Positions 1-64,000 of a stretch of DNA of 64,000 bases are shown one piece after another. The first letter of the stretch is position 1. The number at the start of each line of letters is the position of its first letter. The DNA lies in the NCBI GenBank assembly GCA_030041215.1, contig JASHOH010000036.1, forward strand, positions 62,001 to 126,000, given 5' to 3'. The DNA is from Candidatus Sulfotelmatobacter sp. Lineage in GTDB: Bacteria > Acidobacteriota > Terriglobia > Terriglobales > Acidobacteriaceae. The translations under genes and the position numbers were made by a program. The notes beneath the pieces were generated by a model that searched no databases, was not told where the DNA came from, and saw only the letters and a program-made list of their open reading frames with translations.

Positions 1-204
1 GGTAATGGACTTACCCGAGCCCGATTCGCCAACCAGACCGAGGACTTCACCTTCGCGAATCGAGAAGCTCACGTCCCGAGCAGCAGGAAAAAGTAGTTGA
101 GGAACTTTGCTGTGCGTATCTTTATTTTTGCTCTCAGAGCTGGTTCGCACAGCAGCCGCGGGAAATTCGATCGTTAGATTGCGAACCTCGAGCAACGGAC
201 TCAC
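1..204 (-). CDS. Peptide-type ABC transporter ATPase, N-terminal fragment
   Basis: The gene runs off the left edge, so only the first 68 residues are present. The reading from a GTG at 204 begins MSPLLEVRNLTIEF and reaches a Walker A motif, GESGSGKS, at about residues 59-66. The phrase GEVLGLVGESGSGKS is typical of the OppD/DppD group, which powers oligopeptide or dipeptide import or nickel uptake. A 20-residue Ser/Lys-rich insert lies before the usual ARDVSFSI strand. No partner genes are visible because they would lie further left. The assignment to an ABC ATPase is secure; the substrate is not. Confidence 0.85.
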   Translation of the reverse strand, partial: MSPLLEVRNLTIEFPAAAVRTSSESKNKDTHSKVPQLLFPAARDVSFSIREGEVLGLVGESGSGKSIT

Positions 205-262
205 AGTTTTATGGTATCAAGGGTCATTATCAACTGCAGGTCCTGGCCGTGCTTGGTGAGGC

Positions 263-405
263 AGTAGTGGTGCAGTTTGATAAGGAGGCGAGCCAAACGC
301 ACGATTGTGGCGGCGCAAAAAACGCGCCGCATCGCGCGGCTCGCCCAGATCCTTCGCTTCGCAAAAGAGGCTTGCTCAGGATGACAAGCAAACTGTGCCA
401 CTACT
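263..405 (+). repeat. MITE-like interspersed repeat (family M), full copy
   Basis: This 143-base unit is bounded by imperfect inverted ends: AGTAGTGGTGCAG on the left and CTGTGCCACTACT on the right. The interior holds a GGCGCAAAAAACGCGCC hairpin and ends in CTCAGGATGACAAGCA. Close relatives occur at 27660-27825 and inside the RNase P RNA at 62571-62694, and a left-end fragment lies at 4907-4965. It has no coding capacity, so if mobile it must be moved in trans. Confidence 0.75.
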
Positions 406-471
406 GGAGAAGCAATAAAGTTCCCTCAGGCGCAATTTTCCCTTTATAATCGCCATCCGTCTGGGTGCTCA

Positions 472-1227
472 GTGCGCGTCCTGCTGCTTAGCGACATTCA
501 CGCCAATATTGAGGCATTGGAGGCTTGCATGGCGAGCGCTCCAGCCTATGACGTCGTGGCCAACCTGGGTGATCTCGTAGGCTACGGCGCCAGTCCCAAC
601 GAGGTGGTCGACCGCTCGCGCAGCCTGGGACACATCTTCGTCCGCGGCAATCACGACAAAGCCGCGACTGGGCTACTCAGCCTTGAAGATTTCAATCCGC
701 TGGCGGCCGCGGCTGCGGTTTGGACTCGCGATCAGTTGACCCCTGAGCATCACCAGTGGTTGCACGAGCTGCCGCACGGCCCGGTTGTCCTCGAAGGAGT
801 TCCAGAGGCCCAACTGGTTCATGGGTCGCCCGCCGACGAAGATGCTTATGTTGTATCGATCGGCGATGCCTTAGTTCCGCTGCTCGCGGTCACGACACCG
901 CTTACCTTCTTCGGCCACACTCATTTGCAAGGCGGATTTTTCGTAAATGGATCCAGCGCCGACGGATTTCGTCCCGAATACCGGACCGTTGGACAGGCTG
1001 AATCGGTCGCCCTGCAACTCAAGGCTTCCACTCGCTACATGATCAATCCCGGGTCAGTAGGCCAGCCGCGCGATGGCGATTGGCGCGCGGCTTATGCTTT
1101 GTTCGATACGGAAAAACAAGTGGTCCACTTCCACCGAACTCCCTACAACCTGAAATCGGCACAGGAACGCATTTTCTCGGCAAATCTGCCGCCGCGTCTG
1201 GCGACGCGGCTCGCCGCTGGACGGTAA
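472..1227 (+). CDS. Metallophosphoesterase, YfcE/MJ0936-like
   Basis: A 251-residue calcineurin-like phosphoesterase starting at GTG. All metal-binding blocks are visible in order: LSDIHAN (residues 7-13), NLGDLVGYG, RGNHDK, LVHGSP and FGHTH. Proteins of this short, single-domain class hydrolyse phosphodiester or phosphomonoester bonds using two metal ions in the cytoplasm; many act on small molecules or cyclic nucleotides, but the substrate cannot be read from sequence. No signal peptide is seen. It stands alone, with a repeat upstream and a long non-coding stretch downstream. Confidence 0.9.
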   Translation: MRVLLLSDIHANIEALEACMASAPAYDVVANLGDLVGYGASPNEVVDRSRSLGHIFVRGNHDKAATGLLSLEDFNPLAAAAAVWTRDQLTPEHHQWLHELPHGPVVLEGVPEAQLVHGSPADEDAYVVSIGDALVPLLAVTTPLTFFGHTHLQGGFFVNGSSADGFRPEYRTVGQAESVALQLKASTRYMINPGSVGQPRDGDWRAAYALFDTEKQVVHFHRTPYNLKSAQERIFSANLPPRLATRLAAGR

Positions 1228-1493
1228 TCTCGCGAGATGCCGATTTTAGTCGGATTGGCTTGTTTTGGCGCGAAACCGCGGATTTTCGCCGCGATTTGAA
1301 CAGCGAAACATGTATTTGCAGGCTGGGAAAATCGCGTAACTTATTTGTTTTCAGTGCGAAGTTTATTATTTTGATACCCCCTCCCCCACCCCCCTGTCGT
1401 TTAGAATCAATGATTTACGCATATGAGTGTGTCGTAAAATCGTCATCCTAAAGGAGTTACATACTAAGCTCGGCAAAACAAAGGGGTTAAGTG

Positions 1494-1590
1494 GGTCATG
1501 TTGCAAACCCGCACTTCTCGCGCAAAGGGCGCGCGAGAAATGGGGCACCCTGATCAGTGGCGCGGCGGAGGCGGGCCACCCGCCCTGATT
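1494..1590 (+). repeat. REP-like palindromic repeat, copy A
   Basis: The core at 1512-1546 is an imperfect palindrome (CTTCTCGCGC, short loop, GCGCGCGAGAA, flanked by CCCA/TGGGG) followed by GGGGCACCCTGATC and a GGCGGGCCACCCGCC hairpin. The same arrangement recurs at 2866-2962, 3519-3654 and 3655-3790 around a REP-associated transposase, which is the likely mobilising enzyme. Confidence 0.75.
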
Positions 1591-1688
1591 TTCCTCAATC
1601 AGTGAAACATATTCCCCGAAGGATTTCGGATGCTTCTCCCTGACATTCATCGCCTCACCATTCGAGCTTGGTGCTAGGTTACGGAAAA

Positions 1689-1725
1689 AGGGGGTCCTTC
1701 GGCGTTATGCCGCTAGGCCCCCCCT
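1689..1725 (+). other. GC-rich hairpin upstream of DUF3800 gene
   Basis: AGGGGG pairs with CCCCCCT, and an inner CGGC/GCCG stem closes a five-base GTTAT loop. A GTCTTTTGT stretch follows about 10 bases later. It could be a weak terminator or the remnant of another repeat. The T-tract is too distant for a confident terminator call. Confidence 0.4.
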
Positions 1726-1869
1726 CGCGTACGTGTCTTTTGTACACCGCGTAACTATGAAATGCAACCGTGTTTCTTCCGTTCCCCCGCCAGGACTTAT
1801 TCGGGTTTACAAGCCGGTTATGCGGGCGGGGTAGAATGGCGGGGTTTGTGGGAGGAAGGTGTTTTTGCC

Positions 1870-2751
1870 ATGATGTACGGCTCCTACATGGACGAGAGCT
1901 TTGACCCCCAGGTTAAGGGAAAGCCTACGGGCGTGTTCGCCGTTGGCGGAGTAATCGGTAGCGGTGTTCCTGTGTTTGAACTGGAAAGAGCGTGGGAACG
2001 GTTACTCAAGCGACCTGACATCGACATCGATTACTTCAAAGCTTCGGAGTGCGAACGTGGTACTAAGCAATTTAGGAAATTTGTCGCAGACCCAGACAAT
2101 ATAACTCCAGCGGAACGCGAGAAACTCGATTCCGTTAGTCACGAATTTCTACGACTGATAGGCCGTCCCGTCCCTTTTGATGCCCGTCACTTTCTCTGCG
2201 TACAGGGAACCGGAGTCGTTCAATCGGACTTCTACGACGTTATAAAAGAGCCGAACGCGCGCGCCATTCTAGGGAAAAGCCCTTATCGTTTGGCATACGA
2301 CCTCGCAATGATTCAATGCGCTTGGGCCATGAAAGAACTAGGTGACGGAAAACCCGCCCATGGCATCTCGTTTATCTGCGATGAAGACGAAGAACACAGC
2401 GCAGAGGCGGAGCCAGCATATAGGAATCTGAAAAAGACCAATCCAGTTGCGGCGGAATATATGGCAACATTTTCGATGGCCGATGAAAAGAAATGCGCGC
2501 CTTTGCAAGCTGCCGACGCAGCAGTATATGAAGTGCGTCGTTCGCTGAATCTTGTGTTGAAGCAGTGGTCTGGGAAACTTCGTAAGCAATTCGACATTCT
2601 GACGGAAGAAAAAGCATTGTTTCTAGTGACGCACACTAAGAAGGAACAACTCGAATGGATCGTTGCAAATCACAAACCGGGGCAGCCTTTCAACTTAGAT
2701 GAACTTATGAATAATCAACTCGGGGAAAATATTGATGCCTTCCGAAGCTGA
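1870..2751 (+). CDS. DUF3800-type protein
   Basis: A 293-residue soluble protein. The ATG at 1870 is chosen because GGGAGGAAGG sits just upstream; an earlier ATG at 1762 gives an unlikely leader. Three blocks typical of DUF3800 proteins are visible: YMDESFD near the N-terminus, an acidic ICDEDEEHS block in the middle and PLQAADAAVYEVRR toward the end. Together they resemble the acidic active-site scaffold of an RNase H-like fold. DUF3800 proteins are usually accessory genes near mobile or defence loci; their activity is not established. The 3' end overlaps the next small gene by 17 bases, and REP-like repeats flank the pair. Confidence 0.75.
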   Translation: MMYGSYMDESFDPQVKGKPTGVFAVGGVIGSGVPVFELERAWERLLKRPDIDIDYFKASECERGTKQFRKFVADPDNITPAEREKLDSVSHEFLRLIGRPVPFDARHFLCVQGTGVVQSDFYDVIKEPNARAILGKSPYRLAYDLAMIQCAWAMKELGDGKPAHGISFICDEDEEHSAEAEPAYRNLKKTNPVAAEYMATFSMADEKKCAPLQAADAAVYEVRRSLNLVLKQWSGKLRKQFDILTEEKALFLVTHTKKEQLEWIVANHKPGQPFNLDELMNNQLGENIDAFRS

Positions 2752-2902
2752 AAAGTTCGACGCGGTAGTCAGGAGACTCCTGTCTGTTTCGCATGAGGAA
2801 ATTAAAAAAAGAGATGAAGAATGGCATCGCAAGCGAGCGCGGAAAAAACGGGCTAAGACTTCGCCCGCTGTCCGCAGCGGGTGGCCCGCCTCTGCCGTGT
2901 GA
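2735..2902 (+). CDS. Small basic partner of the DUF3800 protein
   Basis: A 55-residue reading frame overlaps the end of the DUF3800 gene by 17 bases, which suggests translational coupling. It begins MPSEAEKFDAVVRRLLSV and continues through a charged helix (EEIKKRDEEWHRKRARKKR). From memory, short highly charged proteins of this type often accompany DUF3800 genes. The last 13 or so residues are read from the neighbouring repeat (copy B), so the natural C-terminus may have been replaced when the repeat inserted. Function unknown. Confidence 0.6.
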   Translation: MPSEAEKFDAVVRRLLSVSHEEIKKRDEEWHRKRARKKRAKTSPAVRSGWPASAV

Positions 2903-2962
2903 CCGATCAGGGTGCCCCGTTTCTCGCGCGCTTTTTGCGCGAGAAGTGGGGTTTTTTCTACG
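2866..2962 (-). repeat. REP-like palindromic repeat, copy B (inverted)
   Basis: This is the same unit as copy A in reverse orientation, with core CCCGTTTCTCGCGCG, CTTTTT, GCGCGAGAAGTGGGG at about 2916-2951. It lies immediately downstream of the transposase stop and opposite in direction to the copies on the other side. The small gene at 2735 reads into it. Confidence 0.75.
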
Positions 2963-2974
2963 ACCCTTACTCCT

Positions 2975-3490
2975 TTAACCCGCCTTGTTCCGAATCTTTT
3001 CCTCCCACCATCTCCAATCGTTAATCCGAACCAACCCGTCCTCGCCGTACGCGTAGGACCGATAACTGCTCCACCGCCAGTCGTCGGGCTTCTCCACCAA
3101 TCCGCGGACCACCGGATTCCGGTGCATATATTTCAGCTTCTCTACCTCTTTCCGGTGACTCCACACGTTGAAGTCATAAAACCGGCGCTGCCAGAATTGC
3201 CCGGAGAAGCCGGTGGCGGCGCTCCAACGTTGTGTGAACCCGAGTTTCACCGCCTGCACAACCGTCGAAGGATTGTTGATCAGAGGCTCTGAGATCAGCA
3301 CATGCACGTGCTCGGGCATCACGACATAGCCGATGACCGCGAAGCGATATCGCTCGCGCATTACTTCCAGCGTGGCAAGCAACAGATCTCGCGCCGCTTC
3401 CGAATCGAGCAGGGGCCTGCGCCGATAACAGCTCCAGGTGATGAAGTGGAAGCCTCCGGTGCCGTAGTAGCGCTTCAGACCCCAAGGCAT
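2975..3490 (-). CDS. REP-associated tyrosine transposase (RAYT, Y1 family)
   Basis: A 171-residue Y1/IS200-like single-strand transposase. It carries the hallmark MPEHVHVLI metal-binding motif (HUH-type) at about residues 59-67 and an N-terminal FHFITW. A FWQRRFYDFNV block and a KYMHRNPV helix follow, where the nucleophilic tyrosine is expected. RAYT proteins recognise and process REP/BIME palindromes of their own genome. Here such palindromes flank the gene on both sides: one inverted copy downstream and two direct copies upstream. The length matches the family and there is no frameshift, so it may be active. Confidence 0.92.
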   Translation of the reverse strand: MPWGLKRYYGTGGFHFITWSCYRRRPLLDSEAARDLLLATLEVMRERYRFAVIGYVVMPEHVHVLISEPLINNPSTVVQAVKLGFTQRWSAATGFSGQFWQRRFYDFNVWSHRKEVEKLKYMHRNPVVRGLVEKPDDWRWSSYRSYAYGEDGLVRINDWRWWEEKIRNKAG

Positions 3491-3518
3491 GGAGCGAGAC
3501 TAGACCAAGTCCGGCTGT

Positions 3519-3790
3519 GACGGCTGAACTGGCCCGTATTTTTCCTGGAGGGTGGGTCATTATGGGAAAGTCAAAGGCCCCACCTCCCGCGCAAAAGGCG
3601 CGCGAGAAATGGGGCACCCCGATCGGTCACACGACGAAAGCGGGCCACCCGCCCGACGGCTGAACTGGCGAGTATTTTTTCCTGGAGGGTGGGTCATTAT
3701 GGGAAAGTCAAAAGCCCCACTTCTCGCGCAAAAGGCGCGCGAGAAATGGGGCACCCTGATCAGGGCAGGCTCTGTCGCACAAAACGCGAC
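3519..3790 (+). repeat. Two tandem REP-like units (copies C and D)
   Basis: Units of about 136 bases start with GACGGCTGAACTGG at 3519 and 3655. Each contains CCTGGAGGGTGGGTCATTAT and then the TCTCGCGCAAAAGGCGCGCGA-type palindrome and GGGGCACC. The units are nearly identical apart from a few substitutions and one base, so the duplication looks recent. A degenerate relative lies at 4329-4372, after the ACT gene. Confidence 0.8.
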
Positions 3791-3884
3791 AAGGACGGGG
3801 CAGGCGCGAATTTGGGATGGAGGAAGGGCCGGGCCGCCCCTATGGAGCGTATAATGTATCGCCACAACGGTAGGAGGCACCGAT

Positions 3885-4271
3885 ATGGCCAAGATCAAGC
3901 AGTTCGCAATTACTGTCGAGAATCGACCCGGGGCTGTCGCAGAAATTGCCAAAGCACTTGGTAACGCGAAGGTGAATGTTCTCGCACTGCTCGGAACCGC
4001 CCACGGTACGAGCGGCACAATTCAACTCGTTGCCGAGGACGCCAGGCGAGCAAAGAAGGCGCTGGATGAGGCTAAGATTTCGTATCAGGAAACTGCAGCA
4101 GAAGGATACGAATTGCCAAACAAGGCGGGGGCACTCGCACAACACCTGGAGAAACTTGCGGCCCGGGGAATCAATCTAAGCTCGATTCATGCGACGGCCG
4201 CGAAGGGTGGGCGTAAGGCGGTTGTCGTCTACACGGTAGAGGCAGAAGCAAAAGCGGTCCAGGCCGCATAG
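3885..4271 (+). CDS. Tandem ACT-domain protein
   Basis: A 128-residue protein consisting of two small ligand-binding ACT domains. The first starts IKQFAITVENRPGAVAEIAKAL (a textbook ACT beta-alpha beginning), and a second, related unit runs from about residue 67 with ELPNKAGALAQHLEKLAARGINL. Stand-alone ACT proteins sense amino acids or other small ligands. No enzyme domain is attached and no amino-acid gene is adjacent, so the target is unknown. The C-terminus is Ala/Lys-rich. Confidence 0.85.
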   Translation: MAKIKQFAITVENRPGAVAEIAKALGNAKVNVLALLGTAHGTSGTIQLVAEDARRAKKALDEAKISYQETAAEGYELPNKAGALAQHLEKLAARGINLSSIHATAAKGGRKAVVVYTVEAEAKAVQAA

Positions 4272-4328
4272 GAGTTCCCAGGCTTGGGGGCTGGCCCGCC
4301 CTTTCCTCACGGTAGATTCCGTGGCTGC

Positions 4329-4372
4329 CCCGTTCTTGTCTCCGCGCTTTTTGCGGAGGCAGGGCGGGGACT
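4329..4372 (-). repeat. Degenerate REP-like repeat, copy E
   Basis: GCCCCGTTCTTGTCTCCGCG, TTTTT, GCGGAGGCAGGGCGGGG keeps the layout of the REP-like palindrome but has diverged. It lies between the ACT and RNase H genes and may also act as a transcription end for the ACT gene. Confidence 0.45.
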
Positions 4373-4436
4373 TTGACTTCCTATAATTCGAGGCACGTCT
4401 ACTTCCAGGCTTACGTGGCGTTGTACACTCATCTCC

Positions 4437-4913
4437 ATGCCGGCTTCTCCTTCTTTGTTTTCTCATCGTGAGTCCGTGGCTCCGCAACATTATTTGATTG
4501 CTTACACCGATGGTGGCGCGCGAGGAAATCCTGGGCCGGCGGGGTATGGCGTGGTCATTCAGGATGAAGCGGGAAAGAAAATCGCGGAGCTGAGTGAATA
4601 TCTCGGCCAGCAGACCAATAACTTCGCCGAATATCAAGGGCTGATCGCAGCCCTGGAATACGCTCTCGAACAGGGACATAAAGCGCTCAAGGTGATCAGC
4701 GATTCGGAACTGTTGGTGCGACAAATCAAAGGCATCTACAAGGTGAAGAACCCGACGCTGCGGGACCTCCACGCTCGCGCCAAGCAGTTAATCGCTCAAC
4801 TGGATTGGTTCTCGATTGGCCACGCACTTCGCGAACACAATCGCGACGCCGATCGTCTGGCTAACGAAGCGATGGATAAGGGAACCAGCCGTGGGGCGCG
4901 GACGGTCCGGTAG
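4437..4913 (+). CDS. rnhA: Ribonuclease HI family protein
   Basis: A 158-residue protein with the RNase H catalytic set visible: YTDGGARGNPGPAGYG (first Asp), NFAEYQGL (Glu), VISDSELL (second Asp) and HNRDADRLANEAM (final Asp). These enzymes cut the RNA strand of RNA-DNA hybrids such as R-loops and primers. Its compact form, without the basic handle of E. coli RnhA, resembles the archaeal/Bacillus YpdQ-like branch. About 15 residues precede the first strand, so an in-frame start near 4479 is an alternative. Confidence 0.9.
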   Translation: MPASPSLFSHRESVAPQHYLIAYTDGGARGNPGPAGYGVVIQDEAGKKIAELSEYLGQQTNNFAEYQGLIAALEYALEQGHKALKVISDSELLVRQIKGIYKVKNPTLRDLHARAKQLIAQLDWFSIGHALREHNRDADRLANEAMDKGTSRGARTVR

Positions 4914-4965
4914 TGGTGCAGGTTGATAAGGAAGCGAGCCAAGCGCGCATATTTTGCGGAGCAAC
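4907..4965 (+). repeat. Left-end fragment of MITE-like family M
   Basis: GTAGTGGTGCAGGTTGATAA plus GAAGCGAGCCAAGCGCG matches the left end of the full copy at 263. The rest of the element is missing, so this is a truncated copy directly after the RNase H stop. Confidence 0.6.
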
Positions 4966-4982
4966 CGACAGGAATGCAATGA

Positions 4983-5432
4983 TCATTCGGCAACCGAGGT
5001 GTGATCGTGGACAATCTTCCACCCATCGGGAAACTTTCTGAAGATCAAGGTAAACAATCCATGAGGCGTCTTGCCGTCGGCCATTGTGAGGCGCCATGCG
5101 CCGCGTACAAAAGCCGCGTCCTTGCCAAGCATTTCAATCCGCAGATTCGAGAAATCGAGCGTTCCCATCTCGCGGCCCGGACTTGCATAGGCGGCAATGT
5201 AGCGCTCTTTTGCTTCCTGCCATCCATTCCGCTCATTTGCACCTGAGAAAAACGTCAGCTCAGGCGAATTCCAATAACCCCTCATGAAGGCATTTAGATC
5301 GTGGCGGTTCCAGGCCTGCTGCTGCATCTCCAGCACGCTCTTGATAGCGCTTTCTGCGCTGGCGTATGAAAATTGCCCCAAGCTCAAACATCCGAAAGAG
5401 ACAATCAGGCAAACAACAATTCTGGTTCGCAT
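4983..5432 (-). CDS. Exported SnoaL-like/DUF4440 protein
   Basis: A 149-residue protein with a cleavable-looking signal peptide (MRTRIVVCLIVSFGCLSLGQFSYASA). The rest is an NTF2-like cone: a helix AIKSVLEMQQQAWNRHDLNAF, then strands ending RKFPDGWKIVHDHTSVAE. This DUF4440/SnoaL-like fold occurs in isomerases and in binding proteins without enzymatic role; catalytic residues cannot be assigned. Two other proteins of this fold occur in the window (33278 and 61608) but lack a signal peptide. It appears monocistronic. Confidence 0.8.
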   Translation of the reverse strand: MRTRIVVCLIVSFGCLSLGQFSYASAESAIKSVLEMQQQAWNRHDLNAFMRGYWNSPELTFFSGANERNGWQEAKERYIAAYASPGREMGTLDFSNLRIEMLGKDAAFVRGAWRLTMADGKTPHGLFTLIFRKFPDGWKIVHDHTSVAE

Positions 5433-5899
5433 AAACCTCCAATTGTGACACTCGAATCAATACCGAATGGCGAGGCGTCAGTTTCGTCAATGACTGATGC
5501 TTACAACCCGAAAATCGGGTTTGTTCGTCTTTCGTAACAGAACTCACTTTATCCTTCCGCCTGGCCAAATTGGTGAAAGACTTCAGAAAAATGAGGGGGC
5601 TAGGCGGTTCGAACCCGGATTGCGACGGCGCCGTGGTTTCCCGCCCGGCGACGGGATGATTAAGTCCGGGGCCGCAGCATTTATTTTCAGGCAAACTCTT
5701 AGCCTGCAGCGGCAGCGGACAGCCAATTTATTGCCTTCCTCGGCTACGGGCTGACCGCACGGCCTGTGGTGCTTGCGAAAAACGTACGAGCCCGGATGGT
5801 CATCCTCCCGCCGTGAAAATGACTTTCCGGGCTCGACGTTCCTAAGAATCTGAGCTTACGATCTTGCTCAGTGATCCTGCCTCAGGCTCTGACGCCATG
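5433..5899. other. Intergenic region, no gene seen
   Basis: It holds a short AACCCGA-AAA-TCGGGTT hairpin at about 5504-5520 and the long hairpin at 5781-5840. A GGTTCGAACC motif at 5606 resembles a tRNA T-loop but no cloverleaf could be folded around it. Confidence 0.5.
5781..5840 (-). terminator. Long hairpin after the diguanylate cyclase gene
   Basis: CGAGCCCGGA (5787-5796) pairs perfectly with TCCGGGCTCG (5826-5835), extends outward through AACGT/ACGTT with one bulge, and has an inner GTCAT/ATGAC stem. Read on the minus strand, which is the direction of the gene ending at 5900, the stem is followed by ACGTTTTTCG. This fits an intrinsic terminator. The nested structure is longer than terminators usually need, so a small structured RNA is possible. 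Confidence 0.6.
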
Positions 5900-7198
5900 T
5901 CACGCAATTCCCGCAGCCTTGCTGCGTGCGTGCTGCACCGTTCCCGAAGCCGTTTGGATGCGATTGCGTCCGCCGGCTTTGGCGCGGTACAAAGCCTTGT
6001 CTGCCGCCCGAATTACATCTTCCACCGATGAATTTTCCCGGCTCGAATTTGCCACGCCGATGCTGATGGTCACCGAAAGCTCAGTCGAGGCCGGCGCCTG
6101 AGAAAGCTGCCGAATGGCATGACCCGCCTGCCTCCGACGGCGTTGAGCACTTTGGTTACGGCGGTCGGGACCGCGCGGCTCCTGGCGGCGGTCGGGACCG
6201 CGCAGGCGCAATGTGCTGCCTTCAATTTCTGCGCGCAGATTTTCAAGGTGTTCCAACACATCAGCCATGACTCTGCCCGGAAACAGAATCGCAAATTCTT
6301 CTCCGCCGAAGCGATACGCCTTGCCTCCGCCGGAGAGGCGCAACAAACGTGACGCCACTAGGCGCAACACTTGATCTCCCGTCTCGTGTCCATAAGTGTC
6401 ATTGCAGCGCTTGAAATGATCTATGTCGGCCATCGCAATGGCGTATGGCGGCTCGAGCCGGAGTATCGCTTCCCGGAAAGCCCGCCGCGAAGGCAGTGAC
6501 GTCAGTTCGTCGTGGTACGCGAGAGCGTATGAGGTCTCGACAACAGAACCGGCCAGAATGAGTGCAGCGGCAGCGAAATAAGCGGTTTGCAGTCGCCAGG
6601 CTGCTCCAAAATGAAGAGCAAGCAGGCATGCGGCCAAGGCCCAAAGAAGACCTGTCTCCGCAGGCTTACGAAACAGCAAGTAGCGCGCGAGTAAGACAAG
6701 CGCTGCTGCCCCAAAGGCCACCAGCGTGGGGAACGGCAGAGGTACGGTTGCCGTTGCCGCGTACGTAAGGCGCGGTGTTGTGTCTGGCGCGACAGATCGG
6801 CACATTACCGCCACAAATACCGACTGCACAAACAGAAGCAAGCCCATCGGGGCGACGGCCGGAAAACCGAATCCTTTCTCTTGGCGCAAAGAAAGCAGAA
6901 CAAAGTTGACCGGCAACAGCAACCCGATGGCGGAAAGTGCAATTGTTGGGGAGCTGCTGTGGGTATGCGCCCCTTCAGAAAACAAAGCGTAATACGAAAC
7001 TGCCTGCTGGCTTAGAAACACTACCAACACCGCAAAAAAGATGCGAGTGGAATGAAATCGCCAGGCCAGCAGTAGTCCGCCGATCACCGCGCAATAAAAG
7101 GCAAACACGACTACGGGCGTGCTCAGGGGGAATATTCCTGTGGAAAGCACTGCCGCGAGCACAGCGAGAAAAATTCCCGGGATGAGCAGCGACTTCAT
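5900..7198 (-). CDS. Membrane-bound diguanylate cyclase (GGDEF)
   Basis: A 432-residue protein. The first 230 residues form about seven hydrophobic membrane segments of unknown sensor type. The C-terminal half is a GGDEF domain that makes cyclic di-GMP from two GTP: HDELTSLPSRRAF, MADIDHFKRCND, the active-site GGEEF, and SIGVA with ADKALYRAK near the end. An unusual Arg/Pro-rich insert (two GPDRR repeats, then RRRRQ) lies between the GGEEF strand and the SIGVA strand. No RxxD inhibitory site is evident just before GGEEF. The gene stands alone and ends at a strong hairpin. Confidence 0.92.
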   Translation of the reverse strand: MKSLLIPGIFLAVLAAVLSTGIFPLSTPVVVFAFYCAVIGGLLLAWRFHSTRIFFAVLVVFLSQQAVSYYALFSEGAHTHSSSPTIALSAIGLLLPVNFVLLSLRQEKGFGFPAVAPMGLLLFVQSVFVAVMCRSVAPDTTPRLTYAATATVPLPFPTLVAFGAAALVLLARYLLFRKPAETGLLWALAACLLALHFGAAWRLQTAYFAAAALILAGSVVETSYALAYHDELTSLPSRRAFREAILRLEPPYAIAMADIDHFKRCNDTYGHETGDQVLRLVASRLLRLSGGGKAYRFGGEEFAILFPGRVMADVLEHLENLRAEIEGSTLRLRGPDRRQEPRGPDRRNQSAQRRRRQAGHAIRQLSQAPASTELSVTISIGVANSSRENSSVEDVIRAADKALYRAKAGGRNRIQTASGTVQHARSKAAGIA

Positions 7199-7296
7199 GG
7201 AATTCGTCTCTCGCCAGATTATCTTGATAATGCGGCGACGGTAATTGGCGGGTTGGGTTCGCGGGTGTTTGCAGTCTGCTGAGAAGATAAGATTCG

Positions 7297-8430
7297 CTAG
7301 GGACTGCTGAGAAGTTGCCGGGCGGCCGCCATCACTTCCTCCGCGCTAATGCTCAGCAACCCTTCATCGGCTTCAGAATTTCGAGCGTAAGTGGTAAGGC
7401 TTTCTTGGCTCCGAAAGACGATGCTTCGCGTTCCATAAGGGCCATTGCGCGCCGGATCGGTGGGGCCGAAAATTGCGACGACAGGAATCTTTAAAGCCGC
7501 GGCCAAATGCAGAGGCCCGGTATCTCCTCCAATAAACAGGCGAGCGCGCCGAGTCAGCGCAATCAGTTCGGTGATGGATGTTCGCGCCGGCTTCGCTGTA
7601 CCCTCACTCGCACGCAGCACAGATTCGAAAAGCTCATCCTCGCCGGGGCCGTAGTTAACCAGTGGCGATATGCCGATTTCAGACAACGCGCGCGCTACCT
7701 CACCATAGCGCTCAGCGGGCCATCGTTTCGCGCCCCATCCCGCACCCGGATTCAGAATGGCGAATTCACCGGTCTCTTTCTGTGCAAGTTGTTGCCCGAT
7801 ACGCGCATCAGCTTCAGAATCGCGAGGTACTTCGACATTCGTAATCAATAGCGGCAGATCGTGATAATAGCGACCAATCACAGCCTGGACCAGCGAGATG
7901 TTCTGCTCGACAACATGTCTGCCCTGTGTCGTAACTTTGCGCGAGTACCACAGGGTCGCGGGAGATTCTCGAGGTTCGGCCGCGCCGTAGATGACGCGCG
8001 TTCCTGACAAGCGAGCCAGCACCGCCGAGCGCATCGCGCCCTGCAAGTCGACGACAGCGTCATAACGCATGGCGCGAACGTCGTGCCAGACGGTTGCAGC
8101 CTTTTGCAGAACCGGAAGCGAGAACAAAGAGCGTCTCCACGTTTTCAAATCGACCGTATGTACCTGGTCGACCAGCGGCCGCTGTGCCGAGCGAGGACCG
8201 CGGCGCGGATACCCGGGCGCGCAAAGCAGTTCGGCCCATCGCTCTTCGATCAGCCAGCCGATATACGCTTGAGGAAACGCAGCCCGTAAGAGTGAAACTG
8301 CGGGCAGTGCGTGAATCACGTCGCCCATGGCACTGAGGCGGACGATCAGCAGCCGCTCGATATTCTTCGCAGGCGCAAGAGAATGCTGAACCAGCACAGG
8401 GCTTTCGAATTTTGTAGACACCGCGCTCAC
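7297..8430 (-). CDS. Glycosyltransferase family 9, heptosyltransferase-like
   Basis: A 377-residue GT9 enzyme, the family that transfers ADP-heptose onto the LPS inner core. Visible blocks are [19 protein letters not shown] near residue 28, [30 protein letters not shown] and the C-terminal [28 protein letters not shown] donor-binding region. The start overlaps the stop of the upstream heptose adenylyltransferase gene by four bases (ATGA), so the two are translationally coupled. Position in the operon supports an LPS heptose role; the acceptor sugar is not predictable. Confidence 0.9.
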
Positions 8431-8921
8431 GCCTTCCTCGGCGCAAGCCGTGAGCGCAAAATCTCGCTGGTGGAGTGGTCCTTCGCGTCGCCAACAATCG
8501 CCACGCGCCCGCCGTACGCAAGCACTTGGTCGCGTTCCGGGACGGAGTCTTCCGTATAGTCCGTGCCTTTCGCTTGAATGTCCGGCCGAAGCTCCCGAAT
8601 CAGCGCGCGCACGTCAAGTTCGGGGAAGATCACAACTGCATCTACATTCGCGAGAGCAGCAACGATCTCTGCCCGCTCGTCAGCTGGCATGATGGGGCGT
8701 CCTTCGCCCTTCAGTGCGCGAACGGAATCGTCAGAATTGACAGCCACCACTAGCTTCCCGCCCAACGCCTTTGCCGCCCGCAGATACCTCACGTGCCCAA
8801 CATGCAGCAAATCGAAAGCGCCGTTGGCCAGCACGATGCGTTCGCCTGCCCGGCGCCATTTTTCGGCTTGGTTTCTTAGCTCACGTCGGCCAAAGATTTT
8901 GCTTTTGCCCATTGTTGCCAT
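8427..8921 (-). CDS. rfaE2: D-beta-D-heptose 1-phosphate adenylyltransferase
   Basis: A 164-residue nucleotidyltransferase that activates heptose-1-phosphate with ATP to ADP-heptose. The cytidylyltransferase-like signature [12 protein letters not shown] (HxGH) and the downstream STSEILRS are clear. In enterobacteria this activity is the C-terminal half of HldE; here it is a separate gene placed just after the separate kinase gene. The N-terminus [22 protein letters not shown] is slightly longer than minimal. Confidence 0.93.
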
Positions 8922-8927
8922 GCGAAG

Positions 8928-9965
8928 TCAGTGAGGCCGTGTTGAAGGCGGAGCCTTCTCGAGCGCGCGAAGCAACTCTTCGCGCGAGACCGTGGCCGTG
9001 CCGCGCTTCATCACCACAACCCCGCCGGCATAGTTGGCAAGTCGCGCGGCTTCCTCGGTGCTCGCCCCCGCAGCCATGGCAGCGCTGAATGCTGCAATTA
9101 CAGTGTCGCCCGCGCCAGTCACATCGGTCACTTCGTCCGACCCGAAGATCGGAATGTCGACCGGAGCGTGCCGCTGATCGAATGCGACCATGCCATCGCG
9201 TCCACGCGTAATCACCAGAGACTGCAGCTTCATCCGCTCCATGATTTGCTGGCCCGCCGAAGTCAGCTTGTTCCATTCCTGACCAATGCGAATGCCAAGT
9301 GCCGCTTCGACTTCAGGCTCGTTGGGCGTAGCTGCCGTCGCCCCGGAATATTCCAGCAGCCGGTAGCGTGAGTCGAGAATCAATGGTAACGATCCGGCTT
9401 TCCCGCGTGCCTGCCGCAACGCGTTTACGATTCCAGGAGTAGCTGACCCGTACCCGTAGTCCGAAACCAGCAGCGCATCGGAGGCACGCAAATACTCCCG
9501 CGCCGCCAGAAATAACTCACGCGTGAGATGCTGCGACGGTGGGTTCTCGGGTTCGCGATCAACCCGCACCACCTGCTGGCGCGCGTTGTGAGTCATTCCT
9601 GCCAAAATGCGCGTTTTGGTAACGGTCGTAAAAGCCTTGTCTTTCAGCACGCCGCTTACGGGAATGCGCTTGTGGCGAAAATATTTGAGCAGGAGGCGTC
9701 CGGGCTCGTCATCGCCTATAGCCCCGACCGGAAGCACGTTGACGCCGAGTTCAGCAAGATTATTCACCGCATTGGCCCCGCCGCCCGGCACAACGGTGCG
9801 TTCACGATGTTTAAGAATGAGCACCGGAGCCTCGCGCGACACTCGCGAGATTTCACCGAAAACAAATTCGTCAGCGACCAGGTCCCCAAGCACCGTGATG
9901 GTGACCTTGGGAAAGTTTTCAATGATCCTGCGCAGCCGTTCGACTTCTTTAAAGTGTCTGGTCAT
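8928..9965 (-). CDS. rfaE1: D-glycero-beta-D-manno-heptose-7-phosphate kinase
   Basis: A 345-residue PfkB-family kinase corresponding to the N-terminal half of HldE. Seen: VLGDLVADEFVFGEISRVSRE near the start, VPGGGANAVNNLAELG, and the PfkB signature VTDVTGAGDTVIAAFSAAM with its catalytic Asp. It phosphorylates heptose-7-phosphate at C1 in ADP-heptose synthesis. The stop lies six bases before the adenylyltransferase start, and lpxK is 39 bases upstream, so all are probably cotranscribed. Confidence 0.94.
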   Translation of the reverse strand: MTRHFKEVERLRRIIENFPKVTITVLGDLVADEFVFGEISRVSREAPVLILKHRERTVVPGGGANAVNNLAELGVNVLPVGAIGDDEPGRLLLKYFRHKRIPVSGVLKDKAFTTVTKTRILAGMTHNARQQVVRVDREPENPPSQHLTRELFLAAREYLRASDALLVSDYGYGSATPGIVNALRQARGKAGSLPLILDSRYRLLEYSGATAATPNEPEVEAALGIRIGQEWNKLTSAGQQIMERMKLQSLVITRGRDGMVAFDQRHAPVDIPIFGSDEVTDVTGAGDTVIAAFSAAMAAGASTEEAARLANYAGGVVVMKRGTATVSREELLRALEKAPPSTRPH

Positions 9966-10004
9966 CAGCGATTAGCGGTTGCACGTATGGTAAACCGCAT
10001 TTTC

Positions 10005-10967
10005 TCACGCCCGGCCGCGCCGGGCCTCGATGAAACGCAACATGCTCTCGACGGTGTCAGCTGCATCGGCCAGTTCCATCTTGACGGTCGCGATGGCAAC
10101 CGGTTTCAACGCCGTGAGATGGTCGCCCAGGTTGATAACATCTTTTTCTGTGGTTACGAAACTATCAGCCTCGCTGCGCTTGCGAAGATCGAGCAGGTCC
10201 TGCACGTCTTTTTCCGTGTAGGCGTGGTGGTCGCGAAAGAAAGCCTCCGCGATGGGATCTATTCCCGCAGCCCGCAACTGCGAAAGAAAATATTGAGGGC
10301 GAGCAATTCCACAAAATACCACCGGCCGGCGAATAGTATGCTGATCTGAATTCGTGAAAACAAGGCCACGCCGCACACGCCACACTAATTTGCCATTCAA
10401 GGGAAATAACTCCGGCCTGGCTCCGCTGACCAGAACAACCGCATTCGCGCGCCTCAGCGATGCCAGCGGCTCACGCAATCGCCCGGCAGGCAACAGGCGA
10501 TCACGGGCATCATCAGGGGTAACGAGGACAATATCGAAATCTCGAGCCAGCGCACGGTGCTGAAAGCCGTCATCGAGCAAATGCACCTGTGCTCCGAAAC
10601 GCGACTCTGCCAATCTCCCGGCCTTATACCGATCTTCCCCGACGACGACCGGCACATTCAAGCGTCGGGCAATCAGCAAAGGCTCGTCGCCGTATTGTTG
10701 CGGAGAACCGCTGGGATCGACCGCGAGAACTCCGTGCGTCTGGCGGCCATAGCCTCGAGAAAGCACGTCACACTTGATCCCCCGGGCGGCCAACAACTGA
10801 CCCAACAAAATTGCGAGAGGAGTCTTTCCCGATCCTCCCATCGAAAGATTCCCGATGCTGATGACTGGTGCTTGCAATCTTCGTGAGGGCAACCAATGGC
10901 GGTCGTAAAGGGCATTTCGCGCCGCCACGATGCCGCCGTATAAAGTCGACAAAAGCTTCATGGTCAT
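10005..10967 (-). CDS. lpxK: Tetraacyldisaccharide 4'-kinase
   Basis: A 320-residue LpxK that phosphorylates lipid A disaccharide at the 4' position at the inner membrane. The P-loop GNLSMGGSGKTPLAILL appears at residues 38-54, and LSRGYGR, GDEPLL and HLLDDGFQHRAL follow in the family order. The start overlaps the end of waaA by four bases, so the Kdo transferase and the kinase are coupled. The N-terminal helix is likely the membrane-binding part. Confidence 0.94.
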   Translation of the reverse strand: MTMKLLSTLYGGIVAARNALYDRHWLPSRRLQAPVISIGNLSMGGSGKTPLAILLGQLLAARGIKCDVLSRGYGRQTHGVLAVDPSGSPQQYGDEPLLIARRLNVPVVVGEDRYKAGRLAESRFGAQVHLLDDGFQHRALARDFDIVLVTPDDARDRLLPAGRLREPLASLRRANAVVLVSGARPELFPLNGKLVWRVRRGLVFTNSDQHTIRRPVVFCGIARPQYFLSQLRAAGIDPIAEAFFRDHHAYTEKDVQDLLDLRKRSEADSFVTTEKDVINLGDHLTALKPVAIATVKMELADAADTVESMLRFIEARRGRA

Positions 10968-12259
10968 GGCTGCGTCAACAACTGCTCGAGTGCGTCGGCA
11001 GTGCGGGCTGTTGCCCCAATCTGCGAATGCAACGTCTCGGCCGCACGCTGTCCCAGAACCTTACGTTCAGCGTGGTTGGCGAGCAGATCCATCAACACGC
11101 GAGACAATCCCGAGGCAGCCGTAACCCGCACCGCGTGGTTGCGCTGAAACAGCTCCACAATGTCGCGGAAGTTTTCCGTATGTTTTCCGACGACAATCGC
11201 CACTCCGTGCTGTGCCGGCTCGATAATGTTGTGGCCGCCGCGAGGAACCAGGCTCCCGCCTACAAAAGCCACATCGGCAAGTGCATAAATGGCGGCCAAT
11301 TCCCCGATTGTATCCAACAGAAGTACGGCCCCACTCAAACTTTCACCATGCCAGCTCGATCGCCGGAAGTAGCGAACTGAGATTCGCTCAAGCAAAGCTG
11401 CAACAGCGGGAAAGCGTTCCGGATGCCTTGGCGCGAGAATCATGACCGCTCGCGGATGCTCGGCCAGTACGCTTTCGAACGCCTCCAGCAGCGGCTCTTC
11501 TTCGTCCTCGACCGTACTTCCACACACGAGCACAGGCCCAGCGGCGTCACGGGCAAGAGCTTGCCGCAAATCGGTGACGATCTGGGGCGTTGCCGGCACA
11601 GGCATATCGAATTTCAAATTTCCCGTGATACGAATGCGATCTGAAGGGGCGCCGATATCCCGAAGGCGTGTGGCGTCAGTTTGGCTCTGCGCCAGGAAAA
11701 GATCGATGTACCCCAGTAATTTTTTCATGAATCGCCGGAACCGGCGATAGCGCGGCCACGATCGATCTGAAATCCGCGCATTCACGACCGCAATCTGCGC
11801 ACCACTTTCGTGCGCAATACGCAGAAAGTTCAGCCAGAATTCAGTTTCGGCAATGACGACCATGTTCGGCTGCAAAGCTTTCATCCAGGGCCGGATCGCA
11901 AATGAAAAATCCATTGGAAAATAAAATACGCGTTCTTCACCAAAACGCTTTCGCGCCAGAGCCTGGCCCGTATCAGTGGTAGTGGAAATGAAAATCTTGT
12001 CCTGTGGAGCCCGGCGCTGAAGCTCTGCCACTAATCCTGCTACCGCCAACACTTCGCCCACCGAGACGGCGTGAACCCAGGTTACGCCCTCCTGCGCCGT
12101 CGGCAATCGAAGGCGCTGCGGTATGCGCCCAAGCCTCTCCGCCAATCCTTTGCTGTACTTGCCATGCCGCGCCATCTGGAAAATCCAATATGGCAGGCTG
12201 GCCAGCAGGCCCAATCCGAGCGCCACACTGTAAAGGAAGCTGTAAAGAGACGAGATCAA
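10964..12259 (-). CDS. waaA: 3-deoxy-D-manno-octulosonic acid (Kdo) transferase
   Basis: A 431-residue GT30 enzyme adding Kdo to lipid A. An N-terminal membrane segment (FLYSVALGLGLLASLPYWIF) is followed by HAVSVGEVLA, ISTTTDTGQALA, VIAETEFWLNFL, ARISDRSW and the C-terminal GGHNIIEPAQHG donor site. It is the first gene of the five-gene LPS core operon waaA-lpxK-rfaE1-rfaE2-GT9, all on the minus strand. Confidence 0.94.
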   Translation of the reverse strand: MISSLYSFLYSVALGLGLLASLPYWIFQMARHGKYSKGLAERLGRIPQRLRLPTAQEGVTWVHAVSVGEVLAVAGLVAELQRRAPQDKIFISTTTDTGQALARKRFGEERVFYFPMDFSFAIRPWMKALQPNMVVIAETEFWLNFLRIAHESGAQIAVVNARISDRSWPRYRRFRRFMKKLLGYIDLFLAQSQTDATRLRDIGAPSDRIRITGNLKFDMPVPATPQIVTDLRQALARDAAGPVLVCGSTVEDEEEPLLEAFESVLAEHPRAVMILAPRHPERFPAVAALLERISVRYFRRSSWHGESLSGAVLLLDTIGELAAIYALADVAFVGGSLVPRGGHNIIEPAQHGVAIVVGKHTENFRDIVELFQRNHAVRVTAASGLSRVLMDLLANHAERKVLGQRAAETLHSQIGATARTADALEQLLTQP

Positions 12260-12356
12260 GTCGAGCTATTCTAAACAAATTCAATCCAGCGCCGAACGGT
12301 GAATCAGCATAGACTAAGGCCCCAGGAACTCGCAGCGGCACCATATAATCTGAATC

Positions 12357-13019
12357 ATGGAGCTGCTGAAAAAGTGTACCTCGCGGTCGTTGCTGATCGC
12401 GGGTAGCATTCTCGCGGTCGCTATTGGAGTCGCGGGCAAAGACAAAGACTTCGTCAAGCCGGTGGCGCGGCCGGCGCAGACCTATCCCGCGCATGACGAG
12501 CACCCGAACGAGAAGACCACCATCGCCGTCGATCCCTACGACACCGCAGAGAAAGCTAAAATTTTCTCCATCAATTTTCAGGAGAATGGCCTGCTCCCGA
12601 TTTTTTTCATCGTGACGAATGATGGCGATCAGCCTATTTCCATAGCCAACATGCAGGTGACACTCACGACCGCCAACCATTCACGCCTCACGCCAATTAC
12701 TACCGAAGATATCTACCGCCGACTTTCGAACCCACATACAAAGGAAAATCAGACACTTCCTTTTCCTTTTCCGAATACAAAGGTAAAGGGCACACTTAAT
12801 CGCAAAGAGATGGACGAGATCGACTCCTCCCAATTCGTAGCCAAAGCTGTCGAGCCGCACGGCACACAGTCCGGATTTCTTTTCCTCGACTTTGAAGACA
12901 TCACAGCCCCGCTCAAAGGCGCAACCATCTCTGTGACTGGCGTGAATGACGCAAAAGGCAACGAGTTGATGTACTTCGAAATTCCCTTGGAAAAATATCT
13001 GAACGGGCGGGCCAAATAA
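12357..13019 (+). CDS. Exported protein of unknown function
   Basis: A 220-residue protein with a basic N-terminus and hydrophobic core (LLIAGSILAVAIGVAG) that looks like a signal peptide or anchor. The mature part reads as a beta-rich domain: IFFIVTNDGDQPISIANMQV resembles an immunoglobulin-like strand pair, and a later TLNRKEMDEIDSSQFVAKAVEPHGTQSGFLFLD has the look of DUF-type periplasmic beta proteins. I do not recognise the family. It diverges from waaA and is followed 15 bases later by a methyltransferase gene. Confidence 0.7.
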   Translation: MELLKKCTSRSLLIAGSILAVAIGVAGKDKDFVKPVARPAQTYPAHDEHPNEKTTIAVDPYDTAEKAKIFSINFQENGLLPIFFIVTNDGDQPISIANMQVTLTTANHSRLTPITTEDIYRRLSNPHTKENQTLPFPFPNTKVKGTLNRKEMDEIDSSQFVAKAVEPHGTQSGFLFLDFEDITAPLKGATISVTGVNDAKGNELMYFEIPLEKYLNGRAK

Positions 13020-13034
13020 GCTGCCCGTTAATGC

Positions 13035-13586
13035 ATGGCTCAATGGTCAAAGGTTGCGCGGCGAATTCGTGTACCGTTAGGTTTCGCTTTCGCCGTGCTC
13101 TATTTCTGGTTGGCGCGTCCGTCAGTACGGTCGATCGTTCTTGGTCTGTTCGGGATTGTCCCCGGTCTGCTCGTTCGCGCTCTGGCTTCCGGGCATGTAA
13201 GAAAGAATGAAGCTCTCACGACTTCTGGCCCTTACGCTTATACCCGTAATCCTTTGTATCTCGGTTCGCTCCTGATTGGCCTGGGATTTGCCGTTGCCGC
13301 GCGCAGTTGGTGGATTGCCGCAGCGCTGATGGTCATGTTCGTGGGAATCTATCTTCCTGTAATCCGCGACGAGGAAGTTTTCTTGCGCAACAAATTTCCG
13401 GATTTTGCGCAGTATGAGAGGAACGTGCCGAGAATACTCCCACGCATGCGAGGCACGCGCGATACCAACGAAGCCGCGCCAGGATTTTCGCTGGATCTTT
13501 ATCTCAAACATCGCGAGTACAACGCGCTGCTGGGATCTGTCGCAATGCTTGCGGGGCTGATTGCGAAAATGGCGTTTATTGCATAG
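13035..13586 (+). CDS. Isoprenylcysteine/PEMT-type membrane methyltransferase
   Basis: A 183-residue membrane protein with four or five hydrophobic segments. The SGPYAYTRNPLYLGSLLIGLG stretch (residues about 65-85) followed by DEEVFLRNKFPDFAQYERNVPRILP is the S-adenosylmethionine-binding signature shared by ICMT and phospholipid N-methyltransferase-like proteins. The substrate in bacteria is generally unknown; lipid or small-molecule methylation is likely. A second, distinct member is at 62949. Confidence 0.85.
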   Translation: MAQWSKVARRIRVPLGFAFAVLYFWLARPSVRSIVLGLFGIVPGLLVRALASGHVRKNEALTTSGPYAYTRNPLYLGSLLIGLGFAVAARSWWIAAALMVMFVGIYLPVIRDEEVFLRNKFPDFAQYERNVPRILPRMRGTRDTNEAAPGFSLDLYLKHREYNALLGSVAMLAGLIAKMAFIA

Positions 13587-13674
13587 CCACCCCGATGTTC
13601 TCGCCGGGAGTTTTGGGTTGATGATGAGCGAACTGCCGAAAGGAGTTTGACGCAACACCGGAGTAAGGGTAAAG

Positions 13675-13926
13675 TCACTCGTCGGGGCGGTTTGTCTCGG
13701 GACAGCTTGCCTTCAGACGCCTTTCCAATTCCGCGATACCAATTCCGGTCGCCACCTCGGTGAAGTCTCTCGGCGCATTGATGTCGAGTTTGGCGAGACT
13801 CCAGCCCGTCGGTACCGGGAGAGCAACCCTCAAGTCGCCGCGTCTCCAAATGACATTGTCTTCGGTTTGCCAGCCGCTCCGGCTGAGGAATTTCCGCAAG
13901 GATTCCGTTTTCGGGTGCTTTGTCAT
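13675..13926 (-). CDS. Small protein coupled to the frameshifted exported gene
   Basis: An 83-residue protein: MTKHPKTESLRKFLSRSGW, a short beta-like middle RGDLRVALPVPTGW, and a C-terminal helix IAELERRLKAS. The ATG overlaps the stop of the upstream frame as ATGA, a sign of translational coupling. I do not recognise the family. It has the feel of an immunity or regulatory small protein, but nothing in the sequence proves that. Confidence 0.55.
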   Translation of the reverse strand: MTKHPKTESLRKFLSRSGWQTEDNVIWRRGDLRVALPVPTGWSLAKLDINAPRDFTEVATGIGIAELERRLKASCPETNRPDE

Positions 13927-14344
13927 CAGTTACTCACCAGATGATATCCGCTGGTCTTCCCCGTACTGGCCTCAACAAACTTTGTCATCTGATGGGCGTC
14001 AAAGTTAAGAGCGAGACGAAATACAAACTTAATTGCGCCAGGGGTGGAACTGGCAGTTTGGTCACCATTTTTGTCCGCGTAAAAGTCGGCAGTTGCCGAT
14101 AGATTATGTTCGTCCCAAGATGTGACAGTGAACGGGTTGCTGGACACATTCCCTCGCTGTTTCCCTTTATCACTTCCTTCTGAGTTGTGACACGAACACA
14201 GTTTAGCACCACGCCTTCGTTGGACTCCTTCCACTTTCCAGTGGCGAAGGCAGCGTTAAGGTCTCCGTTCACGGTTTGGGCGACCGCCCTTGGTGCGAGA
14301 GCAAATAACAGCAACCCTAGCGCAACAGCAGGTCGAGGTCTCAT
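13926..14344 (-). pseudogene. Exported small protein broken by one frameshift
   Basis: From an ATG at 14344 (preceded by AAGGGGAGC) a signal peptide, MRPRPAVALGLLLFALAPRAVA, and about 40 mature residues can be read. The protein-like sequence then switches to the next frame (FTVTSWDEHNLSATADFYAD and onward) and ends at a TGA overlapping the following gene. Restoring one G in the run at about 14151-14153 would join both parts into a protein of about 139 residues. Either the gene is newly inactivated or the read has an error. Function unknown. Confidence 0.55.
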
Positions 14345-14513
14345 GTTGCTCCCCTTGTACCGCAACTTTCGCACTATCATATCGTAAGGACTATTCCATC
14401 ATCCTCTTTGAATCTTGGTCCCGGGACAACTCCTCGGCGACGACCCTCGAAGGGCGGGTGTGTTGCGGGGTGGTTTCCGCGTGGCCGTCGCTGACTGCCT
14501 GCGTGTAACCTAG

Positions 14514-16103
14514 CTATCTGGCATCCTGCCCCTGGGCCGGCAATGGGATGTGCAGCGACCGCGAGGGCACAGAAATCTCCTGATATTTCTTTTCAAACTT
14601 CGCGAACTGGCCTTCCAGCTTCCACTGCATGCGCGCCCGTTCGCTCGCCTCCAGAAATTGCTCGCACGCCGCCGACAATTTTTCTGTTCCCGCTGTATCG
14701 CTTGCGCACGCTGTTGTCAGGCGAAAGACCAGCTTTGTTTCTACCCACAAGCTCTTTCCCGGCAGAAAGCTGTGCTCCAGACTCTGGCGTGCCATGCGCT
14801 TCAGATCGACATACGACAATCGATAGCTCTCCACAGCGCGCAGGTACTCGTAGGTCATGTCCGACCGTGACACGCCCTCATCATCGGTCGCCAGCGCCAC
14901 CGGAACGCCGTATTTCATGTAAATCGGCAGCGGATGGTCGTCTCCACTGATGCCGAGAATGACATCATTCGACGTGAGCGCAATCTCGACCAACACGTTG
15001 CGTTCTGCCATCTCACGCATCAATCCAATTGGATCTTTCTCGTTCATTACGTCAACTCCGTGGCCGATGCGCTCAGCATGTCCGCGCTCGACCGAGGCGC
15101 GAATATGAAATGTCAAATCCTCTGGAGGAACCAGCCCAATCGCAAGTTCGCCAGCGTGCAGCGTGATGTGAACCTTGGGATAGACGCCGTGTAAATAGTC
15201 GAGCATCGCCATGTGCTCATTGAAATCGTGAATGGGCACGTACCAATCTTCAGGCATGACAAGATTCAGGCCCACAAATCGCGGATCGGATGACGCCAGT
15301 TCAAATCCCAGCAAAATCTGGGCAAATACGATCTCATGCGGAAGCCCGCGAAGCACCTGGTATAGATATCGCACCGTCACATCGCATCCCGGGCTGGCCT
15401 CGGTTGTGCCGCACTTCAGAATTTCGCGGGCGCGGGCATTGTCGGCGGCGAGCCTTTTACTCGTTTCCGCCGCCACATCTTTCATGCCGGCCTCCAGCAA
15501 CGCATCTCGCATTTTCGTGAAATCCGGATTCCACTGGACTTTCTTTGCCAGTTCTTCCGCCGCTCCGGCATCCGCAGTATGCATGAACTCAACGTATTGA
15601 AGGTGGTCCATCCCCGCGCGATTCGTAGCAGCGGCAATCGCCTCGGCCACATGCGTGTGTGAGGCCAAACCAAATTTGGCGAAGGTCGCGAAAAAATGGT
15701 CGTGCCCGGATTCCCCGCCGGGCGTCCAATTGCGCATCGACCACGCATCGATCATCTGGTTATAGAGCACATGATCACCATAGGCGCATTGCACAGCCGG
15801 CTTTGCCGTGTAGGTCTCGCAGGGATCGCAGGGCGGAGCCAGCAGCCGGGAGGAAGTTCGATCAAGGCATAACCCGCCGGAGGCTGCAAAATCCACAAGA
15901 TCCTCGGCATAAATGGCCCCATCCAGATGATTGTGCAGATCTCCACCTTTCGGCATGTCATGCAGGAAGGCAAGCAACAATGGCGGCTGCTTGCGAATGG
16001 AATCGAGGTAGTGAGCCGTGCGCTGTTCGGAATTCTGTGCAGCAACTGCTGCAACAAGCAATAGCACCACGAGACAGCGCCTCGCCACGTGCGTGATTGG
16101 CAT
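14514..16103 (-). CDS. Exported adenosine deaminase-like amidohydrolase
   Basis: The start at 16103 is preferred because AAGAGGGTG lies upstream; it gives a signal peptide ending near VAAVAAQ and a protein of 529 residues. Metal and catalytic blocks of the adenosine/AMP deaminase family are all present: GGDLHNHLDGAIYAE, LHAGELAIG, ERIGHGVDV, LTSNDVI and ATDDEGVSRSD. Its length and export signal resemble the secreted ADGF-like branch, which deaminates extracellular purine nucleosides. The substrate could also be another purine or pterin. It is monocistronic. Confidence 0.88.
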   Translation of the reverse strand: MPITHVARRCLVVLLLVAAVAAQNSEQRTAHYLDSIRKQPPLLLAFLHDMPKGGDLHNHLDGAIYAEDLVDFAASGGLCLDRTSSRLLAPPCDPCETYTAKPAVQCAYGDHVLYNQMIDAWSMRNWTPGGESGHDHFFATFAKFGLASHTHVAEAIAAATNRAGMDHLQYVEFMHTADAGAAEELAKKVQWNPDFTKMRDALLEAGMKDVAAETSKRLAADNARAREILKCGTTEASPGCDVTVRYLYQVLRGLPHEIVFAQILLGFELASSDPRFVGLNLVMPEDWYVPIHDFNEHMAMLDYLHGVYPKVHITLHAGELAIGLVPPEDLTFHIRASVERGHAERIGHGVDVMNEKDPIGLMREMAERNVLVEIALTSNDVILGISGDDHPLPIYMKYGVPVALATDDEGVSRSDMTYEYLRAVESYRLSYVDLKRMARQSLEHSFLPGKSLWVETKLVFRLTTACASDTAGTEKLSAACEQFLEASERARMQWKLEGQFAKFEKKYQEISVPSRSLHIPLPAQGQDAR

Positions 16104-16200
16104 AGTCACCCTCTTGAAAAGTATCAAAGCAAGAAACGGAAATTGTAATCTTCAGGGACGGTCTTCGCTTGTGAAAAGCAACAGCGGAACACCACAGGAT

Positions 16201-16371
16201 CTATCGCAACCAGTCAATGGCGGCGATGATGATGGCAACCAGCAGTAATGCAGGAAGAATGAATTTGTGCACTGCGAGCCACGATTCGGACTGCGAGGCT
16301 GCGGTGAGAATCAACTCAGGATTGTCGGTGCTATGACGACGTTGCAAATCTGGGGCGGCAGCAGCTCGCAC
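16201..16371 (-). CDS. Possible small single-pass membrane protein
   Basis: From a GTG at 16371 a 56-residue peptide can be read, ending in a clear transmembrane segment (KFILPALLLVAIIIAAIDWL) and Arg at the C-terminus. It lies 87 bases downstream of the GAF gene stop on the same strand but in a different frame. It may be a genuine small protein or the displaced C-terminal anchor of the GAF protein. The start and the ribosome binding site are weak. Confidence 0.35.
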   Translation of the reverse strand: MRAAAAPDLQRRHSTDNPELILTAASQSESWLAVHKFILPALLLVAIIIAAIDWLR

Positions 16372-16457
16372 CAATCGCCATCCGATGCCTTAATGTTCGC
16401 GGCTTATAACTTTGCGTTGCGCAGAGTCTGTGGTCCATCGTTTTGCAGAGCGCCCCG

Positions 16458-17486
16458 CTACAGTCCCCCAGTTCCGGCTGCGGGGTCTGACTTACCCGCA
16501 AGTTGGCCCCGCCACTGCTTCTCTTCGCATTCCACGCATAGTGTCCGCCCCTGCGATACGGGGAAGCCGCAGGCCTTGCATTTCTTGAGATCTCGCAACA
16601 CCGCCGGCACAGGAATCGATTCCCTCGTCTCGGGGGCCGGCGCTTGCCCGCCTTCAGTCTGCATCGCAGCCGACCAGTAAAGAGGCTTCTGCGCACTGCG
16701 CTCAACTTCTGTCTTCTCCTCGACCTCGGAATCATTTTCCGCTGCAGTGCTGGAATCGCTTGTCGATACCGGCACAGCTCCAGCTTTCGCCTCGGACAGC
16801 GAACTTTCTACCGAGATGGTGGCGGAGCTTTCGAATGTTTCATGCCGGCCAGCAGCGCTCTCACCGGCTATATCTTGCATCGTCACACTTTCCGCCGCCG
16901 CATGCTTAACCGCGGTTTCTACCATTTCACCCAGCCGCCGCAGCGCCGCGAAGTCACGCTCCACGAAGGCGCTCGGCTTGCCTGAGAAAAGTTCAAAAAC
17001 TCCCAGTGCCTGCCCTTCGCATATGATCGGCATGGCTACTACTGATGCAATTCCTAATTTCCTGCAGCCCTCCCGGTTTACTCTCGAATCGGTTTCTGCA
17101 TCCTTGCAAAAAAGAGTCTGGAGCGTGCGCACGCTTTCCCCTGTGAATCCGTATTCCATGGAGAGCAACGTACCCAACTCGGGTGCGCTCGCGCCAGTAC
17201 TGGCGCGGCACAGCATGTCGTTGTGTCGGCCGCGCCGAAGGGCAATCGCCGCGCCGCTAGCTCCAGTGATGTACTGTGCGCGCTCGGCGAGCAATTGCAA
17301 GGCAGCGTCCAGATCGTGTTCAGCCATCTCGGCCAGAGAAAGAGAACAGTTCGGAGTAACAGCATGGTGGTCGCTTGGCGGGGATGGCACGGTCGTTGGA
17401 GCAGCTTCGACCTTTGCTGCCGAAATTACCAAGGGTTCAACGACGTTCGCAGTGTCGCGGTTTGTCGGAGAATCAGGGCTGACCAT
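16458..17486 (-). CDS. GAF-domain protein with C-terminal zinc ribbon
   Basis: A 342-residue cytoplasmic protein. Residues about 55-200 form a GAF domain (LDAALQLLAERAQYITGASGAAIAL through AMPIICEGQALGVFELFSG), a small-molecule sensing fold. A low-complexity Ser/Glu linker leads to a four-cysteine ribbon, CKACGFPVSQGRTLCVECEE, at about 303-322. There is no output domain, so it may signal through protein contacts. A membrane segment encoded in another frame just downstream raises the possibility of a lost C-terminal anchor. Confidence 0.8.
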   Translation of the reverse strand: MVSPDSPTNRDTANVVEPLVISAAKVEAAPTTVPSPPSDHHAVTPNCSLSLAEMAEHDLDAALQLLAERAQYITGASGAAIALRRGRHNDMLCRASTGASAPELGTLLSMEYGFTGESVRTLQTLFCKDAETDSRVNREGCRKLGIASVVAMPIICEGQALGVFELFSGKPSAFVERDFAALRRLGEMVETAVKHAAAESVTMQDIAGESAAGRHETFESSATISVESSLSEAKAGAVPVSTSDSSTAAENDSEVEEKTEVERSAQKPLYWSAAMQTEGGQAPAPETRESIPVPAVLRDLKKCKACGFPVSQGRTLCVECEEKQWRGQLAGKSDPAAGTGGL

Positions 17487-17654
17487 TTAACACAGATCCG
17501 TTGAGCCAAACGCTCGGGTTCTAGCGCCGAAACTACCCGGCTGTTGAACCCACTGTATTGAATCGGCTGAGCAAAGGCAAGGATGGCCGCGCGGACTGAA
17601 GCTTGCTACGCCACAGTGCTCAAAAGAGCTGGTGAAAACGACCAAGGGCGCAGC

Positions 17655-18245
17655 CTAGATATCGCCCTGTTTGCCGCGGGAGTAAACATAAACGAGAGCA
17701 AAATTGGTTCCCTCACCGCTTTTCTTCGGTTCAACGGCGACCACGTGCTGATTGTCTTCCGTTCCCACTTTCAGTTCGGTGACGGGCCCAGTATTGTCAC
17801 CATCACATTTCAAATCTTTCGAATGTTTCTCGTCGCCGAATTCAGCATGAGCGTCGCCGTCATGCTCACGAGTGTGGCATTCAAGTACCTTGCCGTACTT
17901 CCTCAATTTATCGCGGTAGTAGTCGATGACTTTGCCGGGTGCCTCGTCGGACTCGTACTTGGCAAGAACGAGCTTGAAGCCGAACGACTGGGTAAAAATG
18001 CTCACATTGGCCGGGTCGCTACCATCGCCCTCGTCGTTGTTGCGCCGCTGCGATCCTGGATAAAGAGGTAGTCCCACCTTTTGCGCGTCTGCGTCACTAC
18101 CTAAATGCAAATCTCCGACAGAGCTTCGAACATCGAAGTGATCATCCTCGTGGCTGTCAGTCTTCTGCGCCTGGCACGGGCGAACTAAGCAGGCCGCGAG
18201 AAGCACGATGATCGTCATCAAATTCACAACAGCCGAGCGAGGCAT
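17655..18245 (-). CDS. Exported protein, tandem paralogue 2
   Basis: A 196-residue protein with RBS GGGGAGG and signal peptide ending near RPCQAQ. The mature part shares its order of blocks with the upstream neighbour: GLPLYPGSQRR, a SxxDPANV acidic turn, FGFKLVLAKYESDEAPGKVIDYYRDKLRKYGKVLECHT and a C-terminal ELKVGTEDNQHVVAVEP. The YPG, DxxPxKVxxFYRDxLKKYG and CH blocks define a family I know only as uncharacterised exported proteins of Acidobacteria. It ends in Gly-Lys-Gln-Gly-Asp-Ile. Confidence 0.8.
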   Translation of the reverse strand: MPRSAVVNLMTIIVLLAACLVRPCQAQKTDSHEDDHFDVRSSVGDLHLGSDADAQKVGLPLYPGSQRRNNDEGDGSDPANVSIFTQSFGFKLVLAKYESDEAPGKVIDYYRDKLRKYGKVLECHTREHDGDAHAEFGDEKHSKDLKCDGDNTGPVTELKVGTEDNQHVVAVEPKKSGEGTNFALVYVYSRGKQGDI

Positions 18246-18269
18246 AAGACCTCCCCAGTGAAATCTGTT

Positions 18270-18866
18270 TTAAATATCCGCTTCCTTGCCATGTGTCCGC
18301 ACGTACACCAGCGAGAAACTCGAGCCCTTGCCCTCCGGTTCAACGGACACGATATGCTGATCGTCTTTCCTGCCCACCTTGAGCTCAACGTTTTTTCCGC
18401 TATCGCTTTCGCACGTCAGTTCGTTGGAATCGCTCTTTGAACCGTGCGATTTCATGCTCATGTTCACATCCAAGCTGGACGTGTGGCACTCGATCACGCT
18501 CCCGTATTTCTTCAACTGGTCCCGATAGAAGGCAAGAATCTTTGCGGGAGCGTCGTCAGACTGGTATTCGAGGGCGACGACTTTGAGTCCGAATCCAAAT
18601 CCAGAGATGTTCACGTTCGCGCTCTTGTCACTGCCATCGGAATCTTCTTCCTTGAGCCGCGCGCCGGGATAAACCGGCAAGCCTACGTCCGAGGCATCGG
18701 CCTGCTTTCTTACACGAATGCCGCCGGCAATGGTGTTGATATCGACTTGCTTGTCCTGGCCGTTCGGTTCTTTCTTGACGTTCACACTGCATGCGGTCAT
18801 AAGAAAGGCCGTGGCAACCATTGCCAGGCTAAAAATGCAAAATCGAAGAAACTTATTTGTCCGCAT
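18270..18866 (-). CDS. Lipoprotein, tandem paralogue 1
   Basis: The start at 18866 is supported by GGAGG nine bases upstream and gives 198 residues. The N-terminus has a lipobox (AFLMTACS), so the mature protein should be lipid-anchored at Cys. The body matches the downstream paralogue: GLPVYPGARLKEED, FGFGLKVVALEYQSDDAPAK, FYRDQLKKYGSVIECHT and ELKVGRKDDQHIVSVEPEG. The pair probably arose by duplication, with one member keeping a lipobox and the other a plain signal peptide. Function unknown. Confidence 0.82.
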   Translation of the reverse strand: MRTNKFLRFCIFSLAMVATAFLMTACSVNVKKEPNGQDKQVDINTIAGGIRVRKQADASDVGLPVYPGARLKEEDSDGSDKSANVNISGFGFGLKVVALEYQSDDAPAKILAFYRDQLKKYGSVIECHTSSLDVNMSMKSHGSKSDSNELTCESDSGKNVELKVGRKDDQHIVSVEPEGKGSSFSLVYVRTHGKEADI

Positions 18867-20721
18867 GTACAAAACCTCCATTCGCAACCTGGGCTGGGCG
18901 CTCGATACCGGCGCCTCGCTGGGCGACGTTAGGAATGGTCACCGGCAACCGCCCGCGAATTGGAATTTCCCCAAACAGCGCCTTGACAGCGGCAATTTCC
19001 GATACCGATGCATTCGAAAACGTGCACATGTAATTCTCAATCTTGGGAAAACTCGCCGCAAGATACGGGTTTCCCAAAGCAATCACCGCAGTCTTATTGC
19101 CGGCGCGTTCCAGCACCTGTTCCAACAATGCGCTCGTCGTGTCGGGCATTGCAACCGTGTTCCCCACCTTTCCGGCGGTTGGAACAACGTAAAGTGCGGC
19201 CAACACTGCCTTGGCTTCGCCGACGGCCTTCAACACTTCCTCAGTCATTCCCGCCGCAATCCGCGGATCGACGTAGATCACATTAGCATCGGGAACCCGT
19301 GAGCGCAGTTCGCGCCCAAAAGCGCGCCCGGCATCGGTTCGCACATCGTCGGTAAACAACACAGCAACAACATCGTTGTGTGTTTCTTCTTTTGTCATAT
19401 ACGGAAGAGCGCCCTTGATGGTTCCCTTCGATTTCAACGGCAAAACCTTGCGGTTGTCGCGCACCAGCGTGACGGCAGACTCCGCGACCTGCTGGCCAAA
19501 GGCGATGTTCGTGGGCTTGCCGACAGCCTCCGGCAGCGAGCTTAGGTCAACCATTCGCGCCTCCTGAAGTCCCAAAGAGGCCTTAGTCTTCAATATCTTA
19601 AGGACGGAGCGATCAAGACGCTCGCGCGAAATTTCCCCCGATTTCACCGCTTGAAGCATGGCCTCATAAGAAGCTGGCAGATCGGCCGGAATGAGTAACA
19701 GGTCATTGCCCGCCTTGAAAGCCTCGACGGCAGCGCGCCCGATATTGTTAGCGAAAAGCCGCGTCAGGCCGGCCATATCAAGAGCGTCACTCACAACAAT
19801 TCCATTAAAACCAAGTTGTTTCTCCAATAATCCGGAAACGACTGCTGGTGAAATTGTGGCAACGTGATTCGGGTCGGAATCGAGTGCAGGGACAGTCACA
19901 TGCGCCACCATTACTGAATCCGTTCCCGCCGCAATGGCTGCGCGAAAAGGCGGCAATTCGATGGAATCGAGGTGCGCCCGATCAACAGTGACACTCGCCA
20001 CACCGAGGTGCGAATCGGTTGCCGTGTCGCCATGCCCAGGAAAATGCTTGGCCGTAACCAGCATCCCGCCTTCGTGCGCACCTTTGATATAAGACGCAAC
20101 CAAATCTCCCACCTGTTTGGGGTCCTCGCCGAACGAGCGCGTATTGATGATGGGATTGGCAGGATTCGAGTTGACATCGGCATCGGGGAAAAAATTCCAG
20201 TGTATGCCGATGGCGCGCGATTCCTCGGCAGTAATGCGGCCGAAGGTTTCGGCGTCTTCCAGTTTGGCATCGGCGCCGAATGCCATAGCATGTGGAAAAA
20301 CCGTCGCGCCCATCAGGCGCATGGGGACGCCACGTTCAAAATCGGCGGCAAACAGCAGCGGCAGCTTCGAATCGGCTTGCAGCCGGTTGAGCAACTCGGC
20401 CGCCTCATAAGGTTCGCTGCGCAGAAGATACGGACCGTCAACATGCACGGTCATCGCGAACGAACCGATATGGTACTTCTGCATGGCGTCGTGCAATTGA
20501 AGATATTCGGGATTCTGCACGTTCAGAAAGCTGGCCCGGCACCAGATCATAAAGACCTGGCCGATTTTTTCTTCAAGCGTCAGCTTGCGCAACGTTTTCC
20601 CGGCCCATTTCTCGCCGCTGGGCGTAAGCCGAATCGGGCCGGGATGCTGAAACTTCTCTTTCGCAAATCCTGCCGTTGTCATGAGAAGGACAGATACAAA
20701 GCACATGAATGTGCGGAGCAT
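18853..20721 (-). CDS. Glycoside hydrolase family 3, NagZ-like
   Basis: About 622 residues from the chosen ATG at 20721, which yields a signal peptide (MLRTFMCFVSVLLMTTAGFA). The N-terminal TIM barrel has the NagZ loop KHFPGHGDTATDSHLG with the His/Asp general acid pair, and SDALDMAGL with the catalytic nucleophile. A second alpha/beta domain occupies about residues 400-600. Exported two-domain GH3 enzymes of this type release N-acetylglucosamine from peptidoglycan or chitin oligomers. The stop overlaps the start of the lipoprotein gene by 14 bases. Confidence 0.88.
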   Translation of the reverse strand: MLRTFMCFVSVLLMTTAGFAKEKFQHPGPIRLTPSGEKWAGKTLRKLTLEEKIGQVFMIWCRASFLNVQNPEYLQLHDAMQKYHIGSFAMTVHVDGPYLLRSEPYEAAELLNRLQADSKLPLLFAADFERGVPMRLMGATVFPHAMAFGADAKLEDAETFGRITAEESRAIGIHWNFFPDADVNSNPANPIINTRSFGEDPKQVGDLVASYIKGAHEGGMLVTAKHFPGHGDTATDSHLGVASVTVDRAHLDSIELPPFRAAIAAGTDSVMVAHVTVPALDSDPNHVATISPAVVSGLLEKQLGFNGIVVSDALDMAGLTRLFANNIGRAAVEAFKAGNDLLLIPADLPASYEAMLQAVKSGEISRERLDRSVLKILKTKASLGLQEARMVDLSSLPEAVGKPTNIAFGQQVAESAVTLVRDNRKVLPLKSKGTIKGALPYMTKEETHNDVVAVLFTDDVRTDAGRAFGRELRSRVPDANVIYVDPRIAAGMTEEVLKAVGEAKAVLAALYVVPTAGKVGNTVAMPDTTSALLEQVLERAGNKTAVIALGNPYLAASFPKIENYMCTFSNASVSEIAAVKALFGEIPIRGRLPVTIPNVAQRGAGIERPAQVANGGFVHADK

Positions 20722-20782
20722 GCAGAAACGATAGCAGAACACAGGACCTTGGAAATATTCATCCCGGCCCTCGATTGCTTTT

Positions 20783-22177
20783 CTAGGCTTTTTCCAAAAT
20801 GGCGGCAAAGAAGCCATCACAAGGATGGATCCCGGGAAGCGTGCGCACATAAGGACCACGTGTGAGAGAAGAAAGATCTGGCCAGACAAGGCAACCTTCG
20901 TCCTTCAATCGCTCCAACTCGGTGCGACAATCAACCAGGCGGAATGACGGGTTCTCTCCCAAGGCGCGTTCAACGACATCCTCGTTCTCTTCTCTTTCCA
21001 ATGAACACGTAGAGTAGACCAGGCGCCCCCCGCTTGCCAGTTGATTCATCGCCGAGCGCAGAATCGCGATCTGGCGTGATTGCAGATCAGGAAGATCTTC
21101 GGGCCTGAGCCGCCATTTGATCTCAGGGTTGCGCGCAAGAGTCCCCGTGCCCGAGCAAGGGACATCGGCAAGAATACGATCGAAGTTTCCCGTGAAGGGC
21201 AAATTCCGTGCATCGGCAGCAACCGTAAAAATTCTATGCACGGCGCCCTTGGCTGAAGAATCACGCGAAAGCAGCCTGCGCAGCAGGCGCACACGGTGCT
21301 CATGCAAATCGACCGCAACAATCTGAGCGTCGCTATTGCGACCAGCAATCACCCGCGTTTTTCCTCCGGGAGCCGCGCAGCAATCGAGAATGCGCTTTCC
21401 CTGCCCAACCAGGGCTGCCACGAGCTGCGATGCTTCATCCTGAATGAAGCACAGGCCCTCTCTGAAAACCGCGCTACGTGTTATGTCCCCGCGCAAAATC
21501 CGGCGGGCTGAAGCCATCAAAGCGCCGGGGGCAAGCTCGATCCCTTCATGCAGCAACCGACGTTCGATTTCCGATGCAGATTGAGATCCGGAGTCACGAA
21601 GTCCAATCGATGTCACGGGAACCGATTGGTCGTACTCGCAAATTCGGCGCACCGTTTCGAGTCCGTAGGCCGCTATCCAACGCTCGACGAGCCATGTCGG
21701 ATGGGCACTGATTGCTAGCTCCCTCGCTTCGCCAAAACCAGACGCGTCTGCGCCCCGGTACCGTGCCGCAACCAGCTTGCGCAACACTGCATTGACGAAT
21801 GCCGCGGCGGAGCGTTTCCCGGCCCGCTTCACCAACTCTACGCTCTCGTCGATTGCGGCATGAGATGGAACACGAGACAGCCTGCCAATTTGGTAAGCCC
21901 CAAGTCGAATCGCAGTCAGAGTCTCCAGATCAATCTTCGCGAGCGGCCGCTCGGAAACATTCGCAATCTGACCATCGAGCACCGATCGCCAGCGCAAAAC
22001 GCCCATGACCAGTTCCGTTGCCAACGCGTGATCCATTGGTGACAAGCGCTCGTACGTTCGAGCGTGCAGTAGTTCGGATGCGTACGAGCCCTCGCGCTCA
22101 ATCCGCAGCAAAATGTCGAACGCAGCAGCTCGGGCCGGGGAGACTTTTGATTGCGAATGTGCTGCGTTTGGTTTCAC
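20783..22177 (-). CDS. rsmB: 16S rRNA m5C967 methyltransferase
   Basis: A 464-residue protein from a GTG at 22177. Longer starts run into an interspersed repeat (22236-22306) and are unlikely. The N-terminal NusB-like RNA-binding domain begins SPARAAAFDILLRIEREGSYA. The SAM domain carries DCCAAPGGKT, the catalytic ADVPCSGTGTLARNPEIKW and the second cysteine in VYSTCSLEREENEDVV. It methylates C967 of 16S rRNA. It lies directly downstream of fmt on the same strand, a common arrangement. Confidence 0.92.
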   Translation of the reverse strand: MKPNAAHSQSKVSPARAAAFDILLRIEREGSYASELLHARTYERLSPMDHALATELVMGVLRWRSVLDGQIANVSERPLAKIDLETLTAIRLGAYQIGRLSRVPSHAAIDESVELVKRAGKRSAAAFVNAVLRKLVAARYRGADASGFGEARELAISAHPTWLVERWIAAYGLETVRRICEYDQSVPVTSIGLRDSGSQSASEIERRLLHEGIELAPGALMASARRILRGDITRSAVFREGLCFIQDEASQLVAALVGQGKRILDCCAAPGGKTRVIAGRNSDAQIVAVDLHEHRVRLLRRLLSRDSSAKGAVHRIFTVAADARNLPFTGNFDRILADVPCSGTGTLARNPEIKWRLRPEDLPDLQSRQIAILRSAMNQLASGGRLVYSTCSLEREENEDVVERALGENPSFRLVDCRTELERLKDEGCLVWPDLSSLTRGPYVRTLPGIHPCDGFFAAILEKA

Positions 22178-22235
22178 GGGGCAAGCATTAAAGGAACACG
22201 AGGAGCGACTTCCACTGGGCTGCGGAACGGACCGA

Positions 22236-22306
22236 TTCACCTCAGGGGCTAAAGCCCGCCCTAAAAAATACGGATTCATCGCAGCGCTCAAGGCACTGCG
22301 CACCTA
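22236..22306 (+). repeat. Interspersed repeat (family G), copy 1
   Basis: AGGGGCTAAAGCCCGCCCT followed by ATTCATCGCAGCGCTCAAGG and CACTGCGCACCTAAAA. The same order of elements recurs at 58686-58758 and, in part, at 42940-42995. The GGGGCTAAAGCCC core is palindromic. Confidence 0.6.
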
Positions 22307-22339
22307 AAACCCGGGGATTTTCCGCAGCCTACTACAGAA

Positions 22340-23281
22340 TTAAGCGCCCAGCTTCTCGCCAGACTTAGGCCGATGACCACGAATGAACTCTGCTGCAGAA
22401 GTTCTCTTCTTGCCTTCCAGTTGAAGTTCTTGTATTTCAATCGACGAACGATCGCCGCAGCCAACGAACAGATGATCGTTCTCTATCTTTAATTCCCCAG
22501 GCAGCAACTCGATCCCAGCCATGCCGGCCTTTCTTAATTGCAGGTTTTTCCCGCGAAACTTTGTGTATGCTCCCGGCCAGGGTTGGAACCCGCGCATGCG
22601 GTTCACAATTCCAGCAGCCGAACAGGAAAAATCGATTTCGCCATCTTCTTTTTTGAGGATGGGAGCCAGCGTCGCCTGCGAATGATCCTGGGGGCGCGGC
22701 TGAATGCTGCCCGCTTGCAGCCCGCGCAAGGTCTCAATCATGAGATCCGCTCCTATCGCTGCCAGGTGCGGCGCGAGCGTTTCCGAAGTATCTTCTGGCT
22801 CGATGCGCATTTCCCTTTGCAGCAGGATGTCACCAGTATCGAGACCGGCATCGATTTTCATGGTCGTAACTCCGGTGACAGTTTCTCCGCGAGCAATCGC
22901 CCACTGGATGGGCGCGGCGCCCCGGTATTTTGGCAGAAGCGAGGCATGCAGGTTGATGTTGCCGAGCGGCGGAAGATCCAGCATCCACTGCGGAATAATG
23001 CGGCCATAGCCGACCACGATAATGGCATCGGGCTTGAGAGCGGTGATTTGAGCCTGAAATTCCGCGTTGTTCTTGATGCGCTCGGGCTGCGCCACAGGCA
23101 GGCCCAACTCTACAGCTCGTTGCTTTACAGGAGACAAAACCACTTCCAGCCCGCGCCCATGCGGCCGGTCTGGCTGTGTCACCACAAGTTGGACCTTCAT
23201 TCCAGCCGCGACCAGGCGATCAAGCGTGGGCACCGCGAAAAGCGGAGTCCCGCAAAAAACCAGATTGAGCGAGGAAAACAA
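22340..23281 (-). CDS. fmt: Methionyl-tRNA formyltransferase
   Basis: A 313-residue enzyme that formylates initiator Met-tRNA with 10-formyl-THF. Visible are the N-terminal LVFCGTPLFAVPTLDRL, LLPKYRGAAPIQWAIARGE, the catalytic region GVTTMKIDAGLDTGDILL and the C-terminal OB-fold region with FQPWPGAYTKFRGK. It follows def and aroC on the same strand; def removes the formyl group that fmt adds, so the pairing is functionally expected. Confidence 0.95.
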   Translation of the reverse strand: MFSSLNLVFCGTPLFAVPTLDRLVAAGMKVQLVVTQPDRPHGRGLEVVLSPVKQRAVELGLPVAQPERIKNNAEFQAQITALKPDAIIVVGYGRIIPQWMLDLPPLGNINLHASLLPKYRGAAPIQWAIARGETVTGVTTMKIDAGLDTGDILLQREMRIEPEDTSETLAPHLAAIGADLMIETLRGLQAGSIQPRPQDHSQATLAPILKKEDGEIDFSCSAAGIVNRMRGFQPWPGAYTKFRGKNLQLRKAGMAGIELLPGELKIENDHLFVGCGDRSSIEIQELQLEGKKRTSAAEFIRGHRPKSGEKLGA

Positions 23282-23282
23282 T

Positions 23283-23413
23283 TGAGTAATTGAGTGATCG
23301 GGTGATTGAGTAATTTGATGAATTGCTGTTCCGCTCTCAGCCGAAGTCCCAGAACATTGGCAATCACAAAATAAATCAATTACTCAATCACACAATCACC
23401 AAATGACTCAATC
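23283..23413. repeat. AT-rich inverted repeat between def and fmt
   Basis: The left arm (23283-23325) is built of short ATTGAGTNATT units, such as TTGAGTAATTGAGTGAT. The right arm (23374-23413) carries the same units in inverse orientation (AATCAATTACTCAATCACAC). The arms could fold into one long imperfect hairpin. It interrupts the def-fmt gene pair. Confidence 0.7.
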
Positions 23414-23414
23414 C

Positions 23415-23924
23415 CTACCATTCTCCCGCTTTCATCAGTTTACGAATCTTTCGCTTGATCAGATCGCGCTTCAGTGCGCTCAGGTGGCTCAGATACAGCT
23501 TGCCATTCAGGTGGTCAGTCTCATGCTGGAATGCGCGTGCCAGCAGGTCATCGCCGCTCTTCTCGAAAAACTTGCCGGTGGCGTCCTGTGCCCGAATCGT
23601 AACAACCTTGGCCCGAGTCACATTCTCACGGAATTCGGGAATACTCAGGCATCCCTCGCTTTGCTGATGCCGGCCCTCTTTGTGAATGATTTCAGGATTA
23701 ATCAACACCAGCTTGGCATTCGGGTCTTCCTTGAAAGTCACGTCCACAACCGCAACGCGGCGCGATATTCCGATCTGCGGCGCCGCCAGCCCAACTCCCT
23801 TGGCGGCGTACATCGACTCAAACATATCGTCGATCAGTTTCTTCAGCTCTTCATCGAAAACCGTAACCGGTTCAGCCGGTTTTTCGAGAACAGGATCGCC
23901 AAATTTTACGATCGGATAAATCAT
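23415..23924 (-). CDS. def: Peptide deformylase
   Basis: A 169-residue metallo-deformylase that removes the N-formyl group from nascent proteins. All three motifs are seen: GVGLAAPQIG, EGCLSIPEF and HETDHLNG (HExxH-type, here HETDH), which bind Fe2+ or Zn2+. The start lies at the stop of aroC with a one-base contact, so translation is probably coupled. The length is typical. Confidence 0.95.
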   Translation of the reverse strand: MIYPIVKFGDPVLEKPAEPVTVFDEELKKLIDDMFESMYAAKGVGLAAPQIGISRRVAVVDVTFKEDPNAKLVLINPEIIHKEGRHQQSEGCLSIPEFRENVTRAKVVTIRAQDATGKFFEKSGDDLLARAFQHETDHLNGKLYLSHLSALKRDLIKRKIRKLMKAGEW

Positions 23925-25096
23925 CAGTAGCTTTTCAGTTGCTCACAGTATCCCTTGTAGTTGCGCAACGTCTCCCCCATGGAATCGCCGCCAAATTTCT
24001 CCAGCGCACAGCGGGCCAGCGTGAGCGCGACCATGGCCTCCGCGGCCACGCCGGCCGCGGGCACAACACAAACATCCGAGCGCTCATAGCTCGCGCTTAC
24101 GGGCTGGCGCGTCGCAAAATCAACCGACCGCAGTGGGCGGCGCAACGTCGAGATCGGCTTCAAGTACCCGCGCACCCGAATTTCTTCTCCATTGGAAACG
24201 CCGCCCTCGATACCTCCCGCATTGTTGCGGGTACGAGTGAATCCGCTTAGACTTGCCGGCTTGTCATAACCGATTTCATCATGCACAGCAGAACCCGGAG
24301 AAGACGCAGCGATGATTCCGGAACCGATCTCAACCGCCTTCACGGCTTGTAATGACATGACGGCAGCTGCGAGCAAGGCATCGAGCCGCTCATCCCATTG
24401 AGCGTAGGTGCCCAAGCCCGGAGGAGCGCCGTGTGCAACCACTTCGAAAACTCCTCCCAAAGAATCACCTCTTTTCAAAACCTTGTCGACTTCTTCTTTC
24501 ATCTGTTGCTCGGTTTCCGAATCGGCACAATTCAGCAAGACGTCTTTTTGTTTGTACAGGGCCTGAATCTGTTCCCAGGGAACCGCATTCTGCACTGCAA
24601 CACCGCCAACGGCTATTACGTGACTCAGAACCTCAATCCCCACTTCTCGAAGAAACAGTTTGGCAATCGCGCCAATGGCGACCCGCGCCGCCGACTCACG
24701 TGCTGACGCCCGTTCCAGCACATAACGCGCCTCGGGAAAATTGTATTTCAGCGCGCCGGCCAGATCGGCATGTCCCGGCCGGGGCGACGCCACGCGCTTA
24801 TGCTTGGCGGGATCTCCCTCTTCGACCGGCAGCGATTCCTGCCAATTTTTCCAATCCCGGTTTTCGAGTTCGATCGAAATCGGCGAGCCAATCGTCACCC
24901 CATGTCTTACCCCGGAGAGAATGTGCGCCGTGTCACGTTCAATCTTCATGCGCCCGCCGCGGCCATATCCCTGCTGCCGCCGCCACAATTCACGATCGAT
25001 GAAAGTCTGGTCCACTTTTAGCCCCGCAGGCATCCCAGACAGAAGTGCGATCAGAGCTTCGCCGTGAGACTCTCCAGCCGTGAAATAGCGCAACAT
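23924..25096 (-). CDS. aroC: Chorismate synthase
   Basis: A 390-residue enzyme for the last step of the common aromatic pathway, making chorismate from EPSP with reduced FMN. It starts MLRYFTAGESHGEALIALLSGMPAG, and RGGRMKIERDTAHILSGVRHG and RNNAGGIEGGVSNGEEIRVR give the family signatures. It lies upstream of def on the minus strand. Confidence 0.95.
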   Translation of the reverse strand: MLRYFTAGESHGEALIALLSGMPAGLKVDQTFIDRELWRRQQGYGRGGRMKIERDTAHILSGVRHGVTIGSPISIELENRDWKNWQESLPVEEGDPAKHKRVASPRPGHADLAGALKYNFPEARYVLERASARESAARVAIGAIAKLFLREVGIEVLSHVIAVGGVAVQNAVPWEQIQALYKQKDVLLNCADSETEQQMKEEVDKVLKRGDSLGGVFEVVAHGAPPGLGTYAQWDERLDALLAAAVMSLQAVKAVEIGSGIIAASSPGSAVHDEIGYDKPASLSGFTRTRNNAGGIEGGVSNGEEIRVRGYLKPISTLRRPLRSVDFATRQPVSASYERSDVCVVPAAGVAAEAMVALTLARCALEKFGGDSMGETLRNYKGYCEQLKSY

Positions 25097-25221
25097 GAAG
25101 GCTTGATTTTACCCGATGAAGAGGATTTCGAAATCTGTGAACAAAATCAGAAACCCGATTAGCTCGACGATGAAGCGGGCGATGTGCCCAGAAGTGAACT
25201 GGTCAGGTTTCCAGCAGTCGC

Positions 25222-25437
25222 TCACCTTGACGCGACCCAGACCTGATAAACCACGACGGCCATCATGAAGATGAGATAGACGCGCAGCCCCCATAAAACT
25301 ACTAGCTCGCGCCCTTTGAGCCTTCGGCGCGGAATGAAATGTTTCTTCGCCTTCGCCAGTTGATCATGCTCAAGCGAGGAGAGGACCCAGCTTTGATCTT
25401 TCAACAAATCCGGTGTTTCTTCCTTTCTTTTACTCAT
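25222..25437 (-). CDS. Small single-pass membrane protein
   Basis: A 71-residue protein: a charged soluble half (MSKRKEETPDLLKDQSWVL, KAKKHFIPRRRLKGREL) and one C-terminal membrane helix (LWGLRVYLIFMMAVVVYQVW). It starts 12 bases after the Nramp-like gene stop, which suggests cotranscription. It may be a small accessory subunit or unrelated; I do not recognise it. Confidence 0.55.
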   Translation of the reverse strand: MSKRKEETPDLLKDQSWVLSSLEHDQLAKAKKHFIPRRRLKGRELVVLWGLRVYLIFMMAVVVYQVWVASR

Positions 25438-25449
25438 ACTTCTCTGATC

Positions 25450-26817
25450 CTACTTTCCCCCCAGAACGGAAAACACATTGGGAGCAATAACGCTGATCCC
25501 GAACAGGACTCCAGCCGCTGTGAGAGCTATCACCACCGCCGTCGAAAGCACATTCGCCCACAAAGGGCTGACCAGGTCGCCCATGATTTCTTTGTCGTTC
25601 ACTAGCATGTACAAGAATACGAGCGCGGGTGGCATAGCCAGAACCGCCACCACGTTCACTAGCAGGACGACGTAGACCAGCGGCAATCCCGGAATCAACA
25701 CCACCACCGCCGCGGCCAGCGCGCAAAGAGTCAGTACCGCATAGAACGACTTCCCCTCTCGCATGGGCAGGTTCAGGCTATGGGGTTTGTGGGCTACTTC
25801 TCCAAAGGCGTACGCAGAAGAAGTGGAAATGGTAATTGCCGCAACAATGCCAGCTTCGACAATTCCCAGCGCGAACAAAGACGCTCCCACTCGCCCGATC
25901 AACGGTTCCAGCGCCTGAGCGAACTGCGCTGCCTGAAAATTCTCCGCAGACATCTTATGGGCAGCAAGCGGAGCCGTTGCCAGAATCGTCGCCAACGCCG
26001 CAATCGATGCCAGTGCCGCTCCCAGGACTGTATCGATGCGGCCAAACTGAATATCCCTCGTGGTCAAACCTTTGTCGACCGTAGCGCTCTGCTGAAAAAA
26101 AAGCATCCATGGCGTAACGGTGGCTCCGATGTCAGCAAGCATGATGAGCACGGTCTCCCCGCTAAGTTCTGGTCGTGGTTGCCAGAAAAACAAGGCATGC
26201 CCGACCGCCCGCCAATCAGGATGGGTCATCAGCGCGACCGGAACGAATACCAAATTGAATGCCGCCGCCGCCAGCGTGATGCGCTCCCATGTCCAGTAAC
26301 GATGAGTGATGAGCGCTGCATAAACAATGGTTAGGGCTATAAGAATTGCCAACCAGGCAGGGACCCCGAAAAATCCCATCCCGGCACGAATCGCGATGAA
26401 TTCTGTAATGAGAGTGAGGAAATTGCCGATCCCGAGATCAATCAGAGAAAACCAGCCCCAAAATGGCCCAAATCGCTCGAAGATCAGTTCTGCGTGCCCG
26501 CGATGCGTGGCCGCACCCACGCGCACTGTCATCTCCTGCACAACGCACGCCATGCAGAAAGTGAGAACGACGAAAGGCAAGAAAAAACCAATGCCATACT
26601 TCGCGCCCGTGGCCGCGTAGGAGAGCATGCTGGGCCCGTCGTTCTCTCCCAACATGACGAGCACACCCGGTCCAACGAGCAGCCAGAGAAGGCGTGCTCT
26701 TGAGGAGAATCCTCGCTGCGAGCGGGCTGCGAACACTCGAACGCGGTCATGGGCGCGATCGATGTCTTCATGCGTAATGACGACAGATTCTTCAGATTGG
26801 ACAGCTATCGGCTTCAT
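25450..26817 (-). CDS. Nramp-related divalent metal transporter
   Basis: About 455 residues from ATG 26817, with 11 or so membrane helices. A longer start at 26865 would overlap the control region. It is clearly SLC11-like, but the two metal-binding helices are atypical. Helix 1 reads GPGVLVMLGENDGPSMLSY rather than containing DPGN, and helix 6 reads DIGATVTPWMLFFQQ rather than containing MPH. This fits a divergent Nramp-related group whose substrate may not be Mn2+/Fe2+. The upstream MntR-type regulator and shared operator-like motif still argue for metal-responsive control. Confidence 0.82.
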   Translation of the reverse strand: MKPIAVQSEESVVITHEDIDRAHDRVRVFAARSQRGFSSRARLLWLLVGPGVLVMLGENDGPSMLSYAATGAKYGIGFFLPFVVLTFCMACVVQEMTVRVGAATHRGHAELIFERFGPFWGWFSLIDLGIGNFLTLITEFIAIRAGMGFFGVPAWLAILIALTIVYAALITHRYWTWERITLAAAAFNLVFVPVALMTHPDWRAVGHALFFWQPRPELSGETVLIMLADIGATVTPWMLFFQQSATVDKGLTTRDIQFGRIDTVLGAALASIAALATILATAPLAAHKMSAENFQAAQFAQALEPLIGRVGASLFALGIVEAGIVAAITISTSSAYAFGEVAHKPHSLNLPMREGKSFYAVLTLCALAAAVVVLIPGLPLVYVVLLVNVVAVLAMPPALVFLYMLVNDKEIMGDLVSPLWANVLSTAVVIALTAAGVLFGISVIAPNVFSVLGGK

Positions 26818-26872
26818 CAAAAAATGGGCGTCCCCAGGGGAGCAAAGATTAGCGTAAGTATACACTCAGACA

Positions 26873-26886
26873 TAAACTATAGTTAA
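26873..26886. promoter_or_regulatory. Putative MntR-type operator before the Nramp-like gene
   Basis: TAAACTATAGTTAA is a near-perfect 14-base palindrome, 56 bases upstream of the preferred transporter start. Its right half TAGTTAA recurs upstream of the regulator gene at 27602-27615. The shared half-site at both genes suggests binding of the adjacent DtxR/MntR-family repressor. Confidence 0.5.
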
Positions 26887-26908
26887 GTAACTGAAGAATA
26901 AACGTCGT

Positions 26909-27580
26909 CTAGCGCTCGGGTCGGGCGCTGGTTGTCGAAACCCACACACGTTCGGCGGCAGCGCGGCCAAGCGACACGTTTCCGGCGGTGGTCGATAAGG
27001 TCAGTGTTTGATCGTAATTGCGTTGCATGAGTCGAAGCTTGGCTCCGGGACGAATGCCGCGCGCCTCCAGAAACTCCAGCAACTGACGGTCGCGTTCATA
27101 AATTCCACTGACGGCGTACGAGGCTCCCGGGACGGCATCAGATAACAAGAGCAATCCCCGATTGCGCCGGCTGGCAGGGCTTTCCATCTCGCTCAAATTG
27201 CCGTGTGGGCAAGCCCCGCCCTTTCCCAGGCGGGCGAGAAGTTTGGCTTCGAAATCAGGGGAAACCGCATGCTCAAGTCTTTCCGCTTCGTCATGAACCT
27301 TCCACCACTCCATGCCGAAAAGTTCAGACAGCATGCGTTCGATCAGGTGATGGCGCAGCGTAAGTTTGCGGGCGATCTTGCGTCCTGCAGCCGTAAGCCG
27401 CACATGACCATCCCCTTGTACGCGAACCAGGCCATCTTTCTTGAGGCGCCGCATAGCCATGGTCACAGCCGGGGCAGAAACCTTTAGCCACTCGGCCAAC
27501 CGCGCCGAGATCACGGTTTCCCCCTCGCTCTCGGCCTCGAGAATGGCCTTTAGATAATCTTCTTTAGAGACGGTGATCAC
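26909..27580 (-). CDS. Metal-dependent repressor, DtxR/MntR family
   Basis: A 223-residue regulator. The winged helix-turn-helix begins SKEDYLKAILEAESEGE and includes LAEWLKVSAPAVTMAMRRLKKDGLV. The dimerisation domain has LTLRHHLIERMLSELFGMEWWKVHDEAERLEHAVS, with His/Glu residues in the usual metal-binding positions. A C-terminal FeoA/SH3-like domain (RGIRPGAKLRLMQRN) completes the long form. It probably represses the neighbouring transporter, and itself, when metal is plentiful. Confidence 0.9.
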   Translation of the reverse strand: MITVSKEDYLKAILEAESEGETVISARLAEWLKVSAPAVTMAMRRLKKDGLVRVQGDGHVRLTAAGRKIARKLTLRHHLIERMLSELFGMEWWKVHDEAERLEHAVSPDFEAKLLARLGKGGACPHGNLSEMESPASRRNRGLLLLSDAVPGASYAVSGIYERDRQLLEFLEARGIRPGAKLRLMQRNYDQTLTLSTTAGNVSLGRAAAERVWVSTTSARPER

Positions 27581-27601
27581 TCTACGGATTATACGATGAT
27601 A

Positions 27602-27615
27602 TTAAGCGTAGTTAA
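27602..27615. promoter_or_regulatory. Putative operator before the MntR-type gene
   Basis: TTAAGCGTAGTTAA, 22 bases upstream of the regulator ATG, shares the TAGTTAA half-site with the motif at 26873. The other half (TTAAGCG) is weaker. The position fits autoregulation. Confidence 0.4.
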
Positions 27616-27659
27616 GGCAACGGTTCGGGCGCTCGAAAGGTATACTTCTTCCCTCTCAG

Positions 27660-27825
27660 ACTGTGGCAAAGCGGGTGACGGTGCGTTTTGCAAGGAAGCG
27701 GGCCAAACGCGCGTTTTTTTTTGCGTCGCAAAGGACGCGACGCATCGCGCAGCCCGCTCAGGTCCTTCACTTCGCAAAGAACGCTCGTTCAGGATGACAA
27801 GCAACCTGCAGCACTGCACGACTAA
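27660..27825 (+). repeat. MITE-like family M, diverged copy
   Basis: It contains AAGGAAGCGGGCCAAACGCG, a GCGTCGCAAAGGACGCGACGC hairpin-like centre, and TTCAGGATGACAAGCAACCT at the right. The order is the same as in the copy at 263-405. It lies upstream of purD and may carry or disrupt its promoter. Confidence 0.65.
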
Positions 27826-27881
27826 GGTCCGGGAGTTTGACAGCATTCTCAGCTCTCCCCTAACCTTTATGTTCTCTGGCT

Positions 27882-29153
27882 ATGAAGGTTTTGGTTCTCG
27901 GCGGTGGCGGGCGCGAGCACGCGCTAGTGTGGAAGCTGCGGCAATCGTCGCGAGTGTCGCAGGTTTACTGCGCTCCGGGGAATGGAGGCATCGCAGAAGA
28001 GGCCGAATGTCTCCCCGTCGATTTGAAAAATGTTGAATCGATCATTTCGCTGGGCGAGCGCCTGAAACCGGATCTGACCGTGGTCGGCCCGGAGTTGCCG
28101 CTTACGCTCGGTGTGGTGGACGAATTCACTCGCCGTGGCTGGCCCACATTCGGCCCTACCCGTGCGGCGGCACAGCTCGAATCAAGCAAGAGCTTTGCCA
28201 AGGAATTCATGCAGCGGCACCGCATTCCCACGGCTCATTATGCAATCTGCGATTCGGCTCAGGAAGTGCGTGCAGCTCTGACTCATTTCCATGCGCCTAT
28301 CGTCGTCAAGGCAGATGGATTGGCCGCAGGCAAAGGCGTAGTGATTGCGGCAAGCCGGGAAGAAGCATCGCAAGTGGCGGGCGAGATGCTCAGCGGAAAA
28401 ATGGTCGGGACCGCGGGCGCCCGCGTCGTATTGGAAGAATGCCTGAAGGGCGACGAACTTTCTTTTCTCGTGGTGAGCGACGGCGAGCGCGTTGTGCCGT
28501 TGGTCGCGGCGCAGGATCACAAGCGGGTTTTCGATGGCGACAAAGGACCGAACACGGGCGGCATGGGCGCATATTCGACTCCAGATATCATCGACGATCG
28601 AATGCGCGACTGGCTGGTGCATCACATTGCGCAGCCTGTTATCTCCGGCATGAAAGCCGAAGGCACGGAATACCGAGGCGTTCTCTATTGCGGGTTAATG
28701 ATGACCGCACGCGGTCCGATGGTGCTGGAGTTCAACTGCCGCTTCGGCGATCCCGAAACGCAGCCGATTCTGATGCGGCTCGAGAGCGATCTGCTGGACG
28801 CGTTGGAAGCGTCAGTGAACGGGGGAATTGGTGAGGTCGATTTTAGGTGGTCCCAGGATTCCACTGTTTGCGTGGTGATGGCTTCGGGAGGCTATCCGGG
28901 AGCGTTTGAATTGGGAAAGAAGATAACCGGATTGGATGAAGCAGCCAGGGTCGAAGGCGTGAAAGTGTTTCACGCAGGCACTACAAAGCGGGATGGAGAG
29001 TTTTTTACCGCGGGCGGGCGTGTGCTGGGAGTGACTGCCCGTGCTGGAGACTTGTCGACAGCAGTGCAACGCGCGTACGAAGCTTGTGGGAAGATTAAAT
29101 TTGAAGATGCGCACTATCGGAGCGATATTGCAAAGAGAGCATTGAGAAAATAA
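27882..29153 (+). CDS. purD: Phosphoribosylamine-glycine ligase
   Basis: A 423-residue ATP-grasp enzyme joining glycine to phosphoribosylamine in de novo purine synthesis. Signatures seen: MKVLVLGGGGREHALVWKL, the grasp loop VVKADGLAAGKGVVIA, and the metal-binding EFNCRFGDPETQPILMRL. Full length. It is followed by purE after 83 bases that include a GGACAGC palindrome, and the two are likely cotranscribed. Confidence 0.96.
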   Translation: MKVLVLGGGGREHALVWKLRQSSRVSQVYCAPGNGGIAEEAECLPVDLKNVESIISLGERLKPDLTVVGPELPLTLGVVDEFTRRGWPTFGPTRAAAQLESSKSFAKEFMQRHRIPTAHYAICDSAQEVRAALTHFHAPIVVKADGLAAGKGVVIAASREEASQVAGEMLSGKMVGTAGARVVLEECLKGDELSFLVVSDGERVVPLVAAQDHKRVFDGDKGPNTGGMGAYSTPDIIDDRMRDWLVHHIAQPVISGMKAEGTEYRGVLYCGLMMTARGPMVLEFNCRFGDPETQPILMRLESDLLDALEASVNGGIGEVDFRWSQDSTVCVVMASGGYPGAFELGKKITGLDEAARVEGVKVFHAGTTKRDGEFFTAGGRVLGVTARAGDLSTAVQRAYEACGKIKFEDAHYRSDIAKRALRK

Positions 29154-29176
29154 GCGTAGCGGAGCTTTGCCCTGCT

Positions 29177-29197
29177 GGACAGCCGAGGGCGCTGTCC
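29177..29197 (+). repeat. GGACAGC palindrome between purD and purE
   Basis: GGACAGC and GCTGTCC flank a seven-base CGAGGGC loop. The same palindrome, longer, occurs after the mechanosensitive channel gene at 42827-42848, so this is a small repeat family and not a gene-specific signal. Confidence 0.55.
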
Positions 29198-29236
29198 TTA
29201 CGGATAACGTTGAGGAGGCTTAGTTAGGAGCTAATC

Positions 29237-29737
29237 TTGAACCAAGAACCACTGGTTTCCATCGTAATGGGCAGCGACTCCGACCTTGAAATCATGCGCG
29301 AGGCCGGCAAAGCGCTGGACGATTTCGGAATTGCCTACGAGATCGACGTGACCTCCGCCCATCGTTCGCCCGATCGTACTGCCGAATTCGCGCGCAAAGC
29401 CGCTGATCGCGGCATTCGCGTGATTATCGCGGGAGCAGGCGGAGCAGCCCATCTGGCAGGCGTCATCGCGGCTCACACCACGCTGCCTGTAATTGCCGTG
29501 CCAATTCCTTCGACGTCACTGCAAGGAATGGATTCGTTGCTGGCGACAGTTCAAATGCCCGCGGGGATTCCAGTGGCAACGGTTGCAATTGGAAAGCCGG
29601 GCGCAACCAATGCAGGAATTTTGGCCGCACAGATGATTGCCCTCGCCGATGAATCGATCGGCAAAAAACTTATTGCGCACAAACAGAAGCTAGCGCGCAG
29701 TGTGGAAGAAAAATCAAGAAAACTACGGGGCCAGTAA
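29237..29737 (+). CDS. purE: 5-(carboxyamino)imidazole ribonucleotide mutase
   Basis: A 166-residue class I PurE starting at TTG with TAGGAGC upstream. The family motifs are clear: [23 protein letters not shown] with the active-site His, and [19 protein letters not shown]. It rearranges N5-CAIR to CAIR in purine synthesis. No purK is visible next to it. Confidence 0.95.
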
Positions 29738-29839
29738 AAGCGAAAAGAGAGGAATCATTGACGGCTGGAAAAAATTCTTCTTGGCGAACTTTGCGGCGTT
29801 TCGGTATTGCCGCCGTTGAAGTCCTCGGTAACTGTGGCG

Positions 29840-29945
29840 TCATTCCGAAGCCCCGCGCTTCCAGCGGGGCGAGGAATCTCATAACCGGCGGAGCCGCGGG
29901 CCAGGAGATCCTTCGCTCCGCCTGCTCAGGATGACGCCAAGCCCG
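29840..29945 (+). repeat. Interspersed repeat with GCATTCC-type ends
   Basis: GTCATTCCGAAGCCCCGCGC, a GCGGGGC return stem, GAGGAATCTC and then CCTGCTCAGGATGACGCC. Related fragments lie at 60152-60190 and 62112-62160. It fills the gap between the convergent purE and galU genes. Confidence 0.6.
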
Positions 29946-29956
29946 CATTCGCGGCT

Positions 29957-30838
29957 CTATAGCTTCAATCCCTTCAAGTATTCGCGAAACGGCTTTCCCA
30001 GATCCTCGCGCTTTAGTGCGAACTCGACTGTCGCTTTCAGGAAACCTAGCTTATCGCCTGCATCGTGCCGCTTACCTTCATAAAGGTAGGCATACATCTT
30101 TTCTTTTTTGAGCAGCAAGCGCATACCATCCGTAAGTTGCAATTCGCCTCCGGCACCGGTCTGAATGTTCGACAAGCAATCGAATACCGCAGGCGTCAGA
30201 ATGTAGCGGCCAACAACCGCAAGGTTCGAAGCCGCCTCTTCAAACCGGGGCTTCTCCACCATATTCTTGATTTCGACCAGCCGCTCCCCAAAACGGCTGC
30301 TCACCGGCTTGACGTCGAGCACGCCATAGGCCGAAATGGCTTTGCCCTCGATTACCTGCGTGGCAATTACTGAGCACTGCATCTCATTGAAGACATCAAC
30401 CATCTGCTTGAGGCATGGGACCCGTGCATCGATCACGTCGTCGGCAAGCAACACGGCGAACGGTTCGTTACCCACCAGTTCGCGGGCCATTAGCACCGCA
30501 TGGCCAAGCCCCAGAGCTTCTTTCTGGCGAACATAAGCGACGTGGATCATGTCCGAAATCGAGCGAACGATCTTCAGCAAATCAGTCTTCTTGCGCTCCT
30601 CTAGCATCTTTTCCAGTTCGTAACTTACGTCGAAGTGGTCTTCGATCGATTGTTTCCCGCGGCCGGTAACAATAATGATCTGGTCGCAGCCCGACGCCAT
30701 AGCCTCTTCCACGCCGTACTGGATAATGGGCTTGTCAACCAGCGGGAGCATCTCTTTCGGCTGCGCTTTGGTTGCGGGCAAGAAGCGCGTGCCCAATCCG
30801 GCGGCGGGAAAAACAGCCTTGCGAACTTTCATGCTCAT
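29957..30838 (-). CDS. galU: UTP-glucose-1-phosphate uridylyltransferase
   Basis: About 293 residues from ATG 30838. It shows KAVFPAAGLGTRFLPATKAQPKEMLPLVDKPIIQYGVEEA at the N-terminus (nucleotidyltransferase G-rich loop), LGLGHAVLMARELVGNEPFAVLLADD and GKRHDAGDKLGFLKATVEFAL at the end. It makes UDP-glucose for envelope polysaccharides and glycolipids. It converges with purE. Confidence 0.95.
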   Translation of the reverse strand: MSMKVRKAVFPAAGLGTRFLPATKAQPKEMLPLVDKPIIQYGVEEAMASGCDQIIIVTGRGKQSIEDHFDVSYELEKMLEERKKTDLLKIVRSISDMIHVAYVRQKEALGLGHAVLMARELVGNEPFAVLLADDVIDARVPCLKQMVDVFNEMQCSVIATQVIEGKAISAYGVLDVKPVSSRFGERLVEIKNMVEKPRFEEAASNLAVVGRYILTPAVFDCLSNIQTGAGGELQLTDGMRLLLKKEKMYAYLYEGKRHDAGDKLGFLKATVEFALKREDLGKPFREYLKGLKL

Positions 30839-30922
30839 AGTCAGGTCGTTAGTCGTTCGTGACACGACTTCGGTTGCCGGACAATTGTACCCGCTTACAG
30901 GATTATGGTGTGCCGCGTGAGT

Positions 30923-31849
30923 TTACTGGCAGAGGCTTTCCAGCTCTTTGTAAGGTTTGTCGCTGTGCGGGGGGACTTTGATCTGTTTCACAAGCATCCA
31001 CTGGTCGAGGAAAGTTCCGGCATCGTGCAGTCCCACGTCCGGATCGCCGTCATAGATGGGGTCACTCTGCGCTTCTTCCAGCGTCACCAGTTTGAATCCT
31101 TTTTTCTTCAGCAGATCGAGCGCATCGGGGAGAATCGTGCTGCTGAACGCTCCGAGATGCAGCAGCAGAACATAATTTATCTCGTGCCCGTAGATCAACT
31201 TCGCCTGTTCGCGGCCGAGATCGACAAAATCGGATGCGGTTTGCAGATAGCTTGTGCGCAGCCACGCAATCGCCTTTTGATCGCTCTTGGCTGCGCACCT
31301 TGCATAAGCGAAATTCCACAAATAATCTTCCCAATCTAAGGTGACCTGCGCAATTCGGTAGTTGTGAGTTTTGAGATAGGCGCGAATAGCACGGCGCTTC
31401 TCGACGGTGTCGCCTTCATGCAGATACGGATAGCGCAACCAGCGCCAATCCCCCTTCGCCTTGAGCAATTCCAGCACGGGCTCGTTCTCTTCGATATCGC
31501 GCTCGAAGGTCTCGGCGGCGTTGGTTTCCAGGTCCATGTGCGAGTACGTGTGATTGCCGACCGGCTCAGCCGCAGCCCACAGCTTCAGCGCCTCAGCGCC
31601 ATCAGGGCTGCCTTCCAGCTTTTTCGCATTGATGAATCCGTAGACCGGAGGCACGTGCCGCTTCTTCAAAATGGCAAGAACATCCTTCGCTGTTTGCGCC
31701 CGCGTCACGCCGGGCGGAAGAGTTCCGTTGAGCGGCAGGTCGTCGAAAGTAATTGCAAGTTTTTGGGTATAACCGGGGACGGCAAAAACGACAACTAGCA
31801 CCAATGAGACAGGAATTCTATCGAAGAGTGATTCATATAAGCGGCGCAT
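30923..31849 (-). CDS. Exported polysaccharide deacetylase (NodB/CE4)
   Basis: A 308-residue protein with a signal peptide (SLVLVVVFAVPGYTQ). The CE4 motifs are TFDDLP (catalytic Asp and metal Asp), HTYSHMDL (metal His pair) and RYPYLHEGDT. It should remove acyl groups from a cell-wall or exopolysaccharide outside the cytoplasm. The exact substrate is unknown. It lies upstream of galU on the same strand. Confidence 0.9.
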   Translation of the reverse strand: MRRLYESLFDRIPVSLVLVVVFAVPGYTQKLAITFDDLPLNGTLPPGVTRAQTAKDVLAILKKRHVPPVYGFINAKKLEGSPDGAEALKLWAAAEPVGNHTYSHMDLETNAAETFERDIEENEPVLELLKAKGDWRWLRYPYLHEGDTVEKRRAIRAYLKTHNYRIAQVTLDWEDYLWNFAYARCAAKSDQKAIAWLRTSYLQTASDFVDLGREQAKLIYGHEINYVLLLHLGAFSSTILPDALDLLKKKGFKLVTLEEAQSDPIYDGDPDVGLHDAGTFLDQWMLVKQIKVPPHSDKPYKELESLCQ

Positions 31850-31911
31850 GAAAAGAGTTTACGTTACTTACTCGCGGAAGCAGGAGAGCCAATCGGCACT
31901 ACTCTTGCTAT

Positions 31912-31998
31912 TGGTGCCATCGAAGGGACTCGAACCCCCACACCGTTGCCGGTACATGGACCTGAACCATGCGCGTCTGCCAATTCCGCCACGATGGC
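31912..31998 (-). tRNA. tRNA-Leu (anticodon CAG), CCA encoded
   Basis: The full cloverleaf folds on the minus strand. Acceptor GCCATCG pairs with CGATGGC and the 3' ACCA is encoded. The D-arm GGCGGAATTGGCAGACGC is typical of leucine, the anticodon stem CATGG/CCATG encloses TTCAGGT (CAG), a long variable arm follows, and the T-arm has GGGTTCGAGTCCC. It has all features of a class II leucine tRNA. Confidence 0.97.
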
Positions 31999-32108
31999 AA
32001 GTGGACTTCATTCGCAGCAGCCAGATCGCTGCCGTATCAGGAAGACCTGCATTTCCATTCTACAAGCACAAAATTGCGTGTCAAACGTCCCACCAAGCGC
32101 AAGGCCGA

Positions 32109-32378
32109 TCATGCCAACTCAGCTTTGGCGGACCAGTATTCCTGCGATGTGAGGACCGGGATGACCTCGATATCGACGAGGTCATCCCAACGATGGACCC
32201 ACACCATTAACGATTCCAAGCTGGGAGCTTCCATGATCTGGTAACAGCGTGCGCCGTTGACCTCCATCCAACTGGTTTGGTAATTGACATCTTCGGGCAG
32301 CATGCGCCCTTCGCGCTTGAAACGCTCGCCGACAAGCCTTGAGTCCTTAAAGAGCTCAAGCACCATGAAAAGCATCAA
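32109..32378 (-). CDS. DUF3303 domain protein
   Basis: An 89-residue protein, MMLFMVLELFKDSRLVGERFKREGRMLPEDVNY and on to MVWVHRWDDLVDIEVIPVLTSQEYW. It matches from memory the small DUF3303 family, a ferredoxin-like dimeric fold of unknown function often seen in soil bacteria. The stop of the upstream OsmC gene is adjacent, so the two form a pair. Confidence 0.75.
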   Translation of the reverse strand: MMLFMVLELFKDSRLVGERFKREGRMLPEDVNYQTSWMEVNGARCYQIMEAPSLESLMVWVHRWDDLVDIEVIPVLTSQEYWSAKAELA

Positions 32379-32379
32379 G

Positions 32380-32802
32380 CTACCCCAGCTTCGCCGTCAT
32401 CGAAATCTTTGCGTTCAGCACCTTCGATACCGGGCAGCCTTTCTCGGCAGCCTCGGCATATTTTTGAAACGTCGCCGCATCCGCCCCGGGAACCTTGCCA
32501 ACTACATCAATGTGGCTCTCGGTAATCGTCCAGCCCGAATCCAGCTTCTCCATCGTGAGCGTCACATTGGTGTTGATGTTCTCCGGCGTCAGATTAGCTC
32601 CGCCCAATTGTGCCGATAAGGCCATGGAAAAACAGGCGGCGTGGGCCGCGGCAATCAATTCCTCGGGGTTGGTACCTGGCCCATTCTCAAAACGCGAGGT
32701 AAATGAGTACTGAGTATCTTTCAGTACCCCGCCGGGAGCAGAAATTGTCCCCTTGCCGTCCTTCAATCCACCTTTCCACACTGCGCTTGCCTTACGTTGC
32801 AT
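32380..32802 (-). CDS. osmC: OsmC-family peroxidase
   Basis: A 140-residue OsmC/Ohr-like protein that detoxifies organic hydroperoxides with paired cysteines. Seen: NPEELIAAAHAACFSMAL (first Cys) and AAEKGCPVSKVL (second Cys). The N-terminus has SRFENGPGTNPEELI. It lies directly upstream of the DUF3303 gene in the same direction. Confidence 0.9.
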   Translation of the reverse strand: MQRKASAVWKGGLKDGKGTISAPGGVLKDTQYSFTSRFENGPGTNPEELIAAAHAACFSMALSAQLGGANLTPENINTNVTLTMEKLDSGWTITESHIDVVGKVPGADAATFQKYAEAAEKGCPVSKVLNAKISMTAKLG

Positions 32803-32897
32803 TGCATTCTCCTGTCACGACTGCAAAATCATGCCCTGTTCATTGTAGATGGCGGCGCGGGTGTGCGTCAGGAACGCTCTGGGAGAAAATTTTCGGC

Positions 32898-33068
32898 CTA
32901 ATGAAAATCAGAGCAGCTTAAGTAAAAGCCACACATGGGACAAATCAACTTGCAGTGGTTTTCCTTAAGCTCTGTCGAACAATTCGGGCAGAGCCGCTCG
33001 GGCTGCAAGACCTTGGTATTACTTGGCAATGATTGCGGAATTTTTTCCGGCTCGGGGCCCGGCTGCAT
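32898..33068 (-). CDS. Small zinc-ribbon protein
   Basis: A 56-residue protein from ATG 33068. The C-terminal 30 residues hold CPNCSTELKENHCKLICPMCGFYLSCSDFH: two CxxC knuckles plus extra cysteines, a complete zinc ribbon. An ATG at 33173 would add an implausible basic leader. From memory, near-identical short proteins occur widely in Acidobacteria; function unknown. It diverges from the SnoaL-like gene at 33278. Confidence 0.65.
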   Translation of the reverse strand: MQPGPEPEKIPQSLPSNTKVLQPERLCPNCSTELKENHCKLICPMCGFYLSCSDFH

Positions 33069-33219
33069 TCGCGCACCATAATTCTTTTCTCCACACCTAC
33101 ACAAGCAAAATCGTACTGTCCTGCGTTTTCGAGAACCTGGGGCAACAAAATTTTTGGTTAAAATTTTCGCCATCCTTGCTCTACACAGGCACTTTTGGGT
33201 TAGAATGCCCTCTCAGTTA

Positions 33220-33252
33220 AGAGCAACATCCAACTGGCCGTGGATGCTGCTC
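33220..33252 (+). promoter_or_regulatory. Hairpin just upstream of a start codon
   Basis: AGAGCAACATCCA and TGGATGCTGCTCT pair with one mismatch around ACTGGCCG. The hairpin ends about 10 bases before CCAGGAGG, the ribosome binding site of the gene at 33278. It could control translation or transcription of that gene. Confidence 0.5.
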
Positions 33253-33277
33253 TTGGCCTTCCCCCAGGAGGTAGTAG

Positions 33278-33709
33278 ATGTCCCGGCCCTATTCCATGTC
33301 TGTGGCGAATCCCCGTCCTTTTTTGGACGCTCAGTCCCTAATCCACGATCTTTCTCAGGATTTGGTCACCAATTTCAATACCGGTAACTTCGATAAGGTG
33401 GCGGGACTGTTTGCGCCGGATGGCGTCCTCATGGTTCCGCACCACGATCCGGCATATGGTCCCAAGGGGGTGGAGAACCTTCTCCGCCAGATCGGCGAAT
33501 TGGGTTACGAAGATCTCCGGCTGGAGACGGTGCGCGTCGACTCTTCAGGCGATATGGCCATGGAGATCGGCCGCTACAGCGTCGGAATTCGCCGCGCCGA
33601 TGGCACGATCCTCGCCGATCGCGGCAAGTACGTGAAAGTGTGGCGCCGACTTGGTGCATGGTTGATCGTCGCCGATTGCTGGAGCAGCAACCTGCCAGCC
33701 TCCCGGTAG
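33278..33709 (+). CDS. SnoaL-like/NTF2-fold protein, cytoplasmic
   Basis: A 143-residue protein with a good AGGAGG site. Helix SLIHDLSQDLVTNFNTGNFDKVAGLFAPDGVLMVPHH is the typical DUF4440/SnoaL start, and DGTILADRGKYVKVWRRLGAWLIVADCWSS closes the cone. No signal peptide. It resembles the gene at 61608 in the RGKYxxVWRR block, so the two are probably paralogues. Enzyme or ligand unknown. Confidence 0.8.
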   Translation: MSRPYSMSVANPRPFLDAQSLIHDLSQDLVTNFNTGNFDKVAGLFAPDGVLMVPHHDPAYGPKGVENLLRQIGELGYEDLRLETVRVDSSGDMAMEIGRYSVGIRRADGTILADRGKYVKVWRRLGAWLIVADCWSSNLPASR

Positions 33710-33772
33710 AGGCCGGTCTCGGGCGACCATAGATCTGTTCGCGGTGAGTTGCGTCTCGCCAAACACACGAAA

Positions 33773-33793
33773 GCCCCAGGAGTAACCCGGGGC
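33773..33793 (+). terminator. Intrinsic terminator-like hairpin
   Basis: GCCCCAGG pairs with CCCGGGGC around AGTAA, followed by CTCTTAG. It lies 64 bases after the stop of the SnoaL-like gene on the same strand. The T-tract is short. Confidence 0.6.
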
Positions 33794-33888
33794 CTCTTAG
33801 AAATACTGGAACGCAGTCCGCGAAACCAGCTTTAGGATAACTCGTGCGATGCTGTTGTCAAGCCCATTCGCATCTGTCGAGTGACTGA

Positions 33889-33975
33889 GGAGCGCGAGGG
33901 ACTCGAACCCTAGTGGCTGACTAAGCCACTCGACGGTTTCGCGGACCGCGTCCAGTACCCACTGGCAGCCCCTCC
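33889..33975 (-). tRNA. Aberrant serine-tRNA-like element, anticodon loop CCGCGAA
   Basis: Read on the minus strand, 87 bases fold as a class II tRNA. The 5' strand is GGAGGGGC, the D-arm is CCAG-TGGGTA-CTGG, the anticodon stem GCGGT/ACCGT surrounds CCGCGAA, and a 7-bp variable arm AGTGGCT-TAGTC-AGCCACT precedes T-arm AGGG-TTCGAGT-CCCT. Oddities: position 33 is C, not U; the loop would read GCG; the T-stem has only 4 clear pairs; the acceptor has three mismatches; no CCA is encoded. It is either a decaying tRNA-Ser or one of the acidobacterial non-canonical tRNAs. Confidence 0.5.
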
Positions 33976-34078
33976 AGACACTGCCCGCGAACGAGAATTC
34001 TAATTTGCGGAGCAATTCATGCGCATGAATGCTGAAAAATAAATTCGGTCTGATTTGCACTTCGGGAGGATTTCCGCG

Positions 34079-34618
34079 CTATTGCTTCTGCAACCCATCC
34101 AGCGCCGCCAACACTTCAGCACTGTGCCGCGCCGGATCGACGCTCATGTACGCCTTCGCAATCTTGCCGGTTGGATCGATGATGAAAGTGTGCCGCTGAG
34201 CAAACTTCACAACTCCCAGGTTCGTCAGCGATGCATACTCTCTGCTTACGCTGCCGTCGCGGTCCGATAGCAGTTTGAAATTTAACCCCTCCTTCGCGCA
34301 GAACTTTTTGTGCGAATCGACACTATCGACGCTCACGCCTAGCACGACTGCATTCCGCTCCGCATATTTCGCCTGATCGACTTGGAAATTGTGCGCTTCA
34401 CGCGTACAGCCAGGAGTTTGATCTTTGGGATAGAAATAAAGAACCACCCAGCTGCCGCGGTAATTCTTCAAGCTGACTTCCGAACTTTCCTGCGAGGGCA
34501 GTGTCAACTCAGGTGCCATGCTTCCCACAACCGGCGTTGCGCGCGAGCCAGAAACCAGCCGCGGCAACAAAAACATCAAAACAACCACTACGATCGCGAG
34601 CAGGAGAATACGGAACAT
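34079..34618 (-). CDS. bcp: Membrane-anchored peroxiredoxin (BCP/AhpC-TSA)
   Basis: A 179-residue thiol peroxidase. The first 25 residues form one hydrophobic helix (MFRILLLAIVVVVLMFLLPRL), so the enzyme is probably anchored facing the periplasm. The peroxidatic site is YPKDQTPGCTREAHNF; no second Cys follows at the usual BCP position five residues on, so it may work as a 1-Cys type. Later blocks GVSVDSVDSHKKFCAKEGLNFKLLSD and FIIDPTGKIAKAY are standard. Confidence 0.88.
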   Translation of the reverse strand: MFRILLLAIVVVVLMFLLPRLVSGSRATPVVGSMAPELTLPSQESSEVSLKNYRGSWVVLYFYPKDQTPGCTREAHNFQVDQAKYAERNAVVLGVSVDSVDSHKKFCAKEGLNFKLLSDRDGSVSREYASLTNLGVVKFAQRHTFIIDPTGKIAKAYMSVDPARHSAEVLAALDGLQKQ

Positions 34619-34759
34619 TGCTTATCTCCGTTTATGGATCGAAATCTTAAACCGCAAAGAACCCGAAGAAATGCGGCAAAGTGCGCAGGGAAAAATTGGG
34701 CCTTCTACTGTTTGGGCGATCGACCACATTGGATTTCGCGAAATTTTTCGTCCCACTCT

Positions 34760-36190
34760 TTACGCCCGCTTCGGCCGGTACACATGCGTGCTGGTCCCAA
34801 AGAACACCTCAGCCGCTTCCATCACCGTCTCTGAAAGCGTGGGATGCGGATGAATGCTCATTGCGACGTCCCTCGCCAGCGCAGCCATCTCTACCGCCAA
34901 AACTCCTTCCGCAATCAGTTCGCCAGCCCCCACGCCCACAATTCCCACGCCCAGCACGCGCTCAGTCTGAGGATCAATGACAAGCTTAGTCATACCCTCC
35001 GGACGATCCAGCGTGACAGCGCGTCCCGAAGCCCCCCAGGGAAACTTCGCAACTTTGATTTCGCGATTTTCCCTCTCTGCCTCAGTTTCCGTCACCCCAC
35101 ACCACGCAACTTCAGGATCGGTAAACACGACTGCCGGAATTGCATTCGGCTCAAACGCAACTTTGTGTCCCGCAATCGCCTCGACCGCCGTTCGTCCTTC
35201 ATGCGAAGCCTTGTGCGCCAGCATCGGCTCGCCCACCACATCACCGATCGCATAAACCGCTGGATCGGCTGTTTGCAACTGCCGGTTCACCTCGATAAAC
35301 CCCCGGGCATTCGTTCCAACTTGCGTATTCTCGAGACCCGGAATTTCCGAGTTCGGCTTGCGGCCAACCGAAACCAGCACGCGGTCAAAAACCTGCTCGC
35401 GGTTTTCCTCTTTTATTGCAGGCCCGTCGAAGCGTGCGCGAATTCCCGCGCCCTCTTCTTTCAGCGAAGTGACCGTCGTATTCAGCAGAATTGCCAAAAA
35501 CATTTTCTCGAGACGTTTGTGTAGTGGCAGAACCAGATCGCGATCCGCGCCGGGAAGCAATCCCGAAAGCATTTCCACCACGGTAACCCGCGTCCCCAGC
35601 GCAGCATACACTGACCCGAGTTCCAGCCCAATATATCCGCCGCCGACAACAAGCAGGCTGCCAGGAATGTCTTCAAGATTGAGAGCACCCGTAGAATCCA
35701 TCAATCGTGGCGAATCGATTTTGAGCGTAGGAATGATCGCAGGCCGCGAGCCGGTGGCAATGATGATCCGGTCGAAACCGCGACTCTCTTCGGTTTTATC
35801 AGCCTTGGTGATGCGTAGCGTATTTGAGTTCTCGAACGACGCCATGCCGCGCACGTACTCGACCTTGCGCTGTTTCGCAAGTATGCCGAGACCTCCGGTG
35901 AGCTTATTGACTACTGCTTCTTTCCAGCTGCGTAGCCGCGCTAGATCGATGTTCGGACGCGCAAAGTCAATGCCCCAGTTTTTAGCTTGTTCGGATTCTT
36001 CGATCAGTTTGGCGACGTGCAAAAGAGCTTTCGACGGAATGCACCCGCGATAAAGACAAACGCCACCCGGATTAATTTCGGGATCAATGAGGGTGACCTG
36101 CATCCCGAGATCGGCCGCCAGAAATGCCGCCGCATAACCGCCGGGGCCGGCGCCGACGACGGCTATCCGGATGCTTTGGGAATCAGTCAT
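34760..36190 (-). CDS. lpd: Dihydrolipoyl dehydrogenase (E3)
   Basis: A 476-residue FAD flavoprotein that reoxidises dihydrolipoamide. FAD motif [16 protein letters not shown], redox disulfide in [20 protein letters not shown]-binding [21 protein letters not shown] and the C-terminal His-Glu pair in [17 protein letters not shown] are all present. It is the third gene of the aceE-aceF-lpd pyruvate dehydrogenase set, on the minus strand. Confidence 0.96.
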
Positions 36191-36279
36191 GAGAACGTTC
36201 TGAGTTTCTGATGACGTAACGTGCCGCCGCCGACAAAATGCAGAGATCCTTCGCTTCGCTCAGGGTGACAAAGCCAACC

Positions 36280-38091
36280 CTAACCTTGTACAGATAGCAA
36301 GAACGGCTGCTCAAATGCCTCGGCCGCCCATCGCAGAAACCGCGCCGCATCAGCGCCATCAATCAGCCGATGATCGTACGATAACGACAAAGGCAGAATC
36401 AGCCGCGGCTCAAATTTCCCGCCAATCCATTCCGGCTCCATGCGCGAGCGCGAAAGCCCCAGAATCGCCACCTCGGGGTGGTTCACAATCGGCGAAAACG
36501 CCGTGCCGCCAATGCCGCCGAGATTGGTAATCGTGAACGTTCCGCCTTCCATATCGGCGGGCGTCAGTTTCTTCTCGCGCGCTTTTTGCGATAGCTGCGA
36601 CAACTCGACGGCCAACTCAACAATATTCTTCTTGTCTACATCGCGGATCACCGGAACTAGAAGGCCGCGGTCCGTGTCCGCCGCCACCCCGATATTGATG
36701 TACTGCTTGTAAATAATTTCTTCCTTCTCCATATCAATGCTGGCGTTGAATTGCGGAAAAACCTTCAGAGCCGAGGCGCAAACCTTCAGCGCGATCGCAG
36801 TCACAGTCATCTTGCCGCCCGCCTGCTCCGCCTTCGGCGCAAAGCGCGCGCGCAACTGCTCCAGTTCTGTGATATCGGCGCGGTCATGTTGCGTGACATG
36901 CGGAATGGTGTTCCACGATTCCGCCAGATGCTCCGCCGTTTTGCGGCGCACGGCGCGCATCGAGACGCGCTCGATCTTTCCCCATTTCGTGAAATCCGGC
37001 AGTTGCGGCGCAATGAAATGCCCGGCTCGCGCCGGAGCCGCCGCCGCACTCACCGCACTGGTCACCAACGCTTTCGCATGAGCCTTAACATCATCTTCGC
37101 TGATGCGTCCACCTGGGCCTGTGCCCTTGACGTCATAAATGTCGACTCCCAGCTCCCGCGCCAGTCGTCGCGTAGAGGGCGCTGCCGCAACCGGGTCTCT
37201 GTGCTCGGTTCCAGCGACCTTACCCAGCTGCACAGGCATCGAGAAAACTTGCGGCTGCTGTGTCCGCGGTTGATCCGGAGGCAGCGCCTGCTCTTCGGTT
37301 TTTCCCTCTGCCCGAATCGCCGCCTGAAACGCCAGCCGCGCTCCGTGTTGACCGTCAACATGCTCAACTGGACGCCTTTTCGGCGGAGCTGTTTCCGCCG
37401 GCGCAGTTGCCCCGCCCTGCAGACTGAAGATCACCTGTCCCACCTTGATCTTCTCGCCCTCTTTGACTTTGATTTCTTTCACCACGCCGCTGACAGTGGA
37501 CGGAACTTCAACCACAGCCTTGTCGGTCTCCAGTTCCATCACCGGCTGACCCTCGGAAACTTTGGCCCCCGGCGCAATCATCAAGCGGACCAGGTCGCCT
37601 TCAGAAATGTTTTCCCCCAATTCCTGCAAGCGGAATTCAGTAGGAGCCGGCGAATCGGTAGCTCGCGTCCGCTGCGATGCAGAGCGCGCCTGAGGTTGCG
37701 CAGGCGGCCGTGCCGGAGTCGCCGGAATCGAGGGCTGCGGCTTAGCAGCAGCGGCTGCCTGCGAACTCGAAACTGTCGGAGCGGCTGCGGCTGCTGAAAT
37801 GCTGGACAACAGCGAAGCCTTTTGACTCGTTTCGGCAGGAGCTGTGCCGTTGCTCTCGGCCGTAAAAATCGGCTGGCCAACCCTGATCTTGTCGCCTTCT
37901 TTAACCAAAACGTCCTTCACAGTCCCACTCACAGACGAAGGCACTTCCACCACCGCCTTGTCGGTTTCAAGCTCCATCACCGACTGGCCCTCAGTCACTT
38001 GAGCTCCCGGAGCAATCATCAGGCGCACGAGGTCGCCTTCTTCTACGTTTTCCCCAAGTGCAGGGAGTTTAAATTCAATCACTGATTCCAT
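36280..38091 (-). CDS. aceF: Pyruvate dehydrogenase E2, two lipoyl domains
   Basis: A 603-residue dihydrolipoamide acetyltransferase. Two lipoyl domains (about residues 1-80 and 150-230) each carry the ETDKAVVEVPS turn with the lipoyl-lysine. A long Ala/Pro linker separates them. An E1/E3-binding domain follows (RRLARELGVDIYDVKGTGPGGRI), and the catalytic core ends in SYDHRLIDGADAARFL. Two lipoyl domains are common for E2 paired with homodimeric E1. Confidence 0.95.
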   Translation of the reverse strand: MESVIEFKLPALGENVEEGDLVRLMIAPGAQVTEGQSVMELETDKAVVEVPSSVSGTVKDVLVKEGDKIRVGQPIFTAESNGTAPAETSQKASLLSSISAAAAAPTVSSSQAAAAAKPQPSIPATPARPPAQPQARSASQRTRATDSPAPTEFRLQELGENISEGDLVRLMIAPGAKVSEGQPVMELETDKAVVEVPSTVSGVVKEIKVKEGEKIKVGQVIFSLQGGATAPAETAPPKRRPVEHVDGQHGARLAFQAAIRAEGKTEEQALPPDQPRTQQPQVFSMPVQLGKVAGTEHRDPVAAAPSTRRLARELGVDIYDVKGTGPGGRISEDDVKAHAKALVTSAVSAAAAPARAGHFIAPQLPDFTKWGKIERVSMRAVRRKTAEHLAESWNTIPHVTQHDRADITELEQLRARFAPKAEQAGGKMTVTAIALKVCASALKVFPQFNASIDMEKEEIIYKQYINIGVAADTDRGLLVPVIRDVDKKNIVELAVELSQLSQKAREKKLTPADMEGGTFTITNLGGIGGTAFSPIVNHPEVAILGLSRSRMEPEWIGGKFEPRLILPLSLSYDHRLIDGADAARFLRWAAEAFEQPFLLSVQG

Positions 38092-38170
38092 TTTCCTTTA
38101 TTGTTTGCGCTCGATGGAGAGCGTAAACGTCTGCTCAGCGGATAAAGCCCCGAGTCGGTAAATTCCTGAC

Positions 38171-38190
38171 GGCACGGCTAAAGCCGTGCC
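38171..38190. repeat. Perfect palindrome between aceE and aceF
   Basis: GGCACGGCTAAAGCCGTGCC has nine-base arms around AA. Its GGCTAAAGCC centre resembles the core of the family G repeats. It may modulate relative expression of E1 and E2, or simply be a repeat remnant. Confidence 0.55.
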
Positions 38191-38266
38191 CTTCCACAAA
38201 GGTTCCCTACCGCCCTAATCTCGTGCAGGCCCAGTTGCCAATAGTCGTCAATTCACCAGCGCCGCT

Positions 38267-40945
38267 TCAACTCACCGCCGGATTCACTTTGTCTGCGTTA
38301 ATCCCCAGTTCCCCAATCGCTTGCCTCACCGGGTCGTTGCTGATTTTTTTCTCATGTGCCAGCGCACTCAGCGCAGCCAGCACGATATGTTTCGCGTCCA
38401 CTTCAAAAAAGTCACGCAGCGCCGTGCGGCTTTCGCTCCGCCCGAAACCATCAGTTCCCAATGCCACCAGCTGGCCCGGCACCCACTTCGCAATAGACTC
38501 TGGCAGAACCTTCATATAATCGGATGCCGCAATAAACGGTCCAGGCGCATCTTTCAAAACCCGCGTCACAAAAGGAGTCCTCGGCGCCTCCCCGGGGTGC
38601 AGCATGTTCCATCGTTCACAATCGTTGGCATCGCGGTAAAGTTCCTTATAGCTGGTCACGCTCCACACGTCGGCAGCGACACCGTATTTTTCCTTCAGAA
38701 TCGTCTGCGCCTTGAGAACCTCGTACAGAATCGTCCCGCTGCCAAGCAATTGCACGCGCAGCTTGGCGTCTTCCACGTCAGATTTCTTAAATAGATAAAT
38801 CCCCCGAAGGATTCCCTCGCGAACGCCTTCTCCTTGCGGCATTTCAGGCATCGGCAACGGCTCATTCGTCACAGTCAGGTAATAGAAGATGGATTCCTGA
38901 TCCACGTACATATGCTTGATGCCATCCTGAATAATGAGGGCAATCTCATAAGCAAATGCAGGATCGTAAGCCTTGAGATTCGGCACCGGCAGAGCCAGCA
39001 CATGGCTCTGACCATCCTGATGTTGCAAGCCTTCACCGGCAAGCGTGGTTCGTCCAGCCGTGCCGCCGACCAGGAAACCACGGCACCGCATATCAGCCGC
39101 CGCCCAGATCAGGTCGCCAATTCTCTGGAAGCCGAACATGGAGTAATAAATAAAGAAGGGAATCGTATTGATCCCGTGGTTCGCATAAGCGGTGCCCGCA
39201 GCGATGAACGAGCACATGGAACCAGCCTCAGTAATTCCCTCTTCCAGAATCTGGCCGTTTTTCGCTTCCTTGTAATAAAGCAGCGTGTCCATATCCACCG
39301 GCTCGTAAAGCTGCCCCACGCTCGAATAAATTCCCACCTGCCGGAACAGCGCCTCCATGCCGAATGTGCGCGCCTCATCGGGAATGATGGGCACAATCAG
39401 CTTCCCAATTTCCGGATCGCGTAGAAGCTTCCCCAGCAGCCGCACGAAAACCATGGTGGTCGAAACTTCGCGCCCCTCAGTGCCTTTATAGAACTCTTCA
39501 AAGTGCGATTCCGAGACCGGTTCGATCGCCGTAGCCCGCACCTTGCGCTCCGGTACATATCCACCAAGCTGCTTGCGCCGCGCCTGCATGTATTTGATTT
39601 CGGTGCTCTCGTCCGATGGCCGGTAGAACGGCGCATTGTGCAGTTCATCGTCGGGAATCGGAATTCCAAACCGCGAGCGAAACATCTCCAGCTCTTCGTC
39701 ATTCAACTTCTTCTGCTGGTGCGTGATGTTCTTGCCTTCGCCGGCTTCGCCAAGCCCGTAGCCCTTGATTGTTTTCGCAAGGATTATGGTCGGCGAGCCC
39801 GTGTGATCCATTGCCGCGCGATACGCCGCATGAACTTTAATCGGATCATGTCCGCCCAGTCGCATGCGCGCCAATTGCTCATCCGAAAGATGCTCGACCA
39901 TTTTCAGCAGCCGCGGATCGGTGCCAAACAAGTTCTGCCGGAAGTAAGCTCCACTCTCGACAAAATATTTCTGATATTGACCGTCGCTGATCTCGCCCAG
40001 CCGCTTGACCAGCAATCCGTCGCGGTCATTGCGAATCAGGCTGTCCCAATCCGATCCCCAGATCACCTTAATGACATTCCATCCAGCGCCGCGGAAGATC
40101 GCCTCCAGTTCCTGAATGATCTTCCCATTGCCGCGCACCGGGCCATCGAGGCGCTGCAAATTGCAGTTCACCACGAAAATTAAATTGTCGAGATTCTCCC
40201 GCGAAGCCAGCGTGATAGACCCTAGCGCTTCCGGCTCATCCATTTCGCCGTCACCCAGGAAAGCCCACACCTTTCCCCCCCTCGATTCCTTCAGCCCGAG
40301 ATTTTCCAGATAGCGAATGAAGCGCGCCTGATAAATCGCCTGAATCGGCCCGAGGCCCATCGACACCGTCGGAAACTCCCAAAAATCCGGCATCAGCCAG
40401 GGATGCGGATACGAACTCAAACCACCGCCCGGCTTCAACTCGCGGCGGAAATTCTCGAGCTTCTGCGTGGGAATGCGGCCTTCAAGATAAGCGCGCGCAT
40501 AAATTCCCGGCGCGGCATGTCCCTGGAAGTAAACGAAGTCGCGATCGCCGCCATCGGTCTGCGCCCGGAAAAAGTGATTAAACCCGACTTCATACAGCGT
40601 CGCCGCGGAGGCGAACGTCGAAATGTGCCCGCCGATTCCTTCCTGAATCTTGTTAGCCCGCACCACCATGGCCAGCGCGTTCCAGCGCACCAGGCTCTTG
40701 ATGCGCCGCTCCATCTCTTGGCTGCCGGGAAACGGCGGCTGTTGCACCGACGGAATCGTATTCTGGTAAGGAGTAGTTGCGGAAAACGGCAGATTTACAC
40801 CCGCAGCCCGCCGCGCATGCAGCGCCAGTTGCTGAAGCAGCCGCCCCGCGCGAACGGGACCTCCCTTCGACAACACGTAATCCAGCGAATCGACCCACTC
40901 CCGCGTTTCCAACACTTCGAGGCCGTCAGTTTCCGTCTGAGCCAC
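38267..40945 (-). CDS. aceE: Pyruvate dehydrogenase E1, homodimeric
   Basis: 892 residues from a GTG at 40945 preceded by CAGGAGAAATC; an upstream ATG at 41032 has no such support. It is the single-chain, E. coli-type E1 that decarboxylates pyruvate with thiamine diphosphate. The ThDP motif is GDGEMDEPEALGSI through LIFVVNCNLQ, and long collinear blocks such as FVRLLGKLLRD and MYVDQESIFYYLTVTNEP match AceE. First gene of the aceE-aceF-lpd operon. Confidence 0.95.
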   Translation of the reverse strand: MAQTETDGLEVLETREWVDSLDYVLSKGGPVRAGRLLQQLALHARRAAGVNLPFSATTPYQNTIPSVQQPPFPGSQEMERRIKSLVRWNALAMVVRANKIQEGIGGHISTFASAATLYEVGFNHFFRAQTDGGDRDFVYFQGHAAPGIYARAYLEGRIPTQKLENFRRELKPGGGLSSYPHPWLMPDFWEFPTVSMGLGPIQAIYQARFIRYLENLGLKESRGGKVWAFLGDGEMDEPEALGSITLASRENLDNLIFVVNCNLQRLDGPVRGNGKIIQELEAIFRGAGWNVIKVIWGSDWDSLIRNDRDGLLVKRLGEISDGQYQKYFVESGAYFRQNLFGTDPRLLKMVEHLSDEQLARMRLGGHDPIKVHAAYRAAMDHTGSPTIILAKTIKGYGLGEAGEGKNITHQQKKLNDEELEMFRSRFGIPIPDDELHNAPFYRPSDESTEIKYMQARRKQLGGYVPERKVRATAIEPVSESHFEEFYKGTEGREVSTTMVFVRLLGKLLRDPEIGKLIVPIIPDEARTFGMEALFRQVGIYSSVGQLYEPVDMDTLLYYKEAKNGQILEEGITEAGSMCSFIAAGTAYANHGINTIPFFIYYSMFGFQRIGDLIWAAADMRCRGFLVGGTAGRTTLAGEGLQHQDGQSHVLALPVPNLKAYDPAFAYEIALIIQDGIKHMYVDQESIFYYLTVTNEPLPMPEMPQGEGVREGILRGIYLFKKSDVEDAKLRVQLLGSGTILYEVLKAQTILKEKYGVAADVWSVTSYKELYRDANDCERWNMLHPGEAPRTPFVTRVLKDAPGPFIAASDYMKVLPESIAKWVPGQLVALGTDGFGRSESRTALRDFFEVDAKHIVLAALSALAHEKKISNDPVRQAIGELGINADKVNPAVS

Positions 40946-41137
40946 TTCTGATTTCTCCTGAATGGTCGCGAATATCCCATCATATTCAATTGCGGCGATT
41001 TTTGCTGCTCGGAATTCAGTGGCGATCGACACCTTTACCCCGTGAACCCCTGTGTACCCCGTGTTCTAAGGTTTTTCGCCTTTGCCAATTCTGATGCACG
41101 CCTGTGAAGCGACTGCATTCGATAGAATGAGCAAAGT

Positions 41138-42811
41138 ATGCGCAGGCTTCCAGCACGACTGGTCCTTCTAATTTCGGTCCTGCCATTCTGCTCTCTGGTA
41201 TTCGCCCAGAACGCTCTCAGCCAAATCCTCCAAACAGCTGCACCCGCGGCCGCTCCCGCCAACCCCGCCGACCGCCTCGGCCGCAACACTCCCTATGGAA
41301 CCATCTTCGGCTTCCTCCAGGCGGCGCAATCCGGAAACAACAGTCTGGCAGCGCAGTATCTGCAACTAAGTCCCGCGCACCGCCAGTCCGAAGGCGAACC
41401 ACTGGCGATGAAGCTCAAGCTCGCGATGGACCGCTCCTTCGCCGGCAACTTGCGTCCCAGTCGTCAGCCCGAGGGCGAACCGCAGGAAGGCGTTCCACTC
41501 GACCGGCAGAAACTCGGCACCATGTCCTCCGGAGACGTGGAAGATGACCTTGAATTAGTCAGAGTCAACGATCCAGCATCCGGCAAAATCTGGCTGATCT
41601 CCGCCGACACGCTCGCGAAAGTCCCCGAACTTTACGACCAGGTTGAAGCGCGGCAGGTGGAAACGAAACTGCCAGCCTGGACCGTGAGGCATCAACTCGG
41701 CGGCATGCCGCTGTGGCAATGGTTCGCTCTGATTGTGCTGGTTCCAATCGCAGCCGCGGCGGGCTGGATCGTACTGGTGATCTTGCGGCTTCCGCTTCGC
41801 TGGTGGGCCCGGCGTCGCGGCCAAACCGACCTCGAGCAATCGCGCTCCCTATCCGGGCCAGTGTGGCTCCTCCTTGCAACTCTCATTCACCGCATGGGCG
41901 CCGGTTATCTCGGCATGCCATTGCTGCCGCGCCACTATTACAACCAACTCACAGCCATCTCAGTCACAATCGGCGGCGCGTGGATTCTGTGGCGCATCAT
42001 CCGCTGGTTTCTGGCCCGCGTGCGTAACCGCGCCATCGCTCTCGGCCACGGCGGCACCGGCTCGCTCATGCTGCTGGGCGAGCGCATCATCAAAGCAGGA
42101 ATCTTTATTCTCGCTCTCTTCTCTATCCTCGGAATTCTCGGTGTCAACCTGACCACCGCGCTGGCCGGCTTGGGCATCGGCGGCTTGGCTATCGGTTTCG
42201 GTGCGCAGCAGACAATAGCGAACCTCTTCGGAGGTGTCTCCGTTCTCGGCGACGAAGTTATCCGTGTCGGCGACGTCTGCAAGTTCGGCGATCGCACCGG
42301 AACCGTCGAAGACATCGGCCTGCGCTCAACCCGCGTGCGCACCGAAGACAGAACGCTGCTTGCGATTCCCAACGGCACGGTCGCCACCATCAACGTCGAG
42401 AATCTCTCGCGTCGCGACAAAATGCTCTTCAAGACTGTGCTTAATTTCCATCTGGACACATCTTCCGAGCATCTCAAAACCATGCTGGACGAACTTCGCC
42501 TCCTGCTCACCAGCCACGACAAAATCGAGCCTTCTACCGGCCGCGTCCGCCTCGTCGAAGTCACGTCCTCTTCGATCAACGTCGAAGTCGTCTGCTACGT
42601 CCTGACGCAGAATTTCGACGTCTTCGCCAGCGTCCGTGAAGACCTGCTGTTGCAGATCATGAAATACGTGGAAGAATCTCCCGTCAACCTCGCCCGGCCA
42701 TCACAAACACTGTATCTAACCCCAGACGGAGGCGTAGGAAAGGAAAAGATCGCCGCCGCAAAAAGTACAGTCCCTCAAGACCAAGACACACCAAAAAGCA
42801 GCCGGAGCTGA
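41138..42811 (+). CDS. Mechanosensitive ion channel, MscS family
   Basis: A 557-residue protein with a signal peptide (MRRLPARLVLLISVLPFCSLVFA), a periplasmic domain of about 170 residues, then several membrane helices. The pore helix and beta domain are recognisable: TTALAGLGIGGLAIGFGAQQTIANLFGGVSVLGDEVIRVGDVC and GTVEDIGLRSTRVRTEDRTLLAIPNGTVATINVENLSRRDK. It should release solutes under membrane tension. It diverges from aceE. Confidence 0.92.
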   Translation: MRRLPARLVLLISVLPFCSLVFAQNALSQILQTAAPAAAPANPADRLGRNTPYGTIFGFLQAAQSGNNSLAAQYLQLSPAHRQSEGEPLAMKLKLAMDRSFAGNLRPSRQPEGEPQEGVPLDRQKLGTMSSGDVEDDLELVRVNDPASGKIWLISADTLAKVPELYDQVEARQVETKLPAWTVRHQLGGMPLWQWFALIVLVPIAAAAGWIVLVILRLPLRWWARRRGQTDLEQSRSLSGPVWLLLATLIHRMGAGYLGMPLLPRHYYNQLTAISVTIGGAWILWRIIRWFLARVRNRAIALGHGGTGSLMLLGERIIKAGIFILALFSILGILGVNLTTALAGLGIGGLAIGFGAQQTIANLFGGVSVLGDEVIRVGDVCKFGDRTGTVEDIGLRSTRVRTEDRTLLAIPNGTVATINVENLSRRDKMLFKTVLNFHLDTSSEHLKTMLDELRLLLTSHDKIEPSTGRVRLVEVTSSSINVEVVCYVLTQNFDVFASVREDLLLQIMKYVEESPVNLARPSQTLYLTPDGGVGKEKIAAAKSTVPQDQDTPKSSRS

Positions 42812-42826
42812 TCTGGACCCATGTCG

Positions 42827-42848
42827 GGACAGCCGCCCTCGGCTGTCC
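42827..42848 (+). repeat. GGACAGCCG palindrome after the channel gene
   Basis: GGACAGCCG and CGGCTGTCC, nine-base perfect arms around four bases. It can act as a terminator-like end for the channel gene, though no T-tract follows. The same palindrome is found between purD and purE. Further repeat sequence (family G, 42940-42995) follows. Confidence 0.55.
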
Positions 42849-42935
42849 GGCGGCCCGGAATTGTCGGGCCGCAGTGCACGGGGACTCAAATGGTCCAAGC
42901 GAGCGGCGTGGAAGAGCGGCGCTTTCGCGCCGCGT

Positions 42936-43568
42936 TCAGTATAGGGAATCACGGAGGGCTTTAGCCCCTGTGGTGCGGCTGCGCCACCTTTCTGAAAGCC
43001 ACTCCAGAAATCGATGCGTCGGCCAATACACCACGGCCGGAACGACAATCATGTACGCCAGCAAATACACCAGTCCTGGCACAACGTGCTGTTCCCGAAA
43101 GAACGGCCCACGCGCCCAGTTCACATCGAACTGCGGCCGCCAGAAGTAATTGATCGGCAGCACAATCCAAGCGGTCAATGTCTGATAGATCCACGCGCGG
43201 CGGTCGTATCCCAATTTCCAAATAGCCCAAAGCAGCAGTGGAGGCGTCACCACATGAAACAGGCTGAGCAGACGAATCGCAAGCGAAATGTGCGGATCGA
43301 ACATGTATTCTGTGCCGCCAATGAAATGCCGGCCCGTAATAACCGCGGCTAAGAGATCGATGACGAACAGCGTCTGAAACAGCAGCAAGCTCACCGCCTG
43401 CCAGGAAAAGATCAGCGGGCTTTCCAGCCAGAGGCCGAGCGCAATCAGCAGGTTCCCCAGATCGCAGAAGAAGAGAAAATTCTGCAGACCATATTGCCGG
43501 CAATAAACCGGCGCCCAAACCAGCAGCCACACAGTCCAGAAAACCTTCAGCCATAGCGGGATCCGCAT
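42936..43568 (-). CDS. Polytopic membrane protein, unknown
   Basis: A 210-residue protein with about six membrane helices: KVFWTVWLLVWAPVY, LGNLLIALGLWLES, LLLFQTLFVIDLLAAVITG, LLSLFHVVTPPLLLWAIWKLG, TAWIVLPINYFW and YLLAYMIVVPAVVYW. Conserved-looking polar positions are FFCDLGN and GRHFIGGTEYMFD. I recall similar uncharacterised proteins in Acidobacteria but no function. Its final residues are read from a repeat. Confidence 0.7.
   Translation of the reverse strand: MRIPLWLKVFWTVWLLVWAPVYCRQYGLQNFLFFCDLGNLLIALGLWLESPLIFSWQAVSLLLFQTLFVIDLLAAVITGRHFIGGTEYMFDPHISLAIRLLSLFHVVTPPLLLWAIWKLGYDRRAWIYQTLTAWIVLPINYFWRPQFDVNWARGPFFREQHVVPGLVYLLAYMIVVPAVVYWPTHRFLEWLSERWRSRTTGAKALRDSLY
42940..42995 (-). 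repeat. Interspersed repeat (family G), partial copy
   Basis: GGAGGGCTTTAGCCCCTGTG followed by GGTGCGGCTGCGCCACC. It matches the reverse of the family G core (GGGGCTAAAGCCC) and its GCGCCACC tail. It overlaps the 3' end of the membrane protein gene at 42936. Confidence 0.5.
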
Positions 43569-43825
43569 GAGGAAATTGTATCTGCGACACTTCTCCGCCT
43601 ACTTCCCGGCGTTTCGGAGCCTGCCCTGAGAGAGCGAAAGCGACCGAACGGGTGAACTTTGCGTGTTAAGATTTTGAATTGATCCGTTCCTGGGAGTCCA
43701 GCCCCGGGCCTTCACAGGTCGCCGAAAGTTACAAACCGCTTAGCCCCTCGGGTATTGCCAAATCCTACAGCCGAATTACTACCGTAACTTGCCGCTCCTT
43801 ACTGGTGTACCTACGATGGCCCCAT

Positions 43826-45637
43826 ATGGGTTATCAAGCGCTCTTATTCTGCCCAGATGAAAAGACTTCCCGCTCGGTAACACAGGTTCTCAGCGAGTTG
43901 GATTTCAGTGTTATTCCCTGCACTGAACCCTTTGCCGCCGTTAAGAAAATGATGGCCGAGCGTTTCGATGCGGTTGTGGTGGATTGCGACAACGAGCAGA
44001 ATGGCACTTTGCTTTTTAAGAGCGCGCGCAATACCGCGCACAACCAGTCATCGCTCGCCGTTGCCGTGGTCGAAGGACAGGCTGGAGTGGCAAAAGCCTT
44101 TCGCATTGGAGCGAACCTTGTCCTGACCAAGCCCATCAACGTCGAGCAAGCCAAAGGTACGCTGCGAGTTGCCCGCGGGCTGCTGCGCAAGAATGAAGCC
44201 ACAAAATCTGCCACGTCAGGCGGAAACGCAGCCAAACCTGCAGCCGCGTCGACCCCGAGATCCGCACCCGGGGCTGCAACTCCAGCTCAAGGTCTGAAAC
44301 CGGCATCGCCGATTGCGCCTGCGGTTGCGGCAGCAAGCATGGCGAGTCCAGCGGCGAAAGCACCGAAAAATTTCTCCGCAAGTGACACCAAATTCGTAAG
44401 CGCAGAAGCGGATGAACCCGAAATCGAATTGCTCGAGTCGGACGAAGAACCAGGGGTGTCGCCCACAACCGCGCCGAAGACCTCTATTTCAGCTGTTTCA
44501 GTAGCCTCGCCTGTGCCCGCGAAACCAGCGGTTGCCGCGGGAATGAGCCGCACAGGATCTGCCTCGGCCGCCTCCAGCGCGGCGAGCGCGCCGGCGCCGG
44601 CGCGCGATTCGAAGGCTCCAGTTGAGACCGACGCTGCGAGTGAGCCCCGCGCGATTGTTCAAACCTCGGCATCTGCCCCATTGCCCGCACCTACATTCAC
44701 TTTCGGCGGAGCAGTTGACAGCGGGACTGAAGCCGGCAAGAGCGGAAGCAAGAAAGTGCTTCTGGCAGTAGCTGCAGTGCTGCTGGTCGCAGTCGGTGGC
44801 TATGCTGCCTGGATGAAGTTCGGAACGTCGAGCAGCGACACACCGCATTCGGTTGCTGCGCAACCTGCCAAAATTCTGGCGCCAGCACCTGCAGCCGCCG
44901 CGGCGCCTGTAAGCGCCGCAGCTCCTGCGGCTGCGAATGCTGTTCCATCCCCTTCGCCCGTGGACACAAGCGCGGCTTCGACGGCCGAGGAACCTGCAGA
45001 GAAACCATCGCAGGAAGCTGCGAGCAGACCATCAGAGGAAGCTGCCGGCAAACCATCCTTGGCAGAGACGCCGGCGGCAACTTCCACGAGCGCGCCCGCG
45101 CACGGCGCAAAGCCGAGTGCGAGCCGTCAGAGCACCAAGCCATCGGCCGCGACTCCGGCTGAGAGCAAGACAGTGGCGAAGGCCGAACCTCAACCGCTCG
45201 TGATCAAGGGTGGAACAGCGCCTGCGCGAAAACCGGCGAGTCCTGACGCACCAGCGCCGAGCCTGGATGGCATTGATGCAACGGGCAGCGCGATGCCGAT
45301 GAATAGCCTGATCGCCGGCGGAAGCGAGGCTCCTGCTCCTGTGCTGCAAACGTTGAGCGTTTCCCAGGGCGTTTCGCAGGGACTGTTGATCAAGAGGATC
45401 AATCCTGTGTATCCGTCGAACGCGTTGCGCCTGCGCGTGGAAGGAACAGTCCAGCTTCTGGCCACGGTTTCTGACAAGGGCGATGTCAGTGCGGTCAAAG
45501 TACTTAACGGCGACAGCCTGCTCGTGCCAGCCGCAACTGAGGCCGTCAAGCAGTGGAAGTACAAACCTTACCTTCTGAACGGATCTCCCGTAGAAATTCA
45601 GACCGAGATCACAGTGAAGTTCAAGCTGCCCCAGTAA
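43826..45637 (+). CDS. Receiver-like domain fused to TonB C-terminal domain
   Basis: 603 residues from ATG 43826. Residues 1-125 resemble a CheY-like receiver (ALLFCPDEKTSRSVTQVLSEL; VVVDCDNEQNG with a possible phospho-Asp; LVLTKPIN with the conserved Lys). An Ala/Pro-rich stretch leads to one membrane helix (KVLLAVAAVLLVAVGGYAAW, about 310-330). A long Ala/Pro/Ser periplasmic linker ends in a TonB-type domain (INPVYPSNALRLRVEGTVQL, VPAATEAVKQWKYKPYLLNG). TonB domains energise outer-membrane transporters. No exbB/exbD is nearby. Confidence 0.8.
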   Translation: MGYQALLFCPDEKTSRSVTQVLSELDFSVIPCTEPFAAVKKMMAERFDAVVVDCDNEQNGTLLFKSARNTAHNQSSLAVAVVEGQAGVAKAFRIGANLVLTKPINVEQAKGTLRVARGLLRKNEATKSATSGGNAAKPAAASTPRSAPGAATPAQGLKPASPIAPAVAAASMASPAAKAPKNFSASDTKFVSAEADEPEIELLESDEEPGVSPTTAPKTSISAVSVASPVPAKPAVAAGMSRTGSASAASSAASAPAPARDSKAPVETDAASEPRAIVQTSASAPLPAPTFTFGGAVDSGTEAGKSGSKKVLLAVAAVLLVAVGGYAAWMKFGTSSSDTPHSVAAQPAKILAPAPAAAAAPVSAAAPAAANAVPSPSPVDTSAASTAEEPAEKPSQEAASRPSEEAAGKPSLAETPAATSTSAPAHGAKPSASRQSTKPSAATPAESKTVAKAEPQPLVIKGGTAPARKPASPDAPAPSLDGIDATGSAMPMNSLIAGGSEAPAPVLQTLSVSQGVSQGLLIKRINPVYPSNALRLRVEGTVQLLATVSDKGDVSAVKVLNGDSLLVPAATEAVKQWKYKPYLLNGSPVEIQTEITVKFKLPQ

Positions 45638-45831
45638 ACCCCAGTTCTCAGTACCCGGTTGTCGATACTCAGTTTAGGGCTCAAGATTCACAAAGTTGAG
45701 TGATGGGATCTGCGCGGCCGAGGTTCGTAGTGCCCAGCTTTCGAAAACCGCGAAAGCTGGGCACCAGGGATCTCGATACCGGGAGCTGCCAACTGCTAGC
45801 TCACAACTGGGAACTGAGAACCTGCCCGCGG
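45638..45831. other. Intergenic region between convergent genes
   Basis: No gene. It contains the perfect hairpin at 45730-45764 and short GATACC/TACTCAG repeats that look like remnants of interspersed elements. Confidence 0.5.
45730..45764. terminator. Perfect 14-base hairpin between convergent genes
   Basis: GTGCCCAGCTTTCG and CGAAAGCTGGGCAC are perfect inverted repeats around AAAACCG. It separates the TonB-fusion and the PEGA pseudokinase genes, which converge here, and could terminate both. GTGCCC...GGGCACC also echoes the outer part of the REP-like family, so repeat origin is possible. Confidence 0.6.
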
Positions 45832-48294
45832 CTACTCGCGTTGCATGACTTCGTCGATGACGACTTTGCCGCCTCTGTCGACGCTGATGACTTTGTGGAT
45901 GGGCGCGTAGCCGGTCATGGTGACGTCGACGATGTAGTTGCCGGGATCGAGCAGCACGTCCACCGGCGAATCTTTCTCGAGCATGTGCTGGTTCACCGCG
46001 ACCTGAGCGCCTTTGGGCTGGGTGTGGACGCTGAGCGTGCCCATGCCCTGCGCTTCCTTGCCGCCAAACAGCTTTTTCATTTTGCCGGCAGTGCGCATGT
46101 CATCGACATTGCCGAGCGGGCGCAGGCTGGGAGTGAAGCTGACCGTCTGGCCGAGAGTGAACTGGGCGTTGGTGGTTTCGTCGATGTAGCCGGACTTGCG
46201 GACCAGCACGAGGTGCGTCCCGGCGGTGGTCACGGGAACTTGCGCGGGCGTGAGCTTGCCGGTGTCCTTGCCATCAATGTAAACGTTCGCTCCGGCCGGA
46301 CTGCTTGAGACCGCGAGCATGGCGGCCAGCTGGTTCAGACGGCTGGAAACGAATGCCCGGCTGCCGGAAGCGACCTTAACGCTGCGCGAGTCGGCGATGT
46401 AACCGGATTTGCTTATGACGATCGAATGCTGACCAGCGACTACGCCCGACAGAGTTACAGGCGTAATCCATGAGGGATCAGTTCTGCCGTCGATCTGGAT
46501 CTGCGCGCCTGGAGGATTGGAATCGATGGCCAACTCTCCCGGGACGATTGTGGGAGCTGCCGGAGCGGATTTCTTTCTGGAATTTCTTCCGCGCGCGGCC
46601 GGTGCAGCGGCGCGAGTTTCGGGTTCTGCATTGGCGGTTGGAGTGGGAGGCTCGAACGGTGTGGCTGAAGGCGCTGGCTCAGTAGGCTGCGGGCTGGCAG
46701 CGGGTTGAGCCGGGGCAGGTTGAGGCTGCTCGACCGGGGTGGCGGCAACCGGGCGAGGGGAGTCTCCCTCAGAATTCAGACTGTTTATGTGCATCATCAG
46801 GCCGATGGCAATGGCCAGAATTACAACTGCGGCCCCGGCGATGGAATAAACAACGAGGCGGGGCGGAACGTTCTTGATTTCCTTGACCGCTTTTTCGGCG
46901 ATCTCACGCGGCTGAACCTTCGGCCTTTCGGGCTGCTCCCCATGGAAAATTGTTGGAGCGGCCGGCACGTGAGGTGCAGGCTGGTGGAACTCTTGTGCCG
47001 GCGGCGGAGCCGACTCGATGTAGACCTCTTTCAGCGGAGGCAGTTCCGTCATGTCGGAAAAGCTGACGCCGGAGCGGGTGGAAGGACCGTCTTCGGCCAT
47101 CATGGGATCGACGGTGATTTTGGGGGCCGGCGCGGCGGCTTGCGGAGCTTCGAAAGCGGGCTCATCGAGCACCGGCGCAGACATCGATGGAGCCGGTGGA
47201 GCGACGGGTCGTTGCGGCCTAACCGGCGCTGGTGGTGCCACGCGCGGCGTCGTGGATGCAGATGCAGCGGCGGCAGCGGCCTTGCCCTGCGCTGAAATTG
47301 GTTTTGGCTGAGCCGGCTGGGGAGCAACTGGCGCGGCAGGGCCCCTGGTGCCAACGGTGGGTCTGGTGGCAGCGGTAGCTTTCGGTGCAGCGGCAGCGCC
47401 GATGAATTTCGCCTGATTTGCCGCCTTCACCGAATCCGGAACCATGGTCCCCGTTGGGGCTGCCACTTTGGCTGCGGCAGGTTTTGTTTCCTTACATTTT
47501 TCGAGATCGTCAAGCAGCTCGCGGCCGCTCTGATAACGTTCGTTCGGATCTTTCGACAGCGCTTTCAAGATCAGCTGGTTGAGCGCGGGATGAATTTTTG
47601 GATTCAGCTCAATGGGCGGCACGGGATCGTTCTGGGCGATGATCTGGCGTAGAGTTTCGGAATCTTCGCTGTCGAACGGTTTCTGGTCAGCGACCATCTC
47701 GTAGAACATCGCGCCGACGCTGAAGAGATTGGAGCGACCATCGATCTGCTCGCCGCGAATCTGCTCAGGAGACATGTAGTAGAGAATCGAGGGAGTGCCG
47801 GGAATCTGCGGCATGAATCTTCCGGCGCTCGAGATGCCGAAGCCGAGAACTCTGACGCCGCCATCCCATCCGCACATGATTTTGGCGGGCTCGAGGCTAT
47901 GGTGGAAAACTTTGTTGGAGTGAGCGTAATCGAGGCCGCTCGAAATCTGGCGGCCGATATCGAGCAGGTCCCAGATGGAAAAGCCTTCTTTGCGGGCAAG
48001 CATGGTAGCGATGCTGTTGCCCTGGATGTACTCCATCGCGGCGCAGAATTGGCCATCGAATTCGCCCGCGCCATAGATGGGGGGAACATTGGGGTGGCGG
48101 AGAACTTTGCTGGCCTCGGCTTCTGCGACGAGGGAGTTTTGCAGTTCGGCAGCGTGTGGGCCGAACACGGAGAGTTGAATCGCCTTCAAGGCGACGGTCT
48201 GGCCGGTTTGGGGATCGGTCGCCTTATAAACCGCGCCGGTAGCGGACTTTGCCAGTTCGCTCAGGATTTCGAAGTGGCCGATCTTGCTGGACAT
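45832..48294 (-). CDS. Membrane pseudokinase with PEGA domains
   Basis: 820 residues from ATG 48294. Residues 1-265 have a PknB-like kinase fold: VALK with Lys37, YMSPEQIRGEQIDGRSNLFSVG and the C-lobe. However, the glycine loop is AKSATG, the HRD motif is HHS (131-133), the catalytic-loop Asn is Lys138 and DFG is GFG (151-153). A Pro/Ala linker, one membrane helix (VVYSIAGAAVVILAIAIGLM, about 480-500) and three tandem PEGA-like beta repeats (about 590-820: GELAIDSNPPGAQIQIDG, MLAVSSSPAGANVYIDGKDTG, LSVHTQPKGAQVAVNQH) follow. It probably binds, not phosphorylates, partners and recognises the envelope outside. Confidence 0.88.
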   Translation of the reverse strand: MSSKIGHFEILSELAKSATGAVYKATDPQTGQTVALKAIQLSVFGPHAAELQNSLVAEAEASKVLRHPNVPPIYGAGEFDGQFCAAMEYIQGNSIATMLARKEGFSIWDLLDIGRQISSGLDYAHSNKVFHHSLEPAKIMCGWDGGVRVLGFGISSAGRFMPQIPGTPSILYYMSPEQIRGEQIDGRSNLFSVGAMFYEMVADQKPFDSEDSETLRQIIAQNDPVPPIELNPKIHPALNQLILKALSKDPNERYQSGRELLDDLEKCKETKPAAAKVAAPTGTMVPDSVKAANQAKFIGAAAAPKATAATRPTVGTRGPAAPVAPQPAQPKPISAQGKAAAAAASASTTPRVAPPAPVRPQRPVAPPAPSMSAPVLDEPAFEAPQAAAPAPKITVDPMMAEDGPSTRSGVSFSDMTELPPLKEVYIESAPPPAQEFHQPAPHVPAAPTIFHGEQPERPKVQPREIAEKAVKEIKNVPPRLVVYSIAGAAVVILAIAIGLMMHINSLNSEGDSPRPVAATPVEQPQPAPAQPAASPQPTEPAPSATPFEPPTPTANAEPETRAAAPAARGRNSRKKSAPAAPTIVPGELAIDSNPPGAQIQIDGRTDPSWITPVTLSGVVAGQHSIVISKSGYIADSRSVKVASGSRAFVSSRLNQLAAMLAVSSSPAGANVYIDGKDTGKLTPAQVPVTTAGTHLVLVRKSGYIDETTNAQFTLGQTVSFTPSLRPLGNVDDMRTAGKMKKLFGGKEAQGMGTLSVHTQPKGAQVAVNQHMLEKDSPVDVLLDPGNYIVDVTMTGYAPIHKVISVDRGGKVVIDEVMQRE

Positions 48295-48315
48295 GTTTCT
48301 TGCCCCCTCAATCAC

Positions 48316-48787
48316 AGACAGGCGGAGCAGTTCTCACGCGAGAGCTGGCATCCGTCAAAACCCAGGGCGAAAGATGTGGGTAGGATAACGTTCCCGCAAT
48401 TGATCTTCGAGTTACGAAAGTACTGAAAAATCAGGGGTTCGGAATGAGGACCGAGAATAGGAATAGGCTGTTAGTTGGGGGCGCGGGTGGGGCACTCTCA
48501 GTGCTCCCTTCCCGCTTTCCCGGGCAGGGCTGCCCGCGCCACACGGTATACACGATTTTTCTGATGACGTGCGTGACATGTGTCATGGGGCTTGTGTGAC
48601 GATCTCCACTGGATAAATTTTGCGTCAGCAATGAAGATCAGTCTGGCGTGGCGAAGGCTCATGAATAGAGCATTAAAGCCCGGTTAACAGTGGTGAAACG
48701 CGGTTGTGGAGGGCAAGTGGTTCATTTATTCTGGTTGGTCCGAAAAAAGCTCGCCCTGTCTGTTTCCGATCACTCCTGGGTGGTTTC
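48316..48787. other. Intergenic region upstream of the ABC operon
   Basis: No gene over 470 bases. It includes a repeat at 48477-48545 (GGGGCACT-CTC-AGTGCTCCC hairpin and CCCGGGCAGGGCTGCCCG) and a TGACA-TG-TGTCA inverted repeat at 48574-48585. It must hold the divergent promoters for the pseudokinase and the export operon. Confidence 0.5.
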
Positions 48788-49936
48788 ATGACGTTGACCC
48801 GATTCGTAACCAAGAATGCCTTCCGCAACAAGCGACGGAGCATACTGACGGTGCTGAGCATCGCCTTTTCTTTGCTGCTGCTGACGCTGATGATGACCAT
48901 CTGGCGGGCGTTTTATCTCGACCAGGGCAGCGCGGAATCGAACGAGCGGCTGGTGGTGCGGCACCGGGTTTCATTGACTTTCTTGCTGCCTGGCTTCTAC
49001 CGGGAAAAGATCCGTGCCGTGCCGGGCGTGGTGGCTGTGGTGCCGGTGACCTGGTTCAACGGAATCTATAAAGATCAGAAGCCGGAGAATTTTTTTGCCC
49101 GCTTCGGCACCGACCCGGAGGAGTTTTTCAAGGTATTCCGCGACATTGAACTGCCTGATGATGAAATCAAGGCGTGGCAGCGCGACCGGCAGGGCGTAAT
49201 TGTGGATGACACGCTAGCGGCGAAATACGGGTGGAAGCTCGGAGACCGGATTGTGATTCAGGGAGATGTGTATCCGGTTGATCTCGAGCTGTATGTGCGC
49301 GGGATTTTTCACTCGGTGCCTGACAACAAGTCGGTCTATTTCAATACTAAGTATGTGGAAGAGGCGGTTTCGTGGTTCAAAGGACAGGCTGGAACGTTCA
49401 GCATTTTGGTTGCATCGCCGCAGGACGTGAGCCGGGTAGCGAGTGCCATCGATGATATGTTCCGCAACTCGCCGCAGCCGACGAAGGCGGAGAGCGAGAA
49501 GGCTTTCGGGCTGGAATTTGTGGCCATGATGGGCAATGTCAAGGCGTTCATTCTGGTGATTTGCGGCGCGGTGGTGTTCGCGACTTTGCTGGTTTCGGCG
49601 AACACGATGGCCATGTCGATCCGCGAGCGGACGCGAGAAGTGGCCGTGCTGAAGACTTTGGGATTTACGCGGCAGAACGTTTTGGGGTTGTTCGTGAGCG
49701 AGGCGATCGCACTGTCGCTGGCGGGGGGGTTGATCGGTTTTGGAATGGGATGGGCTATGGTTTACGCGCTTACCCATTCGCCGCAGATCTTCAGCTTCTT
49801 TCCGATGCGGGTGACTGTGGGAATTTGGGTGACGGCGATGGTAACGTCAGGTTTGGTGGGATTTTTGAGCTCGGCCTTACCTTCGTATCACGCTTCGCAA
49901 GTAAATATCGTGGATGGTTTGCGCTACATCGGTTGA
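48788..49936 (+). CDS. ABC transporter permease, MacB/FtsX type (1)
   Basis: 382 residues from ATG 48788. It has the four-helix MacB layout: one helix near the N-terminus (SILTVLSIAFSLLLLTLMMTIW), a periplasmic domain of about 200 residues, and three C-terminal helices (VKAFILVICGAVVFATLLVSANTMAM and onward). The SIRERTREVAVLKTLGFTRQNVL coupling loop is clear. It is closely similar throughout to the next gene, so the two are duplicates that may form a heterodimer. First gene of a five-gene operon. Confidence 0.9.
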   Translation: MTLTRFVTKNAFRNKRRSILTVLSIAFSLLLLTLMMTIWRAFYLDQGSAESNERLVVRHRVSLTFLLPGFYREKIRAVPGVVAVVPVTWFNGIYKDQKPENFFARFGTDPEEFFKVFRDIELPDDEIKAWQRDRQGVIVDDTLAAKYGWKLGDRIVIQGDVYPVDLELYVRGIFHSVPDNKSVYFNTKYVEEAVSWFKGQAGTFSILVASPQDVSRVASAIDDMFRNSPQPTKAESEKAFGLEFVAMMGNVKAFILVICGAVVFATLLVSANTMAMSIRERTREVAVLKTLGFTRQNVLGLFVSEAIALSLAGGLIGFGMGWAMVYALTHSPQIFSFFPMRVTVGIWVTAMVTSGLVGFLSSALPSYHASQVNIVDGLRYIG

Positions 49937-49954
49937 TTCACGACGGGTTGATTT

Positions 49955-51106
49955 ATGACGCTAGGCAGTTTCATCGTGCGCAGTACTTTTCGCAATAAGC
50001 GGCGCAGCTTGCTGACGATGTTGAGCATCAGCTTTTCACTGCTGCTACTGACCATGATGATTTGCATCTGGCGGGCGTTTTATATCGATCAGGTGGCGCC
50101 GGAAGCGAGCCGGCGGCTGATTATCCGCGACAAGGTTTCGCTGGCATTCTTTTTGCCGTCGTACTATCGCGAGAAGATTCGTGCGGTCCCGGGAGTGACG
50201 GCTGTAGTGCCGATGACATGGTTTGAGGGCAAGTACATCGATGACCGTCCTGAGCACTTTTTCGCGCGGCTGGCGACCGATCCGGATGAGTATTTGAAAG
50301 TGGCGTCGGACAAGATCACTCCGCCCGAGCAGGTGAAAGCGTGGCAGCAGGACCGCGCGGGGGCGCTGGTAGATCAGACGCTTGTAGACAAGTATGGATG
50401 GAAAATCGGCGACCGGATTCATATTCAGGGGACGATTTTCCCGGCTGATCTTGATCTGACGATTCGCGCGATTTATCACCGTGATCCGCCGCAGAATGCG
50501 CTGTATTTTCATACCAAGTATCTGGAAGAGTCGGTGAGCTGGTTCAAAGGGCAGGCCGGGTGGTTTGGCGCGCAGGTGGATTCGCCCGATCATGTGGCGC
50601 AGGCCTCGAAGATCATCGACGACATGTTTCGCAATTCACCTCTGCCCACGAAAACTGAAAGCGAGAAAGCGTTTCAGCTTGGATTTGTGGCGTCTTTGGG
50701 GAATGTGAAGGCGTTTATTTTGGGGATTTGCGGCGCGGTGGCGTTCGCCATCATGCTGGTTTCGGCGAACACGATGGCGATGTCGGTGCGCAGCCGGACG
50801 CGAGAAGTGGCGGTGCTGAAAACTCTGGGATTCACTCAGGGCAGGGTGCTCTCGATCTTCATCAGTGAGTCGGTGGCGCTGGCGGTGGCCGGGGGAGTGA
50901 TTGGGATCGTTGTGGCGATGCCGTTGATCGCGGCGATGACGCACCGGTTTATTGGGCTGGGGATCCCGTTTGATATGAGGGTGAATCCTCCTACTGCGGC
51001 TTTGTCGCTTTTCGTCGCACTGGCGTTGGGAATTGTAAGCGGGTATTTGCCGGCGTATCGGGCATCGCGGATGAATATCGTAGAGGGGCTGAGGCATATT
51101 GGGTGA
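49955..51106 (+). CDS. ABC transporter permease, MacB/FtsX type (2)
   Basis: A 383-residue paralogue of the previous permease with the same start (FIVRSTFRNKRRSLLTMLSI), the same periplasmic blocks (REKIRAVPGVTAVVPMTWFEG, SVSWFKGQAGWFGAQVDSP) and the same coupling loop (SRTREVAVLKTLGFTQGRVL). The two differ most in the last two helices. It starts 18 bases after the first permease stop. The pair is likely a recent tandem duplication under separate function. Confidence 0.9.
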   Translation: MTLGSFIVRSTFRNKRRSLLTMLSISFSLLLLTMMICIWRAFYIDQVAPEASRRLIIRDKVSLAFFLPSYYREKIRAVPGVTAVVPMTWFEGKYIDDRPEHFFARLATDPDEYLKVASDKITPPEQVKAWQQDRAGALVDQTLVDKYGWKIGDRIHIQGTIFPADLDLTIRAIYHRDPPQNALYFHTKYLEESVSWFKGQAGWFGAQVDSPDHVAQASKIIDDMFRNSPLPTKTESEKAFQLGFVASLGNVKAFILGICGAVAFAIMLVSANTMAMSVRSRTREVAVLKTLGFTQGRVLSIFISESVALAVAGGVIGIVVAMPLIAAMTHRFIGLGIPFDMRVNPPTAALSLFVALALGIVSGYLPAYRASRMNIVEGLRHIG

Positions 51107-51149
51107 GGGAGTCTGGGCCGTCGACTGACAGAACAAAGTAGATGACTTT

Positions 51150-52340
51150 ATGGCGATACCGATCAGTTATAACGTGCGGAATCTGAAGTTGCGCAAGGGG
51201 CTGACGGTCATGACGGCGCTCGGGATCGCGCTGACGGTGACCACGGCAATTTTTCTGATGGCGCTGCTGGCGGGATTGGATCGGGCTTTCGTTTCCAGCG
51301 GCAGCCGGAAGAATGTGCTCGTGCTGCGTAAGGGATCAGAAGCGGAATTGTCTGGTGGCTTCGATGCGGAATTGTTTCCCACTCTCAAGGTGCTGCCGGG
51401 CATCGCCAAAGATAGTCATGGCGAGCCGATGGCTTCGGGCGAATGGGTGGTTGTCATTGTTCTGCCTCGCAAGGATGGCACCGGTGAGGTTAACGTAACG
51501 GTGCGCGGCATGATGCCCGACGGCCTGGAAATGCGGCAATTGGCCGACGAACCAGGCGGCAAGCCGCTGGTAAAACTGATCGATGGCCGCTGGTTCCAGA
51601 CGGGGCAGCGCGAGGTGGTGGTGAGCAAGTCGATACGCTCGCGCTTTGCTCACGCGAATATTGGCGACACGATGGAGTTCGGCAAGGGTGCATGGAAGGT
51701 GGTGGGTGTGTTCGACGCCGGAGGATCGGCGTATGAGTCGGAAATCTGGGGCGACGTGAACCAGATGGCGTCGGATTTTGACCGGCAGGGCGGGTTTTCA
51801 TCGGCGTATTTACGGGCGACGGATGCGATTGCGGCGGACGCTTTGAAGAATCGAGTGAGCGATGACCAGCGCCTGAAGCTGGAGGGGGTGCTAGAGACCG
51901 ATTACTACGCGAAGCAGACAAGTTCGGGAACTCCGATCAAGATTATTGGCATTGTGGTCGCGGTGATCATGGCGATCGGATCGAGCTTCGCGGCGATGAA
52001 CACGATGTATGCAGCGGTGGCGTATCGCGGGCGAGAAATTGCCACACTGCGCGTGCTGGGATTTTCGCGGCCGGCGATTTTGACGTCGTTTGTGCTGGAG
52101 TCGCTGATGCTGGCGCTGTTGGGAGCGGCTGTCGGAATTCTCCTGATGCTTCCTTTTAACGGAATGCAGACGGGAACGTCGAATGCGGTGACGTTCAGCG
52201 AGGTAGTGTTTAGTTTGCAAATTACGCCTCTGGTGGCGGCGTACGCGGTGGCCTTCGCGTTGATTATGGGGCTGGCGGGTGGGTTTGCGCCAGCATGGCA
52301 CGCGGCAAGGCAGAATATCTTGACGGCGTTGAGGGGGTAG
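51150..52340 (+). CDS. ABC transporter permease, MacB/FtsX type (3)
   Basis: A 396-residue permease of the same architecture but clearly diverged from the two before it: MTALGIALTVTTAIFLMALLAGLDRAFV at the N-terminus, a periplasmic domain with FQTGQREVVVSKSIRSRFAHA, and AVAYRGREIATLRVLGFSRPAIL as coupling loop. It follows permease 2 after 43 bases. Having three half-size permeases for one ATPase is unusual for MacB-like pumps, which use one dimer. Confidence 0.9.
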   Translation: MAIPISYNVRNLKLRKGLTVMTALGIALTVTTAIFLMALLAGLDRAFVSSGSRKNVLVLRKGSEAELSGGFDAELFPTLKVLPGIAKDSHGEPMASGEWVVVIVLPRKDGTGEVNVTVRGMMPDGLEMRQLADEPGGKPLVKLIDGRWFQTGQREVVVSKSIRSRFAHANIGDTMEFGKGAWKVVGVFDAGGSAYESEIWGDVNQMASDFDRQGGFSSAYLRATDAIAADALKNRVSDDQRLKLEGVLETDYYAKQTSSGTPIKIIGIVVAVIMAIGSSFAAMNTMYAAVAYRGREIATLRVLGFSRPAILTSFVLESLMLALLGAAVGILLMLPFNGMQTGTSNAVTFSEVVFSLQITPLVAAYAVAFALIMGLAGGFAPAWHAARQNILTALRG

Positions 52341-52418
52341 GTCAGTAACAGCGAAACCCAAGGTCCCCCATTCGACGCCCTCCCTGCGGTCGGTTGCTCA
52401 GGGCAGGCTCTCGACCTC

Positions 52419-52445
52419 GAAATCATCCATTTCGTGGATGATTTC
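52419..52445 (+). repeat. Perfect hairpin before the adaptor gene
   Basis: GAAATCATCCA and TGGATGATTTC form an 11-base perfect stem around TTTCG, in a patch with CAGGGCAGGCTCTCGACCTC and CTCGGGATGACAG that resembles an interspersed repeat. It lies inside the export operon, 42 bases before the adaptor start, so it may attenuate downstream expression. Confidence 0.6.
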
Positions 52446-52486
52446 TACGCTCGGGATGACAGTTTAATTGTTAGCAAACAATTTTT

Positions 52487-53854
52487 ATGCCGATTGATGC
52501 AAAACACGAAGAGCTGAGAGGCCTGAAGATCGACCGTTCGGCGCGGGGGACAGGCGATGGAGAGCCGCCGGCGTGGGCGCGGCGCTACATTGTCATCGGC
52601 ATTGCGGTGGTTGCGGTGCTGAGCCTGTCGGCGCTGGCGTATCGTCTGCTTGCTCCCAGCGTGCCGGAAGTCGAAGTGGTGCGGGCGGCGGCGGAGAGCA
52701 GCGATGTGGGCGGCACGGTGCTTTCGGCGACCGGCTATATTGTGGCGCATCACACCATCAACGTGAACTCCAAGGTCACCGGCCGCGTGGCGTGGATCGG
52801 CGTGGAAAAGGGCGACAAAGTAAAAGAAGGCCAGGTGCTGGTGCGGCTGGAGGACGAGGAATTTCGCGCCGCCTACGAGCAGGCCAAGGGCGCGCTCGAT
52901 AATGCCAAGGCTTATCTGGAAGAGCTTGAGCATGGCTCGCGGCCGGAGGAGATTCAACAGGCCCAGCACAATCTCGAAGAGGCCCGCGCCACTCTCGTTG
53001 ATGACAAGGCCACGCTTGACCGCACCAAAGAACTTTTTTCTGCCGGGGTCGTTTCGCGGCAGTTGCTCGACGACGCCATCGCGAAATTCGATTCCGATCA
53101 GCAGAAAGTTAACTCGCTTGATAAGGCCTACCAACTGATGAAGATTGGCCCGCGGCAGGAAGAGATTGCGCGGGCGCGTGGCGCAGTAGTACAAGCGCAG
53201 GGACAACTGGATTATGCAAAGTCGCAGCTTGATGCAACGCTCATCAAAGCGCCGGTGACGGGAACGATTCTGGATCGAACTGCGGAAAAGGGCGAGTTGA
53301 TTACTGCACAGTTCGCGAGCGCGGCGGCGGGTGGGCCACAGGGATCAGTTGTGTCGCTCGCCGACCTTAACGATATCCAGGTGGAACTCGATATCGCGCA
53401 GGCAGATTTTGCGCGGCTGGGACCGAAACAGAAAGGGATTGTGACCACGGACGCGTATCCTGACCGGAAATACAACGGCGAGATTGCGCAGATTTCTCCT
53501 GAGGCGAACCGGCAGAAAGCTACTGTGCAGGTGAAAGTGCAGGTGTTGAATCCGGATGAGTATTTGCGGCCGGAGATGAATGCGACCGTGAAATTTTTGG
53601 CCGATGAGAAGAAATCGAGCGGGACGCAACCGACAGGGGCATTCGTGCCGTCGTCGGCGCTGAAGGATTTCAGCGGCAAAAAGGTAGTTTTCTTGGCGTT
53701 TGAGGGCAGAGCTCACATGCGAGAGGTGCACGTGCTGAGCCAGCGCAGCGATGGTTTTCTTGTCGATGGATTAGTGGGCGGCGAGAGCGTGATCAGCAAT
53801 GGGCCGCAGGACCTGAAGGACGGGGAAAGAATAAAGATTAAGAGGCAATCATGA
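52487..53854 (+). CDS. Membrane fusion (adaptor) protein, MacA/HlyD type
   Basis: 455 residues: a cytoplasmic lead, one membrane helix ([23 protein letters not shown], about residues 32-54), a lipoyl/barrel-hybrid half ([30 protein letters not shown]), a coiled-coil hairpin of about 110 residues, and the return half ([20 protein letters not shown]). It links the inner-membrane pump to an outer-membrane channel. No TolC-like gene is in the window. The ATG of the ATPase gene overlaps the stop by four bases. Confidence 0.92.
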
Positions 53855-54564
53855 GCACAGCAGTGGAAAACAAGGTCGCGACGGATACCAAAGTTGTTCA
53901 AGCCCGCAGCGTGACAAAAATTTTCAAGCGGGACGCCTTCGAAGTGAAAGCGCTCGACGATGTCTCTATCGATATTGCCACGGGAGAGTTTCTGGCGCTG
54001 ATGGGACCTTCAGGTTCGGGCAAGACGACGCTGCTGAACATGATCGCAGCCATCGACAAGCCCACGTCGGGCGAGCTGCTGGTGCAGGGACAGAATATTT
54101 TTCGCTTCAGCGATTCACAGTCGGCGCACTGGCGCAACGAGCACATCGGATACGTGTTTCAGACGTTCAATCTGATTCCGGTACTGACGGCATTTGAGAA
54201 CGTTGAACTACCATTGTTGTTGACGCATCTGAACGCACAGCAGCGGCGCGATCACGTGATGACGGCGTTGAAGCTGGTGGGGCTGGAGGATCGGGTCAAC
54301 CATCTGCCCAAGCAGCTTTCGGGCGGGCAGGAGCAGCGCGTGGCTATCGCACGGGCGATTGTAAGTGATCCAACACTGGTGCTGGCGGATGAGCCAACTG
54401 GCGACCTCGACAGTCATTCGGCTACCGAGATTTTGGAGATTCTGAAACGGCTAAATGAGGATTTTCATAAGACGATTGTGATGGTGACCCACGATCCGCA
54501 CGCGGCGTCGTATGCGCATGTGATACGGCATTTGGAGAAGGGGATGTTGTTGCCGCTAGAGTAA
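53851..54564 (+). CDS. ABC transporter ATPase, LolD/MacB type
   Basis: A 237-residue ATP-binding subunit with Walker [11 protein letters not shown]-loop [22 protein letters not shown], signature [14 protein letters not shown] (Gln-Glu-Gln in place of the more common Gln-Gln-Gln), Walker [13 protein letters not shown] and switch His in VTHDPHAA. It is typical of export-type MacB/LolD/FtsE ATPases and is translationally coupled to the adaptor gene. It is the only ATPase of the five-gene operon. Confidence 0.95.
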
Positions 54565-54688
54565 GCGTGGTAAAGACGCACGATCAAGTTCGCTTTTCAG
54601 GGCAATGCTGTACGCACGGCATCGTAAGGTCCCTCTGAGAGCTGCCGCTCTCGTCGGGATGACAATGGAGAGGTCCGGGGCGGACCAG

Positions 54689-55189
54689 CTAGGCCACCGG
54701 CAACTTGATGGATTCCGAACCAGTGTCGGCGATCCATTGCCAGGCGCGGCGGCCGTTGTCCAAGGACACGGCTTGCGCTTCGCCGTAGGCGACCAACCGA
54801 TTTAGCACGGTCGTGACCGACGCCATGGGGTCCTTGTGGCGGGCGAGCATGGGCGGGGATTTCTGCTGAATGCGGTCGCAGACGTCGCGGGCGCTGAGGG
54901 CGCGGTTAGCGTCCATGAGAACCATGCGGCAGGCCTTGGTGAAACCAGGCTGGCGGCCGCTGGTTTTGCGATCGATCAGCTCGAGCAGATCATCATTTAG
55001 CACAGATTCACCGAAAAGATTGGCCAGGCCGGCGATGGTCTGCTTGATCGTGCCAATGCGGCGCATGACCTCAGCGCGCTGCAGAAGGAGCTGGCGCAGT
55101 TCTTCGTGGGCCTGACGGACCACTTCTTCGACGTGTCCGTTGCTGGCGTTGATCATCGGTTTAACGTTTGCGCTGTGCTGGACTTCCAT
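54689..55189 (-). CDS. Conserved-looking protein with helical and winged-helix-like parts
   Basis: 166 residues from ATG 55189 (GGGAGGG upstream). The N-terminal half is helical (GHVEEVVRQAHEELRQLLLQRAEVMRRIGTIKQTIAGLA), probably a coiled coil. The C-terminal half reads FTKACRMVLMDANRALSARDVCDRIQQ followed by PMASVTTVLNRLVAYGEAQAV, which has the look of a winged helix. It may bind DNA. I have seen similar proteins in Acidobacteria but cannot name a function. Confidence 0.65.
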   Translation of the reverse strand: MEVQHSANVKPMINASNGHVEEVVRQAHEELRQLLLQRAEVMRRIGTIKQTIAGLANLFGESVLNDDLLELIDRKTSGRQPGFTKACRMVLMDANRALSARDVCDRIQQKSPPMLARHKDPMASVTTVLNRLVAYGEAQAVSLDNGRRAWQWIADTGSESIKLPVA

Positions 55190-55219
55190 AACGCCCTCCC
55201 TAAACCTTGCCTCGGGCAC

Positions 55220-55543
55220 TCTCTCAGCTTCCTCATACGTCTGGAAGCAGGCAGTTGTTCCTCAAATTTGCGAGCCAGCCTGCTCCTGATCTGCTGTATT
55301 AGACGAGGGAGTTTTGTCTTGGTTAACCATTCGGCTCGAGGAAAGCATCAAATACTCGCAAATAATTTTGTCAAGAATGTGTCCTATGTTCCAAAGGTGA
55401 ACCGCGCCCAATTTGGAATTCTCCCCTTTTCCCGCTGCTGAAGGGCTGTTCCGTGTAGCGAGGCAGGCAGCGAAGCTTTCCGATGTTTACGGGGTAGGCA
55501 AGGATTCCCCCTGTCAACTGCCACCCAAGCCGCTTCGTCTGTT
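55220..55543. other. Intergenic region upstream of the histidine kinase
   Basis: No gene in 320 bases. It is AT-richer than the surroundings around 55330-55400 (TACTCGCAAATAATTTTGTC), which fits the divergent promoters of the winged-helix-like gene and the kinase gene. Confidence 0.4.
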
Positions 55544-57532
55544 TTGCGCGTCCTGCTGGTCGGGAACCAGGAAGAGGACTTTTTCCTGATTCGTGAAATT
55601 TTGGAGCGACATCGCAGCGCGGTACTGGCCCAGCTCGACCATGCCGCCTCGCTCGAAGCAGGGAAGGTGATGCTGGAACGCGCCGATTATGGGCTGGTTC
55701 TGTTTGAGCACGAGACTGCCGACACGGCTGCCGTCAGGCTGCTTTCAGAACTTCTGCATGCGCGCGGGGCGATTCCGTTTGTTCTGCTGACCGAGCAGGC
55801 CGACGAAAAAGATGTGGCTGCGATCATCCAGGCGGGCGCCTGGGACTGCATGGGGAGAGCGGAGCTAAACGGCGCCAACCTGATGCGCACGGTGCGCTGC
55901 GCCGTCAGCCTGCATGCGATGCAGCAAAAACAGCAGGCGGCGGAGAACAACCTGCGCACGCTTTCCTGTGCGGTGGAGCATGCGTCGGATGCCGTGTTCG
56001 TGACCGACAGCGATGGAATCATCCAGTATGTGAATCGCGCCTTCGAAAAACTGACCGGGTATTCACAACATGATGTAGTTGGAAAGCCACAACTGATTCT
56101 GAAGGCGGAACAGCCGGTGCCCATGCTGTACCGGGAGCTATGGGAGACAATCCGCGGGGACGTGGGGCACGGCCTGCAGGTCAATCGAAGGAAGAATGGC
56201 CAGATTTACTACGTAGATGAGAGCCTAAGTCCTATATGGGACGCCGAGGGGCACGTTACGCATTTCGTGTGCAACTGTCGCGATCTGACGGAGCGTCTGC
56301 GGATTGAGGCGCAACTGGTGCAGTCGCAAAAGATGGATGCTGTGGGACGGCTGGCAGGCGGTGTGGCGCACGATTTTAATAATCTGCTGACCATCATTAC
56401 CAGCTACTCGGAGCTGGCGCTGGATACGGTGATGCCGGAAACGGCGACGCAGAAGCGGCTGCTGGAGATTCTTTCCGCAGCTCGCAGGGCCACCGAGCTT
56501 ACTCGCCAGTTGCTGGCCTTCAGTCGTCGCCAGCCGCAGGCGTTGCGCGTGGCGGAACTCAACCCTGTGGTCGAGCAGATTATGAAAACGCTGCACCGGC
56601 TGATTGGGGAAGACATTGAGGTTCAGTTCCGGGCTGGGGAAGGTTTGGGCCGAGTGCGGCTGGACCCGGTGCAGGTAGAACAAATCCTGATGAATCTGGC
56701 AGCCAATTCGCGGGACGCCATGCCCCAGGGCGGACGCTTCACGATTGAGACGTCCGATGTGTATCTCGACGAGGCGTACATCGAGAAAAAGAGAGCGATC
56801 ATCCCGATGGGGCGGTACGTGGTGCTGAGCGTCAGCGATACAGGAGCGGGGATTCCCAGCGATGAACTCGAACACATTTTTGAACCGTTCTATACGACAA
56901 AGCCTGCGGGACAGGGAACGGGGCTTGGCTTGGCGACGGTGTATGGGATCGTGAAACAGAATCAAGGCTTCATTTGGGTTTACAGCGAGCAAGGGCTAGG
57001 GACTACTTTCAGGATTTACCTGCCGTGCGTGAAAGAGAGTGTCGCTACCATAGAGGGGCAAGAAGAACGAGCGGAAGATGCGCAAGCGGGGACGGAGACA
57101 GTATTACTAATAGAGAACGAGGAACCACTGCGGCGAGCGGCGGCGGAATTCCTCAGGCTGCGGGGATATACGGTTCTGGAAGCACGGGATGGCGCCGACG
57201 CACTGGCCCTCAGCAAGAAGCATGAGTCGGTCATTCATCTGGCCGTCAGCGATGTAGTAATGCCGCACATGAGCGGAGGCGAATTGGCAAAGGAGCTGGA
57301 AGCGCTGCGACCGGAAACTAAACTTCTGTTCATGTCAGGCTATGCGGGACAGATGATTTCAGATCACAAAGTGATGGATGGCGGGCACAATTTTCTTCAG
57401 AAGCCCTTCACGTTGAAACAACTGGCAGGGAAAATCAGGACGGTTCTCGATCGCAATCGAACCGCAGAGCCGCTGCTGAAGAATACGGAGCCGGCTTCTG
57501 CTATTGCGGCTCGGACGGCGGGATCCGGCTGA
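55544..57532 (+). CDS. Hybrid sensor histidine kinase with degenerate N-terminal receiver
   Basis: 662 residues from a TTG start; no ATG or GTG occurs close upstream in frame. Order: receiver-like domain (1-115), PAS domain (about 140-255, VTDSDGIIQYVNRAFEKLTGYSQ), HisKA with the phospho-His in GGVAHDFNNLL (about 275), ATPase (DTGAGIPSDELEHIFEPFYTTKPAGQGTGLGLATVYGIV) and a C-terminal receiver with Asp in AVSDVVMPHMSG and Lys in FLQKPF. In the N-terminal receiver the acceptor is Glu (VLFEHET) and the Lys is missing. No cognate regulator is adjacent. Confidence 0.9.
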   Translation: MRVLLVGNQEEDFFLIREILERHRSAVLAQLDHAASLEAGKVMLERADYGLVLFEHETADTAAVRLLSELLHARGAIPFVLLTEQADEKDVAAIIQAGAWDCMGRAELNGANLMRTVRCAVSLHAMQQKQQAAENNLRTLSCAVEHASDAVFVTDSDGIIQYVNRAFEKLTGYSQHDVVGKPQLILKAEQPVPMLYRELWETIRGDVGHGLQVNRRKNGQIYYVDESLSPIWDAEGHVTHFVCNCRDLTERLRIEAQLVQSQKMDAVGRLAGGVAHDFNNLLTIITSYSELALDTVMPETATQKRLLEILSAARRATELTRQLLAFSRRQPQALRVAELNPVVEQIMKTLHRLIGEDIEVQFRAGEGLGRVRLDPVQVEQILMNLAANSRDAMPQGGRFTIETSDVYLDEAYIEKKRAIIPMGRYVVLSVSDTGAGIPSDELEHIFEPFYTTKPAGQGTGLGLATVYGIVKQNQGFIWVYSEQGLGTTFRIYLPCVKESVATIEGQEERAEDAQAGTETVLLIENEEPLRRAAAEFLRLRGYTVLEARDGADALALSKKHESVIHLAVSDVVMPHMSGGELAKELEALRPETKLLFMSGYAGQMISDHKVMDGGHNFLQKPFTLKQLAGKIRTVLDRNRTAEPLLKNTEPASAIAARTAGSG

Positions 57533-58664
57533 GGCGTCCATCACGCAGCAGGTAATGTTTTCCCCGCCAGGTTACGGTGTGGCCGAAGAAGCTTACAAAC
57601 CACACAAGGACCGCGAGCAAATCGCGGAGTGGAATCAGCCAGGTATCTTTTAAGCTCTGACGGTCTTTCAGGACTTTCCCACCGACCATCAGGGTAATCG
57701 CGAAGCGCAGTAAAAGCGTGAGGACGAGTGCGGCCCAGGCCCACGCTGCTGCGCCGCTTGTCACAAGAGCCACCAGTGACCAGAAAATTCCGAAAGTAAA
57801 GATAAGGCCGAGATATCCTCCTGGGCGAGCGTCTCTGATGCCGCGCGCCCAACGGAGCTGGTGAGAGAAAAATCCGCGCAGATCGTAGGCGGAAAGAAAG
57901 GTTTCGACTATCAGGTCTGAGAGTTCGACTGTGAGACCGAGAGTGGTGATGCGTTTGGCTAATTCGTAGTCGTCGGCGAGATAGTCGACGATGGCGATGA
58001 AGCCACCGATTTTTTCGAGATCGGAGCGGCGAAAGGCGAGAGTGGAACCAAGGCCGAAGCGAATACCACCCTCCAGCTGGCGGGCGACCAGGACACTCGG
58101 TGCGAAGTCTGTGGCGATCCCTAAAGCTTCCAGGCGCGAACCCAGAGTTGAGGCGGCGACTCCACGATAGAGGCAGGTGACCATGCCGACGCGCCCATCG
58201 GCAAGAGGGGCAAGCACACGGCGCAGATAATTAGGCGGGACGCGAATATCGCTGTCATTGATGATGAGATGGTCATAACTTGCGTGAGGGAGCATTTGCG
58301 CGAGATTACTGACTTTCACGTTTGTGCCAAGGATTTTGGGGCAGACGACAAGTTGAATTTTCTGGTTGGGGAATTCGCGCTGGAGGGTTTTGACTGCCTC
58401 GAGCGCAGGGTCGTCGGGCTCGCTGACGCCGAAGATGATTTCGTATTGCGGATAGTCCTGAAGGCAGTGGCTGCGGAAGCTTTCGTAAATTTTGGGATCA
58501 GTGCCTTTTAGGGGCTTGAGGATGGTGACGGGAGCCAAAGAGGACTCTGAGGGGTTGTGTTTGCGGAGGAAGTTTGCGGCAGACCAGAGAGAGAAAATGT
58601 AGTAAGTGGCACTGGAGAAGATGCCTATGGCTGCAATGATGGAGAGGAGTTGGAGAGCGTGCAT
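57501..58664 (-). CDS. hpnI: Hopanoid glycosyltransferase HpnI-like (GT21)
   Basis: A 387-residue membrane glycosyltransferase of the ceramide glucosyltransferase type. Motifs: TILKPLKGTDPKIYESFRSH, LIINDSDIRVPPNYL, DYLADDYELAKRI and the terminal HQLRWARGIRD. An N-terminal anchor and four C-terminal membrane helices surround the catalytic part. In hopanoid producers HpnI adds N-acetylglucosamine to bacteriohopanetetrol, but ceramide or other lipid acceptors cannot be excluded. The 3' end overlaps that of the kinase gene by 32 bases (convergent). Confidence 0.75.
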   Translation of the reverse strand: MHALQLLSIIAAIGIFSSATYYIFSLWSAANFLRKHNPSESSLAPVTILKPLKGTDPKIYESFRSHCLQDYPQYEIIFGVSEPDDPALEAVKTLQREFPNQKIQLVVCPKILGTNVKVSNLAQMLPHASYDHLIINDSDIRVPPNYLRRVLAPLADGRVGMVTCLYRGVAASTLGSRLEALGIATDFAPSVLVARQLEGGIRFGLGSTLAFRRSDLEKIGGFIAIVDYLADDYELAKRITTLGLTVELSDLIVETFLSAYDLRGFFSHQLRWARGIRDARPGGYLGLIFTFGIFWSLVALVTSGAAAWAWAALVLTLLLRFAITLMVGGKVLKDRQSLKDTWLIPLRDLLAVLVWFVSFFGHTVTWRGKHYLLRDGRLSRIPPSEPQ

Positions 58665-58685
58665 GCCGGGTTCAATGCCGACTTT

Positions 58686-58758
58686 ACCGCAGGGGCTAAA
58701 GCCCAGTGCTTAACCGGGCGATTATCGCAGCGCTGGAAGCGCTGCGCCACCCAAAATC
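58686..58758 (+). repeat. Interspersed repeat (family G), copy 2
   Basis: CGCAGGGGCTAAAGCCCAGT, then GATTATCGCAGCGCTGGAAG, GCTGCGCCACCCAAAA. Same element order as at 22236-22306. A further repeat fragment with GGCCGCTCTTCCAC follows at about 58816, resembling sequence near 42900. Confidence 0.6.
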
Positions 58759-58875
58759 GCAGCGGTAAAGAGGGATTCAAACCCTATTCTAATTATGGGG
58801 CCTGCACGCGGCGCTGAAGGGCCGCTCTTCCACAGTGTCCACGGCCCATGTGACGATTAAGCTGCTGCCATTCTG

Positions 58876-60138
<1,263 letters not shown>

Positions 60139-60151
60139 GGAAATGTCCCTT

Positions 60152-60190
60152 GTCATTCCGAGCGCCGCACTTTGGCGCGAGGAATCTGTT
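60152..60190 (+). repeat. Interspersed repeat fragment with GTCATTCCGAG
   Basis: TGTCATTCCGAGCGCCGCAC, a GCGC return and GAGGAATCTG match the ends of the elements at 29840 and 62112. It forms the spurious N-terminal extension of the permease gene. Confidence 0.55.
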
Positions 60191-60286
60191 GTCGGCTCCA
60201 TCTCGGCAAAAAGCAGGTTCCTCGCTTCCCTCGGAAGGACAAACGATCAGGTCGCATCCAACAATATCTCGAAGCCAGAATCATCT

Positions 60287-61519
<1,233 letters not shown>

Positions 61520-61607
61520 AAAGTGTGTTGCCGCTACTCAGATTGAGAGGAAAACTCGCATCCCCAGAGGTAAAGGAAATGATAGACTCCTCGGTCGGTA
61601 AGGGGAA

Positions 61608-62066
61608 ATGCAGGCGCGCAAGAAAACTGAGAGGAAGGCGCGAAGGCGGACCGGCAGCTCGCAGCGGCAGGCAGTGGGGTCGTTGCGGGCGGCCGATGCC
61701 GCCTGGCTGAAAGCGTATCGAGCGAAGGATGTTAGGAAAGCGGCGGCATTCTACGACAACCAGGGTGCGATGCTGGTGCCCAATGCTCCCATTCTGACCG
61801 GCAAGAGTCGTATTACGCGATTTATTGCGAAGTCGTTCGGGATGCAGAATTACAAGATTTGGTGGCGGTGTGACAAGGCTGAGGTCGCTCGCTCCGGAGA
61901 ACTGGGTTATACCAGCGGCGTTTACCGGATGAGCTTGCGCGGGGCTTCGGGGAAAAGTTTCCGGGATCGTGGGAAATATTTGATGGTCTGGAGAAAACAG
62001 GAGGATGGCGCCTGGAAGGTATTGTTCGACATGTCCAATTCTGACCTCCCGGTCAGGCGCGACTAA
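61608..62066 (+). CDS. SnoaL-like/NTF2-fold protein with basic N-terminus
   Basis: A 152-residue protein with GGTAAGGGG upstream of the ATG. The first 25 residues are very basic (MQARKKTERKARRRTGSSQR). The rest is a DUF4440/SnoaL-like cone: LRAADAAWLKAYRAKDVRKAAAFYDNQGAMLVPN through SFRDRGKYLMVWRKQEDGAWKVLFDMSNSD. The RGKYLMVWR block matches the protein at 33278. Ligand or reaction unknown. It diverges from the permease gene. Confidence 0.8.
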   Translation: MQARKKTERKARRRTGSSQRQAVGSLRAADAAWLKAYRAKDVRKAAAFYDNQGAMLVPNAPILTGKSRITRFIAKSFGMQNYKIWWRCDKAEVARSGELGYTSGVYRMSLRGASGKSFRDRGKYLMVWRKQEDGAWKVLFDMSNSDLPVRRD

Positions 62067-62111
62067 GCGGACTAGGTTCCCACCCTTCGGGAGGCCCAGC
62101 GGCCGTTCTAG

Positions 62112-62160
62112 GGGAGATTCCTCGCCCCGCCGGTGAAAGCGCGGGGCTTCGGAATGACGC
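62112..62160 (-). repeat. Interspersed repeat fragment
   Basis: GGGAGATTCCTCGCCCCGCC, a GGCGGTGAAAGCGCGGGG-type stem and CTTCGGAATGACGC. Reverse relative of the element at 29840. It sits between the SnoaL-like gene and rnpB. Confidence 0.5.
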
Positions 62161-62232
62161 TTCAATTCTCGGGATTTCAAATTGAGCCACTACTACCCTG
62201 CGAAAAGCGCAAAGGGCTGGAATCCAGGTCTG

Positions 62233-62238
62233 TATAAT
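62233..62238 (+). promoter_or_regulatory. -10 box of the RNase P RNA gene
   Basis: A perfect TATAAT lies 10 bases before the deduced 5' end at 62248. The -35 region (CAAAGG at about 62210) is weak. Confidence 0.55.
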
Positions 62239-62247
62239 AATCGTGTA

Positions 62248-62839
62248 GGCAGCCGGACCGGACGGTCGCTCCGCTTGTGAGAATGGGCGGGGAGGAAAGT
62301 CCGAACTCCGCAGAGCAGTGTGCCGGATAACGTCCGGGAGGGTCCCGGTTTTCTTCGGAGAACCGGATAACTCGACGGAAAGTGCCACAGAAAAGATACC
62401 GCCCCGCCCATTCTGGCGGGAGCTCGATGATTCGACGGTTCTCGCGAGAATGGGCGGGGTAAGGGTGAAAAGGTGCGGTAAGAGCGCACCGCCGCCGCAG
62501 TAATGCGGCGGGCAGGGCAAACCCCACACGGAGCAAGACCAAATAGGAAGGGACTCCCGCTGTCGCTGTGAGTGCTTGTTCAAAGGATGCGAACCAAATG
62601 CGCGATTATTGTGGCGCAAAAAACGCGCCGCCTCGCGCGGCTCGCCCAGATCCTTCGCTGCGCAAAGAACGCTTGCTCAGGATGACAAGCACTGTCAGCG
62701 ACGGCGGGGACGCGCCGGCTCGGTGCGTCACAACCTTCGGGTAGGTCGCTAGAGCCGCGCAGTAATGCGCGGCCCAGAGGAATGACCGTCACGCGGGAGC
62801 AATCCGGCAGACAGAATTCGGCTTACAGGTCCGGCTGCC
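62248..62839 (+). ncRNA. rnpB: RNase P RNA, bacterial type A, with inserted repeat
   Basis: The conserved regions are in order: GGAGGAAAGTCCGAACTC, AAGGGTGAAAAGGTGCGGTAA, GCAAACCCCACACGGAGCAA, GACCAAATAGG and GACAGAATTCGGCTTACAGG. The terminal P1 helix is evident: GGCAGCCGGACC at 62248 pairs with GGTCCGGCTGCC ending at 62839. This RNA cleaves tRNA 5' leaders. At about 590 bases it is longer than the usual 350-430, because a MITE-like element (62571-62694) caps an internal helix formed by CCCGCTGTCGCTG and CAGCGACGGCGGG. Confidence 0.93.
62571..62694 (+). repeat. MITE-like family M copy inside rnpB
   Basis: The unit is bounded by GTGCTTGT and ACAAGCAC inverted ends, and its interior (GGCGCAAAAAACGCGCC ... 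CGCCCAGATCCTTCGC ... GCTCAGGATGACAAGC) matches the copy at 263-405 almost base for base over about 90 positions. It extends a helix of the RNase P RNA and does not break its core. Confidence 0.8.
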
Positions 62840-62948
62840 AACTTTCCCGACTCCTGCCTCGCTGCGTTCAGCGGGCAGGGGCGCCCGCTCCAGCACAGGC
62901 CTCGCTACCCCCGTCACTAGCCAGAACAGCAGCTTTTATTGCCCGCGC

Positions 62949-63677
62949 TCACCACACTCCCGGCAACAGCCGATAGCGGGTGTGGGTGGCGTATTCTTCG
63001 TAGCCTGGGAGTTCGTGGCGGAGGGTGCGATCCTCCATGGCCGTACGCACGATGAAGACAACAGCTATCAGACCGGTCAAGGCCAGCGCCCAGAGTGATC
63101 CCAGGATAAGCGAGATCGCTGCAAACATGACGATTGCGGCGGCATAAAGAGGATGGCGAATGACGTGGTAGGGGCCGGACGTGATGACGCGATGGCCGCG
63201 TTCCGTCTGAATTCGCACCGTGCTCTCGGCGAAAGGATTCACCAAGCTGCCCCAGGTGATGACGAGCATAGCGAGCACAAAGAGAACGATGCCCACATAC
63301 GCGAATACGAGCGGTACTGATGACCAGCGAAAACGCACTGCATCCAACCCTGCGATAAGCGGCAGGCAATACAGGAGCGGGAAAAGAATCATCATCAGAA
63401 TGCGGTCAGATCGCTTCGCGTCTTTATGGAGCAAGGTTCGGCGCGCTTCCGCCAGCGACGGGTTGTAGTGGCGTATGATCGCCTCAACCGCGACCCGTGT
63501 GATTACGAAAATCGCAATGCAGATCCAACCGCGAAGCCAATCGAGCCGGCCCGCGCCCGCGAAGAGAAGACCTAACCAAAGCGCCGCAAGCACGACTCTC
63601 TGAATCAATCCGCGAGCAGAACGGCGCCCGGTCGGTGCTGCCGCTGGGCTGGATTGCAGAGTAGATATGTGGGACAT
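62949..63677 (-). CDS. Isoprenylcysteine/PEMT-type methyltransferase (2)
   Basis: About 242 residues from ATG 63677, with five or six membrane helices. The SAM site reads ITSGPYHVIRHPLYAAAIVMFAAIS and ends MEDRTLRHELPGYEEYATHTRYRLLPGVW, the order expected for ICMT/NnrU-like methyltransferases. It is longer than the 183-residue member at 13035. The substrate is unknown. Confidence 0.85.
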   Translation of the reverse strand: MSHISTLQSSPAAAPTGRRSARGLIQRVVLAALWLGLLFAGAGRLDWLRGWICIAIFVITRVAVEAIIRHYNPSLAEARRTLLHKDAKRSDRILMMILFPLLYCLPLIAGLDAVRFRWSSVPLVFAYVGIVLFVLAMLVITWGSLVNPFAESTVRIQTERGHRVITSGPYHVIRHPLYAAAIVMFAAISLILGSLWALALTGLIAVVFIVRTAMEDRTLRHELPGYEEYATHTRYRLLPGVW

Positions 63678-63743
63678 AAGAACCTCCTGCACACCTCCTG
63701 CACTGCGGAACCAGGGTGCGGGGTCAGCGGCCGGCCGTCTTTT

Positions 63744-63977
63744 TCAAACCCAACGAATCACCTTCGAGTCGGTGTCGCGCACGCCGTCAAGTTCGGCAAT
63801 TCGATCAATGACGGCATCCATTTTGGCGATGTCATCGCCTTCCACGAGGGCGATCACATCAGGCGTGCCAAACAACGCGTCCGCTCTCACGACACCGGGT
63901 ATTCTCCTGACTTCGGCGACAATTTTCTTGGGACCCGGGTTCTCGGTATCGATGAACACGTAGGCCTGTGCCTTCAT
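63744..63977 (-). CDS. Stand-alone Lrp/AsnC ligand-binding (RAM) domain
   Basis: A 77-residue protein equal to the effector domain of Lrp/AsnC regulators without the DNA-binding part: KAQAYVFIDTENPGPKKIVAEVRRIPGVVRADALFGTPDVIALVEG and DAVIDRIAELDGVRDTDSKVI. Such RAM-only proteins bind amino acids and form ring oligomers. It lies 67 bases upstream of the methyltransferase on the same strand. Confidence 0.88.
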   Translation of the reverse strand: MKAQAYVFIDTENPGPKKIVAEVRRIPGVVRADALFGTPDVIALVEGDDIAKMDAVIDRIAELDGVRDTDSKVIRWV

Positions 63978-64000
63978 TCTCCCCTGTCCTACATCCTGAA

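Follow-up and report, generated by a model that had tools for sequence, protein, structure and literature searches.

What does a receptor kinase do once the residues that transfer phosphate are gone, and why would the rest of it be kept? This question is raised by one gene in the 64,000-nucleotide stretch of DNA analysed here, referred to throughout as the window. An earlier note on the window described its product as a membrane protein with a catalytically dead, PknB-like kinase fold coupled to three PEGA repeats, and proposed that it transmits the state of the envelope by binding. To our knowledge, bacterial pseudokinases of known function are few. We consider it probable that the window protein is a single-pass membrane pseudokinase acting without phosphotransfer, as a receptor or scaffold at the envelope whose docking surface has been put to a new use. 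Its kinase half lacks the parts for phosphotransfer, yet related soil bacteria retain it, and the protein would thus probably act by binding other proteins; that envelope state is passed on by binding is plausibly the best reading of the comparisons below.

The gene and its parts are listed in the table. A Shine-Dalgarno-like stretch (GAGGGGG) lies just 5' of the start codon, and a promoter and terminator scan gave nothing exceeding shuffled sequences. In Pfam, residues 11-255 match Pkinase (PF00069; E 4e-34; 118.6 bits against a cut-off of 31.7), and three stretches match PEGA (PF08308; E 1e-38; 131.5 bits against a gathering score of 20.8), as the earlier reading had it. About 210 Ala/Pro-rich residues link the kinase domain to the PEGA part with its hydrophobic segment. 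That segment, the only one in the protein, spans residues 476-508, and its top 19-residue span (480-498) has a hydropathy score of 2.55. Judging from the basic residues that precede it and by comparison with receptor kinases that share this plan, the kinase part would be cytoplasmic and the PEGA part outside. The PknB-like fold also holds up. An AlphaFold2 (AF2) model of residues 1-280, built with alignment A1 (described below), is a bilobal kinase fold (pLDDT 90.9, pTM 0.89), and its best structural matches are Mycobacterium tuberculosis PknB (Z 30.6) and Staphylococcus aureus Stk1 (Z 30.5), with an rmsd of 2.7 to each, over 255 and 264 residues, respectively.

Features of the pseudokinase gene, its product and its neighbours, in window coordinates
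Feature	Coordinates	Strand	Basis
Receiver domain + TonB_C gene, convergent neighbour	43679..45637	+	Kept at many orthologous loci
Pseudokinase-linker-TM-3xPEGA protein, 820 aa	45832..48294	-	ATG at 48294; ORF read and Pfam
PEGA domain 3	45838..46044	-	PF08308, 43.9 bits
PEGA domain 2	46117..46317	-	PF08308, 54.7 bits
PEGA domain 1	46330..46539	-	PF08308, 47.7 bits
Transmembrane helix, about residues 480-500	46795..46857	-	Hydropathy
Kinase-fold domain, residues 1-270, PknB-like, catalytically degraded	47485..48294	-	PF00069, AF2, fold search
aF helix Asp replaced by Asn189 (RSD to RSN189)	47728..47730	-	Direct read and alignments
Degenerate DFG (GFG), residues 151-153	47836..47844	-	Direct read and alignments
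Invariant Trp143, b7-b8 turn	47866..47868	-	Invariant in A1; 43/43 in genus set
Degenerate catalytic loop HHSLEPAK, residues 131-138, replacing HRDxKPxN	47881..47904	-	Direct read and alignments
Lineage-specific near-invariant block, residues 81-116 (b5-hinge-aD-aE)	47947..48054	-	15/31 dead-clade-specific positions
Retained VAIK-type lysine K37 (VALK)	48184..48186	-	Direct read and alignments
Divergent operon: three FtsX/MacB-type permeases, periplasmic adaptor, ABC ATPase	48704..54564	+	Beside many orthologues

Losses in the kinase motifs were read against the consensus of intact PEGA kinases of the same bacterial family. The glycine loop is ELAKSATGAVYK in the window protein and ELGKGAMGVVYK in its intact relatives, the first P-loop glycines being gone. 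The catalytic loop has lost the Arg and Asp of HRD, its Lys has become Glu135 and its Asn Lys138, and the Asp of DFG has become Gly151; both metal-binding residues are lost, along with the catalytic base Asp and the catalytic-loop Lys. This direct read agrees with the earlier note on all four motifs it had called (HHS for HRD, Lys for the catalytic Asn, GFG for DFG and an altered glycine loop) and adds the change of Lys to Glu135, that of the aF Asp to Asn189 and two further losses, of the P+1 GT and of the Ser/Thr in the activation loop, which are invariant in 16 intact rows and absent from most of the dead clade described below. Lys37 of VAIK and Glu58 of aC are retained. In the excerpted text of a 2025 review of bacterial pseudokinases (PMC12599244), a pseudokinase is defined by the absence of at least one of the VAIK Lys, the HRD Asp and the DFG Asp; here, both the HRD Asp and the DFG Asp are missing. 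The prediction that the protein is catalytically dead, its phosphotransfer residues lost together and its fold kept, has good support from sequence and evolution. Weak or metal-free nucleotide binding is possible, given the kept VAIK Lys, aC Glu and hinge.

We scanned genome contigs with the window protein, taking one genome per species across 84,980 species, and found 47 loci by six peptide patterns, among them a hinge pattern (QFCAAMEY). Alignment A1 has 46 rows, consisting of the window and the 45 loci that yielded a usable domain of this kinase type; L051 was left out for want of a kinase match, as was L048, which was read as another, intact kinase because its own gene is fragmented. The named relatives are mainly Candidatus Sulfotelmatobacter and Acidobacteriaceae MAGs. 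Within the genus, orthologues were present in all 25 genomes searched with the whole protein, and 44 of 45 genomes gave a PEGA-region match when the PEGA half of an intact kinase served as the query. For this genus set, 45 stretches were read and 43 were readable, L204 (another kinase in the stretch) and L216 (truncated) being dropped.

Related Acidobacteria keep the same substitutions: E135, K138 and N189 occur in 46/46 rows of A1 and 43/43 of the genus set, S133 in 45/46 and 42/43, and W108 and W143 in 43/43 of the latter. At position 151, A1 has Gly in 35 rows, Ser in 10 and Asp in 1, and the genus set has Gly in 28, Ser in 15 and Asp in none. The ATP lysine, already described as kept in the earlier note, is found in every filled row (K37, 45/45 and 42/42), as is E58 in the genus set (42/42). 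Trp143, the aC Glu and the hinge are conserved in A1, where conservation of the hinge is partly built in by the QFCAAMEY pattern. Because this pattern was among those used in the scan, the counts were redone on loci chosen by whole-protein or PEGA-region search; C84 came down to 40/43 and 17/19, and W108, E135 and K138 were still invariant. Two SLEPxK proteins (so called after the catalytic loop), L046 and L151, have an intact DFG, representing either a mosaic state or a reversion. Since the motif changes are conserved in orthologues, chance is excluded, and the shared losses support the original pseudokinase call.

The retained residues could instead belong to a nucleotide-gated switch, in which metal-free ATP binding changes the shape of the domain without catalysis. 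Conservation of the VAIK Lys, the aC Glu and the hinge fits such a switch, but the glycine loop is degenerate and the Lys that invariably replaces the catalytic-loop Asn puts a positive charge at the metal's place, and we regard this explanation as unlikely. The breadth of conservation also bears on whether the gene is a decaying pseudogene or an assembly error. Broken MAG copies with a frame break or stop do occur (L054, L165 and L166), none of them the window gene; across tens of separately assembled genomes, however, the reading frame stays open and is conserved and syntenic, which refutes this explanation and leaves its probability practically negligible.

Substitution rates were compared for nine close pairs. 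Kinase-domain dN was 0.04-0.16 and dS 0.58-1.30, the values near or above 1 being rough, and dN/dS was about 0.06-0.14. Gene decay is ruled out by this ratio, and sequencing error by the conservation of the changes in tens of assemblies; the residues invariant in 43 genus rows and the low dN/dS together argue against both. Strong purifying selection on the coding sequences holds the fold together with the VAIK Lys and aC Glu. If the kinase fold were a mere passive structural cap or spacer for a PEGA anchor, retention of the linker and PEGA architecture would be expected, as is found, but kinase-domain dN is lower than that of the linker in 9/9 pairs and lower than that of the TM-PEGA part in 8/9, and a block of 36 residues within the domain is nearly invariant, which makes a passive role very unlikely. 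Synonymous differences are present in this block (residues 81-116), so the constraint there acts on the protein, and an overlapping DNA-level element is ruled out as its cause.

To place the window protein among PEGA kinases, we used a PEGA-only query on 80 evenly sampled genomes of the bacterial family of genome G138, which gave 52 matches in 43 genomes. This family would be the window's own, since the match in G195 is the same as that in G085 (contig number, end coordinate and ORF length) and G085 is of the same family. By kinase motif, 21 matches were SLEPxK proteins, 8 were degraded in other ways and 16 were intact, while 7 could be read incompletely or not at all; matches in G138, G140 and G142 were taken from the earlier reads L042, L036 and L024, and those without a full read were L147, L152, L164 and L165 (without a kinase match), L166 and L176 (kinase end only) and L123 (partial).

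A kinase tree of 75 domains, built after the motif columns had been taken out, unites all 47 degraded rows in a single clade (SH-aLRT 100), within which SLEPxK proteins and L158 form a nested clade (SH-aLRT 98); the kinase trees are quick searches with SH-aLRT support only, and L170, L171, L174 and L183 are long branches. The dead clade persists after the four longest rows are dropped. In a tree of the PEGA region, the 16 intact family members split from the rest at 99, and the whole dead set is not recovered as a single clade, because a long outside branch (L092) falls among poorly placed degraded rows. The kinase tree shows the predicted dead proteins to be one clade, split from the intact PEGA kinases of the same bacterial family, and it rules out a recent loss in one species. 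The 8 degraded rows outside SLEPxK have all lost the HRD Asp, retain the catalytic-loop Asn in 8/8 and the DFG Asp in 7/8, and have the VAIK Lys replaced in 5/8, all five with the DFG Asp still present, whereas SLEPxK proteins keep the Lys and lose the metal ligands. From these losses, there seem to have been two routes of decay after a shared first loss. Seven degraded PEGA kinases outside the window's clade (L170, L171, L174, L183, L161, L167 and L168) have different losses.

Dead and intact copies also differ in their coexistence. An intact PEGA kinase was present in 6 of 7 genomes with an early-branching degraded copy outside SLEPxK and L158, and in none of the 21 genomes with a SLEPxK or L158 copy (E 1e-25). 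This count draws on the 43 genomes, leaving out 8 that carry only intact kinases and 7 in which the kinase part could be read incompletely or not at all (G145, G151, G197, G200, G213, G214 and G216, of which G200 has an intact copy); the Fisher P of 2e-5 is nominal, ignores shared ancestry and is no measure of strength. In the window genome, no second kinase-sized ORF with several PEGA domains was found. This pattern points to a dead copy that at first functioned alongside a live one and afterwards by itself, and it may reflect a single event. Separately, a search of the window genome (5.0 Mb) gave 33 matches, almost all of which lie in the kinase domains of other ORFs, many of them 800-1000 aa long, and one genome carries two intact PEGA kinases in tandem (L179, 7175-11251, minus strand).

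The FtsX/MacB-type operon and the receiver-TonB_C gene flank many SLEPxK loci, down to about 45% protein identity. Some loci are without one or both neighbours, and several contigs end before one side is visible; where present, the neighbours are near the pseudokinase gene, neither fused to it nor co-directional. Intact PEGA kinases sit in other genomic neighbourhoods: the intact copies L103 and L104 adjoin neither the operon nor the receiver-TonB_C gene, and the same is true of those identified later. That the intact PEGA kinases are orthologues sharing this locus is ruled out on these grounds. Intact HRD and DFG motifs, which the earlier note had looked to in orthologues as the sign of a mistaken call, were instead found in a separate paralogous clade at other genomic places.

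The receiver of the receiver-TonB_C protein was read at what we take to be the canonical receiver positions (acidic, Asp, Thr/Ser and Lys). The phosphoacceptor Asp and the Lys are kept at 26/26 loci, the first acidic residue is Pro at 25/26 and the usual Thr/Ser position is Val at 26/26; a partly dead receiver may thus stand beside a dead kinase. Farther along the window (55544-57532, plus strand), there is a PAS-hybrid histidine kinase with a receiver, which scores 426.6 bits with the CckA model, below the cut-off of 1000. A relative of it lies near the pseudokinase at L014, L015, L017 and L019, where the FtsX operon is absent.

Which surface might such a protein use? We defined a dead-clade-specific position as one residue at ≥89% in 19 SLEPxK rows and ≤15% in 16 intact rows, in a comparison that also held 8 outer rows and left out L042 (pattern-found), the partial L123 and the matches in G140 and G142. 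Fifteen of 31 such positions fall within the 36 residues 81-116 (hypergeometric P 3e-7, nominal, as columns are not independent), which correspond to b5, the hinge, aD and the start of aE in the AF2 secondary structure; Trp143 is another. Based on secondary-structure position, the block and Trp143 would form a contiguous partner-binding patch. In the excerpted text of PMC4370755, the docking groove of MAP kinases is flanked by the aD-aE linker, aE and the b7-b8 loop, and by this analogy docking would be the best lead to a mechanism. The model of the dead domain also has a helix (156-163) in the activation segment, which in the model of an intact relative has pLDDT <50, from a shallower alignment (16 versus 46 rows); a locked activation segment would fit, with the proviso that the two alignments differ in depth.

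A cleft rebuilt for other chemistry has to be weighed against docking; K37, E58 and the new invariant S133, E135 and K138 would then hold a nucleotide or a different ligand in a new manner. As replacements, E135 and K138 are invariant (46/46 and 43/43), which sets them apart from random losses; K37 and the hinge are retained, and the excerpted review gives precedents for rebuilt clefts in SelO (AMPylation) and SidJ (glutamylation) (PMC12599244). However, neither metal ligand is left, nor is the glycine loop; Gly or Ser occupies position 151 in 45/46 rows, and the strongest new constraint lies in hinge-aD-aE and not in the catalytic loop; other chemistry is distinctly unlikely.

In the docking reading that we prefer, the PEGA domains would act as sensors of the cell envelope or as anchors to it, with the cytoplasmic kinase-fold domain serving as a docking scaffold of fixed shape. 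Partners would likely bind at the newly invariant hinge-aD-aE segment and Trp143, the place by which MAP kinases grip docking peptides. The lineages that branched first may have had their intact PEGA kinase paralogue as the partner. As an intact paralogue is undetected in the window's lineage, the partner there would have to be something else, and the first candidates would be the conserved receiver-TonB_C neighbour and the FtsX-type exporter. A fuller history can be put forward as a tentative possibility. A PEGA receptor kinase would have been duplicated and one copy killed, which was first kept beside the live one; one branch would then have lost the live copy while the dead one gained a MAP kinase-like docking face (EGFSIWDLLDI and Trp143) and a charge-swapped loop (E135/K138), becoming a free-standing, phosphorylation-independent envelope receptor that signals to the receiver-TonB_C protein and the FtsX exporter. 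Judged by sequence, a single bacterial family ranges from receptor kinases that are intact, through copies degraded in part, to a clade that is fully dead and highly conserved. How a receptor kinase becomes a non-catalytic receptor can thus be asked in testable form, through named residues, nearby genes and a specific surface.

Among known systems, the closest kinase and PEGA relatives are the intact PEGA kinases of the same family (e.g., L175, L177 and L188), which share the kinase-linker-TM-PEGA plan and differ in having intact HRDxKPxN and DFG motifs and another genomic neighbourhood. The PASTA kinases PknB and Stk1 share the kinase fold and the layout of an N-terminal cytoplasmic kinase, one transmembrane segment and repeated extracytoplasmic domains; in contrast, the window protein has PEGA in place of PASTA and retains only the VAIK Lys and the aC Glu of the catalytic residues. 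It scores 187.8 bits with the PASTA kinase model NF033483, against a cut-off of 450, and contains no PASTA domain. The likeness to the MAP kinase D-site (aD-aE and b7-b8; PMC4370755, excerpts) is an analogy of place only.

A search of one literature collection returned no paper joining "pseudokinase" with "PEGA domain," nor bSTK with PEGA and kinase, and the three papers there with pseudokinase and Acidobacteria concerned other subjects, judged by their titles. The excerpted 2025 review lists seven bacterial pseudokinase families (ActPs1-3, GLW, CP1, DYD and DLHK), and we found no mention of PEGA or Acidobacteria in that text (PMC12599244). As described there, CP1 has no transmembrane region and a linked COG3899 domain, DLHK keeps the HRD Asp and has no transmembrane region, and GLW has GLW in place of HRD and a bulky residue in place of the VAIK Lys. 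The window protein, with a transmembrane helix, HHS, VALK and only kinase and PEGA domains in Pfam, falls outside all three descriptions. The pseudokinase domain of MviN (ActPs3) is likewise bacterial, envelope linked and part of a membrane protein, and it recruits a partner protein; however, the listed ActPs3 members have VALT in place of the Lys, in a family with an activation-loop deletion, whereas the window protein has VALK, with the Lys in 45/45 rows, and so falls outside that description too (PMC12599244, excerpts). EssB/YukC is also a single-pass membrane pseudokinase serving as a scaffold (same excerpts), but EssB acts in the type VII secretion system, of which we saw no sign among the window neighbours scanned, and its motifs differ. 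The window protein appears to form a new lineage among proteins of a known kind, and this lineage may already be included, without a name, in one of the families of the underlying 42-family classification.

Follow-up and report, generated by a model that had tools for sequence, protein, structure and literature searches.

A dispersed palindromic repeat at the tip of the accessory P16.1 hairpin in an acidobacterial RNase P RNA gene

RNase P RNA is normally an essential RNA enzyme. It serves as a model ribozyme, and discussions of it usually treat the peripheral helices as slow-evolving structure. In the window, the 64,000-nucleotide stretch of DNA analyzed here from an uncultured soil bacterium, the gene for this RNA (rnpB) contains a copy of a repeat that recurs across the genome. 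The original prediction described a mobile-type element sitting in an internal helix of the ribozyme. The locus raises three questions: which part of the molecule holds the repeat, to what family the stem around it belongs, and how such a gene can bear an insert of this size.

The rnpB gene and its accessory arm

The window rnpB is 592 nt long, compared with about 400–440 nt in most relatives of the genus. Its match to the Rfam model RF00010 runs end to end over model positions 1–367 (283.4 bits against a cut-off of 100, E 1.6e-91), and all conserved RNase P blocks align to the model, as had been predicted; by both features the gene encodes a bacterial type A RNase P RNA. P6 and the loop of P17 could form the type A pseudoknot, judging by their sequence complementarity (Table 1). 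One rnpB match is present in the assembled contigs of the 5.03-Mb genome, which is rated 100% complete; all genomes used here are metagenome-assembled, and a second rnpB may lie on an unassembled contig. P3 and P12 have GAGAATGGGCGGGG in common, and P3 looks like a shortened remnant of an arm, named alpha below, which is complete in P12. The upstream gene (60287–61519) is ABC transporter permease-like; it stays next to rnpB in most members of the genus and might be used to mark the locus.

The extra sequence forms an arm between P16 and P17. This is the position of P16.1, an optional helix of type A RNAs (PMC2858038, table 3), and the host of the repeat is an accessory helix and not a conserved internal one, which corrects the internal helix first proposed. 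P16.1 of type A RNAs is usually short, whereas that of the window reaches 153 nt and has a dispersed repeat at its tip (PMC2858038). The closing helix predicted around the insert is present: a 13-bp base stem with one G-U pair is followed by a 2×2 internal loop and a 10-bp upper stem, above which the arm branches into hairpins. The 210-nt segment that includes the arm folds at −104.1 kcal/mol, with a z-score of −6.0 against shuffles.

The arm is built in two layers, a base stem restricted to rnpB below and a 105-nt unit of the dispersed family at the tip. When this unit is left out, the flanks join as CTTGTTCAAG and form a 48-nt hairpin of 20 bp with a GUUC loop. The joined hairpin resembles repeat-free arms of the same stem family (beta, described below) in P16.1 of genome G044 and P12 of genome G257, and it should be what the empty site looks like.

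Table 1. Features of the rnpB locus, the dispersed repeat family and the associated transposase gene, in window coordinates
Feature	Position	Strand	Basis
Full-length dispersed copy, inverted ends AGTAGTGGTGCAGTTTG / CAAACTGTGCCACTACT	260–407	+	Profile E 1.6e-44
REP-associated tyrosine transposase (Y1_Tnp), flanked by inverted REPs	2975–3490	−	PF01797, 40 bits
Truncated dispersed copy, left half	4907–4964	+	Profile E 2.7e-9
Dispersed copy	27671–27820	+	Profile E 7.2e-37
rnpB, bacterial type A RNase P RNA	62250–62841	+	RF00010, 283 bits; single copy found
P3, short, retains right half of alpha arm (TGAGAATGGGCGGGG)	62269–62292	+	Arm comparison
P9, 36 nt, a slight expansion from the usual 22 nt	62339–62374	+	Arm comparison
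P12, expanded alpha-type arm CCCCGCCCATTCTGG..CGAGAATGGGCGGGG	62402–62459	+	Rfam match, arm comparison
P16, strands GAAGG / CCTTC	62547–62551 / 62734–62738	+	
Whole accessory arm P16.1, 153 nt	62556–62708	+	Fold, z −6.0
Base stem 5′ strand CCCGCTGTCGCTG, 13 bp, beta stem family, rnpB-restricted	62556–62568	+	Fold, stem searches
Upper stem 5′ strand, partner 62684–62693	62571–62580	+	Fold
Inserted 105-nt unit of the dispersed REP/MITE-like family	62582–62686	+	BLAST, profile, flank joining
Base stem 3′ strand CAGCGACGGCGGG	62696–62708	+	Fold, covariation
P17, loop GCTC (62718–62721) able to pair with GAGC 62313–62316 (P6)	62709–62729	+	

The dispersed repeat and the stem beneath it

A BLAST search with positions 62560–62705 finds 22 places in the 5.03-Mb genome, and a repeat profile built without the rnpB copy scores that copy at E 4.5e-37 over 62568–62695, which bears out the proposal of a mobile-type repeat within rnpB. 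The best match other than itself lies in the window at 282–390 (89% identity over 109 nt, E 6.6e-35). This intergenic copy had been called almost identical in its interior; it is the same repeat, not a chance alignment, at an identity of only 89%. Besides the rnpB copy, the window holds three further copies. In most aligned copies, that of rnpB included, a constant unit of 102 nt extends from AGGATGCG to GGATGA, and the flanks are unlike. Several copies have inverted ends of type GTAGTGGYGCAGTTTG, absent from the rnpB copy. With regard to the terminal inverted repeats of MITEs, inverted ends of GTAGTGG type mark several dispersed copies and are missing from others and from the rnpB copy. The strands GTGCTTGT and ACAAGCAC had been taken for the element's own ends, and this applies to one side only: many dispersed copies have the same 3′ side (GATGACAAGCA) but differ at the 5′ side, where several full-length ones read GTGCAGTTTG.

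The palindromic units at 22 genome places, with their strong hairpins, conform to a REP/BIME-type family. A target-site duplication of constant length, as in MITEs, was rejected: none that is consistent was found among the aligned copies, where CAA, CATGAA, GCA and AAAT appear in single copies. The P16.1 arm holds no short tandem units of the cyanobacterial STRR kind and consists instead of a single 105-nt palindromic unit, in which no S23-type protein reading frame was found. A solitary GTAGTGG-type end of the family, with 1–2 mismatches, lies on the minus strand at 62178–62193, about 57 bases upstream of the rnpB start.

Six RAYT-type (Y1_Tnp) genes are present in the genome. The one in the window is flanked by inverted REPs at 2905–2956 and 3710–3761 (94%, beginning GGGTGCCCCATTTCTCGCGCGC), which belong to a family other than that of the rnpB repeat, and it is a candidate mobiliser of REPs. 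A near copy of this gene with similar flanks is found on another contig (C202, locus L107), with a degenerate GTAGTGG-type end of the rnpB repeat family upstream. A search for a RAYT gene flanked by the rnpB repeat family itself found none.

Could the repeat have been placed within rnpB by a repeat-induced join or a binning error? The data are metagenome-assembled and repeats often break such assemblies, but we give this explanation almost no credence. The sequences on either side of the insert form a 20-bp helix together, and the insert lies in the interior of a 132-kb contig. In addition, the divergence of the rnpB copy from its nearest copy shows that it is no collapsed duplicate, and the rnpB arms of independent genomes carry repeats of the same family.

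Two stem families, alpha and beta, recur in rnpB arms and close different interiors. Alpha (CCCGCCCATTCTGG / CGAGAATGGGCGGG) occurs at P3, P12 and P16.1, with three copies per gene in genomes G029 and G040, and beta (CCGCTGYCGYTGTGA and its complement) occurs at P12 and P16.1 in five genera. Alpha was considered as a dispersed repeat and rejected: among 45 genomes, 18 of the 20 exact matches to CGAGAATGGGCGGG fall within rnpB, and the remaining two have unrelated surroundings that lack the matching hairpin. A 36-base pattern that combines the alpha end with the conserved sequence behind P12 was found in only eight records of a collection of 84,980 species, all Terriglobales/Acidobacteriaceae. 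The outer stem of the window arm (CCCGCTGTCGCTGTGA) was found in rnpB only, apart from one match in a coding region. Its membership in the mobile repeat was likewise rejected, since rnpB accounts for three of the four exact matches to CCGCTGYCGCTGTGA in the 45 genomes and a coding region for the fourth, and looser matches are no commoner than reversed controls. When ten relatives with beta arms were searched for dispersed full arms, almost only the ~41-nt REP core proved to be dispersed outside rnpB.

By its sequence distribution, the base stem belongs to an arm family that is restricted to rnpB and separate from the mobile repeat. Versions of it with compensatory changes occur at P12 or P16.1 in relatives. 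In 12 beta stems, both partners change at six of the 13 pairs, and pairing extends to 95.5% of cells; with the partner strand shifted by 1–2 columns either way it falls to 34–37%. Because the stems were aligned by hand before counting and come from related genes, this covariation is support, not proof, and the pairing could be maintained by palindrome turnover at the DNA level instead of RNA function. The compensatory changes and the recurrence of the same stems in several genera would also fit an arm that had been co-opted, perhaps to bind a protein or another RNA, and is now under selection. We regard such co-option as improbable given that the sister genome has no arm, most relatives have a short one, and the interiors are unconserved.

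Turnover of arms among relatives

The comparison took in the helices P3, P9, P12 and P16.1 of roughly 40 rnpB genes from the genus and roughly 30 from other genera. The tree of the rnpB core carries too low a signal (2 of 38 branches well supported), and RpoB was therefore used to date the arm. In the RpoB tree the sister genome is G034 (96% identity, SH-aLRT 100), which has no arm between P16 and P17, in a comparison with related rnpB genes of the kind that the original prediction called for. In genome G041, whose rnpB core is nearest in sequence, only a short arm occupies this position. The arm therefore turns over between close relatives.

The window case is not isolated, since P3, P9, P12 and P16.1 are expanded in many relatives, several of these arms with dispersed repeats. 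The profile of the dispersed repeat matches six rnpB arms, spread over five genomes and located at P12 or P16.1, in both orientations, with E-values of 1e-36, 8e-16, 3e-11, 8e-9, 7e-7 and 7e-5; the best of 2000 shuffled arms reaches E 2.3. The matched arms take in four genomes besides that of the window and two other genera (g17 and g50). One case, G001b, is an additional rnpB from a genome whose contamination is 9%, and another species may be its source. P9 of genomes G004 and G026 contains a second family of dispersed palindromes, with 31 places in the genus and none in reversed controls. P3 of the sister genome and both P3 and P12 of G041 contain REP-like palindromes that resemble, by eye, the flanks of the window RAYT gene.

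Gene-by-gene shuffles revealed clear sharing of arm stems between helices in some genes (L042, L049, L055 and L059); in others, the window rnpB included, it was not clear. In the rnpB of G041 (L055), P3 and P12 carry a nearly identical 90-nt arm, REP included, a likeness that suggests copying between helices within the gene. The rnpB match of genome G035 (L059) is 755 nt long, with large arms at P3, P9, P12 (194 nt) and P16.1 (166 nt), and we know of no longer bacterial RNase P RNA. In genus g10, two genes (L102 of G154 and L096 of G276) have large P16–P17 or P12 regions of unrelated sequence.

The window rnpB has an intact core and carries a dispersed repeat on the end of an accessory hairpin that is restricted to rnpB; the sister genome is without this arm, and similar events have taken place at several helices and in several genera. 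The explanation that we consider likely is that the 105-nt unit was inserted at the tip of a pre-existing two-turn P16.1 hairpin and has been tolerated there, and that such tips recurrently gain and lose palindromes. The REP/MITE-like unit would have entered a host stem that is one of the few rnpB-restricted arm stems (alpha and beta) recurring at P3, P12 and P16.1, whose tips would repeatedly take up palindromic repeats and also lose them. Single-stranded DNA hairpins would probably be the route of insertion, the agent being either a RAYT-type transposase or template switching. Given its position, the arm would be transcribed within rnpB, and the insert may be tolerated because the 13 + 7 bp stem unites the flanks and directs the extra RNA away from the catalytic core.

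Arm lengths, fate of the arm and known systems

In this genus, P3, P9, P12 and P16.1 come in two sizes, short or some two helical turns in length. The P12 arms fall into 24 short ones (helix of 3–7 bp) and 13 long ones (19–23 bp, sd 1.3), none measuring between 22 and 53 nt, and nearly all of the long arms have a 1×1 mismatch at pairs 8–13. The other three helices show the same pattern, with length gaps of 38–54 nt for P3, 36–52 nt for P9 and 40–61 nt for P16.1. In most long arms the base helix measures about 18–24 bp at any arm length (54–194 nt) and is interrupted by a mismatch near pair 12; helices of 32–40 bp occur in some P3 and P16.1 arms. In the arms of 53–56 nt the helix length is partly set by the size of the arm, an effect absent from longer arms.

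Two accounts of what becomes of the arm RNA fit these data about equally well. In the first, the whole arm is transcribed and retained as an inert, outward-pointing hairpin: peripheral loops would accept any palindrome, and the stems would recur through common descent and gene conversion between helices, without function. This account, to which we assign just under an even chance, agrees with the finding that every insert is a strong hairpin at a peripheral site, with the intact conserved core, and with the sister genome, where the missing arm marks it as dispensable; the nearly identical whole arms at P3 and P12 of G041 are as expected from gene conversion. Passive retention alone, however, leaves the two-state lengths and the recurrent mismatch near pair 12 unexplained.

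The second account adds a processing step to insertion at a pre-existing hairpin. Two-turn arms at P3, P12 and P16.1 would be kept because RNase III cuts them, the tip and its repeats being removed without ligation and the fragments of RNase P RNA being held together by the remaining helices. We put this forward tentatively, as a possibility that falls somewhat short of an even chance. It would account for base helices of similar length at most arm lengths with their mismatch near pair 12, for the gap between long and short arms, and for stems that are preserved while interiors vary; a precedent is the intervening sequence (IVS) in the 23S rRNA of Coxiella, which has a 28-bp stem and is excised by RNase III (PMC4990558). 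The ~20 bp of the 53–56-nt arms is, however, partly arithmetic, and related genomes lack independence. By the same analogy, RNase III may clip the window arm, a prospect that we rate at somewhat less than even: its stem amounts to roughly two helical turns of duplex with a mismatch in the middle, an IVS-type long closing stem suited to this enzyme (13 bp, 2×2 loop, 10 bp). The product would be a nicked yet folded ribozyme. The fullest form of this idea, a transferable two-turn cassette that moves among P3, P12 and P16.1, captures REPs and is cut by RNase III to give a mature ribozyme of non-covalently joined fragments, we consider doubtful.

Several known systems resemble insertion at the tip of an existing hairpin. 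The palindromic elements of Rickettsia insert inside genes, mainly protein genes, and are tolerated through self-folding; the likeness, drawn by description, lies in palindromic repeats internal to a gene, which here is rnpB. The STRR repeats in cyanobacterial rnpB reportedly lengthen helix P12. They are known from heterocyst-forming species (Vioque 1997, cited in PMC2858038) and share with the present case a genome-dispersed repeat inside rnpB that lengthens a peripheral arm. They are described as short tandem repeats, whereas here single 105-nt palindromic units or REPs stand on the tips of two-turn stems. Unlike the STRR system as reported, the present one involves P3, P9, P12 and P16.1, shares stem families between helices, and turns over between sister species. 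The IVS of 23S rRNA likewise adds dispensable sequence to a peripheral helix of an essential RNA, has a long imperfect closing stem and varies among relatives, but its host is 23S rRNA and not rnpB, and its excision by RNase III is shown, whereas here it is conjecture. The REP/REPIN/RAYT systems offer short palindromes in tens of copies, often with GTAG-bearing ends, to set beside the RAYT-type genes of this genome; a single REP is shorter than the unit of about 102–105 nt described here (PMC3733652). REPs inside protein genes have been reported in that text, which leaves RNase P unmentioned (PMC3733652).

A literature search covering mainly open-access papers yielded none that describes repeats in the rnpB of acidobacteria. 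The cyanobacterial STRR are a known example of repeats inside this gene; the present case differs from them in the kind of repeat, the helices, the stem families shared between helices and the turnover between sister species. An arm of 150 nt separates sister species here, and several arms of a normally essential gene have acquired dispersed repeats. With repeats in several side hairpins of relatives, parts of RNase P RNA seem to be docking places for them. Such repeats can mislead annotation and assembly. They also make three questions testable: how peripheral RNA domains originate, what load an essential ribozyme can bear, and whether it can function in pieces.
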